A DNA stretch of 64,000 nucleotides from Algoriphagus sp. CAU 1675 (GTDB lineage: Bacteria; Bacteroidota; Bacteroidia; Cytophagales; Cyclobacteriaceae), in NCBI RefSeq assembly GCF_029222925.1, contig NZ_JARHUI010000004.1, positions 248,001-312,000 on the forward strand. The letters run 5' to 3'. Below, piece after piece: positions 1-64,000 of this stretch; position 1 is the first letter of the stretch; each line of letters opens with the position of its first letter. The notes under the pieces are model-generated. The model was not told the DNA's origin. It made no database searches and saw only the letters and a program-made list of their open reading frames with translations. The position numbers and the translations under genes were made by a program.

Positions 1-2
1 CA

Positions 3-2081
3 ATTGAAGGAAAACAAGTTGTATCCGGTCCTTTCAACCTGTATTTCAACGGCATCCCGACCCCGCTTGGACTTCCTTTTGGTTTAATTCCAAATACTCC
101 TGAAGAAAAAGCCTCGGGGATTGTTTTTCCAACCTATGGACAGGAGAAGATTCGGGGACTATTCCTCAAGGACTTTGGATACTATTTTGCTTTCAATGAT
201 TTTATCCATGCGAGGGTAACTGGCGACATTTATTCCAAAGGTGGTTGGGGAATCAAATCCCAATCTGTATATAAAAAGCGGTACAGATTCGGAGGAGGAT
301 TCAATTTGGATTTCCAAAAATTCAAATCTCCTGAAACAGAACTCACGCCTTTAGACTACAATACGTTCCGAATCACTTGGAATCATACACCGGAAAGCAG
401 GGGAACAAGCAGATTCTCTGCCTCTGTCAATGCCGGTAGTACCAGCTATTTCAACAATGTGGTCAACCAGTTCAATTTTCAGAATAACGTCACCTCGGAT
501 CTTCAGTCCAATATCAATTTTACAAAGACCTTTTCGGGAACTCCATTTTCTATGTCCTCCAGTATGCAGCACTCACAATCCGTGACTTCTGGAGAAGTAA
601 GATTAAGACTCCCTACCCTGAACGTGAGCATGAACCGGCAAAGTCCATTCCGCAATGTGAAGTTCGAACCTTTAAAAACGCTGAATATTGCCTGGACTTT
701 TGATTTCCAAAATTCAATTACCAACAAGCCACGTCCACTGGTACCCATCGATCCCGAATTGGGATCAACAACCAGCACAAACCTGATTCCATTTACCCCA
801 AACAATTTCAATCTCCTTCTGAAAAACGCCAATAACGGAGCTCAGCACAGAATCCCCATCAGCTCGAACTTTACCCTGTTCAAGTATTTCACAGGAACTG
901 CTTCTATGAACATCAATGAACTTTGGTACCTGCAGCGCATCAATTACTTCTACAATCCTGTATCTGAACGGGTGGATCAAATTGTTGAAAATGGGTTCAA
1001 CAGGGTCACCTATTATTCCAGTTCTTTCGGTCTAAGCACCAACGTTTATGGCTTTTTCAATTTCAAAAAGGGGAAAATCCAAACGATACGACAGCACATT
1101 CAACCCACTTTTGGATTTAGCTATACTCCGGATTTCACCGATCCTTCATTTGGGTATTACCAAAACGTACAGACCAATGCAGAAGGCGATACTAGATTAT
1201 ACAGTCGACACCAGGGATTTATTTACGGAGGAGCCCCCCAAGGAGAATCCAGAGCTTTAAACATAGGACTGAGAAGCGTAATTGAGGCAAAAATCAAAAC
1301 AGGAGAGGACTCGTTATCTGAGGAAAGCACCAAAAAAATCCCTCTAATCGAAAATTTGGATTTGAACACCTCCTACAATTTTGCAGCGGACTCCTTTCAG
1401 CTGTCCCCCATCAGTGTGAGAGCGAGGACCAGTTTCTTTGACAGAAAACTCTCTGTGAACCTAAGTACAACTTTGGACCCCTATGCTACCGGAACATTTG
1501 CAGGTTCGAACGGGAGGGAAATAACTAGAAGGATCAATGAATTTGCCTGGAATAAAGGGCAAGGCCTGGGAACCATAAGAAATGCATCCCTGAACCTAAA
1601 TGCATCCCTGAATCCAAGTAATGCCCAAAACCCGGGTGAGGTCAGAGACGAACTAACTAATGAATTTCTAAGACAGGGCGGGATGATGAATGAATTTGTG
1701 GAAAGTCAGATCAATCAAATCGTCAGTGACCCCAGTCAATATATTGACTGGAATATTCCTTGGAATCTAACTTTTGGTTACAACCTTTCCTACAACAAAC
1801 AAACCAGCGGCACCACCAACATCACTCAGGCGATGAATATGTCCGGAGATCTTTCCATTTCAGAAAAATGGAAAATCAACTTCAATTCCGGGATCGATTT
1901 ACAAACGAAAAAAATCACACAAACCATGATCGGAATTGCCAGGGATCTTCATTGCTGGCAGATGAATGTATCCTGGATGCCCTTTGGACGATTTACTTCC
2001 TATAGCATCGATATCCGGGTCAAATCCAGTATTCTTCAAGACCTGAAGGTATCCAGAAGACGTTCCTTCTTCGACCGATAA
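3..2081 (+). CDS. LptD-like outer-membrane LPS assembly protein, C-terminal part (5' end outside window)
   Basis: The reading frame is open from the first bases of the window, so about 692 C-terminal residues are present and the start is missing. Near the beginning it reads GPFNLYFNGIPTPLGLPFG, a stretch I recognise from the LptD-like proteins of Bacteroidota. The rest is a long run of alternating polar/aromatic strands typical of a large outer-membrane beta barrel, with many Asn/Ser/Thr-rich loops. By family, LptD forms with LptE the surface translocon that places lipopolysaccharide in the outer leaflet. No LptE or other Lpt gene is visible in the window. It converges on the arginine deiminase gene with a gap of only 5 nt and no hairpin between them. 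Confidence 0.8.
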   Translation: MEGKQVVSGPFNLYFNGIPTPLGLPFGLIPNTPEEKASGIVFPTYGQEKIRGLFLKDFGYYFAFNDFIHARVTGDIYSKGGWGIKSQSVYKKRYRFGGGFNLDFQKFKSPETELTPLDYNTFRITWNHTPESRGTSRFSASVNAGSTSYFNNVVNQFNFQNNVTSDLQSNINFTKTFSGTPFSMSSSMQHSQSVTSGEVRLRLPTLNVSMNRQSPFRNVKFEPLKTLNIAWTFDFQNSITNKPRPLVPIDPELGSTTSTNLIPFTPNNFNLLLKNANNGAQHRIPISSNFTLFKYFTGTASMNINELWYLQRINYFYNPVSERVDQIVENGFNRVTYYSSSFGLSTNVYGFFNFKKGKIQTIRQHIQPTFGFSYTPDFTDPSFGYYQNVQTNAEGDTRLYSRHQGFIYGGAPQGESRALNIGLRSVIEAKIKTGEDSLSEESTKKIPLIENLDLNTSYNFAADSFQLSPISVRARTSFFDRKLSVNLSTTLDPYATGTFAGSNGREITRRINEFAWNKGQGLGTIRNASLNLNASLNPSNAQNPGEVRDELTNEFLRQGGMMNEFVESQINQIVSDPSQYIDWNIPWNLTFGYNLSYNKQTSGTTNITQAMNMSGDLSISEKWKINFNSGIDLQTKKITQTMIGIARDLHCWQMNVSWMPFGRFTSYSIDIRVKSSILQDLKVSRRRSFFDR

Positions 2082-2086
2082 CCCCA

Positions 2087-3301
2087 TCAAACTCGTGCCC
2101 TGCTCAATGGCATCGTCATACATCTTGGCCCTCCAAGCCCTCGACTAAGTTCAGAAGAAGGGATTTCGAACACCTCCACTCCCATATTTCTCAAAGCCCG
2201 GTTGGTATGAAGGTTCCTGTTATAGGAAATCACCCTTCTTGGTCCAACAGCAAAGACATTGGCTCCATCAAACCACTGCTCCCGCATGGAATAATCCGGA
2301 TTGCCGTCTCCTGTGGACAAAACCTCCAAATGAGGAATTTCTCTGGCCAATACAGTCAGTAGTGATTCTTTCAGAACTTCTCTTTTGATATTGACGCGGT
2401 CTCCCTGAATATCCTTCAGAGTGTAAAGCGAAGTCTGAAGTACGGAGTTCATGGCATCGGGATAAGCCAGGACCAAATTCTCATCCAATACCGTAAACAC
2501 GGTGTCCAAATGCATGAACTGACGTTTTTTGGGTAAATGAACCTCATAGACCCGCTGAACTGTCCCCTCTGCCAACAAAGCCTTCGCCGCATGATATATG
2601 GCTTTTTCGTCAGTCCGCTCTGAATTCCCAATTGCTACCGCTTCATGGGAAAGAATGATCACATCCCCTCCCTCAATACTGGGAGGAGTATCATGCCCAT
2701 TCACCGGGTAGAGGGTTTTCACATGGTCTTTGAATTCGGGATGGTTTTCAAAAACCGTCCGAAGCAAATTCGCCTCCCTTTGTCTACCCTCCATCTTCAT
2801 GGAGGAAAAAATAATCCCGCCCGGGGTCAAAGCCATGGGATCCCGCTGAAAATACAGGTTGGGACATGGGGTAATAGCGAAAGCTGAATCCATCAACTCA
2901 CCAGTATTTAATTGAGGGATTTTTCTTTTCAATTCATGGATCTTGAGACCTGAAGTCAGAATAGTCGCACACTCTGCTGTGGAGTACCGCTCCAGAATCG
3001 CTTCGGCAAAATGGGACAAGCCAGCCCTTTTTAAGGATTCCTGCATCAAACGAAGCAAAATATCCTGATCATACAGCACCCTAATAAGCAGTTCTCTGAG
3101 CTGGAACACTGTAGCACCTGTAGTCTCCTTGATCAAATTCGAAAAGGCATCATGCTCTTTCTGCAATGCCTCCAAATAGGGGACGTCTTCAAAAAGCAAA
3201 TACTCCTTGTTGTAAGGAGTCAGGCGGTCGATTTCCTTTCCGGGACGATGCATCAAAACCGCTCTCAGGGTTCCAAATTCAGAATTGATTCTCAAATTCA
3301 T
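2087..3301 (-). CDS. arcA: Arginine deiminase
   Basis: Hydrolyses arginine to citrulline and ammonia. At 404 residues it has the normal length for the family. Guanidine-modifying enzyme landmarks are present: Asp154 in FQRDPM, the IEGGD element around residues 209-213, His264 in MHLDT, and the nucleophile Cys394 in the C-terminal GGPRCMTMP. The start follows homologues (MNLRINSEFGTLR). There is no arcB or arcC nearby, so the sequence does not show whether citrulline feeds carbamoyl phosphate and ATP formation or is simply a product of arginine breakdown. The roughly 220 bp AT-rich spacer upstream separates it from a divergent lipoprotein gene. I found no full promoter match there. Confidence 0.9.
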   Translation of the reverse strand: MNLRINSEFGTLRAVLMHRPGKEIDRLTPYNKEYLLFEDVPYLEALQKEHDAFSNLIKETTGATVFQLRELLIRVLYDQDILLRLMQESLKRAGLSHFAEAILERYSTAECATILTSGLKIHELKRKIPQLNTGELMDSAFAITPCPNLYFQRDPMALTPGGIIFSSMKMEGRQREANLLRTVFENHPEFKDHVKTLYPVNGHDTPPSIEGGDVIILSHEAVAIGNSERTDEKAIYHAAKALLAEGTVQRVYEVHLPKKRQFMHLDTVFTVLDENLVLAYPDAMNSVLQTSLYTLKDIQGDRVNIKREVLKESLLTVLAREIPHLEVLSTGDGNPDYSMREQWFDGANVFAVGPRRVISYNRNLHTNRALRNMGVEVFEIPSSELSRGLGGPRCMTMPLSRARV

Positions 3302-3526
3302 ATTATAGAATTATCAATAAATAAGCTTATATATTTTTAATTTAACATTAAATCAATATAAAATTGAATATTCGTAAATTTTTTCAAGATTTTATTAGCA
3401 AAGAACGAATTAAACAAAAAACTTTTAAAGGAAACTATATTGGAGATTGGCCTTACTTTGGCTAATAAAAAAACCTGACCTACATCTCCCGGGTATAAAA
3501 GACTTACCAATCCAACTACTCCTATC

Positions 3527-4273
3527 ATGAAATTCTTCTTTAGCCACTCCATTCTAAGTTCAGCATTTATCTTGTTATTTTCCCTTACATCCTGTCAGTC
3601 CAGTGCACAAATCGGAAAAATTCTTGAAAAAGCTGGGCAAATTTCTTCCACCCCAAGTACCTACGAAATCAGTAACGGTCTAAAAGAGGCTTTGGAAAAA
3701 GGAACAGGAATCAGCGCTGACAGGCTTTCAGTTGAAGATGGCTATCTTAAAAATCTGGAAGTCAAAATCCTTTTTCCCGAGGAGGCACAAAAAGTGGAAA
3801 AAACACTCAGAAACATCGGTCTCAATTCCCTGTGTGATCAGGTGATCACCAGTCTTAACCGGGCAGCAGAGGATGCGGCTCAGGAGGCCAAACCAATTTT
3901 TACAGATGCGATCAAGCAAATGAGCTTTCAGGATGTCCAGCAAATTCTACTTGGTGAAAACAATGCCGCAACCCAGTATTTTCAAGAAAGCACCACAAAT
4001 GCTTTGACAGAAAAATTCTCCCCTATTATTGAATCCAGTTTGGGAAAAGTCAATGCCACCAAGTATTGGGGAGATGTCATGGTCCGATACAACAAAATCC
4101 CCTTAGTGAAGCCTGTTAGTACCGATTTGACTGCCTATGTGACAGAAAAGGCAATACAGGGATTGTTTATAGAAATCGCTAAAGAAGAGCTAAAAATCCG
4201 AGAAAACATCAGCGCTCGGACAAGCCCTCTCCTTCAGAAAGTTTTTGGCTATGCCGATAAGGAAAAGAATTAA
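3527..4273 (+). CDS. DUF4197 domain lipoprotein
   Basis: The N-terminus is a lipoprotein signal with lipobox LTSC, so the mature protein should be attached to a membrane facing the periplasm. The rest matches DUF4197: GLKEALEKGT near residue 48, then KVEKTLRNIGLNSLCDQV, NRAAEDAAQEAKPIF, DAIKQMSFQD and the AATQYFQ/TNALTEKF segment. The fold is helical and the function is not established. It stands alone, divergent from arginine deiminase, and ends at a strong bidirectional terminator. A near-match to a Bacteroidota -7 element (TACTTTG, one spacer base short, 3454-3460) lies about 65 nt upstream, too weak to claim as a promoter. Confidence 0.85.
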   Translation: MKFFFSHSILSSAFILLFSLTSCQSSAQIGKILEKAGQISSTPSTYEISNGLKEALEKGTGISADRLSVEDGYLKNLEVKILFPEEAQKVEKTLRNIGLNSLCDQVITSLNRAAEDAAQEAKPIFTDAIKQMSFQDVQQILLGENNAATQYFQESTTNALTEKFSPIIESSLGKVNATKYWGDVMVRYNKIPLVKPVSTDLTAYVTEKAIQGLFIEIAKEELKIRENISARTSPLLQKVFGYADKEKN

Positions 4274-4300
4274 AAAACTGCTTCTAATTTTCTGTTAAAC

Positions 4301-4331
4301 AAAAAAACCGGAATCACTTCCGGTTTTTTTG
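4301..4331. terminator. Bidirectional rho-independent terminator
   Basis: AAAACCGGAA and TTCCGGTTTT arms surround a TCAC loop, with A-runs and T-runs on both sides. It serves the DUF4197 gene on the plus strand and lysS on the minus strand. Confidence 0.9.
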
Positions 4332-4352
4332 TTCTTATGGCTCATCTCCAAT

Positions 4353-6059
4353 TTACCCAACCAAATCCACTGTTAAACTCTCTCCTTCCTTGGTCACTTT
4401 GACCAAGCCTTTTTGAGAAAGCCCTTTCATGGAAACATCCCATTTTTTGCCGCTCAGGCCAGATTGGGCTTTCAGTTCCGGCAGAGAAGCTGGATGGTTT
4501 TGACTCAACAAATCCATGATCACTTTTTCCTCTTCAGTTAGTTCCACCGCTTTTTTCTCCGGTCTCATTTGAGGGAAGAATAAAACTTCCTGAATGGTAG
4601 TTTTATTGGTCAGCATCATGGTCAACCGGTCAATTCCAATACCCAAGCCCGATGTTGGAGGCATACCATATTCCAATGCCCGTAGGAAATCCTCATCCAT
4701 CGCCATTGCTTCATCGTCTCCACGTGCAGCCAACTTCAATTGATCCTCAAAGCGCTCTCTCTGATCTATCGGGTCGTTCAATTCTGAATAGGCATTTGCG
4801 ATTTCCTTTCCATTGACAAAAAGTTCAAAACGTTCCACCAAACCAGGCTCACTTCTGTGCTTTTTGGCCAGAGGTGTCATTTCGATTGGATAATCTGTAA
4901 TGTAGGTAGGCTGAACCAAGTTCGCTTCGACTTTGGCACCAAAAATCTCATCTATTAGCTTGCCTCGTCCCATGGTGTCGTCCACCTCAATGGCCAGTTT
5001 TTTACAAACTTCCCTGAGTTCGGCCTCATCCATATGGCTTACATCAACTCCTGCATATTTCTTAATGGAATCATACATAGTCAACCTTCTATATGGGCCA
5101 GCAAAATTAATTTCCTGATCTCCCACTTTAACCACTGTATCACCATGAATGGACAAGGTTACTTTTTCCAATAAATCCTCCACCATCTCCATCATCCAGA
5201 TGTAGTCTTTGTAGGCCACATAGATTTCCATGGAAGTAAATTCTGGGTTATGGGTTCGGTCCATTCCCTCATTACGGAACATCTTACCAAACTCATAAAC
5301 TCCGTCAAAGCCTCCTACAATCAGCCTTTTGAGATAAAGCTCATTGGCGATACGAAGGAACAAAGGCATATCCAAGGTATTGTGATGGGTCTGGAACGGC
5401 CTGGCTGCCGCTCCGCCATGGACTGCCTGAAGAATCGGAGTTTCCACTTCCAACCAACCGTGATCATCAAAGTATCTACGCATGTTGGAAATGATTTTAG
5501 AACGGGTTATAAAGGTCTCCTTAACCTCTGGGTTAACAGTCAAGTCCACATAGCGCTGTCTGTATCGCAATTCGGGATCAGTAAACCCATCAAATACATT
5601 CCCTTCTTCGTCTCTTTTAACTACAGGAAGAGGCTTGACAGATTTGGAAAGAACCTTCAATTCGGTCACATGTAAGGAAATCTCACCTGTCTGGGTAGTA
5701 AAAATATACCCTTTGATCCCGATGAAATCCCCAATTCCCAGAAGCTTCTTAAATACGGTGTTATATAGAGTTTTGTCTTCCCCTGGGCAGATATCATCTC
5801 TTCGAACATAGATTTGAAGTCTACCGGTTGAATCCTGGATTTCAGCAAAAGAAGCCGAACCCATGATTCTTCGACTCATCAATCTACCTGCGATTGAAAT
5901 GTCCTTATAGTCAGTTTTTCTGTTTTCGTAGTTCCTGTGAATATCTTCCGCAGTCACATTGATTGGAAAAGCCTCAGCCGGATAGGGATTTACACCTAAC
6001 TGGATGAGTTCTTCCCGGTCTTTTCTGCGTTCAAGTTCCTGTTCGCTCAGAAGTTGCAT
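4353..6059 (-). CDS. lysS: Lysyl-tRNA synthetase, class II, with C-terminal extension
   Basis: Charges tRNA-Lys with lysine in the cytoplasm. An N-terminal OB-fold anticodon-binding domain (roughly residues 50-150) precedes a class II catalytic core with motif 2 ([14 protein letters not shown]) and motif 3 (GLGIGIDRL). Bacterial LysS is usually near 500 residues. This one has 568, because about 62 residues from residue 507 follow the normal end ([11 protein letters not shown]). The tail reads as a helix-rich, winged-helix-like segment with [31 protein letters not shown] and GLVKV. The frame continues without interruption, so it is not a read-through artefact. The gene is a single unit between terminator and proline dehydrogenase. 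Confidence 0.95.
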
Positions 6060-6123
6060 TGTATAAATTGAATTATAGGTTCTAAATCTTTCCTGATTCT
6101 ACTTTATAGATATTCAGAATGTT

Positions 6124-7296
6124 TTACTGTTTTCTCCTTCTTATTTCCCGCCTGACCAAATCAAACTCACGGCTACTTTGCCCTGCAATAGAGGTATTTT
6201 CGGCAGCTCTCCTTGTCAAATAGGGCATAACTTTCTCCACGGGTCCATATGGCACATACTTCACTACCCGGAAACCTGCCTTTGCAAGATTGAAGGAAAT
6301 ATTATCACTCATTCCATAGAGCTGAGAAAAGTAGACCAAGTCAGATTTTGGATCTATGCCATACTTGTTCATCAACTTTGTAAGTTCCAAGTTACTCTTC
6401 TCATTATGGGAAGCACAAACCAGATGGACTCCATTTTGGACACAATATTCTATTGCTAAATCATAATCCCGATCCGTTGCGGCCTTGTTGGGCTGGATGG
6501 GATCAGGATATCCCATTTCCTCTGCTCTCTCCCTTTCTTTCTCCATATAGGCCCCACGCACTGGCTTTGCTCCAAAAAGAAATCCCTTTTGCTTGGCAAC
6601 TTCATGTGCCTTTTTCAGTCTGTCCAGAGAATCATGCCTATACATCTGGTAGGTATTGTACACCACACAGCGTTCACGGTTATATTTTTCCATGGCCTCA
6701 TATGCAAGGTCATCAATCACATCCTGGAACCAGGACTCCTCGGCGTCCACCAGAATTTTGAGACCAAGGTCATGAGCGGTTTTGCAAAGTCGGTCCACCC
6801 TACCCTTCAGACGGTCGAAAGCCTTTTGCTCTTCTGATGACAACTTCTCGCCATTTTGCAGCTTCGTCATCAAATGAAAATCACCCAAGCCGGTGGTTTT
6901 GAATACCCCAAAAGGCATGTAATCCGTCTTTGCCGATTCTACCATCGTTTGGTAGATTTCCTCGGCAGTTTTATCAAAACTATCTTCGTCCCCTTTCCCC
7001 TCAACGGAAAGGTCAAGGATAGACTCAATCCCATACTCAGCTAGCTTTTTACAGGCATGAATGGATTCGAGAATGGTCTCCCCTCCACAAAAATGGCCAA
7101 ACATGGTCTTTTTCATGATTCCCTTTACCGGGAAACGCAACTTGAAAGCCAAATTTGCAAGCCCAATGCCCAAACCTGAAATCAGATTGTTATTGAGCGT
7201 TGCAAAAATCAGATACATTTTTCTGAGTTCTGCATCACTTTTGGATGCAAAAGCAACTTCTAAGTTCTCGAAAGAAATTTTGGGTTTTACAGGCAT
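6124..7296 (-). CDS. Proline dehydrogenase (FAD-dependent)
   Basis: Oxidises proline to pyrroline-5-carboxylate and passes electrons to quinone through FAD. It is the monofunctional form (390 residues), lacking the P5C dehydrogenase part of PutA. Family signatures are GHFCGGETI near the N-terminus, LKILVDAEESWFQD, KPVRGAYMEKERERA and the C-terminal FRVVKYVPYGPVEKVMPYL with its RRAAENTS tail. I chose the ATG giving MPVKPKISFEN over one 30 nt upstream, because a perfect TAnnTTTG element lies between the two, which would leave the upstream ATG outside the transcript. No P5C dehydrogenase gene is nearby. Confidence 0.9.
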   Translation of the reverse strand: MPVKPKISFENLEVAFASKSDAELRKMYLIFATLNNNLISGLGIGLANLAFKLRFPVKGIMKKTMFGHFCGGETILESIHACKKLAEYGIESILDLSVEGKGDEDSFDKTAEEIYQTMVESAKTDYMPFGVFKTTGLGDFHLMTKLQNGEKLSSEEQKAFDRLKGRVDRLCKTAHDLGLKILVDAEESWFQDVIDDLAYEAMEKYNRERCVVYNTYQMYRHDSLDRLKKAHEVAKQKGFLFGAKPVRGAYMEKERERAEEMGYPDPIQPNKAATDRDYDLAIEYCVQNGVHLVCASHNEKSNLELTKLMNKYGIDPKSDLVYFSQLYGMSDNISFNLAKAGFRVVKYVPYGPVEKVMPYLTRRAAENTSIAGQSSREFDLVRREIRRRKQ

Positions 7297-7314
7297 AATG
7301 CTCAAATAAAGCTG

Positions 7315-7322
7315 CAAAGATA
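7315..7322 (-). promoter_or_regulatory. -7 promoter element of proline dehydrogenase
   Basis: On the minus strand this reads TATCTTTG, a perfect Bacteroidota TAnnTTTG. No TTTG is seen 19 nt upstream, so the -33 box is weak. The expected transcription start near 7310 fits the ATG at 7296. Confidence 0.45.
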
Positions 7323-7451
7323 TCAAAAAAACCTCTCCTGCTTGGTTTTTGTTGGGATATTTGGAAAGATTGGGAGTGTGATTTTCAGATCATTGGTAGC
7401 TTTGAAAACCAATATCCAATTGACAGAGTTTAAACCCAAAATATAAAAGCC

Positions 7452-8525
7452 TTGAATTCATTATTCGAACCGCTTCACCGGGATGAAAACAATTCCCCGC
7501 TCATTATAGCAGGCCCCTGTAGTGTGGAAAGTCCGGAGCAGCTTTTTTCCACCATAAAGGAATTAAACGCTCAGGGAATTTCTATCATTAGAGGAGGTGT
7601 ATGGAAACCTAGAACAAGACCTGGAAGTTTTGAAGGACTGGGAACGGTAGCCTTACCCTGGATTGAAGAGGTAAAAAAAGAATTTCCCATACAATTTGGA
7701 GTAGAAGTAGCATCCTCCAAACATGTGGAAGCTGCACTGAAGCATCAAATTGATTTTGTATGGATTGGCGCAAGATCCACCGTCAATCCATTTACGGTTC
7801 AAGAAATAGCGGATTCATTAAAAGGGAGTAAAATTCCAGTCTTGATCAAAAACCCGGTAAATCCTGACCTCAGCCTTTGGCTGGGAGCAGTTGAAAGAAT
7901 CGCAAATGCCGGGATCCGGCAAATCGCAGCCATTCACAGAGGATTCAGCAATTTTCGGGACAGCATCCATAGAAACTCCCCCATGTGGCAACTTCCAATT
8001 GAATTCAAGAGCCATTTCCCGGAAATCCCAATGATCAATGATCCTAGCCATATTTCAGGCAAGAGATCATTGGTCCCACTAATTGCCCAAAAGGCATTGG
8101 ACTTGAATTTTGACGGACTCATGATTGAATCACACATCAGCCCGGATCAGGCTTGGTCAGATGCGACCCAACAAGTCACTCCCTTCGATTTGGGAAATAT
8201 TCTCAAAAATCTAAAAACCCGAAAAATCAGATTCGAAGCTCCAGAAATGCTCGATCAATTGGAAGAAATCCGGCACCAAATCGACCAAGCAGACCATGAA
8301 CTCCTCGAAGCCATTCATCGAAGAATGAATTTGGTTGAAAAAATAGGAGCTTACAAAAAGCTCAACAATGTAGCTGTGCTTCAAATGGAGCGATGGCAAG
8401 ATATTCTCCAAAGTCGTAGCGGGTGGGCTAACTCTCTTGAAATAAGCCCCGAGTTAGTCAGGGAAATTATGAGCCTGATTCACCAAGAATCGATAAAGAA
8501 GCAGACTGAAATCATGGATTCCTGA
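7452..8525 (+). CDS. Bifunctional DAHP synthase / chorismate mutase, copy 1
   Basis: Joins phosphoenolpyruvate and erythrose-4-phosphate to make DAHP, and the fused domain converts chorismate to prephenate. The DAHP synthase domain covers about residues 12-250 (IAGPCSVESPEQ, GGVWKPRTRPGSFEG, WIGARSTVNPF, LIKNPVNPD, AAIHRGFS, NDPSHISGKR). A type II (AroQ) chorismate mutase follows at about 262-350 (IRHQIDQADHELLEAIHRRM, EKIGAYKK). The start is a TTG, with no in-frame ATG nearby. It is a diverged paralogue of the gene 0.4 kb downstream and has no attenuator in front of it. No strong terminator follows, so read-through into the leader region is possible. Confidence 0.92.
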   Translation: MNSLFEPLHRDENNSPLIIAGPCSVESPEQLFSTIKELNAQGISIIRGGVWKPRTRPGSFEGLGTVALPWIEEVKKEFPIQFGVEVASSKHVEAALKHQIDFVWIGARSTVNPFTVQEIADSLKGSKIPVLIKNPVNPDLSLWLGAVERIANAGIRQIAAIHRGFSNFRDSIHRNSPMWQLPIEFKSHFPEIPMINDPSHISGKRSLVPLIAQKALDLNFDGLMIESHISPDQAWSDATQQVTPFDLGNILKNLKTRKIRFEAPEMLDQLEEIRHQIDQADHELLEAIHRRMNLVEKIGAYKKLNNVAVLQMERWQDILQSRSGWANSLEISPELVREIMSLIHQESIKKQTEIMDS

Positions 8526-8723
8526 TCAAAATCGTATTCGGATAATTGACAAGATAAGCTTCAAAACAAGAAACCCACCCCATTGATTTACTAATAAGTA
8601 TGGGGCGAAACAAAACATTCCAAATTTTATTCTGTTTTGAATCGAAAAAATTAGAGAATTTACCGAATCACAACCCAAACCTCCTTTTTTTAATGAAAAA
8701 TCAAAAAAATGCTGAAAATTTAA

Positions 8724-8754
8724 TTTGAATTTAAAATTACACCCCTTACATTTG
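8724..8754 (+). promoter_or_regulatory. Promoter of the aromatic amino acid operon
   Basis: TTTG at 8724-8727, exactly 19 nt, then TACATTTG at 8747-8754. This is a full match to the Bacteroidota sigma-A consensus TTTG-N19-TAnnTTTG. The predicted start of transcription (about 4-8 nt downstream) falls on or next to the leader peptide ATG at 8759. Confidence 0.7.
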
Positions 8755-8758
8755 AAAC

Positions 8759-8854
8759 ATGTTAATCACAGCAGCAATCTATTTTACCTTCTTTTACTTT
8801 TACTTTCGAAGCAAAAATCGAATCGGAGCTGTGTATTGTCTAGCCAAAAACTAA
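8759..8854 (+). CDS. Phe/Tyr-rich leader peptide (attenuator), 31 aa
   Basis: A short reading frame starts at ATG and ends at TAA. Residues 8-16 read YFTFFYFYF: eight of nine codons specify Phe or Tyr, with a ninth aromatic codon (Tyr26) later. It is followed 17 nt after the stop by a rho-independent terminator, and then by the DAHP synthase/chorismate mutase gene that heads the aromatic operon. By analogy with enteric pheL and other amino acid operon leaders, its translation should sense charged tRNA-Phe/tRNA-Tyr. The peptide itself probably has no function. No other Met codon occurs in the frame, so this ATG must be the start if it is translated. Confidence 0.82.
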   Translation: MLITAAIYFTFFYFYFRSKNRIGAVYCLAKN

Positions 8855-8903
8855 AAGAAATAAATAAATACAAAAGCCCGGTTCGAAAGAGTCGGGCTTT
8901 TTT
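8819..8903 (+). promoter_or_regulatory. Transcription attenuator: antiterminator/terminator switch
   Basis: The stretch 8819-8830 (CGAATCGGAGCT), inside the leader ORF just after the aromatic codons, can pair with 8875-8885 (AGCCCGGTTCG) over 11 base pairs with one bulged A and one G-U. That pairing uses up the 5' arm of the terminator at 8872-8903, so the two structures exclude each other. A ribosome stalled in codons 8-16 would leave 8819-8830 free and favour read-through. A ribosome moving past would disrupt it and favour termination. A second complementarity, CTTTCGAA at 8803-8810 with TTCGAAAG at 8882-8889, overlaps the last Phe codon. Folding energies were not computed. Confidence 0.72.
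8872..8903 (+). terminator. Rho-independent terminator of the attenuator
   Basis: AAAAGCCCG (8872-8880) pairs with CGGGCTTTT across a 12-nt loop, followed by a T-run. It sits between leader peptide and first structural gene, where it can only act as a conditional terminator for the operon. Confidence 0.88.
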
Positions 8904-8923
8904 AATTAAACACGCTCAGCCGT

Positions 8924-10021
8924 ATGAAACCTCACAAACAAATTAAGGATTGGGGATTAGGACTTACCACCCCGCTAATTATTGCCGGACCATGCTCTGC
9001 AGAAACTCCGGAGCAGATCGAGCAAATTGTAAAGGAAATGAAGGACGAGAACATGATTCCTCAAATGTTCCGTGCCGGTATCTGGAAACCCAGAACTAGA
9101 CCGGGTAGCTTTGAAGGTGTCGGAGAAGAAGGATTAAAGTGGATGGAAATTGTTCGGCATAATCTGAACATTCCCATTACTGTGGAGGTCGGAAATGCTG
9201 CCCATGCTGAACTTGCTTTGAAGCATAAAGTAGACGTGCTTTGGATCGGTGCCCGTACTACTGTGAATCCATTTGCGGTTCAGGAAATCGCTGAAGTTCT
9301 TCGGGGTGTTGACATTCCAGTAATGATCAAAAACCCAATGAACCCGGATCTTGATCTTTGGATAGGCGCATTGGAAAGAATGTACGCAGTAGGAATTGAC
9401 AAACTAGCAGCCATTCATAGAGGTTTTTCTGATGCTTATGACAAACGTTTCAGAAACAAGCCAAACTGGTCTATGCCGATCCACCTGAAGCGTGTTTGGA
9501 CTGGAATGGAAGTAATCAATGACCCTTCCCACATCGTAGGTCGCCGGGATGGTTTGTTGGAAGTAGCCCAGCGCGCCATGAACTTTGGTTTGGATGGTCT
9601 CATGATAGAAACACACCACGATCCAGACAAAGCCTGGTCTGATGCCAAGCAACAAGTGACTCCAAAAGCCTTGAAGGAAATGATCAATGCGATCGACTTC
9701 AAAGAGCCATTGGAAAACATGAAACCAGATGAGCGTCTTCAAGACCTAAGACGTGCAGTGGATCACCTAGATGATCAGCTTTTGGACATTCTTCAGGAAA
9801 GATTTGCCGTGATTGACCAGATCGGTTCTCACAAAAGAGAGCATCACCTAACCGTATTTCAGTCTGACCGCTGGAAAGATGTAATGGAAAGCCGAACCAA
9901 AAAAGGCGTGGAAAAACACTTGAGCGAGAAATTCATGAAAGAATTGCTTTACTCCATCCATGAGGAATCCGTAAAGCGTCAAGAAAAACAACTTCGCGAA
10001 GCCGAAGCAGTAAAAAAGTAA
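8924..10021 (+). CDS. Bifunctional DAHP synthase / chorismate mutase, copy 2 (operon head)
   Basis: Catalyses the first step of the shikimate pathway (DAHP from PEP and erythrose-4-phosphate) and, through its C-terminal AroQ domain, chorismate to prephenate. DAHP synthase motifs: IAGPCSAETPEQ, AGIWKPRTRPGSFEG, WIGARTTVNPF, MIKNPMNPD, AAIHRGFSDAYDK, NDPSHIVGRRDG. The mutase covers about residues 270-355 (LRRAVDHLDDQLLDILQERF, DQIGSHKREH). At 365 residues it is close in length to copy 1 and clearly homologous. This copy lies behind the Phe/Tyr attenuator and leads aroB-aroA-pheA-aminotransferase-tyrA, so it is probably the biosynthetically regulated form. Confidence 0.94.
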   Translation: MKPHKQIKDWGLGLTTPLIIAGPCSAETPEQIEQIVKEMKDENMIPQMFRAGIWKPRTRPGSFEGVGEEGLKWMEIVRHNLNIPITVEVGNAAHAELALKHKVDVLWIGARTTVNPFAVQEIAEVLRGVDIPVMIKNPMNPDLDLWIGALERMYAVGIDKLAAIHRGFSDAYDKRFRNKPNWSMPIHLKRVWTGMEVINDPSHIVGRRDGLLEVAQRAMNFGLDGLMIETHHDPDKAWSDAKQQVTPKALKEMINAIDFKEPLENMKPDERLQDLRRAVDHLDDQLLDILQERFAVIDQIGSHKREHHLTVFQSDRWKDVMESRTKKGVEKHLSEKFMKELLYSIHEESVKRQEKQLREAEAVKK

Positions 10022-10050
10022 TACAATAAAGCTGAGCTTATTAAGGTTTC

Positions 10051-10074
10051 AAGGGGAAGGTGTGACTTCCCCTT
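10051..10074 (+). other. Intercistronic hairpin
   Basis: Perfect 9-bp stem AAGGGGAAG / CTTCCCCTT with a 6-nt loop, between the DAHP synthase gene and aroB. It is followed by ACCCTAATTTG rather than a T-run, so it is a poor terminator. It could be a stability or processing element, or a partial terminator that lowers expression of aroB and later genes. Confidence 0.5.
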
Positions 10075-10114
10075 ACCCTAATTTGTCTTAAATTAGAATT
10101 CGAAAACTTATTTC

Positions 10115-11155
10115 TTGGTGAATCCAATACTCTTTTCAAAGTCCATAGCCCAGGATCTCGGACAAGTGCTAAAGGAATATTCCTATTCCAGAATTTTTGT
10201 ACTTACTGACGAAAACACCAAGCTACATTGCCTTCCAAAAATCAGCCATTCCATACCGGCAGACTCGGTTCATTTCACTATTCCGGCAGGAGAAATCCAC
10301 AAAAACCTGGACACCTGCACCCAAATCTGGTCTAAGATGACTGCCGCCCAACTTGACCGCAAAGCCTTACTTATCAATTTAGGAGGAGGTGTTTTGGGAG
10401 ATATGGGAGGATTTTGTGCCAGTATTTACAAAAGAGGAATTCGATTTGTCAATATTCCCACTACCCTGCTTTCTCAGGTAGACGCAAGTGTTGGAGGAAA
10501 ACTGGGAGTGGATTTTCAAGGATTAAAAAACCATTTGGGGGTCTTTAATGAACCCGAAACAGTACTCATTGCCCCGGAATTTCTAGAGACCCTACCCCTT
10601 CAGGAATTGCGTTCAGGCTTTGCCGAAATCATGAAGCATGGGCTGATCCGGGACAAAAGCTATTTCGAAAATCTGGATCTAAAAAATTGGGAAAATTCCA
10701 ATTGGACTGAATTGATCCGGCATTCAGTAGAAATCAAAAAAAGCGTAGTCCTTGAGGACCCGAAAGAATCCGGTCTTAGAAAGATCCTCAATTTCGGACA
10801 TACCGTAGGTCATGCCTTTGAAACCTATTACCTGGACAGCCCGAAGCATTTACTTCATGGCGAAGCCATAGCTGCAGGAATGATATGCGAAGCTTGGCTT
10901 TCCTCAAAAAAATTGAGCTTACCTGAAACAGAACTCAAACAAATCGAACAGGCCTTTTTAAGCGTTTTCGGAAAAATTCAAATCGAAAACCGTGAAATAG
11001 AAGCCATATTGGACTTTTGCCTTCAGGACAAGAAAAACGAAGGAAGCACGCTGATGTTTTCCTTGCTGAATTCAATTGGGGACTGTACCTACAACATCCC
11101 CGTCACCCGGGAAGAAATCCGGGAATCAATCGCTTACTATCAAAGCCTCTCCTAA
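10115..11155 (+). CDS. aroB: 3-dehydroquinate synthase
   Basis: Cyclises DAHP to 3-dehydroquinate, the second shikimate step, using NAD and a divalent metal. The family signature is clear: NLGGGVLGDMGGF (about residues 89-101), IPTTLLSQVDASVGGKLGVD, GFAEIMKHGLI and the metal ligands in LNFGHTVGHAFE and LLHGEAIAAGM. At 346 residues it is of ordinary size. The start is uncertain: a TTG at 10115 or the GTG directly after it at 10118, with no ATG in range. It is the second gene of the attenuated operon, 93 nt after the DAHP synthase gene and 24 nt before aroA. Confidence 0.93.
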   Translation: MVNPILFSKSIAQDLGQVLKEYSYSRIFVLTDENTKLHCLPKISHSIPADSVHFTIPAGEIHKNLDTCTQIWSKMTAAQLDRKALLINLGGGVLGDMGGFCASIYKRGIRFVNIPTTLLSQVDASVGGKLGVDFQGLKNHLGVFNEPETVLIAPEFLETLPLQELRSGFAEIMKHGLIRDKSYFENLDLKNWENSNWTELIRHSVEIKKSVVLEDPKESGLRKILNFGHTVGHAFETYYLDSPKHLLHGEAIAAGMICEAWLSSKKLSLPETELKQIEQAFLSVFGKIQIENREIEAILDFCLQDKKNEGSTLMFSLLNSIGDCTYNIPVTREEIRESIAYYQSLS

Positions 11156-11179
11156 ACCAAAGAAACCACAAAGTATATC

Positions 11180-12406
11180 ATGGGTATTTTAAGCCTGGCA
11201 CAAAAATCAGAGTTCGCCAATACTTCCATCCCTCTTCCCTCTTCTAAAAGCGAATCCAATCGGGTATTGGTAATTGACGCCTTGACTGAAGGCAAAAACA
11301 AAATCAGCAATCTTGCTGAAGCAAGAGACACCCAAACCATGATCAGTCTCCTGAAGAAAAACCCTCCGGTTTATGATGTTCTCGATGCAGGGACTACCAT
11401 GCGCTTTTTGACTGCTTATGCAACTGTCACCAACCAAAACAAGGTAATGACAGGAACCCCAAGAATGTGTGAAAGACCTATTGGGATTCTGGTGGATGCA
11501 CTAAGAAGCATAGGTGGAGAAATTCATTACCTCAATGTGGAGGGCTATCCTCCTTTGGCCATCCATGGGCTTTCGGAGCAAAAAACGGATAAAGTAAAAA
11601 TCCGGGGTGATGTATCCAGCCAATATATTTCAGCCATGCTGATGATTGCTCCTGTTTTGCCTTTAGGATTGGAAATCGAACTGGAAGGAAAAGTGGGCAG
11701 CAGAACCTATATAGAAATGACTCTTGAGCTCATGGCTCAATTTGGGATTCAGTATAGCTGGGATGGAAACAAAATAAAAGTAGCTCATCAAGCCTATAAG
11801 CCCACTGAATTTGCTGTGGAAAGTGACTGGTCAGGGGCAAGTTATTGGTTTAGCTTACTCGCCTGCTCCGATTCAGGAGCATTGTTTTTAGAAGGTTTGA
11901 AGGAAAATAGTCTTCAGGGAGATTCCAAAATTGTTGAGATCATGGACCATTTAGGCGTAAAAAGCACCTTCAAGGACGGTGGGATCCTTTTACAGAAACA
12001 GCCTGTGAAAGGACTTAAGAGTTGGGATTTTACACATTGTCCGGACCTTGCTCAAACAGTAGCTGTAACCTGCGCAATTTTGGGACAGGACAGCATTTTC
12101 ACAGGTTTGGAAAGTCTGCGAATTAAGGAAACAGATCGGATATATGCCTTACAGCAGGAATTGGCAAAATTCAATGCCGAGCTCAGGGAAATTGAACCGG
12201 AAGTCTTCAGAATCATTCCTTCTGTCACGATGCCAAACGAGGTCCAAATCCATACTTATGAAGACCACCGAATGGCCATGGCATTTATGCCATTGGTAAC
12301 CAAGACAAAGGTATTGATCGAAGATCCCGAAGTTGTAAACAAGTCTTACCCCAGCTTCTGGAAACATTGCGAATTACTCCACATTTCCATGGAAACCAAA
12401 TCATGA
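11180..12406 (+). CDS. aroA: 3-phosphoshikimate 1-carboxyvinyltransferase (EPSP synthase)
   Basis: Transfers the enolpyruvyl group of PEP to shikimate-3-phosphate, the sixth shikimate step. Recognisable elements: LPSSKSESNR (the usual form is LPGSKS), DAGTTMRFLTA at residues 69-79, CERPIGILVDALR, GDVSSQYISAM, RIKETDR and EDHRMAMAF. The segment DAGTTMRF differs from the enterobacterial NAGTAMRP: Phe76 stands where E. coli has Pro101. Its TGA stop overlaps the pheA start as ATGA, which implies translational coupling. At 408 residues it is slightly shorter than the E. coli enzyme. Confidence 0.93.
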   Translation: MGILSLAQKSEFANTSIPLPSSKSESNRVLVIDALTEGKNKISNLAEARDTQTMISLLKKNPPVYDVLDAGTTMRFLTAYATVTNQNKVMTGTPRMCERPIGILVDALRSIGGEIHYLNVEGYPPLAIHGLSEQKTDKVKIRGDVSSQYISAMLMIAPVLPLGLEIELEGKVGSRTYIEMTLELMAQFGIQYSWDGNKIKVAHQAYKPTEFAVESDWSGASYWFSLLACSDSGALFLEGLKENSLQGDSKIVEIMDHLGVKSTFKDGGILLQKQPVKGLKSWDFTHCPDLAQTVAVTCAILGQDSIFTGLESLRIKETDRIYALQQELAKFNAELREIEPEVFRIIPSVTMPNEVQIHTYEDHRMAMAFMPLVTKTKVLIEDPEVVNKSYPSFWKHCELLHISMETKS

Positions 12407-13230
12407 GCCAACGAAAGATAGCCATACAAGGAGTTCCGGGATCCTATCACCATCAGGTGGCACTGAGAGTTTTTGGAAACGAAGTAGAGATTCTGCCATT
12501 CAACACTTTTGAGACCGTTGCCAAATCCCTGGCATTTGACACAGCGGATTTTGGGGTAATGGCCATAGAAAACTCCATAGCTGGGGCAATTTTACCCAAT
12601 TATGATCTCATAGATCGCTATGGGCTTCACATCAGGGAGGAATTTTACCTGCCCATTGCCCATCAGTTTATGGCTTTGCCCGGGCAACAAATAGAAGACA
12701 TTAATGAAGTCCGCTCCCACCCTATGGCATTGCTACAGTGCAAGGCATTTCTGGCCCAGCATCCCCAGATCCTGCAAATCGATGATTTGGACACGGCTTC
12801 GGTGGCAAAAAGGATTGCTGAGGAAAAGCTCAAAGGTGTAGCCGCAATTGCCAGTGAAATCGCAGCGGAAATCTATGGGTTGGAGATATTGGCCAAAAAT
12901 ATTCAGACCGTGAAGGATAACTTCACACGGTTTATCATTTTGCAGAAAGAAAAAGTAGAGGCCACAGAAACTCCAAACAAAGCCTCCTTCAAAGTTACTA
13001 TCCAAAATCAGGCTGGTGGACTTGCCAAACTACTAACTATGATCGCTGAGAAAGGCCTAAACCTCAGCAAAATCCAATCTATCCCCGTTATCGAAAAACC
13101 TTGGGAATATTCCTTTTTCATAGATGCGGAATTTTCGGATTATGCTCAGTTTTTAGAAGCCATGGACCTGATTCAAAAGGATTTTGGAGACGTAAAAATC
13201 TTTGGAGAATATAAGAGCAGAAAGGCATGA
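12403..13230 (+). CDS. pheA: Prephenate dehydratase
   Basis: Converts prephenate to phenylpyruvate, the committed step to phenylalanine. It is monofunctional (275 residues), since chorismate mutase is fused to DAHP synthase here. The catalytic domain shows GVPGSYHHQVAL, GVMAIENSIAGAI, HPMALLQCKAFL, GVAAIASEIAAEIYG and the NFTRFIIL motif. A C-terminal ACT domain starts near residue 195 (GGLAKLLTMIAEKGLNLSKI). The ESRP motif that binds Phe in the best-known enzymes reads QSIP here. The start at 12403 overlaps the aroA stop by 4 nt and is preferred over an ATG 36 nt upstream inside aroA. Confidence 0.93.
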   Translation: MSQRKIAIQGVPGSYHHQVALRVFGNEVEILPFNTFETVAKSLAFDTADFGVMAIENSIAGAILPNYDLIDRYGLHIREEFYLPIAHQFMALPGQQIEDINEVRSHPMALLQCKAFLAQHPQILQIDDLDTASVAKRIAEEKLKGVAAIASEIAAEIYGLEILAKNIQTVKDNFTRFIILQKEKVEATETPNKASFKVTIQNQAGGLAKLLTMIAEKGLNLSKIQSIPVIEKPWEYSFFIDAEFSDYAQFLEAMDLIQKDFGDVKIFGEYKSRKA

Positions 13231-14375
13231 AAGGATTTGCGCATAGAATAGACAGCGTCCAGGAATATTATTTCTCCGCAAAACTCAGAGAAGTCAATCA
13301 ATTGATTGCAGATGGCAAGCCTGTGATCAACCTTGGAATCGGAAGTCCAGACCTAGCTCCAGACCAGAGGGTCATCGATGCGATGAAAACAACCGTTGAT
13401 CAAGCCCAATCCCACGGCTATCAGAATTACCAGGGAATTCCTGAATTGAGAATCAAAATCGCGGAGTTTTACAAAAAAGAATATGATGTAGAGCTGAATC
13501 CTTTCAAGGAAATTTTGCCCCTGATGGGATCAAAAGAAGGTATCATGCACATCAGTATGACTTTCTTAAACCCCGGAGACCAGGTTTTGATCCCTGATCC
13601 TGGCTACCCTACCTATTCCTCAGTAACCAAACTGGTGGAAGCCGAACCCATCTATTACAGGCTTGACCCAAACCGTAAAGGAAGACCTGATTTTGAGACA
13701 CTTGAAAAATCAGATCTGAGTAAGGTCAAATTAATGTGGGTCAATTACCCGCACATGCCAACCGGTGCGGCAGGAAGTAAGGAGCTTTTTTCTGAACTGG
13801 TTTCCTTCGCCAAAAAGCATGATTTGGTTCTTATCAATGACAACCCCTACAGCCATATTCTAAACTCTGAACCGCTAAGCATTCTCAGTATTCCTGGGGC
13901 GGACGAAGTAGCCCTTGAACTCAATTCCCTCAGCAAAACATTTAATATGCCCGGATGGAGAGTAGGCATGCTTTGTGGTAGAGCTGACTGGATCGATGCC
14001 GTATTGAAAGTCAAATCCAACATGGATTCAGGTATGTTTTTGGGAATTCAAAAAGGGGCTATTGCAGCTCTGAGTCTTGGAAAACCCTGGTTTCAGGAAT
14101 TGGACGATGTTTACAATAACCGCAGAAAACTTGTATGGAAGTTTGCTGAATTGGCAGGCTTGGGTTACTCCACCGAACAAGCAGGACTATTTGTTTGGTG
14201 CAAAGTTCCTGAAGGAAAAAATGCCGAGGAATTGGTGGATTACTTACTCTACGAAAAAAACATCTTTATCACTCCGGGAAAAATTTTCGGATCTGCCGGG
14301 GAAGGCCACGTGAGGATTTCCCTTTGCATGCCTGAATTTAAAATCCTGGAAGCAATTAATCGAATCAAACCTTAA
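13227..14375 (+). CDS. PLP-dependent aminotransferase, class I/II (aromatic or prephenate)
   Basis: A fold-type I aminotransferase of 382 residues with the PLP lysine in NSLSKTFNMPGWR, NYPHMPTGA (usual form NYPxNPTG), DNPYSHI and the substrate arginine region GHVRISLCMP near the C-terminus. It lies between pheA and tyrA and overlaps pheA by 4 nt (ATGA). The likely job is transamination of phenylpyruvate and 4-hydroxyphenylpyruvate to Phe and Tyr. The placement would also suit a prephenate aminotransferase. The sequence alone does not decide between these, because class I folds of this type also handle aspartate or branched substrates. Confidence 0.85.
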   Translation: MKGFAHRIDSVQEYYFSAKLREVNQLIADGKPVINLGIGSPDLAPDQRVIDAMKTTVDQAQSHGYQNYQGIPELRIKIAEFYKKEYDVELNPFKEILPLMGSKEGIMHISMTFLNPGDQVLIPDPGYPTYSSVTKLVEAEPIYYRLDPNRKGRPDFETLEKSDLSKVKLMWVNYPHMPTGAAGSKELFSELVSFAKKHDLVLINDNPYSHILNSEPLSILSIPGADEVALELNSLSKTFNMPGWRVGMLCGRADWIDAVLKVKSNMDSGMFLGIQKGAIAALSLGKPWFQELDDVYNNRRKLVWKFAELAGLGYSTEQAGLFVWCKVPEGKNAEELVDYLLYEKNIFITPGKIFGSAGEGHVRISLCMPEFKILEAINRIKP

Positions 14376-14381
14376 CCTATT

Positions 14382-15230
14382 ATGCAAAAAATACACATTA
14401 TCGGACTTGGACTTCTTGGAGGTTCCTTTGGATTAGGAGCCAGAAGAAAATTCCCCGAAGTCATTGTGACCGGAACGGACTCCAACCCCAAAAACCTGAA
14501 AGACGCCTTGACATTAGGCATTATCACAGAAGCAAAAGAAGCCCCCGATGCAGATACAGATTTGGTCATTTTAGCCACTCCCGCAGATTCATTGGGAGAA
14601 TTACTCCTGAAAACTTTGGATCAAATCGGTGAAGAAACGCTGATTTTTGATTTGGGCTCTACCAAGGCTAAACTTTGCCAACTGGTGGAAAGCCATCCGA
14701 AAAGAAAACAGTACCTTGCCGCACACCCTATTGCAGGTACAGAATATTCGGGACCAAAAGCTGCATTTGCAGACCTATTGGACAGAAAAGTGATGATCCT
14801 TTGTGAACTGGAAAAGACAGATCTTCACCTTAAGGAAAAGGCATACGAACTATTCGAAGCATTGAATTTGAAGCTAAGATTCATGGATCCCGAAGAACAT
14901 GACCGCCATCTTGCTTTCGTTTCCCATCTTTCTCACATCTCCTCTTTTATGCTTGGAGAAACAGTCCTTCAAAAAATGGAAGACGACAAGAATATTTTCG
15001 ACATGGCTGGTTCCGGTTTTGCATCCACGGTTCGACTAGCCAAATCCAGCCCTGCCATGTGGGCTCCAATTCTCATCGAAAACAAGGAGAATATATTGAG
15101 TGCTTTGGACGGATATATTGCCAATCTACAGGCTTTCAGGGACAAAATTTCCGCCGGAGACAGCAATGGAATTTATGATGAAATGGCAAGCATCAATAAG
15201 ATCGGAGAAATCCTGGATCTAGGGAAATAA
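14382..15230 (+). CDS. tyrA: Prephenate dehydrogenase
   Basis: Oxidatively decarboxylates prephenate to 4-hydroxyphenylpyruvate, the tyrosine branch. The N-terminal NAD(P)-binding motif is GLGLLGGSFGLG (residues 8-19). The catalytic region has AAHPIAGTEYSGP with its conserved His, and VSHLSHISSF. At 282 residues it has no ACT domain or fused mutase, consistent with the mutase being on the DAHP synthase. It is the last gene of the operon, 6 nt after the aminotransferase, and is followed by a clear terminator. Arogenate as substrate cannot be excluded by eye. Confidence 0.92.
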   Translation: MQKIHIIGLGLLGGSFGLGARRKFPEVIVTGTDSNPKNLKDALTLGIITEAKEAPDADTDLVILATPADSLGELLLKTLDQIGEETLIFDLGSTKAKLCQLVESHPKRKQYLAAHPIAGTEYSGPKAAFADLLDRKVMILCELEKTDLHLKEKAYELFEALNLKLRFMDPEEHDRHLAFVSHLSHISSFMLGETVLQKMEDDKNIFDMAGSGFASTVRLAKSSPAMWAPILIENKENILSALDGYIANLQAFRDKISAGDSNGIYDEMASINKIGEILDLGK

Positions 15231-15255
15231 GCCCCAATTTCAAATTCACCAATAT

Positions 15256-15286
15256 AAAAAACCACGAATAGAATCGTGGTTTTTTT
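15256..15286 (+). terminator. Terminator of the aromatic operon
   Basis: AAAAACCACGA / TCGTGGTTTTT stem of about 11 bp, ATAGAA loop, then a T-run, 25 nt after the tyrA stop. Confidence 0.9.
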
Positions 15287-15373
15287 AGCTCTAAATCCTT
15301 GATTCAAATTAGATTGAAGATTTAGGCCTGAAAAATTTAGTAAATTCAAAATCAATAACCAGTCGACAAACCC

Positions 15374-16342
15374 ATGAAATCCTATTTTACCTCCATTCTT
15401 GTCCTTATAGCATTTGCTGCCTTCGGACAAGAATCCCATTGGGAAGTAATTGAAACCACCAATGAAGCTTCTCCCCGACATGAAAATTCCTTTGTGGAAT
15501 TGAATGGAAAGTTCTACGCATTGGGAGGAAGGGCCGATAGGCCTGTAGAAGAATACGATCCTGTCACCCAAACCTGGACTGCATTGGCAGATGTACCGAT
15601 GAATTTCCATCATTTTCAGGCATTGGCATTCCAGAATGAAATTTATGTAATCGGTGCTTTTACAGGAGGCTATCCTCATGAAACACCAATCCCTAATTTT
15701 CTGATTTTCAACCCAGAAACAAAGCAATGGAGGGAAGGACCAAAAATCCCTGAAGAAAGGTTGAGAGGATCGGTGGGAGTATTTTCCCGGGACGACAAAA
15801 TCTATCTTGTATGTGGGATCATTGATGGACATTGGGATGGACATGTCACTTGGTTTGATGAGTATGACCCAGCTACTGGAGAATGGACCATACTTCCCGA
15901 TGCTCCCCGTCCCCGAGATCATCACAGTGCCACTTTGGTTGGGGACAAGGTATACCTAGCAGGAGGAAGAACTTCCCATGCGGCGATTGGTAAAGTACTG
16001 GATTTGACCATTCCGGAAGTAGATTACTTTGATTTCAATACTCAAACCTGGAGTACTGTATCAGCCCCTCTACCTACCCCAAGGGCAGGAACTTCCACCA
16101 TCAGCAACGGAACCAAGTTGGTAGTCATGAATGGTGAAAGCAACACCCAAGTGCCTGCCCATTCCGAGGTGGAAGTTCTAGACACTCAAACAGGAACCTG
16201 GTCCAAATTACCCAACCTAAATCAAGGAAGACATGGGACTGGTGTAGTTTACTATCAGGGAAAAATCTATGTAGCTGCAGGTTCTGCCAACCGTGGTGGA
16301 GGTCCTGAGTTGAATAATATTGAAGTTTTGGAGTGGAAATAA
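15374..16342 (+). CDS. Secreted kelch-repeat beta-propeller protein
   Basis: The N-terminus is a Sec signal peptide with likely cleavage after AAFGQ. The body holds about six kelch repeats, each with a hydrophobic strand and small-residue turn (YALGGR, YVIGAF, YLVCGI, YLAGGR, VVMNGE, YVAAGS) followed by a Trp such as TQTWTAL, TKQWREG, TGEWTIL, TQTWSTV and TGTWSKL. This should form a six-bladed propeller in the periplasm or outside the cell. No catalytic motif is visible, so binding of a glycan or protein is the more likely role. It is a single gene after the tyrA terminator. Confidence 0.85.
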   Translation: MKSYFTSILVLIAFAAFGQESHWEVIETTNEASPRHENSFVELNGKFYALGGRADRPVEEYDPVTQTWTALADVPMNFHHFQALAFQNEIYVIGAFTGGYPHETPIPNFLIFNPETKQWREGPKIPEERLRGSVGVFSRDDKIYLVCGIIDGHWDGHVTWFDEYDPATGEWTILPDAPRPRDHHSATLVGDKVYLAGGRTSHAAIGKVLDLTIPEVDYFDFNTQTWSTVSAPLPTPRAGTSTISNGTKLVVMNGESNTQVPAHSEVEVLDTQTGTWSKLPNLNQGRHGTGVVYYQGKIYVAAGSANRGGGPELNNIEVLEWK

Positions 16343-16448
16343 GTACAGGATGGATTTGACAAATTCATCGAATCTTAATTTTCCCTAATTTCTTGTAAAC
16401 TGGTTTAGCTTTTGTCCGTTTGAAATCGAACATCTAAACACAACTATT

Positions 16449-17147
16449 ATGAAACCGATTTTATCCTTCCTTTTTGCATTGCTACTGGCTGTACCTGTTT
16501 TTGCACAGCAAACCGAATCTATACCCCTTATTGAAGTAGAGGGCTATGCTGAGCGAAAAATCGCACCTGATGAGGCAATTTTTTCTATTTCATTGGAAGA
16601 AAAAGCCCTTAAAGTAACCGATGCTGTTCAAGCTTTAAACCAAAAAACTCAAAGACTTGCCGAATCTCTAAAAAAAGGGAAGATCAGAGACTACAAACTA
16701 ATCGCAGATAATTATTCGGTAGATATAAATCGAATCTATCGTAGCGGAAGCTCCCGGGACAGTGGATATGTGGCACGCCAAACGCTCAGAATAGAAACCA
16801 ATGCTACCAATCCGGATTTGCAGAAAATCGTTGATGCTATCCAAAATGCCGGAGACATGAGTTTTAATCTAAGCTTTGGGATTGCTGAAGCTACTCGTAA
16901 ATCCCTAGAAAACGAACTTTTGGTGGAAGCCTTGAAAAATGCAGAGTCCAAGGCCCAATTAATCGGCAATACTTTTTCTATTCGTAGTTTGAGAGTACAT
17001 CACGTTAGTATTGCCGGAGATAATGTCCCAACACCCAAGTTTATGATCAATGCAAGAGCGGAAGCCAGCAATATGGGGGCTGATATGTTTATTCAAACGG
17101 ATAATCAGACCATTAGCAAACGAGTATACGTCAAATACACCTATTGA
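16449..17147 (+). CDS. SIMPL (DUF541) domain periplasmic protein
   Basis: A signal peptide (MKPILSFLFALLLAVPVFAQ) precedes a SIMPL domain: VEGYAERKIAPDEAIFSISLEEK at the start of the mature protein, then NQKTQRLAESLKK, RQTLRIET and LVEALKNAESKAQLIG. Members of the family are exported and widespread, and the molecular role is unclear beyond reports of links to oxidative stress and, in animals, to signalling. Length is typical (232 residues). The gene has its own terminator and no functional partner. Confidence 0.85.
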   Translation: MKPILSFLFALLLAVPVFAQQTESIPLIEVEGYAERKIAPDEAIFSISLEEKALKVTDAVQALNQKTQRLAESLKKGKIRDYKLIADNYSVDINRIYRSGSSRDSGYVARQTLRIETNATNPDLQKIVDAIQNAGDMSFNLSFGIAEATRKSLENELLVEALKNAESKAQLIGNTFSIRSLRVHHVSIAGDNVPTPKFMINARAEASNMGADMFIQTDNQTISKRVYVKYTY

Positions 17148-17153
17148 TTGAGG

Positions 17154-17181
17154 AAAGGCCGCAATAGCGGCCTTTTTTTTT
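17154..17181 (+). terminator. Rho-independent terminator
   Basis: AAAGGCCGC / GCGGCCTTT stem, AATA loop and a nine-T tail, directly after the SIMPL gene. Confidence 0.92.
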
Positions 17182-17269
17182 GCCTTTATCTCCATTCCAA
17201 AAATTGACAAATGGTTTACGAATTCAAGGCATTTTAGGCATATTGTATTACCAAACACTTAAACCTAAA

Positions 17270-18586
17270 ATGAAATTCTCCCACTCAATTTGGCTCTTAG
17301 CTTTAGGAGCTTTTGCCTGCACACAAACAGAAACCTTTCAGGTCAGTACTGAAATAACCAAATGGCAAGGAAACAAGACCGGAGCCATCTCAGTCACCTA
17401 TGATGATGGGATCGTCAATCAGCTTACCATTGCCAAACCCATTATGGACAGTCTTGGATTGCCGGCTACCTTTTACATCATTACGGGGAAAGTCGAAGGC
17501 TCAGGAAAAGGAAAATTCATTGGAAGAGATCCACAGGAAATTATTGCAGAAACAGCCCAAACCCCTACTGATTCAAGCAATTTCTTTGAGCGAGCTTCCC
17601 TGATTGCATTCACAGGAACCTCAGAAGCCGAAGATTATCATGCCCGGGTTGGATCTCTATTCGAACAAGGCAAAATATCCGAAGCTTATGCCCTAATTGA
17701 CGAAGGATATGAAAAAATCCGAAAAGGGACCATGAAAAATACCGACGATGTGGTTTTTCACAATAATGTCGAAGACACTACATCTTGGGATCTCTATCGG
17801 TCCTATTCAGCGCAAGGTCATGAAATAGCCTCCCATACCGTAACCCATCCCCGACTTGCCGTGTTGGATGAAATCAACATGCTCTATGAATTGGAGCAAA
17901 GTAAGGCCGACTTATTAAAAAACATTGGTCCAGAATCCACCTTCTCTGCAGAAGGGCCGTATGGAACCGAAAATGAACGCGTCATGGAATACGCACACAA
18001 AATCTACCCTTCGCTTCGAAATCGAATGCCTGAAGAATGGCTGGAAGAGATCAATAGAGGTTCTTCCATGACTCCGGGAGAATCCGACAAAGAGTACGTT
18101 CAATGGCAACGAGGACCATTGACTAAAATAGGAATAGGACAGATGAAAGCTTGGGTAGATACAGTTCTTTCCCATGACAACAACTGGTTGGTATTGGTTT
18201 TCCACGGAGTTGAAAACCTGGGTTGGGAACCCAAATCCAGAAATGAACTGGTGGAATATTTCTCTTACATGAAATCCAATGAGGATAAACTCTGGATCTC
18301 CACCTTCCGAGATGTCACCAAATACCTCCGTGAGCGAAAGGCTACCCAAATCCAAACTGAAGTAAGCGGTGACCAAATTCAGGTCAATCTGAAAACTGAT
18401 CTGGATCCAGACGTATATTTCATCCCCCTGACTCTAAAAACCTACCTTCCAAATGAATGGGGGAAAGCCCAACTCAGCACCGATGATGGCACGAGGGATT
18501 TGGAAGTTCAATCCGATGAAAAAGGAAAATACGTGGTGTATAATTTGAACCCGAGTGGCAGAGGAAGCTTATTAAAAGTTAATTAA
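17270..18586 (+). CDS. Polysaccharide deacetylase-like (NodB) lipoprotein
   Basis: Starting at the ATG at 17270 the protein has a lipoprotein signal ending at GAFAC. The NodB homology domain follows: motif 1 reads SVTYDDG (catalytic and metal Asp) and motif 2 reads ASHTVTHP (metal His pair), separated by an insertion of about 130 residues that is long for the family. Later motifs are less obvious (AEGPYGTENER, VLVFHGVE). The domain removes acetyl groups from N- or O-acetylated glycans. The C-terminal 80 residues look like a beta-sandwich. A longer reading frame begins 90 nt upstream, but that would bury the signal peptide. Confidence 0.82.
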   Translation: MKFSHSIWLLALGAFACTQTETFQVSTEITKWQGNKTGAISVTYDDGIVNQLTIAKPIMDSLGLPATFYIITGKVEGSGKGKFIGRDPQEIIAETAQTPTDSSNFFERASLIAFTGTSEAEDYHARVGSLFEQGKISEAYALIDEGYEKIRKGTMKNTDDVVFHNNVEDTTSWDLYRSYSAQGHEIASHTVTHPRLAVLDEINMLYELEQSKADLLKNIGPESTFSAEGPYGTENERVMEYAHKIYPSLRNRMPEEWLEEINRGSSMTPGESDKEYVQWQRGPLTKIGIGQMKAWVDTVLSHDNNWLVLVFHGVENLGWEPKSRNELVEYFSYMKSNEDKLWISTFRDVTKYLRERKATQIQTEVSGDQIQVNLKTDLDPDVYFIPLTLKTYLPNEWGKAQLSTDDGTRDLEVQSDEKGKYVVYNLNPSGRGSLLKVN

Positions 18587-18602
18587 GACTGGTTTAATTA
18601 AT

Positions 18603-18642
18603 AAAAAAGGGGATGGGTTTATTGAAAGCCCATCCCCTTTTT
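18603..18642. terminator. Bidirectional terminator
   Basis: Long stem AAGGGGATGGGTT / AAGCCCATCCCCTT (one G-U), short loop, A-run and T-run on either side. It ends the deacetylase gene and the convergent amidohydrolase gene. Confidence 0.92.
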
Positions 18643-18657
18643 AACTTATAAATAATC

Positions 18658-19734
18658 CTAATCCAACTGGATTTTAAACCATTTGACGGCATTGTGAAAA
18701 TAGATTTTATCAATCACCTCTTTTGGAAGCTGCAAGCCCTGAAATGAGCCATTCACCACAGGGTCTTCCATCCATTCTTCGGTTGCGAAATACTTCCAAT
18801 CTTGCTCCCAAGTCTTTTTTGCTCGCTCTTTCACAACTGCATCATCGGAGTTTTGAGCAATGGCCAAATCCGTTCCATAGATCAATCTATCCTGATACCG
18901 AATCATAAAATCCCGAACCCTTTGCCGGTCTTTTTGGCTCTGGAACTGCAAATGACCGATTCGGGCCGCCATGTCCACAGCCATATTTGGAAACCGGTCC
19001 AATCGTCGAGCCAATTCATCCACATCCCACTCTACACTTCCCAAATGGGCTCCAACAAACCTGATTTCAGGAAACTTTGACAACAAATTGTCCCTCGCCT
19101 CAATCTGTTGTTCATAGGAAGGATATTCTGGGTGAAGGTACATATGATACTCCGGGTGCTCCTTGAAATAACTTCTGTCGTTGTTTACGGTCATTTCTTC
19201 CAAGGGTAGCCAGCAGTTTTTGGGCTCTCCCAAATGGGCCATCAGGGTTTTGTCCTTTTCCAGTAAAAACTGGAAAATCGGTTCCAGTCTTGGATGGTCT
19301 GCCATGATGAAATTTCCATTTTCATCTTTATAAGTCATTCCAATGTTTTTCCAGATTTTGATTCCTAGTGCTCCTTGTTCAAGGGAGTTTTCAATCCTGG
19401 AAATTTCCTTTTCAGCCCAGTTGGGGTCATTCCAACCTTCCAGGGAAATCGTGGACAGAAAGTCCAAATGGTCTGGATTTTTTGACTTTTGATGGACTGC
19501 CAATCTCAATTGCTCAGAAATATCAGGATAACCGGGAGCATCCACATTCACATCAAGAAGAAAGAAATTAGAGGAAATGGCCGCCTCAGCCAAGGCAGTA
19601 CTTTCGGAATTATGATGGGTATGGGTGTCAATCTTCTTTACTTTCAAAAAATCACCCATTTCATAATAGGCGGGTTGGGAATGAAATAGACCGGTCATTG
19701 CTTGAATCAGCAAAGGAAATAACAGATGTATCAT
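18658..19734 (-). CDS. Amidohydrolase-2 family metal-dependent hydrolase, exported
   Basis: A TIM-barrel hydrolase with metal ligands KIDTHTHHN (HxH), a lysine region GIKIWKN, AHLGE, VGAHLGS and the catalytic Asp in LIYGTDL. The substrate is unknown. Related enzymes act on lactones, carboxylic acids (as decarboxylases) or amides. I start it at 19734 (MIHLLFPLLIQ, a signal-like segment) rather than 111 nt upstream, because a good divergent promoter at 19758-19788 places the transcript start between the two candidates. It is divergent from a small monooxygenase gene, with which it may share control. Confidence 0.82.
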   Translation of the reverse strand: MIHLLFPLLIQAMTGLFHSQPAYYEMGDFLKVKKIDTHTHHNSESTALAEAAISSNFFLLDVNVDAPGYPDISEQLRLAVHQKSKNPDHLDFLSTISLEGWNDPNWAEKEISRIENSLEQGALGIKIWKNIGMTYKDENGNFIMADHPRLEPIFQFLLEKDKTLMAHLGEPKNCWLPLEEMTVNNDRSYFKEHPEYHMYLHPEYPSYEQQIEARDNLLSKFPEIRFVGAHLGSVEWDVDELARRLDRFPNMAVDMAARIGHLQFQSQKDRQRVRDFMIRYQDRLIYGTDLAIAQNSDDAVVKERAKKTWEQDWKYFATEEWMEDPVVNGSFQGLQLPKEVIDKIYFHNAVKWFKIQLD

Positions 19735-19757
19735 AGTTTGGGTGATTTTGGGATCAT

Positions 19758-19788
19758 TCAATTTATCATTCAGGTGCAAAACTTCAAA
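19758..19788 (-). promoter_or_regulatory. Promoter of the amidohydrolase gene
   Basis: Read on the minus strand: TTTG, exactly 19 nt, TAAATTGA. This matches TTTG-N19-TAnnTTTG except at the last two positions. The expected start is about 18 nt before the ATG. Confidence 0.55.
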
Positions 19789-19794
19789 CCATTT

Positions 19795-19825
19795 TTTGTA
19801 CAATACCCTAAACAGGGTAAATTCA
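19795..19825 (+). promoter_or_regulatory. Promoter of the ABM monooxygenase gene
   Basis: TTTG at 19795-19798, exactly 19 nt, then TAAATTCA at 19818-19825. The last two bases depart from consensus. The start of transcription would be near 19830, about 27 nt before the ATG. Confidence 0.5.
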
Positions 19826-19845
19826 TCTACCCCCAAGTTGTACAA
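19796..19845. promoter_or_regulatory. Operator cluster: two TTGTACAA palindromes and an inverted repeat
   Basis: Two identical palindromes TTGTACAA (19796-19803, 19838-19845) lie 42 bp apart, about four helical turns. Between them is a perfect inverted repeat TACCCT-AAAC-AGGGTA (19804-19819), exactly in the spacer of the plus-strand promoter. A repressor could bridge the outer sites or block the inner one. No regulator gene is adjacent. Confidence 0.5.
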
Positions 19846-19856
19846 AAGAAAAGCCT

Positions 19857-20171
19857 ATGTTTATTGCAGTCTATTCGTTTAAAGTAAAACCCGGTGAAGA
19901 AGACACCTTTATTGAAGCATGGAAGGCACTTACAGAGCTAATTTATAAACACAAGGGAAGTCGGGGTTCAAGATTACACTTATCTTCAAAAAACACCTAC
20001 ATAGGGTATGCTAAATGGCCTGACAGGGAAACTTGGCAAAGTCTTAAAACACTACCCATAGAAGCAGAAGTCTTGAGAAAAAAACTAGGAGAAAGCTGTG
20101 AGGAAATCACTACTGTTTATGAAATGGAAGTAGTGGAAGATCTTCTAAAAGACAAGGTCTTCGATTCCTGA
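19857..20171 (+). CDS. Antibiotic biosynthesis monooxygenase (ABM) domain protein
   Basis: A 104-residue ferredoxin-like alpha/beta barrel protein: FIAVYSFKVKPGEEDTFIEAW at the N-terminus and a closing strand TTVYEMEVVEDL, the usual ABM pattern. Family members are dimeric and include cofactor-free quinol monooxygenases, heme-degrading enzymes and proteins of unknown role. No Cys or His specific to one subgroup is obvious. It is divergent from the amidohydrolase gene, with an operator-rich spacer, so both may belong to one response to a small molecule. It converges on the Pycsar-like gene with an 8-nt gap. Confidence 0.8.
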   Translation: MFIAVYSFKVKPGEEDTFIEAWKALTELIYKHKGSRGSRLHLSSKNTYIGYAKWPDRETWQSLKTLPIEAEVLRKKLGESCEEITTVYEMEVVEDLLKDKVFDS

Positions 20172-20179
20172 ATAAGAAA

Positions 20180-20767
20180 TCAAGCAAAGAGCTGTAGTAA
20201 AAATGCAACCACGCCAATGATCAACCCGATCATAAAAACTTGGTAAGCATGCCGAAGCAACTTGTATTTATGGTTGAGAACCATACTTTGATAATACAGG
20301 GAAGTTGACATTTGCTCCATGATTTCGGCCTTGGAGGTCATAACTTTCTCAAGCTCTCCCAAATACTCTTCCTTGGTGAAATTGGATACAGATCCAAAAA
20401 ATATCACCGAATTCTTACTGTTTGGATTGGTGGATTTGCCAACAATTTTTGGTTTGGCGGCCTGTACCGCCAAAATCGTCGAGCTCAAACAGGTCAATAA
20501 AAAAGAAATCAAAGGAATCAGCATCAACAGGTCAGCCATATCCAACTGGTTGGAAACAGAACCATAACCTACAAGTGCCACCATGGAAGAAATCACCAAA
20601 GCATTGATGCTAATAATGATATTTGCCTTATTGTCGGCAATTTTAAGTAGCTGGGAATTATTATTAAAAGTAACCCTGTAGAAAGTTTGCCTTTCTCTTG
20701 ACGTCTTTTCTATTTCTCTGTTCTGAAAAGCCTGCTCGTTCATAGAAGCTAGTGGTTTGTAAAACAA
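20180..20767 (-). CDS. Pycsar-type membrane effector (PycTM/DUF5706-like), without cyclase
   Basis: A 195-residue membrane protein with the family hallmark ADNKANIIISINA at residues 44-56, where the conserved block runs straight into the first membrane helix (49-69). A second helix lies at about 79-103 and a third at about 175-194, with a charged cytoplasmic segment between. Proteins of this type are effectors of Pycsar anti-phage systems, in which a pyrimidine cyclase makes cCMP or cUMP to trigger membrane damage. No cyclase gene is adjacent here, so defence function is not shown. The start may be the ATG at 20767 or Met9 at 20743. Confidence 0.72.
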   Translation of the reverse strand: MFYKPLASMNEQAFQNREIEKTSRERQTFYRVTFNNNSQLLKIADNKANIIISINALVISSMVALVGYGSVSNQLDMADLLMLIPLISFLLTCLSSTILAVQAAKPKIVGKSTNPNSKNSVIFFGSVSNFTKEEYLGELEKVMTSKAEIMEQMSTSLYYQSMVLNHKYKLLRHAYQVFMIGLIIGVVAFLLQLFA

Positions 20768-20855
20768 TTTAGTGAATTTTTAATTTGGGAAAAGGGTCTA
20801 GAGTCCTCACCAATCAAAATCAATCAGTAATATCAAACCAAAGGAAGTAAATGTG

Positions 20856-20882
20856 AAAAAGAGCCCAAATTAGGCTCTTTTT
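20856..20882. terminator. Bidirectional terminator
   Basis: AAAAAGAGCC / GGCTCTTTTT stem with a 7-nt loop, usable on both strands. It lies downstream of the Tat-signal gene on the minus strand. Confidence 0.85.
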
Positions 20883-20915
20883 ATCTCTAGATTACAGCAA
20901 TATAAAATTGTAAAA

Positions 20916-21596
20916 TCAACCTCCTGCGAATACATAGGCACATCCATGTTCCTGGGCTCTTCCCAAAGCCCACACACCGGAAGGAACGATCTGGATTCCA
21001 GGCAGTACACCGGCCACCCATTCTTTATAAACTTCTCCGGAATCAGCATTCACTTGTGAAGCTACACCCTGGCTGTAAACTTGAAGAGCCAAATCACATA
21101 CACAGAACATCGCTCCTCTATCCTGTAAATCTTTGATCCCCTGAATTTGGGGTACCGGGAAATCTCCTGGTTTGGGTTCATATACTATATTCCTTAGAGA
21201 AGGCGAGCCTGTTTGCTTATCATTCACTCCAAAAACCTCCCCAAGCTTGTACTTTGACCAAATTTTGTCTTCCAAGGCAAAGGGAATGGCACTATGCCGC
21301 AAAACAGTTACCGCTGTGATATCTGAGTCCGGACTCTCCGTTTGATTATTGGTTAGATAAAAAGCCCAATTCCAAATAATCGGAAAACCGTCATGCGGAG
21401 TGGATCCATCATAGACGATCCTGTGAGAGCCTTTTACTTTATTGAACCAAGCATCGGCTTCATGCAAAACTTTTGTGTTCTTATTGGTGTCTACTCCAAG
21501 GATTGGTTGGGTAAAACCTGTTAGTCCCCCAAGTGCAGAACCCGCTGCAAGAGTTCCAATAAAGTTTCTTCGAGAATTACTATTTGAATTTTTCAT
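20916..21596 (-). CDS. Tat-exported DsrE-like protein
   Basis: The twin-arginine motif SRRNFIGT at residues 8-15 precedes a hydrophobic stretch, so the folded protein should be exported by Tat. The mature part has an alpha/beta pattern (RIVYDGSTPHDGFPIIWNW, VTVLRHSAIPFAL, GAMFCVCDLALQVYS, PSGVWALGRAQEHGCAYVF) that resembles DsrE/DsrF folds and a group of Tat-signal proteins of unknown function. Cys residues in FCVCDL and HGCAYV could be redox-active, but this is inference. At 226 residues it is a single transcription unit between a terminator and a long AT-rich spacer. Confidence 0.7.
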   Translation of the reverse strand: MKNSNSNSRRNFIGTLAAGSALGGLTGFTQPILGVDTNKNTKVLHEADAWFNKVKGSHRIVYDGSTPHDGFPIIWNWAFYLTNNQTESPDSDITAVTVLRHSAIPFALEDKIWSKYKLGEVFGVNDKQTGSPSLRNIVYEPKPGDFPVPQIQGIKDLQDRGAMFCVCDLALQVYSQGVASQVNADSGEVYKEWVAGVLPGIQIVPSGVWALGRAQEHGCAYVFAGG

Positions 21597-21980
21597 AGTG
21601 TATGGGTTTTGTTAGGCAAATTCAAGACTGGATAAAACTGATTTTAAAAGTCCATGAATACTTAATTTAAATAAATGACCCATTAATTCAAATTAATTAT
21701 CTGATTTTCAGTAACTTAAAATTATTTTATACAGCAAAAAATCCATTACCCATATTCAATTTTTAATTTTTCTTTAGTTAAATTCTTTAATTTCAAAAAA
21801 CTATCAATCCATTAATCAACAAAACCTACCTCAAAAAGTCTCTTCATTTAGTCCTAATAAACAATCCAAATTAAATTGGAATAATCCTAATTCAATCCTA
21901 CTTGAAACGCCAATAAAAAAGTGCATTGGCCCAGTTGCTAAACAATACTAGATACCTTGTTCCTGTTCTTAAGTTCCAGC
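21597..21980. other. AT-rich intergenic region with a possible minus-strand promoter
   Basis: About 380 bp without a credible gene. On the minus strand TTTG (21689-21692), 19 nt, TAAATTAA (21662-21669) is a fair Bacteroidota promoter for the Tat-signal gene, with a 5' UTR of some 60 nt. A short imperfect palindrome TCCAA-N6-TTGGA (21865-21880) is the only other structure seen. There is no strong terminator after the radical SAM gene. Confidence 0.4.
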
Positions 21981-24155
21981 TTAAAAAACCAAAAGCCCCT
22001 GTTCCCTCAAGATATCCCAAACCTCAGATTCCACTAATTCTGAAAAGTCCTCAAATTTCTTTTCATAGTCCTCACGAATTGACTTTAAATTCTGAAGAGG
22101 CTTTAAATAATTTACTTCCGCCAACATTTCAGCGAGCCATATTCCAAGTTCCAAGGGAAGTTCCATCGCAAAATCCTCCTTCTTCCCTGAAAAAATAAGT
22201 TCCGAAATACCCTCATGTTCTAAAATCTGTATTTCGGGCAGCTCCCCAATCCAGAGTATACGCTGCTGATCCTTGTATTGAACAGGCATTTCTCGTTGGA
22301 TTTCCTTGGATATATAATTTTTAGGGATGGATGTTGGGGGAACCTTGATGTCAAACCAGTTTTTCAGGGGAATATCAAAACCCACCCCGTGCATGTAATT
22401 GAACAGGGATTTTCTCAAACCTTCTCCATAAAGTCCGTGATCTGCACCCGATGGATCCAAATGAGGAAGTTCGTTGTTCGCAAATGATCCCAGCTCAGAA
22501 ATTTGACTGATCACTCCAAATGATTGGGGATCCAAACCAACAGGGCTGTGAGCGGTCATTGCAAAGCGGTGCCAAAAACCCGACTGCAAGACTCCCGTAT
22601 CAAAAAGTTGACGAACCATCTCCAAAGAATCAATGGTTTCCTGTGCAGTCTGAGTAGGAAAACCATACATCAAATAGGCATGAACCATTATCCCCGCTTG
22701 GGTAAAATGATTGCAAACCCGAGCTACTTGCCCTACGGTCACCCCTTTCTTAATCAAAGCCAAAAGCCGATCAGAAGCAACCTCCAAACCTCCTGAAACC
22801 GCTATGCACCCAGATCGATGCAGCAGTCTACAGAGATCACCGGTAAAACTGCTTTCAAAACGGATATTGGTCCACCAAACCACAGAAATCCCTCTTCTCA
22901 AAATCTCAATAGCCAAATCCCGCATCAGAGCAGGTGGGGCCGCCTCATCTACAAAATGAAATCCATTATTCCCTGTCTGAGCTATAATCTCCTCAATCCG
23001 ATCACAAAGAATGGAGGCGTTGATGGGTTCATAGCGCTGAATATAATCTAAGGAAATATCACAAAAGGTGCATTTCCCCCAGTAGCAGCCATGAGCAAGT
23101 GTCAGTTTGTTCCATCTACCGTCACTCCAAAGGCGGTGCATGGGGTTTGCTACCTCAATTACTGACAAGTATTCCCGGAGTGGCAAATCACTGTAATCAG
23201 GAGTCCCTGTTTCTCGCTGGGGCACATCCTTAACCGCTGAATTGTTCAAAAACTTTACCTCGCCCTTCATTCGAACAAAAGTCCTCTTCAATTCCTGAAG
23301 CTCTCTGTCCCCACTCAAATACTCCAACAACAAGCGAATAGGCGCCTCTCCATCATCCAGCAAAATGAAATCCACGAAGTCAAAAACCCGTGTTTCCTTC
23401 AGAGAGCGAAGTTCTGTATTGGGGTAGCCCCCTCCCATCCAAAGCTTGATTTGAGGATGATTTGATTTGAGATATTGTCCGCACTTCAAGGCTCCATAAA
23501 GATTTCCCGGAAAAGGATCTGAAAAAGCAACGGATTCCGGTTTCCATAGCCTGATTTTCTCTTCCAGAATTTCACACATCATCCGGTCAATCATTCCAGA
23601 GGGTTCCATCAGTGCTTCATGCAGTTCGTCAAAAGAATTGGCTGATAAGGCCAAGGATTCAGCATATCGACTAAATCCAAATTTGGGATCTATAGCTTCC
23701 TTTATCAGATCACTTAAATCCTCCAAATAAAGAGTAGCCAGATAGCGTCCTCTATCCCGGATCCCCATCGTCCCAAAGGCCCATTCCAGATCATCCAATT
23801 GCTCAAATCGGCTTGCTTCCGGAAGGTAATCCTCTTCGGAAATCCTGTAAGCCAAAGTTGGATTTTTATCCTGCAAAAATGAGATAACCGAGTCTATAGT
23901 TTGCAAATACCTGTTTCTCAGACGGAAAATCCTGGCAGAATTTTCAGACAGTTCACCAGTCTTCTCCCCCACTTCTTGAAATACCTGTGTCAATCCCTTT
24001 TTGGAAAAAAGGCGAAGAATCACTTCAATGCCCAAGTCCATTTGCCTGGAAGAATACCCAAGTGTATTTAGATACCCTTTCAGGTAGGCTGTCGCCGGAT
24101 AGGGTGTATTGAGTTGGGTAAATGGGGGCGTGATGAAAAGTACTTTGGTTTCCAA
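21981..24155 (-). CDS. B12-binding-domain radical SAM protein
   Basis: A 724-residue protein with an N-terminal B12-binding-like Rossmann region (VLFITPPFTQLNTPYPA at the start, then WMGGGYPNTELRSLKE and DFILLDDGEAPIRLL) followed by a radical SAM domain whose cluster motif is CYWGKCTFCDIS (CxxxCxxC). SAM-domain strands follow (FHFVDEAAPP, VVWWTNIRFE, GCIAVSGGLEVAS, AYLMYGFPTQT). The substrate is unknown. Such proteins carry out methylations or rearrangements on lipids or natural products. The start is uncertain: I use a TTG that gives METKVLFITPP, the usual beginning of homologues. A TTG 27 nt upstream is the alternative. No biosynthetic neighbours are present. Confidence 0.8.
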   Translation of the reverse strand: METKVLFITPPFTQLNTPYPATAYLKGYLNTLGYSSRQMDLGIEVILRLFSKKGLTQVFQEVGEKTGELSENSARIFRLRNRYLQTIDSVISFLQDKNPTLAYRISEEDYLPEASRFEQLDDLEWAFGTMGIRDRGRYLATLYLEDLSDLIKEAIDPKFGFSRYAESLALSANSFDELHEALMEPSGMIDRMMCEILEEKIRLWKPESVAFSDPFPGNLYGALKCGQYLKSNHPQIKLWMGGGYPNTELRSLKETRVFDFVDFILLDDGEAPIRLLLEYLSGDRELQELKRTFVRMKGEVKFLNNSAVKDVPQRETGTPDYSDLPLREYLSVIEVANPMHRLWSDGRWNKLTLAHGCYWGKCTFCDISLDYIQRYEPINASILCDRIEEIIAQTGNNGFHFVDEAAPPALMRDLAIEILRRGISVVWWTNIRFESSFTGDLCRLLHRSGCIAVSGGLEVASDRLLALIKKGVTVGQVARVCNHFTQAGIMVHAYLMYGFPTQTAQETIDSLEMVRQLFDTGVLQSGFWHRFAMTAHSPVGLDPQSFGVISQISELGSFANNELPHLDPSGADHGLYGEGLRKSLFNYMHGVGFDIPLKNWFDIKVPPTSIPKNYISKEIQREMPVQYKDQQRILWIGELPEIQILEHEGISELIFSGKKEDFAMELPLELGIWLAEMLAEVNYLKPLQNLKSIREDYEKKFEDFSELVESEVWDILREQGLLVF

Positions 24156-24312
24156 AATGTCGTAGAAAATTAGGGTGATCAAAGTTCGGAAAGATTATGG
24201 GAAAAATTACCATTGGATTAAAAACCCAATTAAACCTAATCAGGAAAGAACAGCCTCTATTTGGTGAGTGGGAAATAAATTGACCATCTTTGAAGCGTTC
24301 TAATTAAGTACC

Positions 24313-24771
24313 ATGAGCAATAACGATATCCTCCGAACCCTACGCTATACTTTTGACTTCAATGATTTTGAAATGATCGACATCTTTGGATTGGGAGGAT
24401 TGGAAGTTACCCGTCCTGAAGTCAGCGACTGGCTCAAAAAAGAAGAAGATCCGGAATTCAAGCCAATTTACGACAAGCAGCTTGCTGTATTCTTAAATGG
24501 CTTAATCATTTTGAAAAGGGGTAAAAAGGATGATCAGATTCCCCAGCCCGAAAAATCCCTGAATAACAACCTCATCCTTAGAAAGCTTAAAATTGCCCTC
24601 AACCTAAAAGAAGAGGATATGCTTGCCATATTTGCCAACAGAAACTTCCGGATAAGCAGGCATGAACTGAGCGCATTTTTCAGAAAACCCTCCCAACCCC
24701 AATACAGGGAGTGCAAGGATCAGATTTTAAGGAATTTCCTACAGGGACTTCAAATGAAACATAGGCCATAG
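24313..24771 (+). CDS. DUF1456 (YehS-like) protein
   Basis: Two tandem helical repeats of about 70 residues. Repeat 1 has NDILRTLRYTFDFNDFEMIDIF, VSDWLKKEEDPEF and LAVFLNGLIILKRG. Repeat 2 has NNLILRKLKIALNLKEEDMLAIF, LSAFFRKPSQPQYREC and LRNFLQGLQ. This is the full DUF1456 pattern found in E. coli YehS (about 155 residues). The function is not established. A possible promoter with one mismatch and long spacing (TTTG, 21 nt, CATCTTTG) lies 16-50 nt upstream. Confidence 0.88.
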   Translation: MSNNDILRTLRYTFDFNDFEMIDIFGLGGLEVTRPEVSDWLKKEEDPEFKPIYDKQLAVFLNGLIILKRGKKDDQIPQPEKSLNNNLILRKLKIALNLKEEDMLAIFANRNFRISRHELSAFFRKPSQPQYRECKDQILRNFLQGLQMKHRP

Positions 24772-24871
24772 CCCCTTCCATCACTTCTAAATTCAAGTAT
24801 TCTATTTTCTGGTAGTTGGGCAGTTGGATTTTGGTATATTAATACTCCTATTCCGCATAAACCCTTTAACC

Positions 24872-25762
24872 ATGAAAAAACTCAACAAAGAAGACATTCC
24901 ACAGGAAGTCTTTGACCTCTATGACTATTACGCACACAACAAGCTCGATAGAAGAACTTTTGTAGAAAAGCTTTCAGCCTACACTGCAGGTGGGATTACT
25001 CTCACTACATTGATGAGTACCATGATGCCGGATTATGTCACTACGGCAACAATCCTTCCGGATGACAAACGGCTTCAAAGCTCCGATTACATTTTTTATA
25101 ACTCTCCCAAAGGAGGAGGAGAAATCAGGGGACTACTCTCTAAGCCTGCTGGAACAAATGGAAAAGTCCCGGGCATTGTTGTGGTTCATGAAAACAGAGG
25201 TCTAAACCCTTACATTGAAGATGTAGGTAGAAGATGTGCTGTTGCAGGTTTTATTTCCCTTGCTCCTGATGCCCTGTGGCCTCTAGGCGGCTATCCTGGA
25301 AATGATGATGAAGGCCGTGAAATGCAGCGAAATAGAACCCGTGAGGAAATGTTGGAGGATTTCATAGCAGCTTATGAATACCTAAAGAACCATCCTGATT
25401 GTGACGGGAATGTAGGTGTGGTAGGATTCTGCTTTGGGGGTTGGATTTCCAATATGATGGCTGTAAAAATTCCTGATTTAGGTGCTGCTGTACCATTTTA
25501 CGGAGGGCAACCCACCACAGAAGAAGCAGCACAAATCAAGGCTCCACTCATGATCCAATACGCCGGTTTGGATGAACGTGTAAATGCCGGATGGCCAGCA
25601 TACGAAGAAGCTTTAAAAGCCAATGGAGTCAGCTATGAAATGTATATGTACCCAGATGTGAATCATGGATTCCATAACAATACCACACCACGCTATGATG
25701 AGGCTGCTGCCAACTTAGCATGGGAAAGAACCATTGCTTTCTTCAAGAAGAATCTGAAATAA
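24872..25762 (+). CDS. Dienelactone hydrolase family protein
   Basis: An alpha/beta hydrolase with the DLH triad: nucleophile Cys in GFCFGG, Asp in GLDERV and His in NHGFHN. The VVHENRGLNPYIEDVGRR segment is also typical. The N-terminal 50 residues contain DRRTFVEKLSAYTAGGITLTTLMS, a hydrophobic segment as seen in exported or membrane-tethered family members. Substrates of such homologues are carboxylic esters or lactones and are not known here. I start at the ATG giving MKKLNKEDIPQEV, as in homologues, instead of one 48 nt upstream. Confidence 0.87.
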   Translation: MKKLNKEDIPQEVFDLYDYYAHNKLDRRTFVEKLSAYTAGGITLTTLMSTMMPDYVTTATILPDDKRLQSSDYIFYNSPKGGGEIRGLLSKPAGTNGKVPGIVVVHENRGLNPYIEDVGRRCAVAGFISLAPDALWPLGGYPGNDDEGREMQRNRTREEMLEDFIAAYEYLKNHPDCDGNVGVVGFCFGGWISNMMAVKIPDLGAAVPFYGGQPTTEEAAQIKAPLMIQYAGLDERVNAGWPAYEEALKANGVSYEMYMYPDVNHGFHNNTTPRYDEAAANLAWERTIAFFKKNLK

Positions 25763-25779
25763 GAATACTTAAAACGATT

Positions 25780-25808
25780 AAAGGGGAATTTCTTCCCCTT
25801 TCTTTTTT
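25780..25808. terminator. Rho-independent terminator
   Basis: AAAGGGGAA / TTCCCCTTT stem, TTTC loop, then CTTTTTTT. It is placed between the convergent dienelactone hydrolase and aldo/keto reductase genes. Confidence 0.88.
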
Positions 25809-26803
25809 TATCCCTTTGCCTGCATTGCTTGCATGATTTGCTGCCAATCTGATTGGTACAGCTCCCTTAGATACTGATGATCAGCTTTTGAAAGCTGAAC
25901 CAATCCCTGTGTATTCAATTCCACATGACGGGGAGTTCGAATACCGGGAATAACAGTACTAATCTCTTTGAACCCCAGAATAAAACTGAGGGCAAGAGCG
26001 GAAAGTGAAGTCTCATAGGCTTTAGCCATTGGAAGAACTTTACTGTTCAGGATTTCTAAAGTATTTCGAATAAGTTCCGGAGTAAGTCTGTAGGATCGGT
26101 GATCATCTTGACTAAAGGTAGATTCCGGAGTGATTTTTCCACTGAGAAGTCCAAATTGCAGAGGCATACGGGCTATGATTCCATAGCCTTGACTTCCGGC
26201 ATTTTCCATTTCGGGCACTGCAAGCTGATTGATAAGATTGAGGACCAATTGAAATCCGTTACCCTGATGCTTTTGCATCAGAAATTCTGCTTCAGGTGAT
26301 GGAGAAAAGGTAATCAAGGAGGACCCCCAATATCTGATTTTTCCTTGCTCTTTCAGGGTTTCCATAGCTTCAATACATGCCCCGTCCTCCAAATGCTGTA
26401 CTCGTGCGACATGTAGCTGATAATAATCGATCACGTCCCTTTTCAGTCTTCTTAAACTATTTTCACAGGCTTCAATCAGGTATTCCTTGGAATAATCCAC
26501 CGTTGGTTTTCCGTCGGTACCCACCTTTTGTCCAACCTTGGTGGCTATCAGCACATCTTTTCTATTCCCAAACACTTCTCCAATTAGTTTTTCAGAATGG
26601 CCTAGACCGTAAAAATCAGCCGTATCATAAAAGTTAATTCCTGCGTCCAGGGCAGCATTCAGAGCTTGCACAGAAACCTCATCATCCGATGGGCCCCATC
26701 CAATCTCCACTCCCCCAACGTTGGCTGTCCCACCAATTGCCCAAGCTCCAAAACCAATTTCACTGACTGTCAGATCCGTATTTCCAAACTTCCTGTAATT
26801 CAT
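25808..26803 (-). CDS. Aldo/keto reductase
   Basis: A 331-residue NADPH-dependent TIM-barrel reductase. The catalytic tetrad is visible: Asp60 and Tyr65 in NFYDTADFYG, Lys89 in ATKVG and a His in YYQLHV. The cofactor-binding C-terminal segment reads STVIPGIRTPRHVELN. The closest recognisable subgroup is the potassium-channel-beta/YhdN-like aldo/keto reductases, acting on aldehydes or sugars. The physiological substrate cannot be read from sequence. It is a single gene. Confidence 0.9.
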   Translation of the reverse strand: MNYRKFGNTDLTVSEIGFGAWAIGGTANVGGVEIGWGPSDDEVSVQALNAALDAGINFYDTADFYGLGHSEKLIGEVFGNRKDVLIATKVGQKVGTDGKPTVDYSKEYLIEACENSLRRLKRDVIDYYQLHVARVQHLEDGACIEAMETLKEQGKIRYWGSSLITFSPSPEAEFLMQKHQGNGFQLVLNLINQLAVPEMENAGSQGYGIIARMPLQFGLLSGKITPESTFSQDDHRSYRLTPELIRNTLEILNSKVLPMAKAYETSLSALALSFILGFKEISTVIPGIRTPRHVELNTQGLVQLSKADHQYLRELYQSDWQQIMQAMQAKG

Positions 26804-27015
26804 ATTCTAGGGGGATAAATATTTTGTACCAGGATTAAATCTAAAGCAATAAATTTTAAAATACTCTTCTCTTACCATGAGCGGCATATTGAAATTTTAA
26901 ATGCCATCCTGTATAATAATCACAAACCAAAAACAAGCCTGTTTTCCGATTATGAAATAAGCATTTGTTATTGTTAGATTTATGTGACTAATTCCTGCAT
27001 CTAATCACCCAAATC

Positions 27016-28533
27016 ATGAAAAAGTACAGCTTTCTTTTGGCACTTGGACTGGGCTTCCAGTCTTTTGCCCAAACCCCGGATCAATCTGCTTTAGAACAAT
27101 TAACCGATAAACAATGGCAGAAGGGCCTCGAACTATTGAAGGAAATCGTAAGCATTCCCAATGATGCATTTTATCCGGAACAAGTGGAAAACAATATTCA
27201 GTGGTGTGAGGAGCAGTTCCAAAAAAGAGGATGGACTTCTGAAAGGCTCGAGACAGATGGCACACCTTTACTCCTTGTAGGAAAAACACAAGCCAAAGCC
27301 GAAAAAACAGCCTTGTTTTATTTTCATGTAGATGGACAGGCCGTGGATCGTAGCAAATGGAATCAACCTGACCCCTATACTGCTGTACTTAAATCACAGA
27401 GCACAAACGGTAATTGGGAAATCATCCCAATGGAGAAACTAAATTCCGAATACAACCCCGATTGGAGGATTTTTGCACGTTCAAGCTCCGATGATAAAGG
27501 CCCCATCGCAATGTTTCTCACCGGTTGGGACGCCTTAACAGAAGAGGGCATTTCCCCAAATTACAATGTGAAGATCATATTGGATTTTGAGGAAGAGCAA
27601 GGTTCCCCTCAGCTACCTGCAGCCGTGGTCAAATACAAGGAAAAACTTGCAGCAGACTTGATGCTAATTATGGATGGACCTAGACATACATCCAATGAAC
27701 CAACACTTAGTTATGGAGCGAGAGGGATTTCAGAAATGATCTTAACAACCTACGGACCTAAAGTCCCGCAGCACAGTGGACATTATGGAAATTATGCTCC
27801 AAACCCAGGTTTCTTATTGGCTCAGTTGCTCGCCTCCATGAAGGACGAAAACGGCAGAGTTTCTATCCCTGGTTATTACGATGGAATTGAATTCACAGAT
27901 TCTGAAAAAGCTATTCTAGATGCTGTTCCGGATGATGAAGATGCCATCAAGAAACGTCTTGGCCTGGGACGCACTGACCAGGTAGGCCAAAGCTATCAGG
28001 AAAGCATTCAATACCCGTCCCTAAACATCCGTGGAATGGCCTCTGCTTGGGTTGGACCAGAAGCAAGGACCATCATTCCTGCTACTGCCATGGCCGAGTT
28101 GGATGTCAGACTGGTACCAGAATCTGATCCCAACAGGCTATTTAGCCTGATTGAAGATCACATCCGGAAGCAGGGATTTCATATTGTCACAGAAGACCCC
28201 ACAGACGAAGAAAGAATGAGGTATCCAAAAATCGTCAAAATGCATAAATCCATTTCTTACCAAGCCTTCCGGACTTCCATGGATTCCGAAGCTGGGGTTT
28301 GGCTGAGAAAAGCAATGAACAGAGCCTTTGGGAAAGATCCGGTACAAATCCGTATTTCCGGCGGATCTATACCAATTTCTCCTTTCGTGGATGCCTTAGG
28401 TATACCAGCTGTAACCATTCCAACTGTAAACGCCGACAACAACCAACATAGCCCCAATGAAAATCTAAGGCTTGGAAATTACAAAGAAGGAATCTTAACG
28501 ATTATGTCCGTACTCACAGAGCCATTAAACTAA
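27016..28533 (+). CDS. M20 family metallopeptidase, exported
   Basis: A signal peptide (LLALGLGFQSFAQ) is followed by an M20/M25/M40 peptidase: first zinc ligand in YFHVDGQ, bridging Asp in RSSSDDKGP, the catalytic Glu pair in DFEEEQGSPQ, and a last metal His in NNQHSPNEN. The lid/dimerisation domain lies at roughly residues 200-390. At 505 residues it resembles carnosinase-type dipeptidases more than short aminoacylases. It probably works in the periplasm on small peptides. The sulfatase gene starts 27 nt after it, so both may be co-transcribed. Confidence 0.87.
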   Translation: MKKYSFLLALGLGFQSFAQTPDQSALEQLTDKQWQKGLELLKEIVSIPNDAFYPEQVENNIQWCEEQFQKRGWTSERLETDGTPLLLVGKTQAKAEKTALFYFHVDGQAVDRSKWNQPDPYTAVLKSQSTNGNWEIIPMEKLNSEYNPDWRIFARSSSDDKGPIAMFLTGWDALTEEGISPNYNVKIILDFEEEQGSPQLPAAVVKYKEKLAADLMLIMDGPRHTSNEPTLSYGARGISEMILTTYGPKVPQHSGHYGNYAPNPGFLLAQLLASMKDENGRVSIPGYYDGIEFTDSEKAILDAVPDDEDAIKKRLGLGRTDQVGQSYQESIQYPSLNIRGMASAWVGPEARTIIPATAMAELDVRLVPESDPNRLFSLIEDHIRKQGFHIVTEDPTDEERMRYPKIVKMHKSISYQAFRTSMDSEAGVWLRKAMNRAFGKDPVQIRISGGSIPISPFVDALGIPAVTIPTVNADNNQHSPNENLRLGNYKEGILTIMSVLTEPLN

Positions 28534-28560
28534 TCCATTGTATCCAAACTCAAAATCCTG

Positions 28561-30105
28561 ATGAAAAACTCATTTTTTATCCTGTTGATCCTGCTTATAG
28601 CGGCAGCTTGTTCATTCAATGAAGAAAAAAAACAGGCGGATAAGCCAAACATTATTTTCATCTTTTCGGATGATCATGCCTTTCAAGCAATTTCAGCTTA
28701 CCAAAGCCGCTTGGCAGAATTGGCCCCAACACCCAATATAGATAGGATTGCAAAAAACGGGATGCGGTTTGACAGGGCCTACGTAACCAACTCAATCTGC
28801 GCTCCTTCAAGGGCATCAGTTTTGACGGGATTGCACTCGCATTCCAATGGTCACCGCACCAATAATGATACCTTTGACGGTTCACAAACTACCTTTCCAA
28901 AGTTGCTACAGGCTAATGGTTACTCCACTGCTTTGATTGGAAAATGGCACCTCAAATCCGAGCCAACTGGATTTGACCATTGGGAAATATTACCCGGACA
29001 GGGCCATTATTACAATCCGGACTTTATCGTACCCGGAGATACGATCCGCGAAACAGGATATGTCACTGAAATTATTACAGACAAAACCATTTCTTGGCTC
29101 AATGAGCAAAAGGAAAGTGGAAAACCATTTATGCTGATGATGCAGCACAAAGCTCCTCACAGAGAATGGGAAAAAGGACCCAAGCAATTGAGTCTCTACG
29201 AGGATGTCACCTTTCCTGAACCGGATAATTTGTTTGATGAATATACTTCCAGAACCTCAGCGGCCAAGGATCAGGACATGACGATTGAAAAAACCATGCA
29301 GTTGAAGTCTGATCTGAAATTATGGGACCACGCGACAGACAGTACTGAAAACAGGTCATGGAAACGAACTTATGGAAGAATGAATGCAAGCCAGCGTGCA
29401 GCTTGGGATGCCGTTTATGATCCCATCAAACGGGAATTTGACAGCTTGAATCTAAGCGGGAAAGACCTTGTAAAATGGAAATACCAGCGTTATATGCGGG
29501 ATTATTTAGCGGTGATCAGGGCTGTAGACGAAAGTGTTGGCGAGATTTTGGACTATCTGGAAGCCAATGGACTCAGTGAAAACACACTGATCGTATATAC
29601 TTCAGACCAAGGTTTTTATCTTGGAGAGCATGGTTGGTTTGACAAGCGATTCATGTATGAGGAAAGCTTTAGGACACCATTATTGATGTCCTGGCCAGGA
29701 GTCATCCCAGCAGGAAGTAATTCCCAAGCATTGGTTTCAAACCTGGATTTTGCCCAAACTTTCCTAGACATCACCCAAACCCCTGATCCGGGGACCATGC
29801 AAGGTCTAAGCCTTCTTCCTGTTATGAAGGGAGAAAGCCCCGAAAACTGGAGAAAAAGTCTTTACTATGCTTATTACGAATATCCCGGTGTCCATTCTGT
29901 CAAAAAACATGACGGCGCCTTTGACGGGCGATATAAACTGATTCACTTCTATGAAACAGACGAGTGGGAATTTTATGACCTTCTTTCTGACCCCAATGAA
30001 ATGAATAACATCTATTCCTCCCCTGAAATCCAAAACCAGGTCGAGCGAATGAAAAATGAGTTAAAGCGGCTTCAGGAAGAATACGCTGTGGAAAACGCAC
30101 AATAA
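28561..30105 (+). CDS. Type I sulfatase, lipoprotein
   Basis: Hydrolyses a sulfate ester, probably on a glycan, at the cell surface or in the periplasm. The N-terminus is a lipoprotein signal (LLIAAAC, Cys17). Metal ligands lie in FSDDHA (Asp37, Asp38), and the modification motif is CAPSRAS at residues 80-86, where Cys80 must become formylglycine. GKWHLK and SDQGFYLGEHGW are the other core motifs. The overall pattern (GYVTEIITDKTISWL) resembles N-acetylglucosamine-6-sulfatase-like members. No formylglycine-generating enzyme or anSME is in the window. Terminator follows. Confidence 0.92.
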   Translation: MKNSFFILLILLIAAACSFNEEKKQADKPNIIFIFSDDHAFQAISAYQSRLAELAPTPNIDRIAKNGMRFDRAYVTNSICAPSRASVLTGLHSHSNGHRTNNDTFDGSQTTFPKLLQANGYSTALIGKWHLKSEPTGFDHWEILPGQGHYYNPDFIVPGDTIRETGYVTEIITDKTISWLNEQKESGKPFMLMMQHKAPHREWEKGPKQLSLYEDVTFPEPDNLFDEYTSRTSAAKDQDMTIEKTMQLKSDLKLWDHATDSTENRSWKRTYGRMNASQRAAWDAVYDPIKREFDSLNLSGKDLVKWKYQRYMRDYLAVIRAVDESVGEILDYLEANGLSENTLIVYTSDQGFYLGEHGWFDKRFMYEESFRTPLLMSWPGVIPAGSNSQALVSNLDFAQTFLDITQTPDPGTMQGLSLLPVMKGESPENWRKSLYYAYYEYPGVHSVKKHDGAFDGRYKLIHFYETDEWEFYDLLSDPNEMNNIYSSPEIQNQVERMKNELKRLQEEYAVENAQ

Positions 30106-30120
30106 ACCTATCGGCACCAA

Positions 30121-30161
30121 AAAAGAAACCCGGATCGAAAATTGATCTGGGTTTCTTTTTT
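30121..30161. terminator. Bidirectional terminator
   Basis: AAAGAAACCCGGATC / GATCTGGGTTTCTTT, about 15 bp with one G-U, 7-nt loop and flanking A and T runs. It lies between the convergent sulfatase and NUDIX regulator genes. Confidence 0.9.
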
Positions 30162-30209
30162 AACTTTTTCAAATAGCTTAGAAACTTAAAACTGAAATAA
30201 AACCTTCTT

Positions 30210-30920
30210 TTAGCTGGCCCTTTTTTCCCTGAAACTGTATAAATACGGGGCTTTATGAGAGCCCCCAGAATAGAGTTTTTCATGGCGTTCTAAAATGCCC
30301 AATCCCAACATTTTTCTCTGGAAGTTGGCTCGGTTGAGTTTTTCTCCCAAAATAGCTTCGTACACATGCTGCAATTCTTTCATGGTAAACCTCTCCGGAA
30401 GGAGGTTGAATGAAAGCAGCTTTTGATCCAAATGGGTCCGAAGGTGACTCAATGCTTTCTCTACAATGAAATTATGATCCAAAATCAATTGAGGTAGGGT
30501 ATCTACCTCATACCATCTTATGGAATCGGACAAGGCGTCCGGTTTGGGCTCCACCAATTCGTAGTTGATCAGTGCATAGTAGCCTACGGAAACAAAACGC
30601 TCCAAAATCCAGTGATCGTCCTGAACACCTCCATGCGGCTCAAGAATCGCTTTCATCACCTCTGGTTGATGTCTTTCCACGGAACCAAAAGTGTAAAATT
30701 GCTCCAGAAATATCTGATCTAGACCGGTACGCTCCTTCAAACCCCTTTTGACGGCCTCATCCAGAGGCTCATCGATTTTCACAAATCCCCCAGGCAAAGC
30801 CAACCAGCCGGTATTATGGTATTCCATCAGTAGGATTTTTAGTTTTTCTCCGGAAAAGCCAAAAATCACGGAATCATAAGCCAAATGGCTTAGGTAGGTT
30901 AAACTTGTTTCTAAAGACAT
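30210..30920 (-). CDS. NUDIX-type transcriptional regulator (NrtR/AraR-like)
   Basis: The N-terminal 150 residues are a NUDIX fold. The C-terminal 80 (FTMKELQHVYEAILGEKLNRANFQRKM) form a winged helix, which is the architecture of NrtR and of the Bacteroidota sugar regulators such as AraR. The NUDIX box is degenerate: in GFVKIDEPLDEAVKRGLKER, positions 60 and 64 are Gly and Arg where hydrolases have metal-binding Glu. It therefore probably senses a ligand without hydrolysing it. It is divergent from a carboxylesterase gene, with a perfect 23-bp palindrome in the 91-nt spacer as a likely operator. Confidence 0.85.
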   Translation of the reverse strand: MSLETSLTYLSHLAYDSVIFGFSGEKLKILLMEYHNTGWLALPGGFVKIDEPLDEAVKRGLKERTGLDQIFLEQFYTFGSVERHQPEVMKAILEPHGGVQDDHWILERFVSVGYYALINYELVEPKPDALSDSIRWYEVDTLPQLILDHNFIVEKALSHLRTHLDQKLLSFNLLPERFTMKELQHVYEAILGEKLNRANFQRKMLGLGILERHEKLYSGGSHKAPYLYSFREKRAS

Positions 30921-30940
30921 TTTATTAAATCAATACTATT

Positions 30941-30971
30941 CAAATATCTAGGATTTCTACAGAAATGCAAT
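30941..30971 (-). promoter_or_regulatory. Promoter of the NUDIX regulator gene
   Basis: On the minus strand: ATTG, exactly 19 nt, GATATTTG, each box one mismatch from TTTG and TAnnTTTG. It lies just downstream of the palindrome, so binding there could control it. Confidence 0.45.
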
Positions 30972-30974
30972 TAA

Positions 30975-30997
30975 TATTGTTTCAATACGAAACAATA
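30975..30997. promoter_or_regulatory. 23-bp palindromic operator candidate
   Basis: TATTGTTTC and GAAACAATA are perfect 9-bp inverted arms around AATAC. The site lies between divergent regulator and esterase genes, 15 nt before the esterase ATG and abutting the -33 box of the regulator promoter. Size and symmetry fit a dimeric winged-helix regulator. Confidence 0.65.
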
Positions 30998-31011
30998 AAT
31001 AAACCTGATCA

Positions 31012-32646
31012 ATGAAACCTAATCTAGCCCTTCTTCTTTTGGCTGCACTAATATCCATAACTTCCATTGATAGTAAAGCTCAGGGAAATAATTCCTTTGC
31101 CGTACAAACAAAAATCAAAAACGGGATCATCGAAGGTAATTATGATACCAAAACTGGTGTCCAGAAATATTTTGGAGTTCCTTTTGCCAAACCACCTGTA
31201 GGTGATCTACGATGGAAAGCCCCACAACCTCTTGAGGATTGGTCCGGAGTAAAAATCACCAAAAAATTTGGCCCCCGTGCCGTACAAGCACCTGTCTTTG
31301 GAGACATGAATTTCAGATCGGATGGCATAAGCGAGGACTGCCTTTACTTAAATATCTGGACTCCAGCTGACAGAGACGACCAAAATCTTCCCGTCCTGGT
31401 ATATTTTTATGGAGGTGGTTTTGTTGCAGGAGATGGTTCAGAGCCTAGGTATGATGGTGAAAGCATGGCCCAAAAAGGCATGATTGTGGTGACAGTAAAT
31501 TATCGTTTGGGGATTTTCGGATTCTTCGCTCATCCGGAACTAAGTGCAGAAACAGACTACAAAGGCTCTGGAAATTATGGATTGATGGACCAAGCGGCTT
31601 CCCTTCAATGGGTAAAAGAAAATATTACTGCTTTTGGAGGCGATCCAAATAAAGTTACCATTGCCGGTGAGTCGGCAGGTTCTATTTCAGTCAGCTACCA
31701 AATGGCTTCTCCCCTTTCCCGAAACTTGATTGCCGGAGCAATTGGAGAATCAGGTGCTGGTATCAATCCAACCTTGGCTCCTGTTAGCCTGGAAGAAGCA
31801 GAAAAAACGGGAGAAGAATTTGTCCAAAATGCAGGTTTGTCCTCATTCAAAGAACTCCAGGCTATGTCTACCAAGGATGTTTATGAGCTTTACGTGGAGT
31901 CCAAGCGTTTTGGATTCCCAGTTGTAATTGACAATTATTTCCTTCCAAAAACGCTTCCTGAAATATTCGAATCCGGAGAGCAGGCACAGGTTCCATTGCT
32001 AGCGGGCTGGAACTCTGCAGAAATTCCGGGAATGGCATTTATGCAGGGACAGCCTTACACTCCTGAAGCTTTTGTACAAAAGGTAAAAGAAACCTACCCT
32101 GAAATCCATGAAGAAGTAATAAAAGTTTATCCCCATACTACTCCCGAGGAGGTAGAATGGTCAGCCACCAATTTGGCTTCTGACCGATTTATTTCCTACA
32201 GTACATGGAAATGGCTGGATTTGCATGCCAAACATTCCCAGCAACCTGTTTACAGATACCTTTACAGTAAATTGAGACCTCCATTGAAAGATCAAAACTT
32301 AACACCTGGACTTGCAGGAGGAACCATTGAAGGAGGACCAAAAATGCCGGAGCCTATCGGGGCACCTCATGCCTGCGAGATTGAATATGCTATGGGAAAT
32401 CTTCCAATCGTCAAGGAATACGCTTGGACTAAAGAGGATTACGAAGTTTCCAGACAAATGCAGGAATACTTCGCCAATTTCATCAAATATGGAAATCCAA
32501 ACGGTGAAAACCTGGCAGAATGGAAAGCAATGCAAGGTAATCAAAGCAACCCTCCTTATATGGTTATTGATATTGTATCAAAGAGTGAGAATTCTCAGGT
32601 CGAAAACCGGTACAAATTCCATAACCAATATTATTCTAAGAAATAA
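31012..32646 (+). CDS. Carboxylesterase type B, exported
   Basis: An alpha/beta hydrolase of 544 residues with signal peptide (ending near SKAQ). The nucleophile is Ser221 in the elbow GESAGS. The oxyanion segment YFYGGGF and the N-terminal signature EDCLYLNIWTPA are typical. The catalytic His is probably in GAPHACEIEY near residue 452. It hydrolyses carboxylic esters in the periplasm or outside, and in polysaccharide-degrading bacteria such enzymes may remove acyl groups from glycans. Expression is probably controlled by the divergent NUDIX regulator. Confidence 0.88.
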   Translation: MKPNLALLLLAALISITSIDSKAQGNNSFAVQTKIKNGIIEGNYDTKTGVQKYFGVPFAKPPVGDLRWKAPQPLEDWSGVKITKKFGPRAVQAPVFGDMNFRSDGISEDCLYLNIWTPADRDDQNLPVLVYFYGGGFVAGDGSEPRYDGESMAQKGMIVVTVNYRLGIFGFFAHPELSAETDYKGSGNYGLMDQAASLQWVKENITAFGGDPNKVTIAGESAGSISVSYQMASPLSRNLIAGAIGESGAGINPTLAPVSLEEAEKTGEEFVQNAGLSSFKELQAMSTKDVYELYVESKRFGFPVVIDNYFLPKTLPEIFESGEQAQVPLLAGWNSAEIPGMAFMQGQPYTPEAFVQKVKETYPEIHEEVIKVYPHTTPEEVEWSATNLASDRFISYSTWKWLDLHAKHSQQPVYRYLYSKLRPPLKDQNLTPGLAGGTIEGGPKMPEPIGAPHACEIEYAMGNLPIVKEYAWTKEDYEVSRQMQEYFANFIKYGNPNGENLAEWKAMQGNQSNPPYMVIDIVSKSENSQVENRYKFHNQYYSKK

Positions 32647-32680
32647 AGGAATTACCTGATTTTTTTCTTAACACGAAAAT

Positions 32681-32709
32681 GGGGGAGCTTTTGGGCTTCC
32701 CTATTTTTT
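32681..32709 (+). terminator. Rho-independent terminator
   Basis: GGGGAGC / GCTTCCC stem with one G-U pair, short loop, then TATTTTTT. It follows the esterase gene. Confidence 0.75.
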
Positions 32710-32797
32710 CTTCTAGAAGAAAGCTCCTATCCAAAATCAGTGCGCTTTATCTGGTCCTTTATGGAATAGGAAAAGGATCATGATCTTTTAAATTCAT

Positions 32798-35056
32798 CTA
32801 GGTACTTTTATTTCCCGCAAATACCATTTTGAGCGTACCGTAATCATATTTCCCCTCAAAATGAACCCTTAAGGAACTGAGGGAAGAAAATTTTTCAAGT
32901 TGTCCCATGATATCCAAAATCACATCCTGAGGCAAACAATCCTCCAGTTCAATTCTACCTGCTGAAATCCCTTCTGCCAGGTGGCTCTTGACAGTAGATT
33001 CAGCCAGACTTCTTTCCAGAGCAATTTCAGATATGTTCATTCCTGACTCAAACAGGGTAAACGTCAATTCCTTGGAATCTCCCTTTTGACGCTTGGGTTT
33101 GGGACTGCTTGCCTTTCTTTTCCCTGTTTTGCTTTTGATATCCCGGATTTTTTCCGCCGCCAGCTCTTTCCCTCTTGTTATGAAACTCAGGCGTAGGCTT
33201 TTGATTTCCGCTTCCAAATCATCCATTCTCCCTGGAATTTCCCCTGCAGAAATAGACTGGATCAAGCGACGTATTTTACTGATTTCTAAATACTTTCTTA
33301 ACAAAAGCTGTTCTATCTCTTCCAAGCCATCCATGTACTTTTTGGTTCTTGAAAAATGTGAAACCATACATTCCTGAGCCAAAAGTTCTTTAAGCATATC
33401 CATTAGCATCTTTTTGTAATAGACACTGCCTTTCTCCAGCCTTTCCTGAAGCTTTTCCTCTTGTTTGGATTGAAGCAAGAAAAGCAATTGATTCCTGAAT
33501 TTGCCCGTGTTTTCCATTTCAGCCGAAAGCTGTTTCAAAATATCCGGGATTAACACCTGCATATCGGCGTCCTCAAATTCAAAACTACCTCCCTGATCTT
33601 TCAAAAAATATTGGAGTTCCTTGACAATAGAACTAAAGTCAAAGGTCCGCTCAATCAACGCTGCGAGGTAATTGATTTGGTGTTGTGCCAAAAGCTCAGT
33701 CAAACTTCTTTGCTCATTGGCAGAATGTGAAAAATTGACCACTTGCTGATCCGAATAAATCAATCCTGATTGAATCCTGCTTCGGAGTATGAGTCCTTCC
33801 AAGCTTCTCAATCTACTCAAAGCAACATAGACCTGACCGGGGGCAAATGCCCTTCCAACATCAATGATTGCCTTTTCAAAGGTCAAACCCTGGCTTTTGT
33901 GAACCGTAACTGCCCAGGCCAACTTCACAGGAAAATGGGCAAAAGTGCCGATCACCTCTTCATCCAACTCTTTGGTTTCGGGGTTTACAATGTATTTTTT
34001 GTTTTCCCAAACTTCCTTCCTCAGTACAAATTCCTGAGATTCATCCTTCATGACCACCGTGATTTCATCTTTGGTAAGGTCCACTACTTTGGCAAGTTTT
34101 CCATTGAAGTAGGAAGCAAAGCCCGAGCTGTCATTTTTTATAAACATGACTTGAGCTCCTTTCCTCAGTTCCAGAGTTTCAGCCAAGGGAAACAGGGATT
34201 CGGGAAAATCATTCTCCACCTCGGCTTTGTAGAAAAAGGAAGGCACCGGTAAAGATTCGAGCTCTTGCTGATTGAGTTGTTCGGCCTTGTAATTATGGGT
34301 AGTGATCGTAATACAATCCTTCTCATTTTTCACTTCGTCCTCGGTCATGAAATGCCGATTGAGAATCTGAATATCTTCCTGAGTGACCGCATTGTCCCTG
34401 AGATGGTTCAGTACCCGGATAAACTCCCCGTCCTGCTGTCGAAAGATTTTGTCCAGTTCGAGGTAAACCATCCCTGAATTTTGTAAAGCTTTTGCCTCAA
34501 AAAAGTGCATACTGTTGTAAAACCGGTTAAGAACCTGCCATTCCTGCTCTTTTACGATAGGAGGCAATTGGTACAAATCCCCAATCATCAAAAGTTGAAC
34601 TCCTCCAAAAGGCTCCCGGAAATTCCCACGTACACTTTTCATCCGGTAATCAATGGCATCCAGAATATCAGCACGAAGCATACTCACCTCGTCAATCACC
34701 AGTAAATCAACTGCACGAAGTACACTTTTACGGTGTTGGTTCAAAGGATGTCTTCTAGCTAAAGTGTGCTGAGTGTAAAAACCGTATTGGTCCGTATAAT
34801 TTCCCTCTGGCTCCCTAACGGGAAGAAAACTCCCTAGAGGTAACAAGAACTGCGAGTGGATGGTCACTCCTTTTGCATGAAGTGCAGCGATCCCTGTTGG
34901 AGCCAATACCACTAATTTTTTGTGGGTCCGATTTGCTAATTCACGAAGAAAAGTTGTTTTCCCAGTACCCGCTTTTCCAGTCAAAAAAATAGGAGCTCCA
35001 GTATTATTTACAAACCGGGCGGCCAGCTCCAACTTGTCAGTACTTTGATTATTCAT
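32798..35056 (-). CDS. PIF1-like DNA helicase with C-terminal helix-turn-helix (HTH_40) domain
   Basis: A superfamily 1B helicase: Walker A GKAGTGKT at residues 27-34, LAPTGIAALHA, Walker B LLVIDEVSM, GDLYQLPP and the later motif WAVTVHKSQGLTF/YVALSRLRS near residue 400. Unlike short PIF1 proteins it continues to 752 residues. After a charged linker (about 520-660, with KTGKRKASSPKPKRQKG) comes a helix-turn-helix region SGMNISEIALERSLAESTVKSHL, the HTH_40/RQC-like domain. It probably unwinds DNA 5' to 3' in replication or repair. The gene is alone, divergent from an exonuclease/phosphatase-fold gene. Confidence 0.9.
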   Translation of the reverse strand: MNNQSTDKLELAARFVNNTGAPIFLTGKAGTGKTTFLRELANRTHKKLVVLAPTGIAALHAKGVTIHSQFLLPLGSFLPVREPEGNYTDQYGFYTQHTLARRHPLNQHRKSVLRAVDLLVIDEVSMLRADILDAIDYRMKSVRGNFREPFGGVQLLMIGDLYQLPPIVKEQEWQVLNRFYNSMHFFEAKALQNSGMVYLELDKIFRQQDGEFIRVLNHLRDNAVTQEDIQILNRHFMTEDEVKNEKDCITITTHNYKAEQLNQQELESLPVPSFFYKAEVENDFPESLFPLAETLELRKGAQVMFIKNDSSGFASYFNGKLAKVVDLTKDEITVVMKDESQEFVLRKEVWENKKYIVNPETKELDEEVIGTFAHFPVKLAWAVTVHKSQGLTFEKAIIDVGRAFAPGQVYVALSRLRSLEGLILRSRIQSGLIYSDQQVVNFSHSANEQRSLTELLAQHQINYLAALIERTFDFSSIVKELQYFLKDQGGSFEFEDADMQVLIPDILKQLSAEMENTGKFRNQLLFLLQSKQEEKLQERLEKGSVYYKKMLMDMLKELLAQECMVSHFSRTKKYMDGLEEIEQLLLRKYLEISKIRRLIQSISAGEIPGRMDDLEAEIKSLRLSFITRGKELAAEKIRDIKSKTGKRKASSPKPKRQKGDSKELTFTLFESGMNISEIALERSLAESTVKSHLAEGISAGRIELEDCLPQDVILDIMGQLEKFSSLSSLRVHFEGKYDYGTLKMVFAGNKST

Positions 35057-35256
35057 TGATCGAATTTAAAAAGATAAGCCGAATACTTTCCGCTATTCTA
35101 CCAATCATCTGAAAATTTGACTCAAGTCATACACTAAATCCCGGTCTTAATTCAAAAAGCTTCCAGGGATATTTGACCTTATTTTTTCTTTCGCTCAATG
35201 AATTCTTTAATTTCGGCTACTCTCCGAAGCTTTCGGGTAATCAAGTAAAATCACGA

Positions 35257-36045
35257 ATGAAAAAACTCTTACTCGCCCTACTTTTTATTACAATGGGAAT
35301 CAGCGCGTCACAAGCACAGGATATAAAGGTCTTGACCTATAACATCTATCATGGAGAAAATCCAGGTTCCCCGGGGAAACCAAACCTCCATCAAATTGCG
35401 GATCTAATCGTCAACCTCCAGCCTGATGTGGTAGTACTACAGGAAGTGGACAGCATGACTAACAGAAGCAAGGGAATTTACGGAGAGAAGATCGATCTAG
35501 TCCAAAAACTTGCAGAAATGACAGGATATAAGGGTCATTTCTCTAAAGCCATGATTTATTCTGAAGGAGGATATGGTGAAGGAATTTTGATCAAAAAAGG
35601 CGGAAATTTCCAAAGTCAAAATCTGTCAACTCCAGCCGGAGGGGAACCGAGAGCAGCCATTTGGGGCGAATTGACCCTGAACTCCGTTAAAAAGGTGCAA
35701 ATCGGCGGAACCCACCTATGCCACCAATTCACTGAAAACAGAATCGCACAGTTACATGAACTCATCCATTTTGAAAACCCCGATGCTTTACCAAGAATCC
35801 TAATGGGTGATTTGAATTTTGGTCCTGAAAGTGAGGAATATCAGCACATCCCGTCCAATTGGACAGACGCGGCAAAATCCTTTGATATCAGATCCAACAC
35901 TTATGAGTCTACTTCGGGTGGAGATAGAATTGATTATATCCTTGCAGAATCAAAGCATTTTGAAGTTATTGATTACCAAGTGCTCAAGGTTGATTATTCG
36001 GACCATTTTCCGGTTTGGGCGATCTTACGACTTAAAAACCCTTAA
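35257..36045 (+). CDS. Exported endonuclease/exonuclease/phosphatase (EEP) family protein
   Basis: Signal peptide MKKLLLALLFITMGISASQAQ, then the EEP fold: LTYNIYHGE (metal Asn), VVLQEVDS (metal Glu), GGTHLCHQ, MGDLNFGP (catalytic Asp/Asn) and a final SDHFPVWA with the catalytic His. The family covers nucleases, sphingomyelinases and inositol phosphatases, and export argues for a phosphodiester or phosphate substrate outside the cytoplasm. I start at the ATG at 35257, since a longer frame beginning 84 nt upstream would mask the signal peptide. The DUF1080 gene follows after 5 nt, so the two form an operon. Confidence 0.87.
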   Translation: MKKLLLALLFITMGISASQAQDIKVLTYNIYHGENPGSPGKPNLHQIADLIVNLQPDVVVLQEVDSMTNRSKGIYGEKIDLVQKLAEMTGYKGHFSKAMIYSEGGYGEGILIKKGGNFQSQNLSTPAGGEPRAAIWGELTLNSVKKVQIGGTHLCHQFTENRIAQLHELIHFENPDALPRILMGDLNFGPESEEYQHIPSNWTDAAKSFDIRSNTYESTSGGDRIDYILAESKHFEVIDYQVLKVDYSDHFPVWAILRLKNP

Positions 36046-36050
36046 ACAAC

Positions 36051-36905
36051 ATGATAAAGAAACACCTTTCCCTTTTGGCCCTAGCCGGGCTGACATTCAC
36101 ATTTTCCTGTAAGGAAAAACCAGCCCAGCCGGAGAAAAACCTTGAATGGATTTCTCTATTTAATGGCAAGGATCTAGATGATTGGAGTATAAAAATTAGG
36201 ACACACGAACTAAACGATAATTTTGCGAATACTTTCCGTGTAGAAGAAGGCATGATGAAAGTCCGATATGATGGATATGATCAATTTGACCAGCAATACG
36301 GACATATCTTTTATAATAAACCCTTTTCCTACTACCTACTTCAAGTAGAGTACCGCTTTGTAGGAGAGCAAGCAAATGGTGGGGAAGGTTGGGCAATACG
36401 AAACAGTGGCGCTATGCTTCACTCTCAGGATCCAAAAACCATGCTAGTTGACCAGGATTTTCCTATTTCTGTGGAAGCGCAATTTCTGGGAGGCAATGGA
36501 ACCGATCCCCGCAGCACCTGCAACCTATGTACCCCTGGTACAAATGTGGTTTTAGCTGACACCTTATTTACTCCACACTGTATCAATTCCAGCTCCAAAA
36601 CCTACCATGGGGATCAATGGGTAACCGCCAATTTTATAGTCTTGGGAGATCAGGAAGTCCATCATTTGGTTGGAGCCGACACTGTATTCAGCTTTACTAA
36701 GCCCCAAATTGGTGGGGGAAATGTCAATCCCGTAGACCCAGCGGTGAAAATTGACGGACAATTACTGCCATCAGGCTATATAGCTTTGCAAAGTGAAAGT
36801 CATCCAATCGATTTTAGAAAAGTAGCACTGATCGATCTATCTCCATTCAAGGAAGATGCCGGCAAAATGAAGGAGATTGTGAATTCAGCTTTAAAACAGG
36901 ATTAA
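36051..36905 (+). CDS. DUF1080 (3-keto-disaccharide hydrolase-like) lipoprotein
   Basis: A lipoprotein signal with lipobox TFSC precedes a concanavalin-like beta-sandwich: WISLFNGKDLDDWSIK near the N-terminus, then NTFRVEEGMMKV, GEGWAIRNSGAMLHS and the C-terminal GYIALQSESHPIDFRKVAL. These are hallmarks of DUF1080, a family that includes 3-keto-glycoside hydrolases and many proteins next to Gfo/Idh/MocA oxidoreductases. Here a GH109-like Gfo/Idh/MocA gene lies convergent immediately downstream. Substrate unknown. Cys residues in CNLC (about residues 159-162) may form a disulfide. Confidence 0.88.
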   Translation: MIKKHLSLLALAGLTFTFSCKEKPAQPEKNLEWISLFNGKDLDDWSIKIRTHELNDNFANTFRVEEGMMKVRYDGYDQFDQQYGHIFYNKPFSYYLLQVEYRFVGEQANGGEGWAIRNSGAMLHSQDPKTMLVDQDFPISVEAQFLGGNGTDPRSTCNLCTPGTNVVLADTLFTPHCINSSSKTYHGDQWVTANFIVLGDQEVHHLVGADTVFSFTKPQIGGGNVNPVDPAVKIDGQLLPSGYIALQSESHPIDFRKVALIDLSPFKEDAGKMKEIVNSALKQD

Positions 36906-36907
36906 AC

Positions 36908-36943
36908 AAAAAGGGAAGGTCAATTAGGCCTTCCCTTTTTTTT
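36908..36943. terminator. Bidirectional terminator
   Basis: AAAAAGGGAAGGTC / GGCCTTCCCTTTTT stem (one G-U), AATTA loop. It separates the convergent DUF1080 and GH109-like genes and touches the stop codon of the latter. Confidence 0.9.
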
Positions 36944-38354
36944 ATACTCGCACTTTAGTGGTTCCTCCACCTTCTAGAGTGATAGGCACTGGTTGATTGG
37001 TCTTCCAGCTTCCACCAGTAAAATCAGGTACATCAATGGAATTAGATCTGTTTGCAACTGACCATTCACTCAAAGGACTGATACAACTCCACAAAGCCGC
37101 ATCATATACATCCTGATCCAGTGGCAAGCCGTTTCTCAGGCAATCAATCAATCTCCAGTCCATCATAAAGTCCATACCTCCATGACCCCCTACTTGTTTA
37201 GCCAGTTCCCCTACTTTCTGAACGATTTCAGGAGTAAACTTTTTCTCAAGTTCTTTCATCTCCTCCTCCTTCATCCAACTGTGGCCTTTTGAAACTTTTT
37301 GCTCTGGATATTTCTGAGCAAATCCCTCTGTACCACTTACCACATGAAGTCTGGAATAAGGCCTAGGTGAGGAGACATCATGTTGAATCATGATTGATTT
37401 CCCATGCTTGGTCTTGACAATTGTAGTATTCATATTACCACGATAGTTCTTAGCTGCGAAAGAGGAAAAGAACACGTCATTCTCTGCTAACTCCTGGGCT
37501 TTTGCCTTCATATGAAAATCATTGGAAGAAAGGGAAGTTAAGTAATCCATTTGGTCCCCTCGGTTGATGTTGAGGATTTGACAAATTGGTCCCAATCCAT
37601 GAGTGGGATATAAGTTTCCATCTCGGTGATTTTCTTTTAATCTCCACATATCCTGATACCCATTTTCCTTTTGGAAGTTATGTGCCAAAAGATCATGGAT
37701 GTAGGCTCCCTCCACATGCAAAACCTCTCCAAAAAATCCTTCCCGGGCCATTTTAAGGGTCATCAGTTCAAAGAAATCATAACAGCAATTTTCCAGCTGC
37801 ATACAATGCTTCTTGGTACGTTCGGAAGTTTCTACAAGCTGCCAGCATTCGTCCAAGGTTCTTGCTGCCGGCACTTCTACTGCAGCATGTTTTCCTGCTT
37901 CCATGGCATAAACTGCCATTGGAGTATGCCAATCCCAGGGAGTTGCGATATATATCAAATCCAGATCCGGTCTATCACACATTTTTTTCCAGGCATAGGC
38001 ACTTCCGGAATATAAGTCAGGATTGTGAGGGGTCCCTTCCAAAGACTTCTTGGCTTTCTCCGCACGCTCGGGGATTAAATCACACAGGGCTTTGATTTCC
38101 ACCCCATCTATTTTACTGAGTCGGTTTACTGCCCCGGGGCCTCTTTGGCCCAAACCAACAATCCCTACCCGAACCGTTTCGATTTTTGGGGCTGCAAATC
38201 CAGACATATTAAAGGTTTGAACTCTTGATGCGCCATATTTAGCTTCAAATGGTAGTGTTTGAACATCATTAGCCAAGGCACTTCCTGCGCCAAATAGACC
38301 AAGTCCTACCAAACCTGTAGACTTTAAAAATTCTCTTCTGGGATTATTTTTCAT
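36942..38354 (-). CDS. Gfo/Idh/MocA family oxidoreductase, GH109-like, Tat-exported
   Basis: The N-terminus carries a Tat motif (PRREFLKSTG). A Rossmann NAD-binding motif follows (VGIVGLGQRGPG), then ICD-type features YIATPWDWHTPMAVYAMEAGKH, AVEVPAARTLDECW and GNLYPTHGLGPICQILNINRGD. The last block is close to that of GH109 alpha-N-acetylgalactosaminidases, which keep NAD bound and cleave by oxidation-elimination. The enzyme would be exported folded with its cofactor. At 470 residues it fits GH109. Substrate is inferred only. It is a single gene. Confidence 0.85.
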   Translation of the reverse strand: MKNNPRREFLKSTGLVGLGLFGAGSALANDVQTLPFEAKYGASRVQTFNMSGFAAPKIETVRVGIVGLGQRGPGAVNRLSKIDGVEIKALCDLIPERAEKAKKSLEGTPHNPDLYSGSAYAWKKMCDRPDLDLIYIATPWDWHTPMAVYAMEAGKHAAVEVPAARTLDECWQLVETSERTKKHCMQLENCCYDFFELMTLKMAREGFFGEVLHVEGAYIHDLLAHNFQKENGYQDMWRLKENHRDGNLYPTHGLGPICQILNINRGDQMDYLTSLSSNDFHMKAKAQELAENDVFFSSFAAKNYRGNMNTTIVKTKHGKSIMIQHDVSSPRPYSRLHVVSGTEGFAQKYPEQKVSKGHSWMKEEEMKELEKKFTPEIVQKVGELAKQVGGHGGMDFMMDWRLIDCLRNGLPLDQDVYDAALWSCISPLSEWSVANRSNSIDVPDFTGGSWKTNQPVPITLEGGGTTKVRV

Positions 38355-38433
38355 AATTACTTTTTTCGGGTTTCTTTAAGCTATTTAATAAAATTTTTCA
38401 AAAAGCCAGCTCCATCCATCAAAAGAAGAACAT

Positions 38434-38460
38434 AAAAAAACCGGAAGCTACTGCTTCCGG
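38434..38460 (-). terminator. Rho-independent terminator (minus strand)
   Basis: CCGGAAGC / GCTTCCGG stem with a 4-nt loop, followed on the minus strand by seven Ts, downstream of the DUF2892 gene. Confidence 0.88.
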
Positions 38461-38494
38461 CCTTTCCCAAAACTATTACGCATTATCTATGTTC

Positions 38495-38698
38495 TCAGGA
38501 CTTTGAACAACTGTTCAGCCCGAATATTGTATACAGAGGGCAAAAGCCCACCAAAGTCGTTAAGGTGAAAATCCCGGCAACTACGAGGGCCACTACTCCT
38601 AATGTACCTTCAATAATTCCAGTGAAAAATAAACCAACCAGTACGGCAGCAATGACTAATCTGATTGCACGGTCCGCATTTCCCATATTTTTTTTCAT
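38495..38698 (-). CDS. DUF2892 small membrane protein
   Basis: A 67-residue protein with the DUF2892 opening MKKNMGNADRAIRLVIA and two membrane helices (about residues 13-29 and 33-49), ending in GFCPLYTIFGLNSC with two conserved-looking Cys. In other bacteria this domain is fused or next to rhodaneses (YgaP type). Here a rhodanese gene lies 12 kb away in the adjacent minus-strand cluster. Function unknown. It may be separate from that cluster, given the 109-bp gap. Confidence 0.85.
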   Translation of the reverse strand: MKKNMGNADRAIRLVIAAVLVGLFFTGIIEGTLGVVALVVAGIFTLTTLVGFCPLYTIFGLNSCSKS

Positions 38699-38779
38699 GT
38701 CTTAAATGGTTAAAGGGTAAAGAGAATGTACGGTTTAATTTTCAAGGATAAAACTACAGCACCGCGCTCCTTGTTTCCA

Positions 38780-38804
38780 TGACAAATGTCACACAGGCAT
38801 GTGA
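38780..38804. promoter_or_regulatory. Two short inverted repeats in front of the DUF2892 gene
   Basis: TGACA-AA-TGTCA (38780-38791) and, overlapping it by three bases, TCACA-N6-TGTGA (38789-38804). They lie between the GH113-like stop and the DUF2892 start. Half-sites recall Crp/Fnr operators, but their order is reversed in the second. Confidence 0.3.
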
Positions 38805-38807
38805 TTT

Positions 38808-39848
38808 TCAGTCTTCCAAAAAGTAGGCCTCCATCACGCTTTCGGCTGATTTACCCTGAGGTGTAAAGTCAGGACTTCTTCTGCCTCCATTCGGATACCA
38901 TTTCCAAAAAAACACACCTGCCAACCAGGATTCTCTCCAGGCAGTCTGAAAAAAAGCTTCATAACACAAGGCTTGGACTTCATCGGAAAGAGCAATCTCA
39001 GCTCTTTCATTTGGCCAAACCCAAGGCTCCATAGCCGCGTCCACGGTATTACAATAACCGATTTCTGTAAAAATTACGGGCTTTTTGTATTTCCTAACCA
39101 CCTTTTCGATTGATGAAATATGGGATTCCCAAGATTCCATTAAATCATTCAGACTCGGATCATGCGAATCGGAAAGTGGAAAATAGGCCTGAATCCCTAC
39201 ATAGTCCAATTCATCCCAAAATGAAACCTGTTCAAATTCTGTGAAATTGGCAGCATAGGTAAGCTTTCCCGAATAAATATTTCGGATCTCCCTGATCAAC
39301 CTACTCCAATCCTCCCCCCTATGTGAAGTTTTTTCCAACTCTGTCCCTATGCATAACATTGGAATAGCCAACTTTTCAGCTAAGGCAGCATACTCCAAGA
39401 TAAAGCCCCGATAATTATCAAACCATTGACCCCAATCTTCTTCACTTTCCATTTCTATTTCGCCCGGCCAACTTCCCCTAACCCATAGATGAGGCTTGAG
39501 CATATTCATGATTCCATGCGTTTCGGAGGAGTCCAAAGTTATCTGTATCCCTTTTGCAGATTCTCCCCACCATATGCGGTCTCCCTCCAATTGCCAACGG
39601 ATTTCAGGTCTGTTTTTTTCGCTCTGCCAACCAAAAGGAGTCTGGGACAAAGCATTCGCGCCAACCTTTTTCAAAGCATGTAGTTCTCCTCCTTCAAGCG
39701 GAGATCTTCCGGCTACCCAACAAACCCCTTTCCATTTCTCCGCCACTTCAACAAGCTCAGGATTTGGAATTAAAAACCATCCCAAAAAAATCACCAGTAT
39801 AAGGCTAACAGAGCTAAAAAGATAGGTCCTGATTTGCCTGGAGTTCAT
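38808..39848 (-). CDS. GH113-like glycoside hydrolase, membrane-anchored
   Basis: One N-terminal membrane helix (about residues 8-27) anchors a TIM-barrel domain. Clan GH-A features: the acid/base Glu in MLCIGTELE (about residue 169), VGIQAYFPLS, and the nucleophile Glu in VIFTEIGYCN. The pattern KGVCWVAGRSPLEGG and the late GVFFWKWYPNGGRRSPDFTPQGK resemble GH113 beta-mannanases and a related group of uncharacterised hydrolases. It is the last gene of a long minus-strand cluster, overlapping the hydrolase-OsmC gene by 4 nt, and would act on a glycan at the outer face of the cytoplasmic membrane. Confidence 0.8.
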   Translation of the reverse strand: MNSRQIRTYLFSSVSLILVIFLGWFLIPNPELVEVAEKWKGVCWVAGRSPLEGGELHALKKVGANALSQTPFGWQSEKNRPEIRWQLEGDRIWWGESAKGIQITLDSSETHGIMNMLKPHLWVRGSWPGEIEMESEEDWGQWFDNYRGFILEYAALAEKLAIPMLCIGTELEKTSHRGEDWSRLIREIRNIYSGKLTYAANFTEFEQVSFWDELDYVGIQAYFPLSDSHDPSLNDLMESWESHISSIEKVVRKYKKPVIFTEIGYCNTVDAAMEPWVWPNERAEIALSDEVQALCYEAFFQTAWRESWLAGVFFWKWYPNGGRRSPDFTPQGKSAESVMEAYFLED

Positions 39849-41050
39849 TTGGCAAGGAGTGTTTGAATTACAATTTCCTCCTGCAAGGTTTTATGTACAG
39901 GGCATCTGTTGGAAATCTCTAATAATCTATGCCTTTGCTCTTGGTCTAAATCACCCTCCAACTCGATAATCCGGGTAAAATGGCTCACTTTGGCTCCCGG
40001 CTCGCCACTATGCTCACTATCTTCAAGGTGGATTTTTTTATGGTTTAAAAAGACTGAAACTTCTGTCAAAGGCCATTTTTTTCGACCTGCATACAATTTC
40101 AAGGTCATTGCAGTGCAACTTCCGAGAGCTGCCATCAATAAATCATATGGATTTGGCCCAAGGTTAGTCCCCCCGACTTCCAGAGGTTCATCAGAAATCA
40201 AATGGTGATGTGGAGTTTTGATTTCAGTTGCAAAACCTTCCCCGGAAAGTCTCACAAAAACCTGATTTCCCTTGGTATCATGTTGGGCAATATCCTCCTG
40301 AAAAGGAACATAACGCTTACTCCAGGCTGCCACAACCTCTCCAATGTATTCACTGTCCTTTGGGTCTGAAATCAAATGGTCTGCTCCTTCCAAAGAAATA
40401 AAACTTTTTGGATGACCCGCTTGGTCAAAAAGCTCCAGGGCATTATCAAAACCCACTACTTCATCTTGGGGAGAATGCATCAAAAGCAAAGATTTTTTCA
40501 TCCCCTTAAGCATTCCTTTAGTTGGATTTTGGACAATTTCCTCCCAAAACTCCTGAGTGATTCGAAAGGGTGCTCCACCAATGTGAACAATAGAATTACC
40601 TGAATTATCAGCTTTTCCCTGAAAAAGCTTTTGAATCTGATCCGGGAAAGCCGGAGCGGCTATACTCACCACCGCCTCCACTGAGTCCAGTTGGGACGCT
40701 GCATAAATTACCGCTGTACCCCCCAAAGAATGTCCTAACAACATTTTGGGAGCTTGAAAATTTTTCTCCAAAAAAGATGCAGCATCTACCAAATCAGAAA
40801 TCCCAGACGCAAAAACCTGATTTTGGGAGGCTTCATTTTGACTCCCTGTGAAGTCCAGACTAAAAACCGCAATGCCCTGTTGAGACATGGCCGTACAAAT
40901 TTTGCTAACTGCTGAAATATTATCCTTACAGCTAAAGCAATGGGCAAAAAGTGCATAAAAAGCTGGAACCCGATCCAATGGCCGGTAAAGATGGGCGGAA
41001 AGCTCCACCCCCTTTTTATTCAAAAACCGATAGGTTGACGGGTTCATCAA
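39845..41050 (-). CDS. Fusion of alpha/beta hydrolase and OsmC domains
   Basis: Residues 1-260 are a serine hydrolase (nucleophile Ser108 in LGHSLGG, Asp in HSPQDEV, His in EGADHL). Residues about 265-401 are an OsmC/Ohr domain with both redox cysteines (GSCTAMTLKLYA and NRCPVHKTL). OsmC proteins reduce organic hydroperoxides. The fusion suggests an acyl or ester peroxide substrate or a thioester, but this is inference. It sits inside the minus-strand glycan/redox cluster, 5 nt after the upstream lipoprotein gene and overlapping the GH113-like gene by ATGA. Confidence 0.9.
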   Translation of the reverse strand: MMNPSTYRFLNKKGVELSAHLYRPLDRVPAFYALFAHCFSCKDNISAVSKICTAMSQQGIAVFSLDFTGSQNEASQNQVFASGISDLVDAASFLEKNFQAPKMLLGHSLGGTAVIYAASQLDSVEAVVSIAAPAFPDQIQKLFQGKADNSGNSIVHIGGAPFRITQEFWEEIVQNPTKGMLKGMKKSLLLMHSPQDEVVGFDNALELFDQAGHPKSFISLEGADHLISDPKDSEYIGEVVAAWSKRYVPFQEDIAQHDTKGNQVFVRLSGEGFATEIKTPHHHLISDEPLEVGGTNLGPNPYDLLMAALGSCTAMTLKLYAGRKKWPLTEVSVFLNHKKIHLEDSEHSGEPGAKVSHFTRIIELEGDLDQEQRHRLLEISNRCPVHKTLQEEIVIQTLLAK

Positions 41051-41055
41051 ATTTT

Positions 41056-41799
41056 CTATTTCATGATTTGTACTCTTATATTCTCAAGATTGATTTCTGA
41101 AAGCAACTCCAATTTACCGTTTTCATATAGCTCCTCCATCTCTTCAACAGGTGTATTTTTATCCTCAGGCTTTAAATTCAAATAATTTTGAAAACGGATT
41201 CCACCTACTTCCTGCACCGCACTCACCTCACGCATCCTCACTCCTCCCCCATCAGTATGGTAGCTGTAAGCCATATAATCCACATAATAATCATCGGCAC
41301 CTATCCAGTATAGAAACTCATCATCAAAGTCCTCTCCTCCTCCATCTTGTCTAAAAGTCACTTTAACCAGATGGTATCTTTCTCCCTTAATCTCTGTCTC
41401 ACCCAAATAGGTTTTCACAGCTGCTTCATCATTTAAACCATAAGGTAAAAAAGCAAAATATGCCACAGAGTTCACTGAACGGGTAAAAGCTCCGGTCCGC
41501 TCTTCTGTCAAAGTATCAATCTTGACCCCATTGACAGTACGAACAAATCCTGCATTATTCAATACATCCCTGACAGCCCCGGTACTATCCTGAAATTCTC
41601 TGATATATTCAAAACCTTGGGGGGATTTATAAATGGAGAAATGGAATTGTCTAAAGTCAAAATCAATCTTCGCAGATTTATAAGCTTCCCCCCCATGTGC
41701 CTCAATAGAAGCATCCACGATTTTTTCCGCCTCGGTTTTTGTCTCGCAGGCGTTTAAAACAACCACTGCAACCAATACGGTCAGATATTTTACTTTCAT
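41056..41799 (-). CDS. DUF6503-like lipoprotein A
   Basis: The lipoprotein signal MKVKYLTVLVAVVVLNAC begins at 41799. Other in-frame ATGs lie 24, 30 and 63 nt upstream, so the start is not certain. The mature part starts with AEKIVDASIEAHGGEAYKSAKIDFDFR, a pattern shared with the next gene upstream, and continues as a LolA/LolB-like beta-rich fold (FLYWIGADDYYVDYMAYSYHTDGGG). Function unknown. Such folds bind lipids. With its paralogue it may handle a lipid-linked product of the neighbouring glycosyltransferases. Confidence 0.72.
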   Translation of the reverse strand: MKVKYLTVLVAVVVLNACETKTEAEKIVDASIEAHGGEAYKSAKIDFDFRQFHFSIYKSPQGFEYIREFQDSTGAVRDVLNNAGFVRTVNGVKIDTLTEERTGAFTRSVNSVAYFAFLPYGLNDEAAVKTYLGETEIKGERYHLVKVTFRQDGGGEDFDDEFLYWIGADDYYVDYMAYSYHTDGGGVRMREVSAVQEVGGIRFQNYLNLKPEDKNTPVEEMEELYENGKLELLSEINLENIRVQIMK

Positions 41800-41864
41800 T
41801 TTTAGGGACTTAGGGATTCTCATTTTCATTATTTCAATTCTCTTAAACGGAAGAAGGCACAAAT

Positions 41865-42596
41865 TTATAGGATTACTTCAAAGTCAGAATAAAGGTATTC
41901 TGCCCTCAAATACAGCTTTTCTCCTTTTTCATTTATTCTATAACTTTTTCGCTCTCCATAGAAAACAAACGGAGATGAATTGTTCGACGAAAGGTTCTCG
42001 ATTAAACTCCTATGGTCTTTCAATTGCACCTCATTTCCTGTCATCAGGAAGGATTCGGGATCAAAATAATACCACCATACATCCTCATCCGAGCCATAAT
42101 CTACCCGAATAACCTCCGCAAGCCCCAAAGGGGTTTCCCTAACTCCCTCATAAGTCAATTTACTCCCTTCATCCTGTAAAAGTTTCCAAGGCTGCGCTAT
42201 GACATAAAAGGCAGCATCCATATCCTTCTTTTTAGCGGCCAAAAAATCCTGGTTTTGTATTTCATTTCCTCCCACACTATACCTCATCTGAGCTCCATCA
42301 AAGTAGCTGACATGCTCCACACTGTCACTTATCCAAGTGATTTTTCCTTCAAAAAAAGGCTTGAGGCGAAATTCCATACTTTGGTCAGTTTCACTTTCCA
42401 CAGAACCATCCTCCTTTAGCAATCGGGTCCACTTCCTGAACTTAAGTACTTCAACACTTTCCCAATTATCCATCCCACCATGCGCAGAGATGCTTTTTTC
42501 GAGCAAATTTTTAGCTTGCTTTTCAGGTCCAGAGGAACAGGAACCCAAAAGGACTACCAGTAGGATTGAGCTAAGAACACGAATTTTTAATTGCAT
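41865..42596 (-). CDS. DUF6503-like lipoprotein B (paralogue)
   Basis: Signal peptide with lipobox LLGSC (Cys20). It then reads AKNLLEKSISAHGGMDNWESVEVLKFRKW, aligning with the AHGG opening of lipoprotein A, and shows the same beta-rich layout (WWYYFDPESFLMTGNEVQL). Overall identity to A looks low, so this is an old duplication. The gene lies 4 nt after the GT-C gene and about 65 nt before the start chosen for A. No known activity. Confidence 0.72.
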   Translation of the reverse strand: MQLKIRVLSSILLVVLLGSCSSGPEKQAKNLLEKSISAHGGMDNWESVEVLKFRKWTRLLKEDGSVESETDQSMEFRLKPFFEGKITWISDSVEHVSYFDGAQMRYSVGGNEIQNQDFLAAKKKDMDAAFYVIAQPWKLLQDEGSKLTYEGVRETPLGLAEVIRVDYGSDEDVWWYYFDPESFLMTGNEVQLKDHRSLIENLSSNNSSPFVFYGERKSYRINEKGEKLYLRAEYLYSDFEVIL

Positions 42597-42600
42597 GGCA

Positions 42601-43929
42601 TTAAGTTAGTTTTTCTTTTTTAAGAAAGTAATCCAAGTAAACCCCAACGGAAAGGATCAAATATTCTACAAACAAATAGACTGGGCTTTCTGTAAAATTA
42701 TCATTGCCATATGCCTGATAAGAAAATATGACAGAGAAAGACCAAATCAGAAAAGCCCTCCTAGCTGTCAATAAACTCAAACCAAAACCTGGGATCAGGT
42801 ACCAGGGATGGACTACAGGCTGAAGAATCAGATAAACCAAGTAGGTCAAAACCCATAAATCAATCAACTGGATTACACTATCCGGTCTTCTCAACCAGCT
42901 GAAAAGGAAGATTGAAATTACTGTTGCCAAGCTCAGAATCTTGGTCAAGTAATAAATAGTATTGTATCCCTCTATCCAATATCCCACTTCCCTCAGCAAG
43001 TAATAAATTGAGGCGTTGAACTCGAACTTCCCCTGATATAGTTTTAAACTTTGAAAAAAATTGACGTAGGATCGATCCGTCAACAACCAGCCAAAACTCA
43101 ATAGGGTAGCTAAAATCACTCCGACCCAAAAGAACTTTTTATTTCGAACAGCCTGGAAAAAAATGAATCCCGGCGCAAGAATCAGAGGAAGAAGTTTCAT
43201 CCCAATGGAGAGTCCCCAAAAACCACCTGTCAGAGCCATTTTTTTTCTACTCAAGCTCAATACTGAAGCAAGCAAAAACAATAAAACAAGCCCTTCAAAA
43301 TGAAGATTGACCGTAATCTCCATCAAAATCAAAGGGTTGGACCAATACAACCAAAGTCTATTCAGTGGGATATTAAATTCTTCAAAAAGTCTCAAAAACA
43401 ATAAGAAAACGCCTATTTCTCCCAAAATCAGAATCAGTCGAATTATAATCACCCCATTCCAAACCATCCCATTGCTTGCCTTGGCTGCAATCCAAAATAT
43501 CAGTTGGTTTAAGGGAGGATAAACTGAATAATATGAAGGTGAATTTAAATTCTCAAAAAGCTGACTTAAATAGGAATCAATCATTTCAGGATTGGAATTG
43601 AGCCAGTCCTCAGGGATTTGAGCATAGGGATTCTGGCCCGCCTCCACCAACTGACCATCCCAAAGAAATCTGGCATAATCATCGGACCATTCCGGAGTAG
43701 CAAGCAGCAAGGAAAGCCTGATGGCCATTCCGGCAATAAAAATCCAAAGCCAGTTTTCGGAATTTGGGGCAAACTTATATAAAACCCACATCCCTAGAAA
43801 TAGCAAGGAATATATAAGCAGGTTCGAATTGAAATCACTTCTGGGAACCTCCATAGCGAGGTACCAAACCAAAGCCAGCATGGACAGCCAAGTCAAAAAA
43901 TGAATAGCCTGTTTGACTGATGAATTCAA
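42601..43929 (-). CDS. GT-C fold glycosyltransferase (mannosyltransferase-like), polytopic membrane protein
   Basis: About eleven hydrophobic segments in 442 residues, with the first extracytoplasmic loop carrying DDYARFLWDGQLVEAGQNPYA. This acidic motif plus WDG/NPY is typical of GT-C enzymes that use polyprenyl-phosphate sugars, such as MptA/B-like and PMT-like mannosyltransferases. A conserved proline-rich loop YYSVYPPLNQLIFW follows. It would transfer a sugar on the periplasmic side from a lipid carrier, which the nearby dolichyl-phosphate-mannose-synthase-like GT2 could supply. It overlaps the lipoprotein gene upstream by 4 nt. Confidence 0.8.
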   Translation of the reverse strand: MNSSVKQAIHFLTWLSMLALVWYLAMEVPRSDFNSNLLIYSLLFLGMWVLYKFAPNSENWLWIFIAGMAIRLSLLLATPEWSDDYARFLWDGQLVEAGQNPYAQIPEDWLNSNPEMIDSYLSQLFENLNSPSYYSVYPPLNQLIFWIAAKASNGMVWNGVIIIRLILILGEIGVFLLFLRLFEEFNIPLNRLWLYWSNPLILMEITVNLHFEGLVLLFLLASVLSLSRKKMALTGGFWGLSIGMKLLPLILAPGFIFFQAVRNKKFFWVGVILATLLSFGWLLTDRSYVNFFQSLKLYQGKFEFNASIYYLLREVGYWIEGYNTIYYLTKILSLATVISIFLFSWLRRPDSVIQLIDLWVLTYLVYLILQPVVHPWYLIPGFGLSLLTARRAFLIWSFSVIFSYQAYGNDNFTESPVYLFVEYLILSVGVYLDYFLKKEKLT

Positions 43930-44819
43930 AGCCCCAATTCCTTTCTCAAAGGTTCGAATTCTTTGCCATTCTTATTCCAATAATCCATCATTTGCATGGA
44001 GGATCTCGTAGCTGTAGTTAGCTCAACTTTACCATCCTCACGAGTGTAACCTTCCTGCCAGAATAAAATCTCATAGGGAAAAAACTTTTCAAATCGAATG
44101 GTTAGGGTTCTTCCAATTTCTTTGTAGGCAACCTCTACTTCGGATTGGTTTGAGCCAAGGTCATTAACAGAAACTGTCGCTCTCTCTGCCTTTAAAGGAA
44201 TATGGGATAAACGCTGAAAGGTAAGACCCGGGATCAATCGAACGTCTCCAGTTGGCAACAAATCCGGATTCAACCGAATCAGATTAAATAACTCATCCTC
44301 CGCTTTTGCATCGATTTTAATCTGCTGATCTCCTTCTGACTCAAAATAGGAAAAGAGTTGGCCCTGATAGGCATTGTTCTTCCAATTCAGCTGGGTAAAT
44401 GCCTGCCCGCACCATTCCGTCACTGAGGAAGTGATTTTCAAGGAATTTACCTCCTCAGTTACCGGAGTAAAAATAGAAAGCATGGTATGATAGGGATAAA
44501 CTCCGGTCACAAACTCCCGCGTCATATTCAACTTGAGAGCTTTCTTTGCATCTTTTCCTGCATTCTCAGGCTGATCCACTTTAACCTGCTTTCGTTTTGA
44601 AAAATCCTCGGTCACAAATATCATAACCGCTTGCCCAGACCTTTCTTCTCCATATCTGCTTTGCTTCAAATCAAAAACATTGATTTCTGCTTTTCCCTGA
44701 TACCAATAGTTAGCAAACTGTTTTTCATCCATTCCTTCTCTTACCGAAGGATGACAGGAAGAAAGAAACAAGGGGACAGCAATCCAAAACAATCTAAAGC
44801 CTCGAACAAGTGATTTCAT
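43926..44819 (-). CDS. Conserved Bacteroidota lipoprotein of unknown function
   Basis: Lipoprotein signal with lipobox LSSC (Cys22), then FANYWYQGKAEINVFDLKQSRYGEERSGQAVMIFVTEDFSK (read in pieces) and VTGVYPYHTMLSIFTPV. This protein family recurs in Cytophagales, and I recall it being labelled a septum-formation (Maf) protein in some annotations. Nothing here resembles the Maf nucleotide pyrophosphatase motifs, so I do not adopt that name. Beta-rich, 297 residues, probably outer membrane or periplasmic. Its 4-nt overlap with the GT-C gene ties it to the cluster. Confidence 0.65.
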   Translation of the reverse strand: MKSLVRGFRLFWIAVPLFLSSCHPSVREGMDEKQFANYWYQGKAEINVFDLKQSRYGEERSGQAVMIFVTEDFSKRKQVKVDQPENAGKDAKKALKLNMTREFVTGVYPYHTMLSIFTPVTEEVNSLKITSSVTEWCGQAFTQLNWKNNAYQGQLFSYFESEGDQQIKIDAKAEDELFNLIRLNPDLLPTGDVRLIPGLTFQRLSHIPLKAERATVSVNDLGSNQSEVEVAYKEIGRTLTIRFEKFFPYEILFWQEGYTREDGKVELTTATRSSMQMMDYWNKNGKEFEPLRKELGL

Positions 44820-44864
44820 AAGAAAAGTTTCAATTCATTAAACTGCATGATTGTTTCCATGCAA

Positions 44865-45557
44865 TCACCAATACTTAAAAATCGTCAAAATAATCTTATA
44901 CCCTGCACCAATTACCCCTTTAACGGTTCCACTGACTTTGGACACTCCAATCCGCTTTCTATAATTCACTGGGACTTCAAGATATCGCAATCCTGCCTTA
45001 TGGGCTTTAATTTGCATTTCTATGGTCCATCCAAAATTCTTATCCACCATACCAAGCCCCAACAACTTAGGCCAATCAATCGCACGGAAGGGGCCTAGGT
45101 CGGAGTAATTGGCTCCCTGAATATACTTCATCAGGGTTGTTGCCAACCAATTCCCAAAAACCTGCGGCAGGGTCATAGACCCAGATTCACGTTTCCCCAA
45201 AGCCCTGGATCCAATCACCATATCCGCCTTGCCCTCTTGTATAGGCTGGATCAGAGAAAGCATCTCTTCCGGATAGTCACTGTAATCCCCATCCAAAAAC
45301 ACCACAATGTCAGGTTGAACTTCCTGGTTCTTTATCCATTCCATGGCAGTTAGGCAGGCTATCCCATAGCCTTTCGTTCCTTCAAAAACCACCTTTGCTC
45401 CTGCTGCCTCTGCAACCTCCCCTGTACGGTCAGTTGAATTATTATTGGCAACTACTATATGCCGAACCACATCGGGGATTTCTGCTATTACTTTTGAAAT
45501 AGATCGCTCCTCGTTGAAGGCCGGGATGATTACATCAATAATCGGAGAAGAATTCAT
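44865..45557 (-). CDS. GT2 glycosyltransferase, polyprenyl-phosphate sugar synthase-like
   Basis: GT-A fold of 230 residues: VIIPAFNEERSISKV at the N-terminus, VANNNSTDRTGEVAE, the metal-binding FLDGDYSDYPEEM, then VIGSRALGKRES and a C-terminal GYKIILTIFKYW that may touch the membrane. It resembles dolichyl-phosphate mannose or glucose synthases, which load a sugar on polyprenyl phosphate at the cytoplasmic face. It lies 9 nt after the large GT2 and before the lipoprotein/GT-C pair, so it may make the donor used by the GT-C enzyme. Confidence 0.82.
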   Translation of the reverse strand: MNSSPIIDVIIPAFNEERSISKVIAEIPDVVRHIVVANNNSTDRTGEVAEAAGAKVVFEGTKGYGIACLTAMEWIKNQEVQPDIVVFLDGDYSDYPEEMLSLIQPIQEGKADMVIGSRALGKRESGSMTLPQVFGNWLATTLMKYIQGANYSDLGPFRAIDWPKLLGLGMVDKNFGWTIEMQIKAHKAGLRYLEVPVNYRKRIGVSKVSGTVKGVIGAGYKIILTIFKYW

Positions 45558-45566
45558 TTGCTGAAA

Positions 45567-47036
45567 TTATCGGCCGAAGCCATAAGATTTGAATGAACTA
45601 ATAAACACCAGGCTATAGCCAAAAGCCAACATGGCATGAAAAGGCAAAAAGAGAAAATTTTGCTTCAAAATGGCCAACACCACCATAGTGCCAAAAACCA
45701 AAGCCAAAACTCCTTCAAACCAAGTGGTAACCGGCATCCGAAAATGAATGTAACGATTACTCCTGAGGTCCGCTTTTCCCCCCTCTAAGTTGAATTTGGG
45801 GGTACGGATAAAAGGTGATTTTTTTCCTGTCAAACCTTCCCAGACTGCCTGGGAATTATGGAGTGCCAGAGCCATTGAAACTGACAAAAACAAGGGCAAT
45901 TGCCAAATGACTCCTAAAAAGGATTTAAGAAAAGTCTGCTTCCCATAGAAATAGGAAATCAAATAAACTCCAGCTATCAATACGAACCCCAACAGAAAAA
46001 CACCTGACAACTTCATCAATGAACTTGAAAGCAATCCTAACTCCCCAAACCACCATACGGCAATGCTACTCAAACTGGTTATTAGGATAGCTATGAAAAT
46101 CGTGGAATTGAACAGATGGGCCATAGAATGGAATTTTATTCTAAATGGCCAAGGCTCCTTCAGGACTTTACCTGCATGCTTGATAGCACATTCTGCACCT
46201 CCTTTGGTCCATCGAAACTGTTGGGATTTTACTGCCGACATGATTGGTGGGAGTTCGGCCGGAGATTCTATTTCAGGTCGATATATAAACTTCCATCCCT
46301 TGCGCTGAGCTCTATAGCTCAAATCCAAATCTTCTGTCAAGGTATCGTCATGCCAATTGCCGGAATCTATGATGCAGCTTTTTCTCCAGATCCCCCCAGT
46401 CCCATTGAAGTTAATAAATGCTCCCTGTCTGTTTCTGCCTATTTGCTCTATGAAAAAATGGGCATCCAAAGCAAAGGCCTGAAGCCTCGTCAGTAGGGAA
46501 TAATTTCTATTGAGATGAGTCCATCGGGTCTGTACCATCCCAACTTTTTCTGAAGAAAAATAGGGAATGGTCTTTAGCAAAAACTCAGGATCAGGAAGAA
46601 AGTCCGCATCAAATATGGCGATGAATTCACCACTTGCCTTTTCCAAACCTTCTTTCAAGGCACCCGCTTTAAAGCCAATTCGGTTTTGCCTGTGTATGTA
46701 TCGGAAATTGACTTCCGGAAAATCCTTTAACTTTTTAATAATCAAGTCAGAAGTAGAGTCCGTACTGTCATCCAACACCTGGATTTCCAAGAGATCTGAA
46801 GGGTATTTCAGTTTGGAAACTGATTCAATTAAGCGTTCTGCCACATATAGCTCATTGAAAACCGGTAACTGAACGGTTACTTTCGGCCAATTCTCAGGGG
46901 TTTTGTGAGGAGTTTTTCCCCATTCTTTTCTGCCAAGAATGAACTGCAGCAACAAATGCCCTTGAGCCAGACTATACAGGAAAATAAACAGCATTCCCAA
47001 GGCGTAAAGCCCTACCAGGAAGTATAAGAAAATCAT
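45567..47036 (-). CDS. Processive GT2 glycosyltransferase, cellulose-synthase-like (CslA type)
   Basis: An N-terminal membrane helix, a cytoplasmic GT2 domain with VTVQLPVFNE, LDDSTDSTSD, IFDADFLPDPEF (DxD), the TED-like acceptor motif DTLTEDLDLSY and the QQFRW motif (QxxRW), then four or more C-terminal helices. This set marks processive synthases that extrude a beta-linked chain. The layout (489 residues) is closest to the CslA/glucomannan-synthase type. The sugar is not decided by sequence. Its ATG follows the stop of the upstream polyferredoxin gene without any gap, implying translational coupling. Confidence 0.87.
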   Translation of the reverse strand: MIFLYFLVGLYALGMLFIFLYSLAQGHLLLQFILGRKEWGKTPHKTPENWPKVTVQLPVFNELYVAERLIESVSKLKYPSDLLEIQVLDDSTDSTSDLIIKKLKDFPEVNFRYIHRQNRIGFKAGALKEGLEKASGEFIAIFDADFLPDPEFLLKTIPYFSSEKVGMVQTRWTHLNRNYSLLTRLQAFALDAHFFIEQIGRNRQGAFINFNGTGGIWRKSCIIDSGNWHDDTLTEDLDLSYRAQRKGWKFIYRPEIESPAELPPIMSAVKSQQFRWTKGGAECAIKHAGKVLKEPWPFRIKFHSMAHLFNSTIFIAILITSLSSIAVWWFGELGLLSSSLMKLSGVFLLGFVLIAGVYLISYFYGKQTFLKSFLGVIWQLPLFLSVSMALALHNSQAVWEGLTGKKSPFIRTPKFNLEGGKADLRSNRYIHFRMPVTTWFEGVLALVFGTMVVLAILKQNFLFLPFHAMLAFGYSLVFISSFKSYGFGR

Positions 47037-48581
47037 TTACGGATTAAGCTTTATAGAATCATTGCCAATAATGATCGGCAAATCGTTAATTCTGTTTTTT
47101 TCAGGACCATTCTCCAGTTTCAAAACTCCACGGGGACATACTGAAGAGCATACTCCACAGCCCACACAAGAGGATCGAACTATATTTTGTCCCCTCTGGG
47201 CATACCAACGCACATCAATTCCCATTTCGCAGTAAGTTGAGCAGTTTCCACAGGAAATGCACTGTCCCCCATTGGTGGTTATTCTGAATCTTGATTTGAA
47301 TCGTTGAACCAAACCCAAATAAGCCGCCAAAGGACAGCCAAATCGGCACCAAACCCTATTTCCCATCAAGGGATAAAACCCTGTTCCCACAACTCCCGCA
47401 AATGCAGAGCCTATGGCAAATCCATAAAACGAATGTAGCTGGTTCGTTACATTTCCCAAAAAGCTAAATCCTGAGAAATAGTTGGCTAGAGTCACCACCG
47501 TCATCAGCACTACCAAAACCAATACAGAGTGAACGATTACCCTTTCGTATTTCCAGGCCTTTACTGACTTGTCCGAAAGCTGGCGAAAAGGATCTCCCAA
47601 AGTCTCGGCCAGGCCTCCACAGCCACAAACCCAAGAGCAATACCATCGTTTTCCGAAAAAATAAGTGAAAACTGGTACACCAATCAGAATAAGTAATATT
47701 CCCCAAACCAACATAAACATTCCAATTCCTCCAGAACTTAAAAATGTCTCTATCTGATAGTCGTAAAAAAAGTCGTAATCCAAGGGCCAGATATTCTTGA
47801 AGTCAAAGTAGGGCTTATTGAGCAACACCAATATTTCTGGAATAAGAAATGCGAACCCTGTCTGAAAAAAAATCAAAGAGGCAGTTCTCAATTGCTGGTA
47901 TTTATTTCCCCGATATTTCCTGAACATCCGGATTCCAAATACAATAATCGCAAGCGTATATATCAAACCGTACAAAAACCATTGACTGGCAGGACCTCCA
48001 TTCAACAAAGTACTGATCGGATCCACCATGGTTACCACATTGACCAAATAAGCAGGAAACCAATAAAGCAGTATATAAAACAGGATGAGGTAAGTTCCGG
48101 CTGCAATTCCCATCCAGCCCCTATTCATCAATTTGGAATGAAATATCCCGTTGTTTTTAATTCCTTCAGGCTCTTGAGAATATAAAGGGAAAGCATAAAG
48201 CAAGCCTCCTAGCACAGCAAGACCTATAGACAATCCCAAGAAATACCACGGGTAATCCCGAACCGGACTTTCCAAGGCTGCCTTTGCCAAAGCAAAACTG
48301 TAATCATCCCAAATCACCTGATCCCAAAGCTGTTGGGACTTTAAACCGTCATTATATGTATCGAAATGCTCTCCAAATGCTGAAAGGAATGAAAAATTTG
48401 AGCTGAATTTCTCACCATACAAAGGAGCCAAGATCTCGGTCATTTTATCTTGATGGATTTCTTTGGTATTGCTTCTAACCAAATCTTCCGTCAGAGTATA
48501 AGTACCCACAAAAGGCAAAACGGTGAAAACAACCAAGCCTACTAAAAAGAAAATAACTCCAATTTTCTGAACCCCTGTCAT
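47037..48581 (-). CDS. Membrane-bound polyferredoxin (NapH/RdxA-like 4Fe-4S protein)
   Basis: About seven membrane helices. CSWVCGCGG (near residue 317) and CRFGCP (residue 412) match the NapH/CcoG-type cysteine motifs. Two 4Fe-4S clusters lie at CISCGNCSTYCEMG (441) and CVGCGVCSSVCPRG (472). This type passes electrons across or along the membrane to a partner in the periplasm. A long extracytoplasmic segment after the first helix is unusual for NapH. It overlaps the FAD oxidoreductase gene by 4 nt, which suggests an NAD(P)H-FAD-FeS chain made by the cluster. Confidence 0.85.
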   Translation of the reverse strand: MTGVQKIGVIFFLVGLVVFTVLPFVGTYTLTEDLVRSNTKEIHQDKMTEILAPLYGEKFSSNFSFLSAFGEHFDTYNDGLKSQQLWDQVIWDDYSFALAKAALESPVRDYPWYFLGLSIGLAVLGGLLYAFPLYSQEPEGIKNNGIFHSKLMNRGWMGIAAGTYLILFYILLYWFPAYLVNVVTMVDPISTLLNGGPASQWFLYGLIYTLAIIVFGIRMFRKYRGNKYQQLRTASLIFFQTGFAFLIPEILVLLNKPYFDFKNIWPLDYDFFYDYQIETFLSSGGIGMFMLVWGILLILIGVPVFTYFFGKRWYCSWVCGCGGLAETLGDPFRQLSDKSVKAWKYERVIVHSVLVLVVLMTVVTLANYFSGFSFLGNVTNQLHSFYGFAIGSAFAGVVGTGFYPLMGNRVWCRFGCPLAAYLGLVQRFKSRFRITTNGGQCISCGNCSTYCEMGIDVRWYAQRGQNIVRSSCVGCGVCSSVCPRGVLKLENGPEKNRINDLPIIIGNDSIKLNP

Positions 48582-49930
48582 ACCCTTGCTCCCAATAATT
48601 TTTGAATAAATGATTTTTTACTTGGCTGAAAATCCCCTCCAAATTGCTTCTTGAAGGCTTTTTGGATTTCAAGGTAATAGGGTGCGAAAAACTCAGGGTC
48701 AAAATTCCCCTGTTCTAACAATGAAATCACTTTCACACCATCCCATTTTTCCCGAATCGCCTGATCGAAAAATTCATGTCTGAGGCGAAACCCCAAATTA
48801 TTCACACCTAAAACCTTTCCTGTATTTTCCATCAACATTCTGAATGCAACCTTCCCTCCGGCATGCTCCCAATAAAAGCTTTTCAGCGTTTGATCATCCC
48901 ATTTGGGTGGAACTGTGCCATAAGTCTGGTATTCGATATCAAAAAACTTGGCTGAATTAAACCAAACCCCAGGTTGGTAAGGGACTGGTTTATTGATAAA
49001 ATTGTAAGCCAAAGTTTCGCCGTGCATACGCCCTGTGTACCAAACCTGCTCAATTCGTTTCCTGCCTTCAGCGGGTGACTCATGAAACTCAGCACAATCC
49101 CCAATAGCGAAAACATCCGGGATATTGGTTCTAAAAAAGCGGTCCACTTTGACTCCGCTTCCCAATTCCAATCCACTGTTTCGAAGAAATTCCACATTGG
49201 GTTTCACGCCTATTGTAAGCCCAACAAACTGGCAGGGAATTTCCTCACCGGACTTGGTTCTTACTGCTCTTACTCTTCCTGAAGAGTCAGGAAGTATCTC
49301 CTCAAGCTCAGTCTCCAACCGTAAATCAACATGATGTTCTAAAATATGGCGGCCTACCAACTCGGATTCTTCTTTAGGCAAAACGATATCCCAGAAGCCT
49401 GATTCACGAACAAGGAACGTCACCGGAATTTTTTTATAAGCCAACATTTCCGCCATTTCGATTCCAATTAATCCCCCTCCTACAACTACAGCCCTCTCTA
49501 CCCCTTCGGTATTTCTTTCCATCAACTCCAAATCCTGTTTGGAATAAAGTCCCTGAACTCCTTCCAAATCCTGACCCAGCCATCCAATTTTGTTGGGCTT
49601 GGACCCTGTGGCTAGAACCAACTGGTCATAAGTGATTGCTTCTCCCTCCTTTAAGACTAATTTTTTTGCAGAAAAATCTACACTTTCAACCCAGGCCTGC
49701 TTGAGTTCGATTCGATTTTTCTCCCAAAAATCATTCGCATAGGGCTGAGTATGCTCAAATTTCATATGCCCCATAAAAACATACATCAGCGCTGTTCGAG
49801 AGAAGAAATAGGCGGACTCTCCAGAAATAATGGTGATTGAGGCATTTTGGTCTTTTTTCCTCAGGTGACGGGCAAAGGTCACACCCGCAATTCCATTTCC
49901 AATAATGACAACATGCCTGGATTGGCTCAT
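48578..49930 (-). CDS. FAD/NAD(P)-dependent oxidoreductase
   Basis: Two-dinucleotide-binding-domain flavoprotein: GNGIAGVTFARHL (FAD, residues 11-23), LATGSKPNK, VVVGGGLIGIEMAEML (NAD(P), around residue 150) and FAIGDCAEF (FAD). The layout is that of nitrite-reductase-like and rubredoxin-reductase-like enzymes. After the FAD domains there is a C-terminal extension of some 100 residues (VWFNSAKFFDIEYQTYG onwards). No redox Cys pair of the disulfide-reductase type is seen. As it is translationally coupled to the polyferredoxin gene, the pair probably moves electrons from NAD(P)H into the membrane protein. Confidence 0.88.
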   Translation of the reverse strand: MSQSRHVVIIGNGIAGVTFARHLRKKDQNASITIISGESAYFFSRTALMYVFMGHMKFEHTQPYANDFWEKNRIELKQAWVESVDFSAKKLVLKEGEAITYDQLVLATGSKPNKIGWLGQDLEGVQGLYSKQDLELMERNTEGVERAVVVGGGLIGIEMAEMLAYKKIPVTFLVRESGFWDIVLPKEESELVGRHILEHHVDLRLETELEEILPDSSGRVRAVRTKSGEEIPCQFVGLTIGVKPNVEFLRNSGLELGSGVKVDRFFRTNIPDVFAIGDCAEFHESPAEGRKRIEQVWYTGRMHGETLAYNFINKPVPYQPGVWFNSAKFFDIEYQTYGTVPPKWDDQTLKSFYWEHAGGKVAFRMLMENTGKVLGVNNLGFRLRHEFFDQAIREKWDGVKVISLLEQGNFDPEFFAPYYLEIQKAFKKQFGGDFQPSKKSFIQKLLGARV

Positions 49931-49975
49931 ATGCTTAAGGGGTTTGATTGGTGAAAATACCGAAAAACTTGTGTC

Positions 49976-50731
49976 CTATTCATTAAGATCCCAATTGTAA
50001 TCCAAATATGAAATGTCCGCACTAGCCAGGATCTTGACCTTACTATATTGATTTAGAAAGTCTACAAGGCTTCCTTTTTTGGTAAAATCCCCTTTGAACC
50101 AAGAAAATATAGACGATAAATTAAGGTTTTCAGGGCTGATCTTATTTCGAATTGGATCATTAATGAAAGCCCTGGCAACTCGATCCAGTTGACTTTCCAA
50201 CTTTTCAGGGACAAAGGCCTCATTTAACAATGGGGGACAGGATACAGATGCACAATTTATTGCAAAGTGAATTCGGGGTTCGTCAAACTCCTTTCTTAAA
50301 ATTGAGTGTTCGATCTCATCCAAACTGGATTTTTGACCTCCAATTTGAAAAAACTCATAATGCCAAACATCATTTAAAAGCGGGATTTTCAATTTTGGTC
50401 CGAGATCCCGGATACTTTTTGTGGGGTAATTATCAACAATCAGTTTGAGAGTAAAGGCATTGTATGCGTTAATCCAATAAGCTAACTGTTGGTTTTTTGA
50501 CCAGTTTTTTCGGTCTGGAGCATTCTGGCTCAGCAGGTCTAAATATTTTTCCAATTCTGCTCGATCCTGAATAAAACCCTTATAATTCACCTTCCCATCG
50601 GAACTTACATGTTTTCGCAAGAGCCCATCCCAAATTTGATGGCTTGGAGCCTTCGTGCCAGCCATTCCTGGTGTCACATTTTTACAGCCCAAGAAAAGTC
50701 CGAACATTAAAATAAAATACAAGATTCTCAT
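49976..50731 (-). CDS. DUF547 lipoprotein
   Basis: From the ATG at 50731 the protein opens MRILYFILMFGLFLGC, a lipoprotein signal. DUF547 features are YWINAYNAFTLKLI, IRDLGPKLKIPLL, LDEIEHSILRKEFDEPRIHFAINCASVSCPPL and a late LDYNWDLN. The fold has been compared to papain-like/transglutaminase-like proteins, with the conserved Cys in NCASVSCPPL as a possible active residue. Role not established. A longer frame would run 115 nt into the rhodanese gene upstream and is therefore rejected. Part of the redox/glycan cluster. Confidence 0.85.
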   Translation of the reverse strand: MRILYFILMFGLFLGCKNVTPGMAGTKAPSHQIWDGLLRKHVSSDGKVNYKGFIQDRAELEKYLDLLSQNAPDRKNWSKNQQLAYWINAYNAFTLKLIVDNYPTKSIRDLGPKLKIPLLNDVWHYEFFQIGGQKSSLDEIEHSILRKEFDEPRIHFAINCASVSCPPLLNEAFVPEKLESQLDRVARAFINDPIRNKISPENLNLSSIFSWFKGDFTKKGSLVDFLNQYSKVKILASADISYLDYNWDLNE

Positions 50732-50813
50732 GAGACTAGGCGGAGCCATAAAAGAGATAGTACTAATGGTAAAACTATTGGAAGCAGGAAACTTCCACAA
50801 TAAACTTTTGGAA

Positions 50814-51332
50814 TTAATAGACTTTTTCTCCCTTTGTAAGCCAGATCCCCCAAGACTTTGAATAGGTATGCACTTTGGTTGTAGGCTTTCCGTCTGATTC
50901 AAGCGTTCTTCCCTGATTGGACCATTCAATTATTCCTCCATAGAGATTAAATACCTGCTTAAACCCGGCTTCCCTGAGCCTTTTCCCGATCTCCTGAGAT
51001 CTAGCCCCTACAGTACAGTAAATCAAGACAGGCTTTTCCTTATCCAGAGACTCGACATTTTTCATAGAAAAAGTATCAAACCCAACCCAAGTTGCCCCAG
51101 GCAAATGACTGACTTTGAATTCCTCTTCCTCACGTGCATCCAGAACATTAAACTTATCCAAATCAGTAATCTCAATCGGCTTTAGCACAGGAAAATCATT
51201 CTCATACAAGGTCATCAGGAGTGCCTTATACGCCATTGATTGGGAAAACAAAGGTTGACTTAAAATCAAAAAGCCAGTCACCAAAATGACAGGCTTTAAG
51301 ATTGAGCAAATAAGATTCTGCTTGGGCCTCAT
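50814..51332 (-). CDS. Exported rhodanese-domain protein
   Basis: A signal peptide (VILVTGFLILSQPLFSQ) is followed by a single rhodanese domain with LDAREEEEFKVSHLPGA and the active-site loop YCTVGARS (Cys106). The loop CTVGAR has six residues, as in sulfurtransferases. It would carry persulfide sulfur in the periplasm, unlike the cytoplasmic rhodaneses. It is the second gene of the minus-strand cluster, 36 nt after the Crp/Fnr gene. Confidence 0.88.
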   Translation of the reverse strand: MRPKQNLICSILKPVILVTGFLILSQPLFSQSMAYKALLMTLYENDFPVLKPIEITDLDKFNVLDAREEEEFKVSHLPGATWVGFDTFSMKNVESLDKEKPVLIYCTVGARSQEIGKRLREAGFKQVFNLYGGIIEWSNQGRTLESDGKPTTKVHTYSKSWGIWLTKGEKVY

Positions 51333-51368
51333 ACGAATGAAACTCCTTCTAGGGCTTTTCAGTTTCGA

Positions 51369-52082
51369 TTAAGCATAAAAATCTGATAAACGGGCCAAAC
51401 CTCTTTTATCCTTAATGATGATTTTTTTTCCTTCAAGTTCAATTAGGTTGTCTTTTTTGAATTCGGAAAGCAAGCGGATGACAGATTCGGTAGCGGTACC
51501 CACAATCCCTGCGATTTCTTCTCTACTCAAAATAAGATCGATCTTTTGACTTTCTCCACCTTCTACCCCGTAACAACTTGCCAAGTAAAGTAAAACATAA
51601 GCCAAACGCTCACGGATGCTTTTTTGGGTAGCATCTGTAAGTTTTTCTTCCATTACTCCAATTTCATGACTCAATTGCTTGGTAATTCTTTTGAAAAATT
51701 GGGTATTAGTTAAAAGAGTGTTCAAAAATGCCTCTTTGGGAATAAAGCAAATTTTAGCATCCTCAATAATCATAGCAGAGTTGGTATAGTTCTCCTCTCC
51801 TAATAAGGCGGCATATCCTAGAAAGTCACCTTTTTTGGAAAGATGCACAATTTGTTCCTTGCCATTGGACGCTGTTTTATAAACTTTAACTACCCCTTCG
51901 TTAATGCAGAAAATCCCAAGGGGCTTTGTTCCTTCGTAGTATAAAATCTGTCCTTTTCTATGCGATATCAGGTTTTTGTTATCCGAAATGGAGCAAACTT
52001 GCTGCTCAGACAACTCCGAAAAAAGCGAAAATTTCCTACTTGCGCATAGCTCACATCGGGTATTATGTAAAGTACTAGACAT
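51369..52082 (-). CDS. Crp/Fnr family transcriptional regulator with N-terminal cysteines
   Basis: A cyclic-nucleotide-binding-like beta barrel (about residues 30-140: KGQILYYEGTKPLGIFCINEGVVKVYK, GDFLGYAALLG) and a Crp-type winged helix (SREEIAGIVGTATESVIRLLSEFKKDNLIEL). Residues 10, 13 and 30 are Cys, in a CELC motif before the barrel, with further Cys at 59 and 111. This recalls oxygen-sensing FNR, which binds a 4Fe-4S cluster, though spacing differs. It heads the thirteen-gene minus-strand cluster and is the likely regulator of it. No clear FNR box was found upstream. Confidence 0.88.
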   Translation of the reverse strand: MSSTLHNTRCELCASRKFSLFSELSEQQVCSISDNKNLISHRKGQILYYEGTKPLGIFCINEGVVKVYKTASNGKEQIVHLSKKGDFLGYAALLGEENYTNSAMIIEDAKICFIPKEAFLNTLLTNTQFFKRITKQLSHEIGVMEEKLTDATQKSIRERLAYVLLYLASCYGVEGGESQKIDLILSREEIAGIVGTATESVIRLLSEFKKDNLIELEGKKIIIKDKRGLARLSDFYA

Positions 52083-52152
52083 AATATAATATTCTATTTA
52101 ATAGATGGTATCAAGTTAAAAAAAGGCTGATGCAAATCATAAAATTTTAAGA

Positions 52153-52644
52153 TCAAATTGGAGATAAAGGGAATTTTTTTTCCTGTAAAAACCTATTTTC
52201 CTCATGTGACCACTTTAAACAAACATGCTTCAAGCCATTGCTTAGGATTAGAAACTTTGCCTTAAGTTTTTGATGGTACAGACATGCCTGTTCAAGTGTT
52301 TTTTGATTTATTGAAATATTTGGTGCTTTACACTCTATCAATAAATACGGCATACCCTCTTGGTCCCAAACGACCAAATCAGTCCTTTTTTGCAATTGGT
52401 TATATTTCAATCCCTTTTCCATTGAAAAAAGACCTTTGGGATAATTTAGATGATGAATCAAATAATTTGCCCAATGCTGCCTAACCCACTCTTCAGGAGT
52501 CAGCACCAGATCTTTTTTCCTCAGAGAATCAAATACCCAGAATTTACCTTCCTTTTCCGATAATCTAGGCTCAAAATCCGGTAGATTAAGTTTCGGTAAT
52601 TGAATGGTAAAATTCTGCTCTTTCATTATCCAAAGATGACTCAT
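52153..52644 (-). CDS. Standalone HSDR_N (type I restriction R-subunit N-terminal) nuclease-like protein
   Basis: A 163-residue protein with a PD-(D/E)xK core: RTDLVVWDQEGMPYLLIECKAP supplies the Asp and the ECK catalytic residues. HSDR_N domains normally begin HsdR, but no HsdM, HsdS or helicase is present here, and standalone versions are common in Bacteroidota. The gene starts directly after the TAA of the HhH membrane protein gene (TAAATG), so the two are translationally coupled. The substrate may be cellular DNA in repair. Met7 at 52626 is an alternative start. Confidence 0.82.
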   Translation of the reverse strand: MSHLWIMKEQNFTIQLPKLNLPDFEPRLSEKEGKFWVFDSLRKKDLVLTPEEWVRQHWANYLIHHLNYPKGLFSMEKGLKYNQLQKRTDLVVWDQEGMPYLLIECKAPNISINQKTLEQACLYHQKLKAKFLILSNGLKHVCLKWSHEENRFLQEKKFPLSPI

Positions 52645-53334
52645 TTAGGGGGAATTTCCATCATCAAAATCAAGGTAGGGGCTGATTTTCCTTACCCATT
52701 CCCGATCGAAGATCTTGATCTTCAGAAGGTCATCTGCTTGCTGAAACGGACCATGTTGGGTTCTAAAAGCCACTAAAACTTTTGCCTCTCCGAAACCTAT
52801 ATACGGATGCTTTGCCAAATCACCCACATCCCATAGATTCACTTTAATTTTTTGTCTTATCCCCGGATCGAAATCAAAGTAATCCCAGATCTTCTCAATC
52901 ACATCTGCTTTTAATCCATAGATCTCTCCCAATTGGCTTTTATCCTGAAACCCACCCAAATTTTCCCTAAACTTAATAATTCGCGAAGCTAATGCCGGTC
53001 CTACTCCTGGGACTATCTGAAGAGTAATTGAATCACTTTCTGAAAAAGGAATCCTTCTTAAAGATGGAGCTTTTGGAGTACTCCTAGCTGTATCCATAGG
53101 GTTAAAAACAGGAGAGGAAGATTGTAACAGGTTTACCCCCTTGCTCTCCAGACTATCCAAAAGAAATCTGATTCTGGAATTAGTATTCCGATGAGCGCCA
53201 GCCCGCAATTCCCGCAAAAGAAAAGGACTGAGAATTAATAACAACAAAATGGGGGTCAAAATGATAAAACCTCTTGATTCCTTTCTGGAAAAGCCTAAGT
53301 TTACCTTTAGCCAAAAGAAAAAATTTGAAAACAT
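52645..53334 (-). CDS. Helix-hairpin-helix (ComEA-like) membrane-anchored protein
   Basis: One membrane helix near residues 22-40 is followed by a low-complexity linker and two helix-hairpin-helix units: VPGVGPALASRIIKFRENLGG near residue 110 and KHPYIGFGEAKVLVAFRTQHGPF near residue 175. These motifs bind DNA without sequence preference, as in ComEA. The HhH part would lie outside the cytoplasm if the N-terminus is inside, which suits DNA uptake, but no other competence genes are near. It is coupled to the HSDR_N gene downstream. Confidence 0.85.
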   Translation of the reverse strand: MFSNFFFWLKVNLGFSRKESRGFIILTPILLLLILSPFLLRELRAGAHRNTNSRIRFLLDSLESKGVNLLQSSSPVFNPMDTARSTPKAPSLRRIPFSESDSITLQIVPGVGPALASRIIKFRENLGGFQDKSQLGEIYGLKADVIEKIWDYFDFDPGIRQKIKVNLWDVGDLAKHPYIGFGEAKVLVAFRTQHGPFQQADDLLKIKIFDREWVRKISPYLDFDDGNSP

Positions 53335-53490
53335 AGCAAAAATGATGATAGAAAAACTCGATAACTGATAAGTTAAGAATATTAGATTAATATGTCAATT
53401 TTATCGATCTTTGCACATTAAAATAATTTAGACTTCATCTAAATTAATGATTTGAATTCAAGTTTGGAGCGTTGCCCCACGTTTGTCTGT

Positions 53491-53498
53491 TAAATTTG
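53491..53498 (+). promoter_or_regulatory. -7 promoter element of hemA
   Basis: TAAATTTG, a perfect TAnnTTTG, about 5 nt before the likely transcription start near 53503 and 20 nt before the hemA ATG. No TTTG at the -33 position. Confidence 0.5.
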
Positions 53499-53517
53499 TA
53501 ATGCATACGTGTATAGA

Positions 53518-54786
53518 ATGTCCGTCAAGTTCAGAGCTTTAAGTTTATCCCATAAAACTGCCCCTGTTCAAATCCGTGAGCTAATCTCACTGGATGAAGC
53601 AAGCATTCATAGTATATTATTGAAACTGAAGGATTTATTCAGTTTGAATGATACCCTAATCCTTTCTACGTGTAACCGGACAGAGGTTTATTATAACCAC
53701 GAACTGGACCTAAGTACAGAAATTATCAAATTGATAGGTTTGGAAAAGGGCCTAACAGACGTGGTCAGCTACCTAGATTATTTTGAGATTTTCAATGATG
53801 ACAGGTCAGCAATCACGCATTTGTTTCGGGTTTCAATGGGCTTGGAAGCTCAGGTAGTTGGAGATATCCAGATTTCCAATCAGGTAAAAAGAGCCTATCA
53901 AGCGGCCGCAGACTTGGACATGGCAGGTCCTTTTTTGCATAGATTAATGCACACTGTATTTTTCACAAATAAACGAATCGTACAGGAAACAGCCTTCAGA
54001 GATGGTGCGGCTTCCCTTTCGTATGCAACGATTGAGCTGATCGAAAGCCTAACTTCAAATACTTTCCAACCTAGAATTCTATTGATTGGTGTTGGAGAAA
54101 TTGGGGAGGATGTTGCAAAAAACATGGTGTATTTGCCGGATTCAAAAGTTAAGATCACGAATAGAACTCAAGAAAAAGCAGAAGCGCTGGCCGCAGAATT
54201 GGGATTTGAAGTGGTTCCTTTCGAAGACTGCTTCGAAGCTATGGAAGAGGCAGATGTGATTGTCAGTTCCATTCAAAGATCTGAGCCTTTTATCACCAAA
54301 AATCTGGTAAGCAAATTTCAGATTCAATCCTACAAGCTTTTGGTCGACCTTTCAGTTCCTCGATCTATTGAAACTACAGTTGAGGACGTTCCAGGAGTGG
54401 TCCTGTACAATGTTGACAATATCAGAAGCAAAGCCACAGAGGCACTTGAAAAGCGTCTTTCTTCCATTCCAAGAGTAGAGGAAATTATCAATGAAAGCAT
54501 TGAGGAGTTCTATGGTTGGAAAAAAGAAATGTTGGTCTCCCCGACCATCAATAAACTAAAGCAGGCACTGGAGCAGATCCGACAGGAAGAATTAAGTCGG
54601 TTTATGAAAAATTCCAGTGAAAAAGAATTTGAAGTGATTGACAAGATCACCAAAAGTATGATGCAGAAAATCCTAAAAGTCCCTGTGGTACAATTGAGGG
54701 CTGCCTGCAAACGCGACGAAGCCGAAGAAATGATTGAAATTATCTCCGACTTATTTGATTTGGACAAAATCAAATCAGAAAAATAA
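53518..54786 (+). CDS. hemA: Glutamyl-tRNA reductase
   Basis: Reduces glutamyl-tRNA to glutamate-1-semialdehyde with NADPH, the first step of C5-type heme synthesis. N-terminal catalytic domain with SLSHKTAPVQIREL and the nucleophile Cys52 in LSTCNRTEVY. Then DIQISNQVKRAYQAA, the NADPH-binding GVGEIGEDVAKNM and the C-terminal dimerisation helix. I take the ATG giving MSVKFRALSLSHK, as in homologues. A GTG 9 nt upstream would add three residues. It stands alone between a divergent HhH gene and a terminator. The rest of the heme pathway is not in the window. Confidence 0.95.
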   Translation: MSVKFRALSLSHKTAPVQIRELISLDEASIHSILLKLKDLFSLNDTLILSTCNRTEVYYNHELDLSTEIIKLIGLEKGLTDVVSYLDYFEIFNDDRSAITHLFRVSMGLEAQVVGDIQISNQVKRAYQAAADLDMAGPFLHRLMHTVFFTNKRIVQETAFRDGAASLSYATIELIESLTSNTFQPRILLIGVGEIGEDVAKNMVYLPDSKVKITNRTQEKAEALAAELGFEVVPFEDCFEAMEEADVIVSSIQRSEPFITKNLVSKFQIQSYKLLVDLSVPRSIETTVEDVPGVVLYNVDNIRSKATEALEKRLSSIPRVEEIINESIEEFYGWKKEMLVSPTINKLKQALEQIRQEELSRFMKNSSEKEFEVIDKITKSMMQKILKVPVVQLRAACKRDEAEEMIEIISDLFDLDKIKSEK

Positions 54787-54801
54787 AACTTGGTTTCCCA
54801 A

Positions 54802-54841
54802 AAAAATGACCAAAGGATGCAACTGTTCTTTGGTCATTTTT
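54802..54841 (+). terminator. Terminator of hemA
   Basis: AAAAATGACCAAAG / CTTTGGTCATTTTT, a perfect 14-bp stem with a 12-nt loop and T-run. Confidence 0.92.
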
Positions 54842-54848
54842 ATATTTG
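54841..54848 (+). promoter_or_regulatory. -7 promoter element of the WG-repeat gene
   Basis: TATATTTG, a perfect TAnnTTTG, immediately after the hemA terminator. Transcription would start about 18 nt before the ATG. The -33 box is not apparent. Confidence 0.45.
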
Positions 54849-54870
54849 AGTCTACCTCCGATTAAACCCA

Positions 54871-56433
54871 ATGATCCGAATCTTTACTCTCTTCAGCCTT
54901 CTTGTCTTCAATTCCGTTATTTTCAAAGCCCAGGCTCAAAGTTGGGAGGTATATGACAGTGATTTCCAACTCAAAAGCCACTTGGTTTATCAGTCAGTAT
55001 TACTCTTAGGAGAAAATACAAAAGTTGGGAAAAATGAATTGGGTTTGTATCTACTTTCCAACGAAATGAAGCCCATTGTTGACCTGGAGGGCAGTGAAAT
55101 CCATCAATACCTCTCCCCATGGATAATAGTTAAAGGTCCTAATGGAATTGGAGCATTCCATGAATATGGTCAGAAAGCTTTGGAACCTGAATATGAGGAA
55201 ATCCAGACATTTTACAACCTACTTTTGGCAAAAAAAGGAACAGAGTTTTTCCTTTTCCAAAGAGGATCTGGCAAAACCTCTTCCATAGGCCATGCGGAAG
55301 AAGGGTGGATCACTAACACAGGACTTGTTATTCTGAAAAGGGAAGGGAAATATTTTTTCCCACTTTCAAAAACCCCAGATAAAGCATTTGACTTTGTTGA
55401 AGAAAACGAAGGTGATTACTTACTTGTCAGTACGGAGGAAGGGTTTGGTTTGGCCAATCTTAATGGAGACTTGGTTTTAGAACCCATATTGGACCGACTG
55501 ATCCATACTAAGGGCAACTTTTTCTATGGGTATGATCAAAACCAATATTTATTGATTGAAGGAGATCTAATCAAGGCAAATATTCGCTACAACTCCTTCC
55601 ATGAGATCCGATATGAAAATCAGCTGATGACCGAATATATCCATGGCAAACTGCGAAGGATCATGAAAGAAAGCGGTATCCTTTACGACACAGTCGGGAT
55701 GGTTGATGTAAAGCAAATCGATAGAGACTTGTACAATATCAGATTCAGAGATGGAAGTCTGGGCCTTTATGGGAAAAATGGCTGGTTGGTAAAACCCATG
55801 GAAGCCACAGAATTAATCGAAAATGGAAATGAGGGGCTTTTCCCTGCTCGGCAAAATGGATCAAAGGGTTTCGTGAATAAGTATGGCCAATGGGTCATTA
55901 AACCAGATTTCATGGATGTGAGAGCCTTTTCGGAAGGGATAGGAACAACCTACCAAAAAGGAAAATGGAAACTTGTCAATCAACAGGGAATAAATGTAGG
56001 CCACTTTGAATGGGATGAGATCGGCCCCTTTCAGTCGGGAATCGCTTTTGGCACCAAAGACAACCTGATTTATTTAGTAAACCAATCAGGTGAAAAAATT
56101 TCCGAAGACGGTTATGAAAGAATCTATAGAACAGAAAGCAAGTACTTTTTGGTTGAAAAGGCTGGAAAAACTGGCATCATAGACATTGACGGGAATTTGA
56201 TTTTACCTGTTGAATTTGATTATATCCGAATGGAAAATGGAAAATGGCTGGTAGTAGGCAAAGATCAAAAAACCGGCATTCTGGATCAAAGTGGGAACAC
56301 CTTACTGCCGATTGTATATGAAGAAATCATCTGGGATAGTTCGTCCCGTTCAATTTATGCAAAGGCAACCTACGAACCAGTTTTGGTTCAGATTCCTGAA
56401 GACAGTAGAAAGAAAAGAAAAAGGGGCGATTAA
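54871..56433 (+). CDS. Exported WG-repeat protein
   Basis: Signal peptide (VFNSVIFKAQAQ) followed by many WG beta-hairpin repeats of about 40-50 residues, for example GLANLNGDLVLEPILDRLIH, GFVNKYGQWVIKPDF, KLVNQQGINVGHFEWDE, GIIDIDGNLILPVEFDYI and GILDQSGNTLLPIVYEEI. The protein should form an elongated or propeller-like beta structure and mediate binding. No enzymatic motif. Basic C-terminal tail (SRKKRKRGD). The gene converges on floA, and its stop codon overlaps the terminator hairpin. Confidence 0.85.
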   Translation: MIRIFTLFSLLVFNSVIFKAQAQSWEVYDSDFQLKSHLVYQSVLLLGENTKVGKNELGLYLLSNEMKPIVDLEGSEIHQYLSPWIIVKGPNGIGAFHEYGQKALEPEYEEIQTFYNLLLAKKGTEFFLFQRGSGKTSSIGHAEEGWITNTGLVILKREGKYFFPLSKTPDKAFDFVEENEGDYLLVSTEEGFGLANLNGDLVLEPILDRLIHTKGNFFYGYDQNQYLLIEGDLIKANIRYNSFHEIRYENQLMTEYIHGKLRRIMKESGILYDTVGMVDVKQIDRDLYNIRFRDGSLGLYGKNGWLVKPMEATELIENGNEGLFPARQNGSKGFVNKYGQWVIKPDFMDVRAFSEGIGTTYQKGKWKLVNQQGINVGHFEWDEIGPFQSGIAFGTKDNLIYLVNQSGEKISEDGYERIYRTESKYFLVEKAGKTGIIDIDGNLILPVEFDYIRMENGKWLVVGKDQKTGILDQSGNTLLPIVYEEIIWDSSSRSIYAKATYEPVLVQIPEDSRKKRKRGD

Positions 56434-56441
56434 GCCCCTTT
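56420..56441. terminator. Bidirectional terminator overlapping a stop codon
   Basis: AAAGGGGC / GCCCCTTT stem. The WG-repeat gene TAA lies in the loop side of the hairpin, only 10 nt from the end of floA. Confidence 0.75.
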
Positions 56442-56442
56442 C

Positions 56443-57453
56443 TTATTTCTTCTCATTTTTTCCTTTTCCGGATTCCTTGGAATCCGTATCCGAATTGGCG
56501 ATGGATTCTCGCATTGATGTATCGGACTTGATATTCTCCATTCTGTAATAGTCCATTACTCCTAATTGCCCGGACCTGAATGCCTCAGCCAAGGCTTTGG
56601 GAACTTCCGCCTCAGCTTCCACTACTTTGGCTCTCATCTCTACATTTTTGGCTTTCATCTCCTGCTCTAAGGCCACAGCCATTGCCCGACGCTCTTCTGC
56701 CTTGGCTTCTGCAACTTTCAAATCCGCCGAAGCTTGGTCAATCTGAAGTTTTGCCCCAATGTTGGTTCCTACATCAATATCCGCAATGTCGATGGAAAGA
56801 ATTTCAAATGCCGTTCCTGCATCCAATCCTCTTTGGAGAACAAGTTTGGAAATTTTGTCCGGATTTTCAAGTACACTTTTATGGGTATCGGCGGATCCAA
56901 TTGAAGTAACAATACCTTCCCCAACTCTGGCCAAAATAGTATCCTCTCCTGCTCCACCTACCAATTGGGCGATATTTGCACGAACAGTCACTCTTGCTTT
57001 TGCTATTAGCTGGATCCCGTCAGCTGCAACAGCTGCAACACTTGGAGTATTAATTACTTTAGGATTTACGGAAATCTGCACTGCCTCAAACACATCCCTA
57101 CCAGCCAAATCAATAGCTGTGGCTTGTTTGAAAGACAAATTAATATTTGCCTTATCCGCAGAAATCAGGGCACGGATTACATTGGGAACATTTCCTCCTG
57201 CAAGGTAGTGGGTTTCCAGTTCGTTGGTTGTCAATTGCAATCCAGCTTTGGTTGCTGTTATGAGCGAATTGACGATTACACTTGGTGGTACTTTTCGGAT
57301 TCTCATTCCGATCAGTTCACCAATACCTACACGTACGTTGGCAAATTGGGCGGTAATCCACAAATTGACCGGAACGAAGTATAAAAAAATGAAAAGTAAT
57401 ATGATTCCTGCAAACGCAGCGAGCAAAATAAACATTGAATTAGATGGTTCCAT
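56443..57453 (-). CDS. floA: Flotillin-like protein FloA
   Basis: Organises functional membrane microdomains. Hydrophobic N-terminal hairpin (about residues 7-28) then the FloA signature [53 protein letters not shown] and a long helical, Ala/Glu-rich coiled segment ([24 protein letters not shown]). At 336 residues it is the usual size. The last 25 residues are charged and Ser/Lys-rich. It follows nfeD by 5 nt, the conserved pairing of flotillins with NfeD proteins. Confidence 0.93.
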
Positions 57454-57458
57454 AATTG

Positions 57459-57917
57459 TTATTTAACTAAAATTTTATTGTTTTCTATTTTTAAAATGGT
57501 CACTTCTGTTTCAACCGGGATAAAACCAGACACTGATTTCACCTCATAGATCGAATCATTAAACATAGCCTTGCCATAGGGTTTGATATCTGACACGGTT
57601 TTACCCAACATCCCCTCTTCCAAACCAAGAGTTCTTTCATCAAATGTTCCCCCCCGCAGGGAAGACTTCAATGAAAATTTATTCCAGACTCCTGATTTGA
57701 AACTATATACCACTACTGCAAGATTCACAATCACCGCAATAAATGTAATCCACCAAGCAATCTCAGGATCAAAGCTTATAAAGGCATAGGCGACTCCAGC
57801 CAAACTTATGGCAAGACCCATGACCCCTACCACTGTAGTCCCTGGAATAAAAAGCACTTCTGCCAGCAACAGAATCAGCCCAATGATCAATAAGCTGGAC
57901 AAAATCAAAATTGTCAT
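57459..57917 (-). CDS. NfeD-family membrane protein (short form)
   Basis: Three to four membrane segments ([56 protein letters not shown]) followed by the NfeD OB-fold: [35 protein letters not shown] and a closing strand with [14 protein letters not shown]. This is the 1b-type without the N-terminal ClpP-like protease. The partner is FloA, encoded directly downstream. The likely promoter region holds an 18-bp palindrome. Confidence 0.9.
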
Positions 57918-57929
57918 GATCTCTGTATG

Positions 57930-57947
57930 ATTTTAGGTTCCTAAAAT
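57930..57947. promoter_or_regulatory. 18-bp palindrome upstream of nfeD-floA
   Basis: ATTTTAGG-TT-CCTAAAAT, perfect 8-bp arms, 13 nt before the nfeD ATG on the minus strand. It could be a dimer operator or a hairpin that hides the start. Confidence 0.45.
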
Positions 57948-57980
57948 ACAAGAATCTCCAATACCCTAACCGACTGTAAC

Positions 57981-58006
57981 AAAAAAACCCGGAAAATTCC
58001 GGGTTT
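57981..58006 (-). terminator. Terminator of proS (minus strand)
   Basis: AAACCCGGAA / TTCCGGGTTT stem with seven Ts following on the minus strand, ahead of nfeD-floA. Confidence 0.88.
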
Positions 58007-58010
58007 ACGA

Positions 58011-59492
58011 TTAATAAGCTTTTGCAAAAAGGACTCTGCCCTTGGACGGGTTCCCCGTGTATACACATTGGCCTTCCTCCTCTTTTTGATCCAAAGGTAT
58101 GCAGCGGATCGTAGCTTTGGTGAGCTCTTTGATTTTATCCTCCGTTTCGGATGTACCGTCCCAATGTGCTGATACAAAGCCACCTTTAGTTTCCAAAACA
58201 GACTTAAACTCCTCCCAACTATTCACTTCTGTGGTTTTCTCTTCTCTGAAATTGAAGGCCTTTTGGTAAATGCTATTCTGGATTTCATCCAATAGCGACA
58301 AAATCTTTTCTTGTATAGGTTGACTGGACAATTCAAACTGCTCTTTGGACAGATTGTCCCTTCTTGCAATTTCAATGGTGCCGTTTTCCAAATCTCTTGG
58401 ACCAATAGCGATACGTACCGGAACCCCTTTCAATTCATATTCCGCAAATTTCCAACCGGGCTTATGAGTATCACGATTATCAAACTTCACGGAAATACCC
58501 ACTTTGCGAAGCTCCACCATTATTTCATTGGCCTTTTCGGAAATTGCTTCCAATTCAGCATCTCCTCGATAAATCGGAACAATCACTACCTGAATTGGTG
58601 CCAACTTGGGAGGTAATACCAATCCGTTATCATCGGAGTGGGCCATGATCAATGCTCCCATCAAACGTGTACTTACACCCCAAGAAGTCCCCCAGACATA
58701 GTCCAAGCCACCTTCTTTGTTGGCAAATTTCACATCAAAGGCTTTTGCGAAATTTTGTCCTAAAAAGTGGGAAGTCCCAGCCTGTAAAGCTTTTCCGTCT
58801 TGCATCATTGCCTCGATACAGAAAGTTTCATCGGCTCCTGCAAAACGTTCATTTTCAGTTTTTCTTCCTTTCACAACCGGAACGGCCATGTATTCCTCAG
58901 CAAATTGAGCATAGACATTCATCATCTGAACTGTTTCATCCATAGCCTCCTCTTTGGTTGCATGAGCGGTATGGCCTTCCTGCCAAAGGAATTCGGCGGT
59001 TCTTAGAAACAAGCGCGTTCTCATTTCCCAACGGACCACGTTGGCCCATTGATTAACCAATAGAGGAAGGTCACGATAAGATTGAATCCAGTTTTTATAA
59101 GTGCTCCAAATCACGGTTTCAGAGGTAGGCCTTACTATCAACTCCTCCTCAAGTTTCGCTTCTGGATCGACAATAACCCCAGTTCCATCCTCAGCATTCT
59201 TCAAGCGGTAGTGGGTAACAACTGCACATTCTTTTGCAAAACCCTCCACATGGGATGCCTCTTTGCTTAAATAAGATTTCGGGATAAAAAGAGGAAAGTA
59301 TGCATTGGTGTGACCGGTTTCCTTGAACATCCGGTCTAGCTGGGCCTGCATTTTCTCCCAAATAGAATAGCCGTAGGGCTTGATGACCATACAACCTCTT
59401 ACTGCTGAATTTTCAGCTAAATCTGCTCGTTTTACTAACTCGTTGTACCAAAGGGAATAATCCTCACTGCGCTTAGGTAGTCCTTTACTCAT
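58011..59492 (-). CDS. proS: Prolyl-tRNA synthetase (archaeal/eukaryal type)
   Basis: Charges tRNA-Pro. The short form lacks the editing INS domain of the E. coli enzyme and has a C-terminal extension ([25 protein letters not shown]) with Cys residues like the zinc-binding tail of archaeal-type ProRS. Class II motifs: [47 protein letters not shown] and the [21 protein letters not shown] segment. I start at [16 protein letters not shown] (493 residues). A reading frame 90 nt longer would pass through the predicted promoter. Standalone gene. Confidence 0.95.
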
Positions 59493-59497
59493 ACTAT

Positions 59498-59529
59498 ATT
59501 GATTGGGATATGAATTGTCTATAAATTTG
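59498..59529 (+). promoter_or_regulatory. Promoter of the Ser/Arg/Gly-rich lipoprotein gene
   Basis: ATTG at 59498-59501 and TAAATTTG at 59522-59529 with a 20-nt spacer. The -7 box is perfect. The transcript would have an 80-nt leader. Confidence 0.45.
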
Positions 59530-59545
59530 CTAAATTGTAGCGTGG

Positions 59546-59553
59546 CAAATATA
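59546..59553 (-). promoter_or_regulatory. -7 promoter element of proS
   Basis: On the minus strand TATATTTG, a perfect TAnnTTTG. The start near 59540 gives proS a 48-nt leader. It faces the plus-strand promoter at 59498-59529, so the two transcripts overlap at their 5' ends. Confidence 0.45.
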
Positions 59554-59615
59554 CCTAAAAAGAATAACCCTTCATGCCACAACTCGTATAAGAAGATAAC
59601 AATCTAACTTCAACC

Positions 59616-60962
59616 ATGAAGAATTCAACCATATTAACCACTTCATTAATTCTGGGCTCTGTAGTCTTGGCTTCTTGTAGTACAAGTAACCTTGCTACAA
59701 GTGGTGCTTCTGACAACATGTATTTTATGGCTTCAGATGCCAGAATGGTCAATGAGTATGCTGTACAAAACAACAATCCTGACTCATTTCAAAATTTGAA
59801 CTCGTTGGATACTGACAGTTATTCTCAAGAAAACTTCAGCAGCAGAAATGTAAATCCGGACTACATCTCCAGATATCAGGCAGATGAAACCGCAGATGAA
59901 GACGAGGTAGTATATTTTGATGAAGACGGCGTTGACCAAGGCAACCCAGATATCAACGTTTACAATAATTACTATGTAGGAGGAGCTCCAGCAAGAACAA
60001 CTTTCAATTCTGCTTTGGCCTTTAATATGGGGTTCATGAGTGGCTTTAATCCATGGGGTTTTGGGTTCTATGATCCTTTCTGGGGGCCATCATGGGGTTT
60101 CAGACCAGGATTAAGCCTAAACTTGGGTTTCGGATTTGGTTATTACAGTAGTTTTTTCAGACCATCCTTTGGTTATAGAGGATTCTATGATCCATTCTGG
60201 GGACCAACTTGGGGGAATCCATATTTTGGTTGGGGAGGCTATCCTATGTATAACTCCTTTTATTCCTACAGACCTACCTATATTCTTCCTGGTGGAGAAT
60301 ATGCAAACAGAAGAGTAATTCGCTCAAGCAGACCCACTAGAGGTGCTACTTTGGCCGGTTCCAACTACAGCGGAGCTCGATCTGCTGCCTTGCCAAGTAC
60401 CGCGAGAGCTCAGGCAAGAAGAGATGCCATGGGAACCGCTTCAAGAAACTTGGTTTCATCAGAAAGAAATAGAGTTTCCGCACGTGATTTCGGTAGTAGC
60501 CAAAACGATTATTATAACTCAGGAAGGTCACGAGTTGAATCCTCGAGAAACGTGAATTCACCCGCCATGAATAGATCATCTGCAACTAGAAGCAGAAGTG
60601 CAATGTTAAGTGCAAGACCGAGTTACGGTACTTCAAACAGCAGATCTTCTATCCCTTCCCGGGGAATGAATAATTACAACAATTCAAGAAGAGGCATTAG
60701 TCCTTCCTACAATCGATCTATGAGTCCTTCCTACAACAGAAGCACTGCTCCAGGAAGAACAAGCTCTCCTTCTTACAATAGAGGAAGTGGAACAAATACC
60801 AGAACCTATACACCAAGTAGAAGTAACAATTCATCTAGCTTCTCTTCCGGTAGAAGCTCTAGTGGAGGTTTTAGTTCTGGAGGAGGAAGCGTAAGTTCCG
60901 GTGGATCCCGGGGAGGTGGCGGAAGCGTCTCTTCAGGATCCAGAGGAGGAAGGGGGAATTAA
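59616..60962 (+). CDS. Low-complexity Ser/Arg/Gly-rich lipoprotein
   Basis: A lipoprotein signal with lipobox LASC (Cys21) is followed by an acidic stretch (ADETADEDEVVYFDEDG), then an aromatic/Gly region with two copies of FYDPFWGP and many GFGF and FGY turns, then about 200 residues rich in Ser, Arg, Asn, Gly and Tyr with SPSYNRS-type repeats and a GGGSVSSGG tail. I recognise no domain. The composition is like that of adhesive or phase-separating proteins, but this is inference. Codon use looks like that of its neighbours, so there is no sign of transfer. It has its own promoter and terminator. Confidence 0.75.
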   Translation: MKNSTILTTSLILGSVVLASCSTSNLATSGASDNMYFMASDARMVNEYAVQNNNPDSFQNLNSLDTDSYSQENFSSRNVNPDYISRYQADETADEDEVVYFDEDGVDQGNPDINVYNNYYVGGAPARTTFNSALAFNMGFMSGFNPWGFGFYDPFWGPSWGFRPGLSLNLGFGFGYYSSFFRPSFGYRGFYDPFWGPTWGNPYFGWGGYPMYNSFYSYRPTYILPGGEYANRRVIRSSRPTRGATLAGSNYSGARSAALPSTARAQARRDAMGTASRNLVSSERNRVSARDFGSSQNDYYNSGRSRVESSRNVNSPAMNRSSATRSRSAMLSARPSYGTSNSRSSIPSRGMNNYNNSRRGISPSYNRSMSPSYNRSTAPGRTSSPSYNRGSGTNTRTYTPSRSNNSSSFSSGRSSSGGFSSGGGSVSSGGSRGGGGSVSSGSRGGRGN

Positions 60963-60979
60963 TTTCCCCCTTTTTTTTT
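60951..60979 (+). terminator. Terminator overlapping the lipoprotein stop codon
   Basis: GGGGGAA / TTCCCCC stem with nine Ts. The TAA stop lies in the loop. Confidence 0.85.
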
Positions 60980-61042
60980 CTAAAACTCTGTCACAAATTC
61001 AACTTTCAAACGTTTAATAAACCGTTACAAACTATTAAATAA

Positions 61043-62554
61043 ATGAGGTTATCTTATTTGTTTGGTGCAGCCCTCTGCATACTTAGCTTTTCTGTAAATG
61101 CGCAAAGCGGATATTTTGAAGATGCTTTGAGGTTTAGCCAAACTGTACCAGCTGGATCTGCAAGAATCATGGCCTTGGGTGGTACCCAATGGTCCCTTGG
61201 CGGAGATGTTTCCAACATTGCAGGAAATCCTGCGGGACTTGGCTTCTTTAGGACTTCTGAGGCAAGCATTACCTTGGGATATACTGATTGGAAATCAGAC
61301 ACCCGATTTATGGGGCAATTAAGAAACTATGCTACGACTGACTTTGCTATCCCCAACCTATCTGTGGTTTTCGCCAGCCCAAAATCTGAATTCGAAAGAG
61401 GCAGTTTCAAAGGAGGATCCTTTGGAATCAGTATTCAAAGAATTGCCAATTTCAACAATGAGTTCGGATTCTTTTCGGATCAGATGGGTGAAAGTTCCAT
61501 CATTGATTTCTTTTTGCAGGATTCCGATGGGATTCCCGAAAGTGAGATTGAATCTTATGGATTGACTGGTTTGGGATATCTAACCTATCTTATCAACCCT
61601 ATAATTTATGATCAAGGTGGAAATGTGATTTCCAATCCGAACACATATGATTCATTTGTTCTTGGCTTTCCTTTCCAAGATGAAAATGTTACTCAGGAAG
61701 GATCAGCTAGCCAAATAACTTTTAGTTATGGCGGGAATTTCGAGCATAAGCTTTTTGTAGGAGGTTCATTGGGAATTCGCTCAATTAGTTATAATTCCTT
61801 CAAGATCTATCAGGAAGAATTTGTCAACGAGCCTCTCGCAAGTTTATCGCTTTCCGAAAACCTATTTATTAATGGATCCGGAGTAAATTTAAGTCTTGGC
61901 GTGATTTACAAACCAATTGACTACGTCAACCTAGGTTTTAATTTTCAGACACCTACTTGGTACAGCCTGAATGACGAATATGAAGCGAAAATCTCTGCCA
62001 ATTACAATAATTATTATTTCGAACAGGAAGATGTGACTTTAGGAAGAGAGGAAGCTGTTACTGATATTTTCCTGAGTACTTACGGGCTCAACTCGCCATT
62101 AAAAATCGGTGGAGGTGCCACGTTCTTTGTGGGTAAAAAAGGATTCATCTCCGCTGACTTGGATTGGGTTGATTACAGTACCGCACGAATCAATTCCAAT
62201 GATTTCGATGAAGAACCAGACAATCAAGCAATCAGAAACCTCTATACCAGCACTGTCAATTTCCGATTAGGAGCAGAAGCACGAATTAATGATTTTAGAC
62301 TTCGTGGCGGATATGCTTACTTTGGCGACCCTTACATGGATTCCAACTTTGACAGAACCACCCAGCAACTAAGCGGTGGTGTGGGACTAAAACTCAATAA
62401 CCTCTCCCTTGACTTCACTTTGGTAAATCAGACTTTCAATTCCATTTATCGATCCTATCAAGTACTGGACTCCCAAAACAACAACTACGGCCCAATGACC
62501 GAAATTGAAAACAGTATCTTCAAGGGAGTTTTGACCTTAGGAATTAATTTTTAA
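61043..62554 (+). CDS. OmpP1/FadL-like outer-membrane transporter
   Basis: Signal peptide MRLSYLFGAALCILSFSVNAQ, then SARIMALGGTQWSLGGDVSNIAGNPAGLGFF near residue 40, the asparagine-proline-alanine-glycine (NPAG) motif of the FadL/TodX family. Long beta-strand series follow, ending in a typical final strand (KGVLTLGINF, aromatic last residue). Such barrels bring hydrophobic compounds across the outer membrane. 503 residues. The 3' end overlaps the convergent aroK gene by 11 nt, and its terminator lies inside aroK. Confidence 0.87.
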   Translation: MRLSYLFGAALCILSFSVNAQSGYFEDALRFSQTVPAGSARIMALGGTQWSLGGDVSNIAGNPAGLGFFRTSEASITLGYTDWKSDTRFMGQLRNYATTDFAIPNLSVVFASPKSEFERGSFKGGSFGISIQRIANFNNEFGFFSDQMGESSIIDFFLQDSDGIPESEIESYGLTGLGYLTYLINPIIYDQGGNVISNPNTYDSFVLGFPFQDENVTQEGSASQITFSYGGNFEHKLFVGGSLGIRSISYNSFKIYQEEFVNEPLASLSLSENLFINGSGVNLSLGVIYKPIDYVNLGFNFQTPTWYSLNDEYEAKISANYNNYYFEQEDVTLGREEAVTDIFLSTYGLNSPLKIGGGATFFVGKKGFISADLDWVDYSTARINSNDFDEEPDNQAIRNLYTSTVNFRLGAEARINDFRLRGGYAYFGDPYMDSNFDRTTQQLSGGVGLKLNNLSLDFTLVNQTFNSIYRSYQVLDSQNNNYGPMTEIENSIFKGVLTLGINF

Positions 62555-63071
62555 GCAAGGAAATTAATTCAGAAACCAATAACTCAGCGGAAAAATCAGT
62601 TCCGCTGAGTTTTATTTTTGCCTGATTGTAAAAATGAGAACGATCGGCATCCAAATTTTTGAGTTTTAGGGTGATTTCACCAGAATCCAAATCCTGAAAC
62701 ATAGGACGATTTTGAACTTTTGACCCCAACCTTTTAGCAATTTCCTCCAATGGAACATCTAGATAAACGGAAACCCCCTTTTCATTGATCAAATCCATGT
62801 TATTATTGAAACAGGGGCAGCCTCCACCGGAGGCCAAAATAAAAGATCTATCCCAATCCAAGACTTGCTCAAGCGTCTCTGTCTCCCATGTCCGAAACTT
62901 TCCTTCACCATACATCGAGAAAATTTCCGGAATCTTCATTTGGTATTTTTCCTCAATCAGCTGATCCAAATCGTAATATGGAAAGTTCAGAGAAGACGCA
63001 AGTTGCTTTCCAAATGTGCTTTTCCCAGACCCAGGAAGGCCAACTAGAACTACTTTCAAATTATTCTTCAT
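62544..63071 (-). CDS. aroK: Shikimate kinase
   Basis: Phosphorylates shikimate, the fifth step of the pathway whose other genes lie 50 kb away. Walker A GLPGSGKST at residues 12-20, shikimate-binding DLDQLIEEK with Asp, FRTWETETL, the GGGCP loop and the lid RPMF. 175 residues is normal. Its ATG overlaps the stop of the upstream MauE-like gene as ATGA. The C-terminal coding segment contains a perfect 12-bp inverted repeat that serves as the terminator of the opposite gene. Confidence 0.94.
   Translation of the reverse strand: MKNNLKVVLVGLPGSGKSTFGKQLASSLNFPYYDLDQLIEEKYQMKIPEIFSMYGEGKFRTWETETLEQVLDWDRSFILASGGGCPCFNNNMDLINEKGVSVYLDVPLEEIAKRLGSKVQNRPMFQDLDSGEITLKLKNLDADRSHFYNQAKIKLSGTDFSAELLVSELISLLKN
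62581..62620 (+). terminator. Terminator of the FadL-like gene, embedded in aroK
   Basis: AACTCAGCGGAA / TTCCGCTGAGTT perfect 12-bp stem, 7-nt loop, then TTATTTTTG on the plus strand. It lies 27 nt after the FadL-like stop, wholly within the aroK coding sequence on the other strand (codons for KLSGTDFSAEL). Confidence 0.82.
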
Positions 63072-64000
63072 TGAATGTAAAAGTCCAGAACCTCACCTGC
63101 TTCGGGCGTATTGTTGTGATGGTACTTGGCCAGAACTGTTCCGTCCTTCAACAACAGAATACCTGGATTTGCCCGAATAATAGTCTTAACAACAGTGGCA
63201 TCTGCCTGCAAGGTCAATAAATCCCAGCCCCTACTTTCAGTCAAATCTCTGATTTCCTCCATGGATGCAGCCGCCACCAAAACAGGTTGTATCGGAGAGT
63301 CCTTCAGTGTTTTCAAAAGAAGATCAATTTTATCCAAATTAGCATCATTCATTTTTGCACGGTTACTGATTAGGATCAATAATTTATTCCCCGTCAAAAC
63401 CTCCTGTGAATAATCTCCCTCCTCATTCCAAACAGAAAAGTCAGAGATCTTGGGCAATGCTTCTGGATTTTTAAGATTCATCTCTACGAACTCATACCCT
63501 TCCTCTGTTGGGTATTGATCAAGGGCAACCAACTCTCCATCTTTTCTCATGATATAGGAATAAGCCAGAGGAGCTGAAGGCTGCATATTTTGAGGAATAT
63601 TTACTCCAACTTTATAAGCTCTAAAATCTATAAATGGCAAATTCCGGATGGCGGTAACTGACAAAATTAAGCACAACACCAAAGTCAAAAGAACAGTACC
63701 TTTAGCCCAGTTGTGGGAAGATTCTGGCAGCAGTTTCCGCAAGCCTATGATTCCCCCAATCATAACCAGCAAGACCAAATCTTTGTAAAAGGATTCCCAA
63801 GGGGTCAGCTTGATGGCATCTCCAAAACATCCGCAATCAGTCACTTTATTGAAGTATGCTGAGAAAAAGGTCAAAAACGTAAAAAACAAGATCATTGCGG
63901 CCAGAGACCACACTGTGAGTTTGCTTTTGACACCCAAAATCAACATCACTCCCAAAACAACTTCCACGACAACCAAGAATACGGCTAGGTAAAGAGCAAA
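63068..64000 (-). CDS. MauE/DoxX-like membrane protein with C-terminal domain (N-terminus outside window)
   Basis: The frame remains open to the window end, so the start is missing. The visible part begins with hydrophobic helices (LVVVEVVLGVMLILG, WSLAAMILFFTFLTFFSAYF), then VTDCGCFGDAIKLTPWESFYKD, the conserved loop of the MauE/DoxX group with a CxC pair, and two more helices. The C-terminal 180 residues form a soluble thioredoxin-like or unknown alpha/beta domain (KLLILISNRAK, PVLVAAAS, LLLKDGTVLAKYHHNNTPEAGEVLDF) resembling the BT_3928-type proteins. It may take part in disulfide chemistry. Coupled to aroK by ATGA. Confidence 0.75.
   Translation of the reverse strand, partial: FALYLAVFLVVVEVVLGVMLILGVKSKLTVWSLAAMILFFTFLTFFSAYFNKVTDCGCFGDAIKLTPWESFYKDLVLLVMIGGIIGLRKLLPESSHNWAKGTVLLTLVLCLILSVTAIRNLPFIDFRAYKVGVNIPQNMQPSAPLAYSYIMRKDGELVALDQYPTEEGYEFVEMNLKNPEALPKISDFSVWNEEGDYSQEVLTGNKLLILISNRAKMNDANLDKIDLLLKTLKDSPIQPVLVAAASMEEIRDLTESRGWDLLTLQADATVVKTIIRANPGILLLKDGTVLAKYHHNNTPEAGEVLDFYIQ

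Follow-up and report, generated by a model that had tools for sequence, protein, structure and literature searches.

The window analysed here, a stretch of 64,000 nt (64 kb) from Algoriphagus sp. CAU 1675, carries a short open reading frame dense in Phe and Tyr codons, followed by a terminator and a set of aromatic amino acid biosynthesis genes. The question raised by this locus is whether frame and terminator together act as a transcription attenuator in which a ribosome senses the supply of Phe and of Tyr, and the answer reached below is that they very probably do. Backing for it came from sequence and comparison, namely from the ORF, its codon run, the helices, part of the covariation, the geometry and the promoter spacing. 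The structural genes behind the terminator are:

8924–10021, plus strand: DAHP synthase/chorismate mutase (DAHPS/CM), first structural gene (PF00793, PF01817)
10115–11155, plus strand: aroB, 3-dehydroquinate synthase (TIGR01357 above cut-off)
11180–12406, plus strand: aroA, EPSP synthase (TIGR01356 above cut-off)
12367–13230, plus strand: pheA-type prephenate dehydratase (PF00800 above cut-off)
13227–14375, plus strand: class I/II aminotransferase (PF00155)
14382–15230, plus strand: tyrA-type prephenate dehydrogenase (NF006307 above cut-off)

This gene set covers steps between the start of the shikimate pathway and the end products Phe and Tyr, and its order and spacing suggest that DAHPS/CM–aroB–aroA–pheA–aminotransferase–tyrA form one operon. 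The head gene follows the terminator as first annotated, with its ORF starting at 8924. The leader itself sits between two DAHPS/CM paralogs, ORF 7452–8525 and ORF 8924–10021, which are 46% identical; no aromatic leader was noticed before the tandem copy at 7452–8525 directly upstream. Between the paralogs, the following leader features were delineated:

8724–8727, plus strand: predicted −33 element TTTG, found 19 nt upstream of the −7 box in 99 of the 120 leaders with 4-nt box–ATG spacing
8747–8754, plus strand: predicted −7 element TACATTTG of the Bacteroidota sigma-A, 4 nt before the leader ATG in 120/130
8759–8854, plus strand: leader ORF of 31 codons, whose first base (8759, the A of the ATG) is the predicted transcription start
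8763–8772, plus strand: element 1, protector 5′ arm, pairing with 8828–8838 in the whole-leader fold
8780–8806, plus strand: regulatory codons 8–16 (YFTFFYFYF), F/Y positions kept in 106 collinear leaders
8819–8838, plus strand: element 2, comprising the antiterminator arm (8819–8830) and the partner of element 1 (8828–8838)
8872–8885, plus strand: element 3, terminator 5′ arm, of which 8875–8885 pairs with element 2
8889–8903, plus strand: element 4, terminator 3′ arm and U tract

The 31-codon ORF was recovered at 8759–8854 as initially annotated; its peptide is MLITAAIYFTFFYFYFRSKNRIGAVYCLAKN, and Phe or Tyr is encoded at codons 8, 9 and 11–16, that is, at eight of the nine codons 8–16. A stretch with at least 8/9 F/Y codons occurs once in the window, both strands taken together, and was absent from 40 first-order Markov sequences (64 kb, one strand each). 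Six consecutive F/Y triplets are not rare genome-wide, with 23 matches vs. 28 for a reversed control pattern; among the 20 of these 23 loci that were inspected, the run lay inside an ATG-started ORF of <45 codons here and at L228/L229 only, the latter being a TAT repeat in a short ATG-started ORF. Compared with this rarity, conservation in relatives provides the stronger argument.

An ortholog set of 146 loci with a gene start was defined by L005–L152 minus L074, which has no gene start, and L084, which is a homolog with 49% identity; some genomes are represented twice in it. A leader was scored as a short upstream ORF with at least five F/Y in nine codons. Such an ORF was found upstream in 145/146 loci, the single exception being L023, where the contig ends 195 nt upstream of the gene. 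Sequence at this contig end (L023:1–200) resembles an insertion in L059 (CATGCGAGATTCCATGTGACC), the two loci belonging to two Algoriphagus species; in L059 the inserted sequence lies between the terminator and the DAHPS/CM structural gene. No leader was counted in the 21 loci of more distant homologs (L153–L173; 46–51% identity), a candidate at L162 having been removed after a spurious ORF carried it past the threshold.

Removal of identical copies left 130 distinct leaders, the window's own included, and the F/Y run begins at codon 8 in 119 of them. Hardly any aromatic position varies among the 106 collinear leaders, so that the conserved aromatic run in close relatives, set beforehand as a test of the proposal, was found. 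In the same leaders, Arg17 is kept in 104/106 by three synonymous codons, codons 18–20 drift, and the tail RIGAxYC is conserved. The leaders of more distant genera have the F/Y run alone in common, with differing lengths and ends, and one leader, L110, carries a frame shift. Codon choice within the run was also compared: over 69 sequences, the third positions of the leader F/Y codons had a mean entropy of 0.33 bit, vs. 0.85 bit (range 0.26–1.0) for 11 conserved F/Y codons of DAHPS/CM in the same sequences. Since the leader positions vary less, something beyond the amino acid appears to be kept.

The conserved peptide could also be taken for a small aromatic-rich membrane protein, with a terminator that just ends upstream transcription and no attenuation at all. 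To the eye the first half of the peptide is hydrophobic, and the RIGAxYC tail conserved in collinear leaders would suit a protein. That tail, however, coincides with element 2, the more distant genera retain nothing but the run, and the F/Y-to-arm spacing and partner-specific helices described below point to an RNA function; a membrane protein is thus considered extremely improbable, and attenuation remains the preferred reading.

Both helices of the initial annotation were found in the leader RNA. The rho-independent terminator (8872–8903) has 13 pairs including an A-U extension, a GAAA loop and six T, and the antiterminator (8819–8830 with 8875–8885) has 11 pairs with one G-U and a bulged A8827 and overlaps the terminator 5′ arm. 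Two features are added here, the predicted leaderless start discussed below and a putative protector helix 1:2, formed in the window fold between element 1 (codons 2–6) and the 3′ portion of element 2. The calculated energies of the helices alone were −17.2 (3:4), −13.8 (2:3) and −6.8 (1:2) kcal/mol, by which 3:4 is more stable than 2:3 in isolation and 1:2 is weak. In the other leaders, the antiterminator arm was sought solely downstream of the last F/Y codon, against the terminator 5′ arm. The leader–terminator duplex was computed for 130/130 leaders, and in 110/130 none of 100 shuffles was as good; the median energies were −18.5 kcal/mol for the antiterminator duplex and −19.9 kcal/mol for the terminator. 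Judged by sequence comparison and by the window fold, antiterminator and intrinsic terminator are mutually exclusive.

Partner specificity was evaluated by swapping, in which the pairing of an arm with its native partner is compared with its pairing to the corresponding arms from other species; the test covered 43/105 collinear leaders, picked for difference, and 17/25 others, picked by hand. For all 60 leaders, 0/2000 permutations did as well for each of 1:2, 2:3 and 3:4, and the same was found within the 17 other leaders; within the 43 collinear ones, the values were 1/2000 for 1:2, 0/2000 for 3:4 and 265/2000 for 2:3. Column covariation was assayed in two alignments, A1 (43 sequences) and A2 (23 sequences), with shuffle tests that are inflated by kinship among the sequences. 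Terminator cells changed on both sides numbered 5 vs. 1.0 in A1 and 13 vs. 3.7 in A2 (0/500 shuffles each), so the terminator covaries by this count. For the antiterminator, 0/11 pairs were changed on both sides in A1, where it is nearly invariant, and the fixed-column covariation count in A2 was not above shuffles. The alignments and swaps thus describe an antiterminator that hardly changes among close relatives and is specific for its partner among distant ones, and the covariation initially expected in both stems was borne out for the terminator and not for the antiterminator, which is too invariant in close relatives.

The protector covaries on some measures. In A1, its cells changed on both sides were 18 vs. 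10.0 (0/500 shuffles) and its covariation score was reached by 1/500 shuffles, while the both-sided pairs (2 vs. 2.3) and pair types (10 vs. 10.2) were not above shuffles. Taken singly, it ranked in the best 5% of shuffles in 98/130 leaders and outside in 32/130. The sequence of element 1 differs strongly between lineages, yet its pairing persists.

The spacing of these elements was then related to a ribosome of ordinary footprint. With one flanking base counted as part of it, the antiterminator arm lies 12–16 nt downstream of the first nucleotide of the last F/Y codon in 121/130 leaders, whereas the arm-to-stop distance varies from −14 to +24 (83 in L110), i.e., the stop codon drifts. L110 is one of nine exceptions for the run-to-arm distance, and the one exception for the stop–terminator distance, which is 14 nt or more in 129/130. 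An early caveat on timing, that the arm lies inside the ORF about 20 nt before its stop, therefore poses no obstacle, since the run-to-arm distance is the conserved quantity. The geometry would fit an ordinary footprint, with element 2 free at the stall and element 3 free at the stop; by geometry only, a ribosome stalled on the run would free the antiterminator arm. Given the distance between stop and terminator, a ribosome past the run would leave the terminator free, either covering element 2 or sitting between the two arms.

From these features we infer the start site, translation, stalling and Phe/Tyr-dependent read-through, in the following order of events. The first transcribed base would be the A of the leader AUG, and a ribosome would load on the leaderless end and trail RNA polymerase. 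When charged tRNA-Phe or tRNA-Tyr is scarce, the ribosome would stall on codons 8–16 with its 3′ edge just short of element 2, so that 2:3 could pair before element 4 is made and the polymerase would continue into the operon. When both charged tRNAs are plentiful, the ribosome would cover element 2 up to the stop, 2:3 would be blocked, and 3:4 would end transcription at ~8903. With no ribosome in the way, element 1 could pair with element 2.

Folding with a ribosome placed at successive codons, its footprint set to reach 12 nt beyond the first A-site base, was consistent with this scheme in the window: at equilibrium, the complete leader gave the antiterminator for A-site codons 8–17 and the terminator for codons 2–7 and 18–32. 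An equilibrium model in which the antiterminator codons are the F/Y codons fits the window and fails in relatives, and was rejected. For the complete leaders of 60 sequences, the antiterminator was obtained at 60/516 run positions (51/507 without the window) and at 26/356 positions before the run, and the terminator fold was obtained in 59/60 when no ribosome was placed. Because these folds favour the terminator at most run codons, either the switch would be kinetic or the energies are off.

Partial transcripts, in which the RNA ends before element 4 as at the time of choice, were folded as well. Helix 2:3 formed at 516/516 run positions, at 119/120 of the next two codons, and at 40/742 positions more than two codons past the run, a right-hand limit that is partly built in, as the arm was sought only past the last F/Y codon. 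It also formed with the ribosome before the run (351/356) and without ribosome (53/60).

These folds bear on a second alternative, a terminator under protein or small-molecule control in the manner of a riboswitch, the ORF being incidental. Terminator and antiterminator exist without translation, and the equilibrium folds ignore ribosome position in most relatives, as such control would allow. On the other hand, leaders that have little else in common retain the aromatic codons, at a fixed distance to the arm. An Rfam search of the window returned no family at its gathering score, and the best matches below threshold include Phe_leader (RF01859), to which the leader does not belong by score, with 23.7 bits vs. 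a gathering score of 55 and an E-value of 0.058 over the whole model. This alternative is judged very unlikely. The conserved parts, the geometry and the partner-specific helices instead support the Phe/Tyr attenuation proposed initially.

The start of the leader transcript was predicted from the −33/−7 promoter elements, for which the consensus was taken from the available parts of PMC6847099 and PMC7366714. The spacing between a TAnnTTT(G/A) box and the leader ATG is exactly 4 nt in 120/130 leaders, 5 nt in five, 6 nt in one and 8 nt in one, and 3/130 have no strict −7 box. Position −1 is C in 115/120 leaders with the 4-nt spacing. Recent descent alone does not account for the fixed spacing, since the spacer from −21 to −14 carries 0.07–0.32 bit in these 120 leaders. 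In the published maps, as far as the accessible sections of PMC9723704 and PMC6847099 describe them, the −7 box occupies −12 to −5 from the start site, which together with the 4-nt spacing would make the A of the AUG the first transcript base. The leader transcript is therefore predicted to be leaderless, starting at 8759, on the basis of the promoter spacing (4 nt in 120/130).

A working attenuator whose transcript starts further upstream, and is hence not leaderless, was weighed against this prediction. The promoter is a consensus match, three of the 130 leaders have no strict −7 box and seven have 5–8 nt spacing, all of which would leave room for such a start; the exact 4-nt spacing in 120/130, the unconserved spacer, the C at −1 in 115/120 and the start-site position relative to the −7 box in the mapped promoters (the parts seen of PMC9723704 and PMC6847099) argue against it, and an upstream start is regarded as unlikely. 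Few 5′ ends in this phylum are leaderless or very short, as given in the available text on Flavobacterium psychrophilum (5.5%; PMC9723704) and on Bacteroides thetaiotaomicron (~3.7% under 10 nt; PMC7366714). Leaderless starts as a genome-wide habit were considered and rejected, as the strict promoter–ATG pattern is near chance: TTTG-N18-20-TAnnTTTG-N3-6-ATG gave 5 genome matches, one of them the Phe/Tyr leader, vs. 3 with the reversed control.

Taking the predicted leaderless start further, selection in this clade may keep the leader leaderless, with element 1 within its first six codons, so that the switch reads Phe/Tyr-tRNA charging and also ribosome start on a bare 5′ AUG, a suggestion that is tentative. 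Equally speculative is the companion suggestion that the box–AUG distance, the start of the run and the run-to-arm distance form one ruler; such a ruler would tie together where the polymerase starts, where the ribosome starts and where it stalls.

Leaders of other operons were surveyed for comparison. Among the 30 best trpE loci from a search of 60 family genomes, the window's own included, a leader ORF with at least two Trp in five codons was found in 29/30. The −7 box lay 4–19 nt before the ATG in 12 of these leaders, 34 nt in one and nowhere within 45 nt in 16, the choice of ATG being sometimes ambiguous, and by these counts the Trp leaders of the same family have no fixed box–ATG spacing like that of the Phe/Tyr leader. 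At L304, the −7 box is 4 nt before the trpE leader ATG, so that some Trp leaders of the family may likewise be leaderless. The window's genome has a WWW leader (MKTTANKYWWWHSTSFQGKAQKAVA) before trpE (L207, G000:C10:459500–463500, reverse strand), with a terminator-like hairpin after the ORF and a −7 box 10 nt before the ATG. At L206 (G000:C14:44500–49600), the ORF MYQVVFLLSFIILIGS stands, by eye, before a 559-codon ORF, which we take to be ilvD, upstream of ilvB, and GTGAGGCACT/AAGTGCCTCAC and a terminator-like hairpin come after the short ORF; the element is likely an Ile/Leu/Val attenuator, its 5′ untranslated region being ~40 nt long as judged by eye. A possible His leader (MNNSQLHSIFFEAYGPIHIAHHFHHSF) was seen upstream of hisG at L183 (G000:C11 near 503590), with no clear terminator after it.

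Across the class, 0/40 DAHPS/CM loci reached 7 F/Y/W of nine codons, L267 having 6, and in other families of the order 2/20 DAHPS/CM loci (L190 and L197) reached this count. A Trp codon stands among the Phe and Tyr codons of these two Cytophagales leaders, which suggests that they may sense all three aromatic amino acids. In some loci the end of a tyrA-type-like gene abuts DAHPS/CM by eye, so an operon leader is not expected there. Prephenate dehydratase was searched in 80 genomes of the class, and the 21 with a match, oriented by tblastn, include the window's operon, where the gene is internal. Judged by codon content alone, a short ORF with at least 6 F/Y/W in nine codons precedes the gene in 12/21 loci, one of them (L285) from G065, a genome belonging to the window's family, and 5/9 were found in two more (L277, L282). 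Inspection by eye of the 35 bases upstream of these 12 ORFs gave no −7 box at a distance of 4 nt from the ATG; L277 has one at this distance.

The E. coli pheL attenuator is an example of the enteric pheA leader. Like enteric pheL (RF01859), the leader of the window has an ORF with a run of Phe codons, an antiterminator competing with a terminator, and Phe biosynthesis downstream. It differs in its interleaved Tyr codons, in heading a shikimate–Phe–Tyr operon, and in being predicted to be leaderless with a Bacteroidota promoter. Within the phylum, the available part of PMC9723704 reports that leader-peptide attenuation is strongly indicated ahead of amino-acid operons of F. psychrophilum, and that conserved structured 5′ elements precede pheA and hisG. 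Those elements, compared here by description rather than by element sequence, share the phylum, the idea, the position before amino-acid operons and probably the mechanism, the difference being that DAHPS/CM heads the operon here. ORFs reminiscent of leader peptides are mentioned for B. thetaiotaomicron in the accessible text of PMC7366714. Attenuator ORFs whose transcripts start at the AUG, as predicted here, are described for Sinorhizobium meliloti trpL (PMC7298713, in part) and for mycobacterial polycysteine ORFs (by a title in the reference list of PMC13236596), which belong to other phyla and other amino acids. Among titles and abstract openings in a partial literature without supplements, no publication describing a Phe/Tyr attenuator from Cyclobacteriaceae was found.

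Since attenuation in Bacteroidota is in print and leaderless attenuator ORFs are known, the leader of the window adds to a known kind. The initial annotation considered an equally complete case in this group of Bacteroidota worth recording; in this respect the locus is weaker than hoped, attenuation before amino-acid operons of the phylum having been reported already (PMC9723704). The mechanism is a textbook one, here in a little-studied phylum, and the locus offers a Phe/Tyr attenuator of Bacteroidota dissected in some detail by sequence comparison, in a group without Shine–Dalgarno sequences according to the part available of PMC6847099. If it works as inferred, ribosomes would trail RNA polymerase closely in Bacteroidota. 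Its fixed, predicted leaderless start would provide a testable case of attenuation dependent on leaderless initiation, in a phylum where leaderless or very short 5′ ends are scarce.
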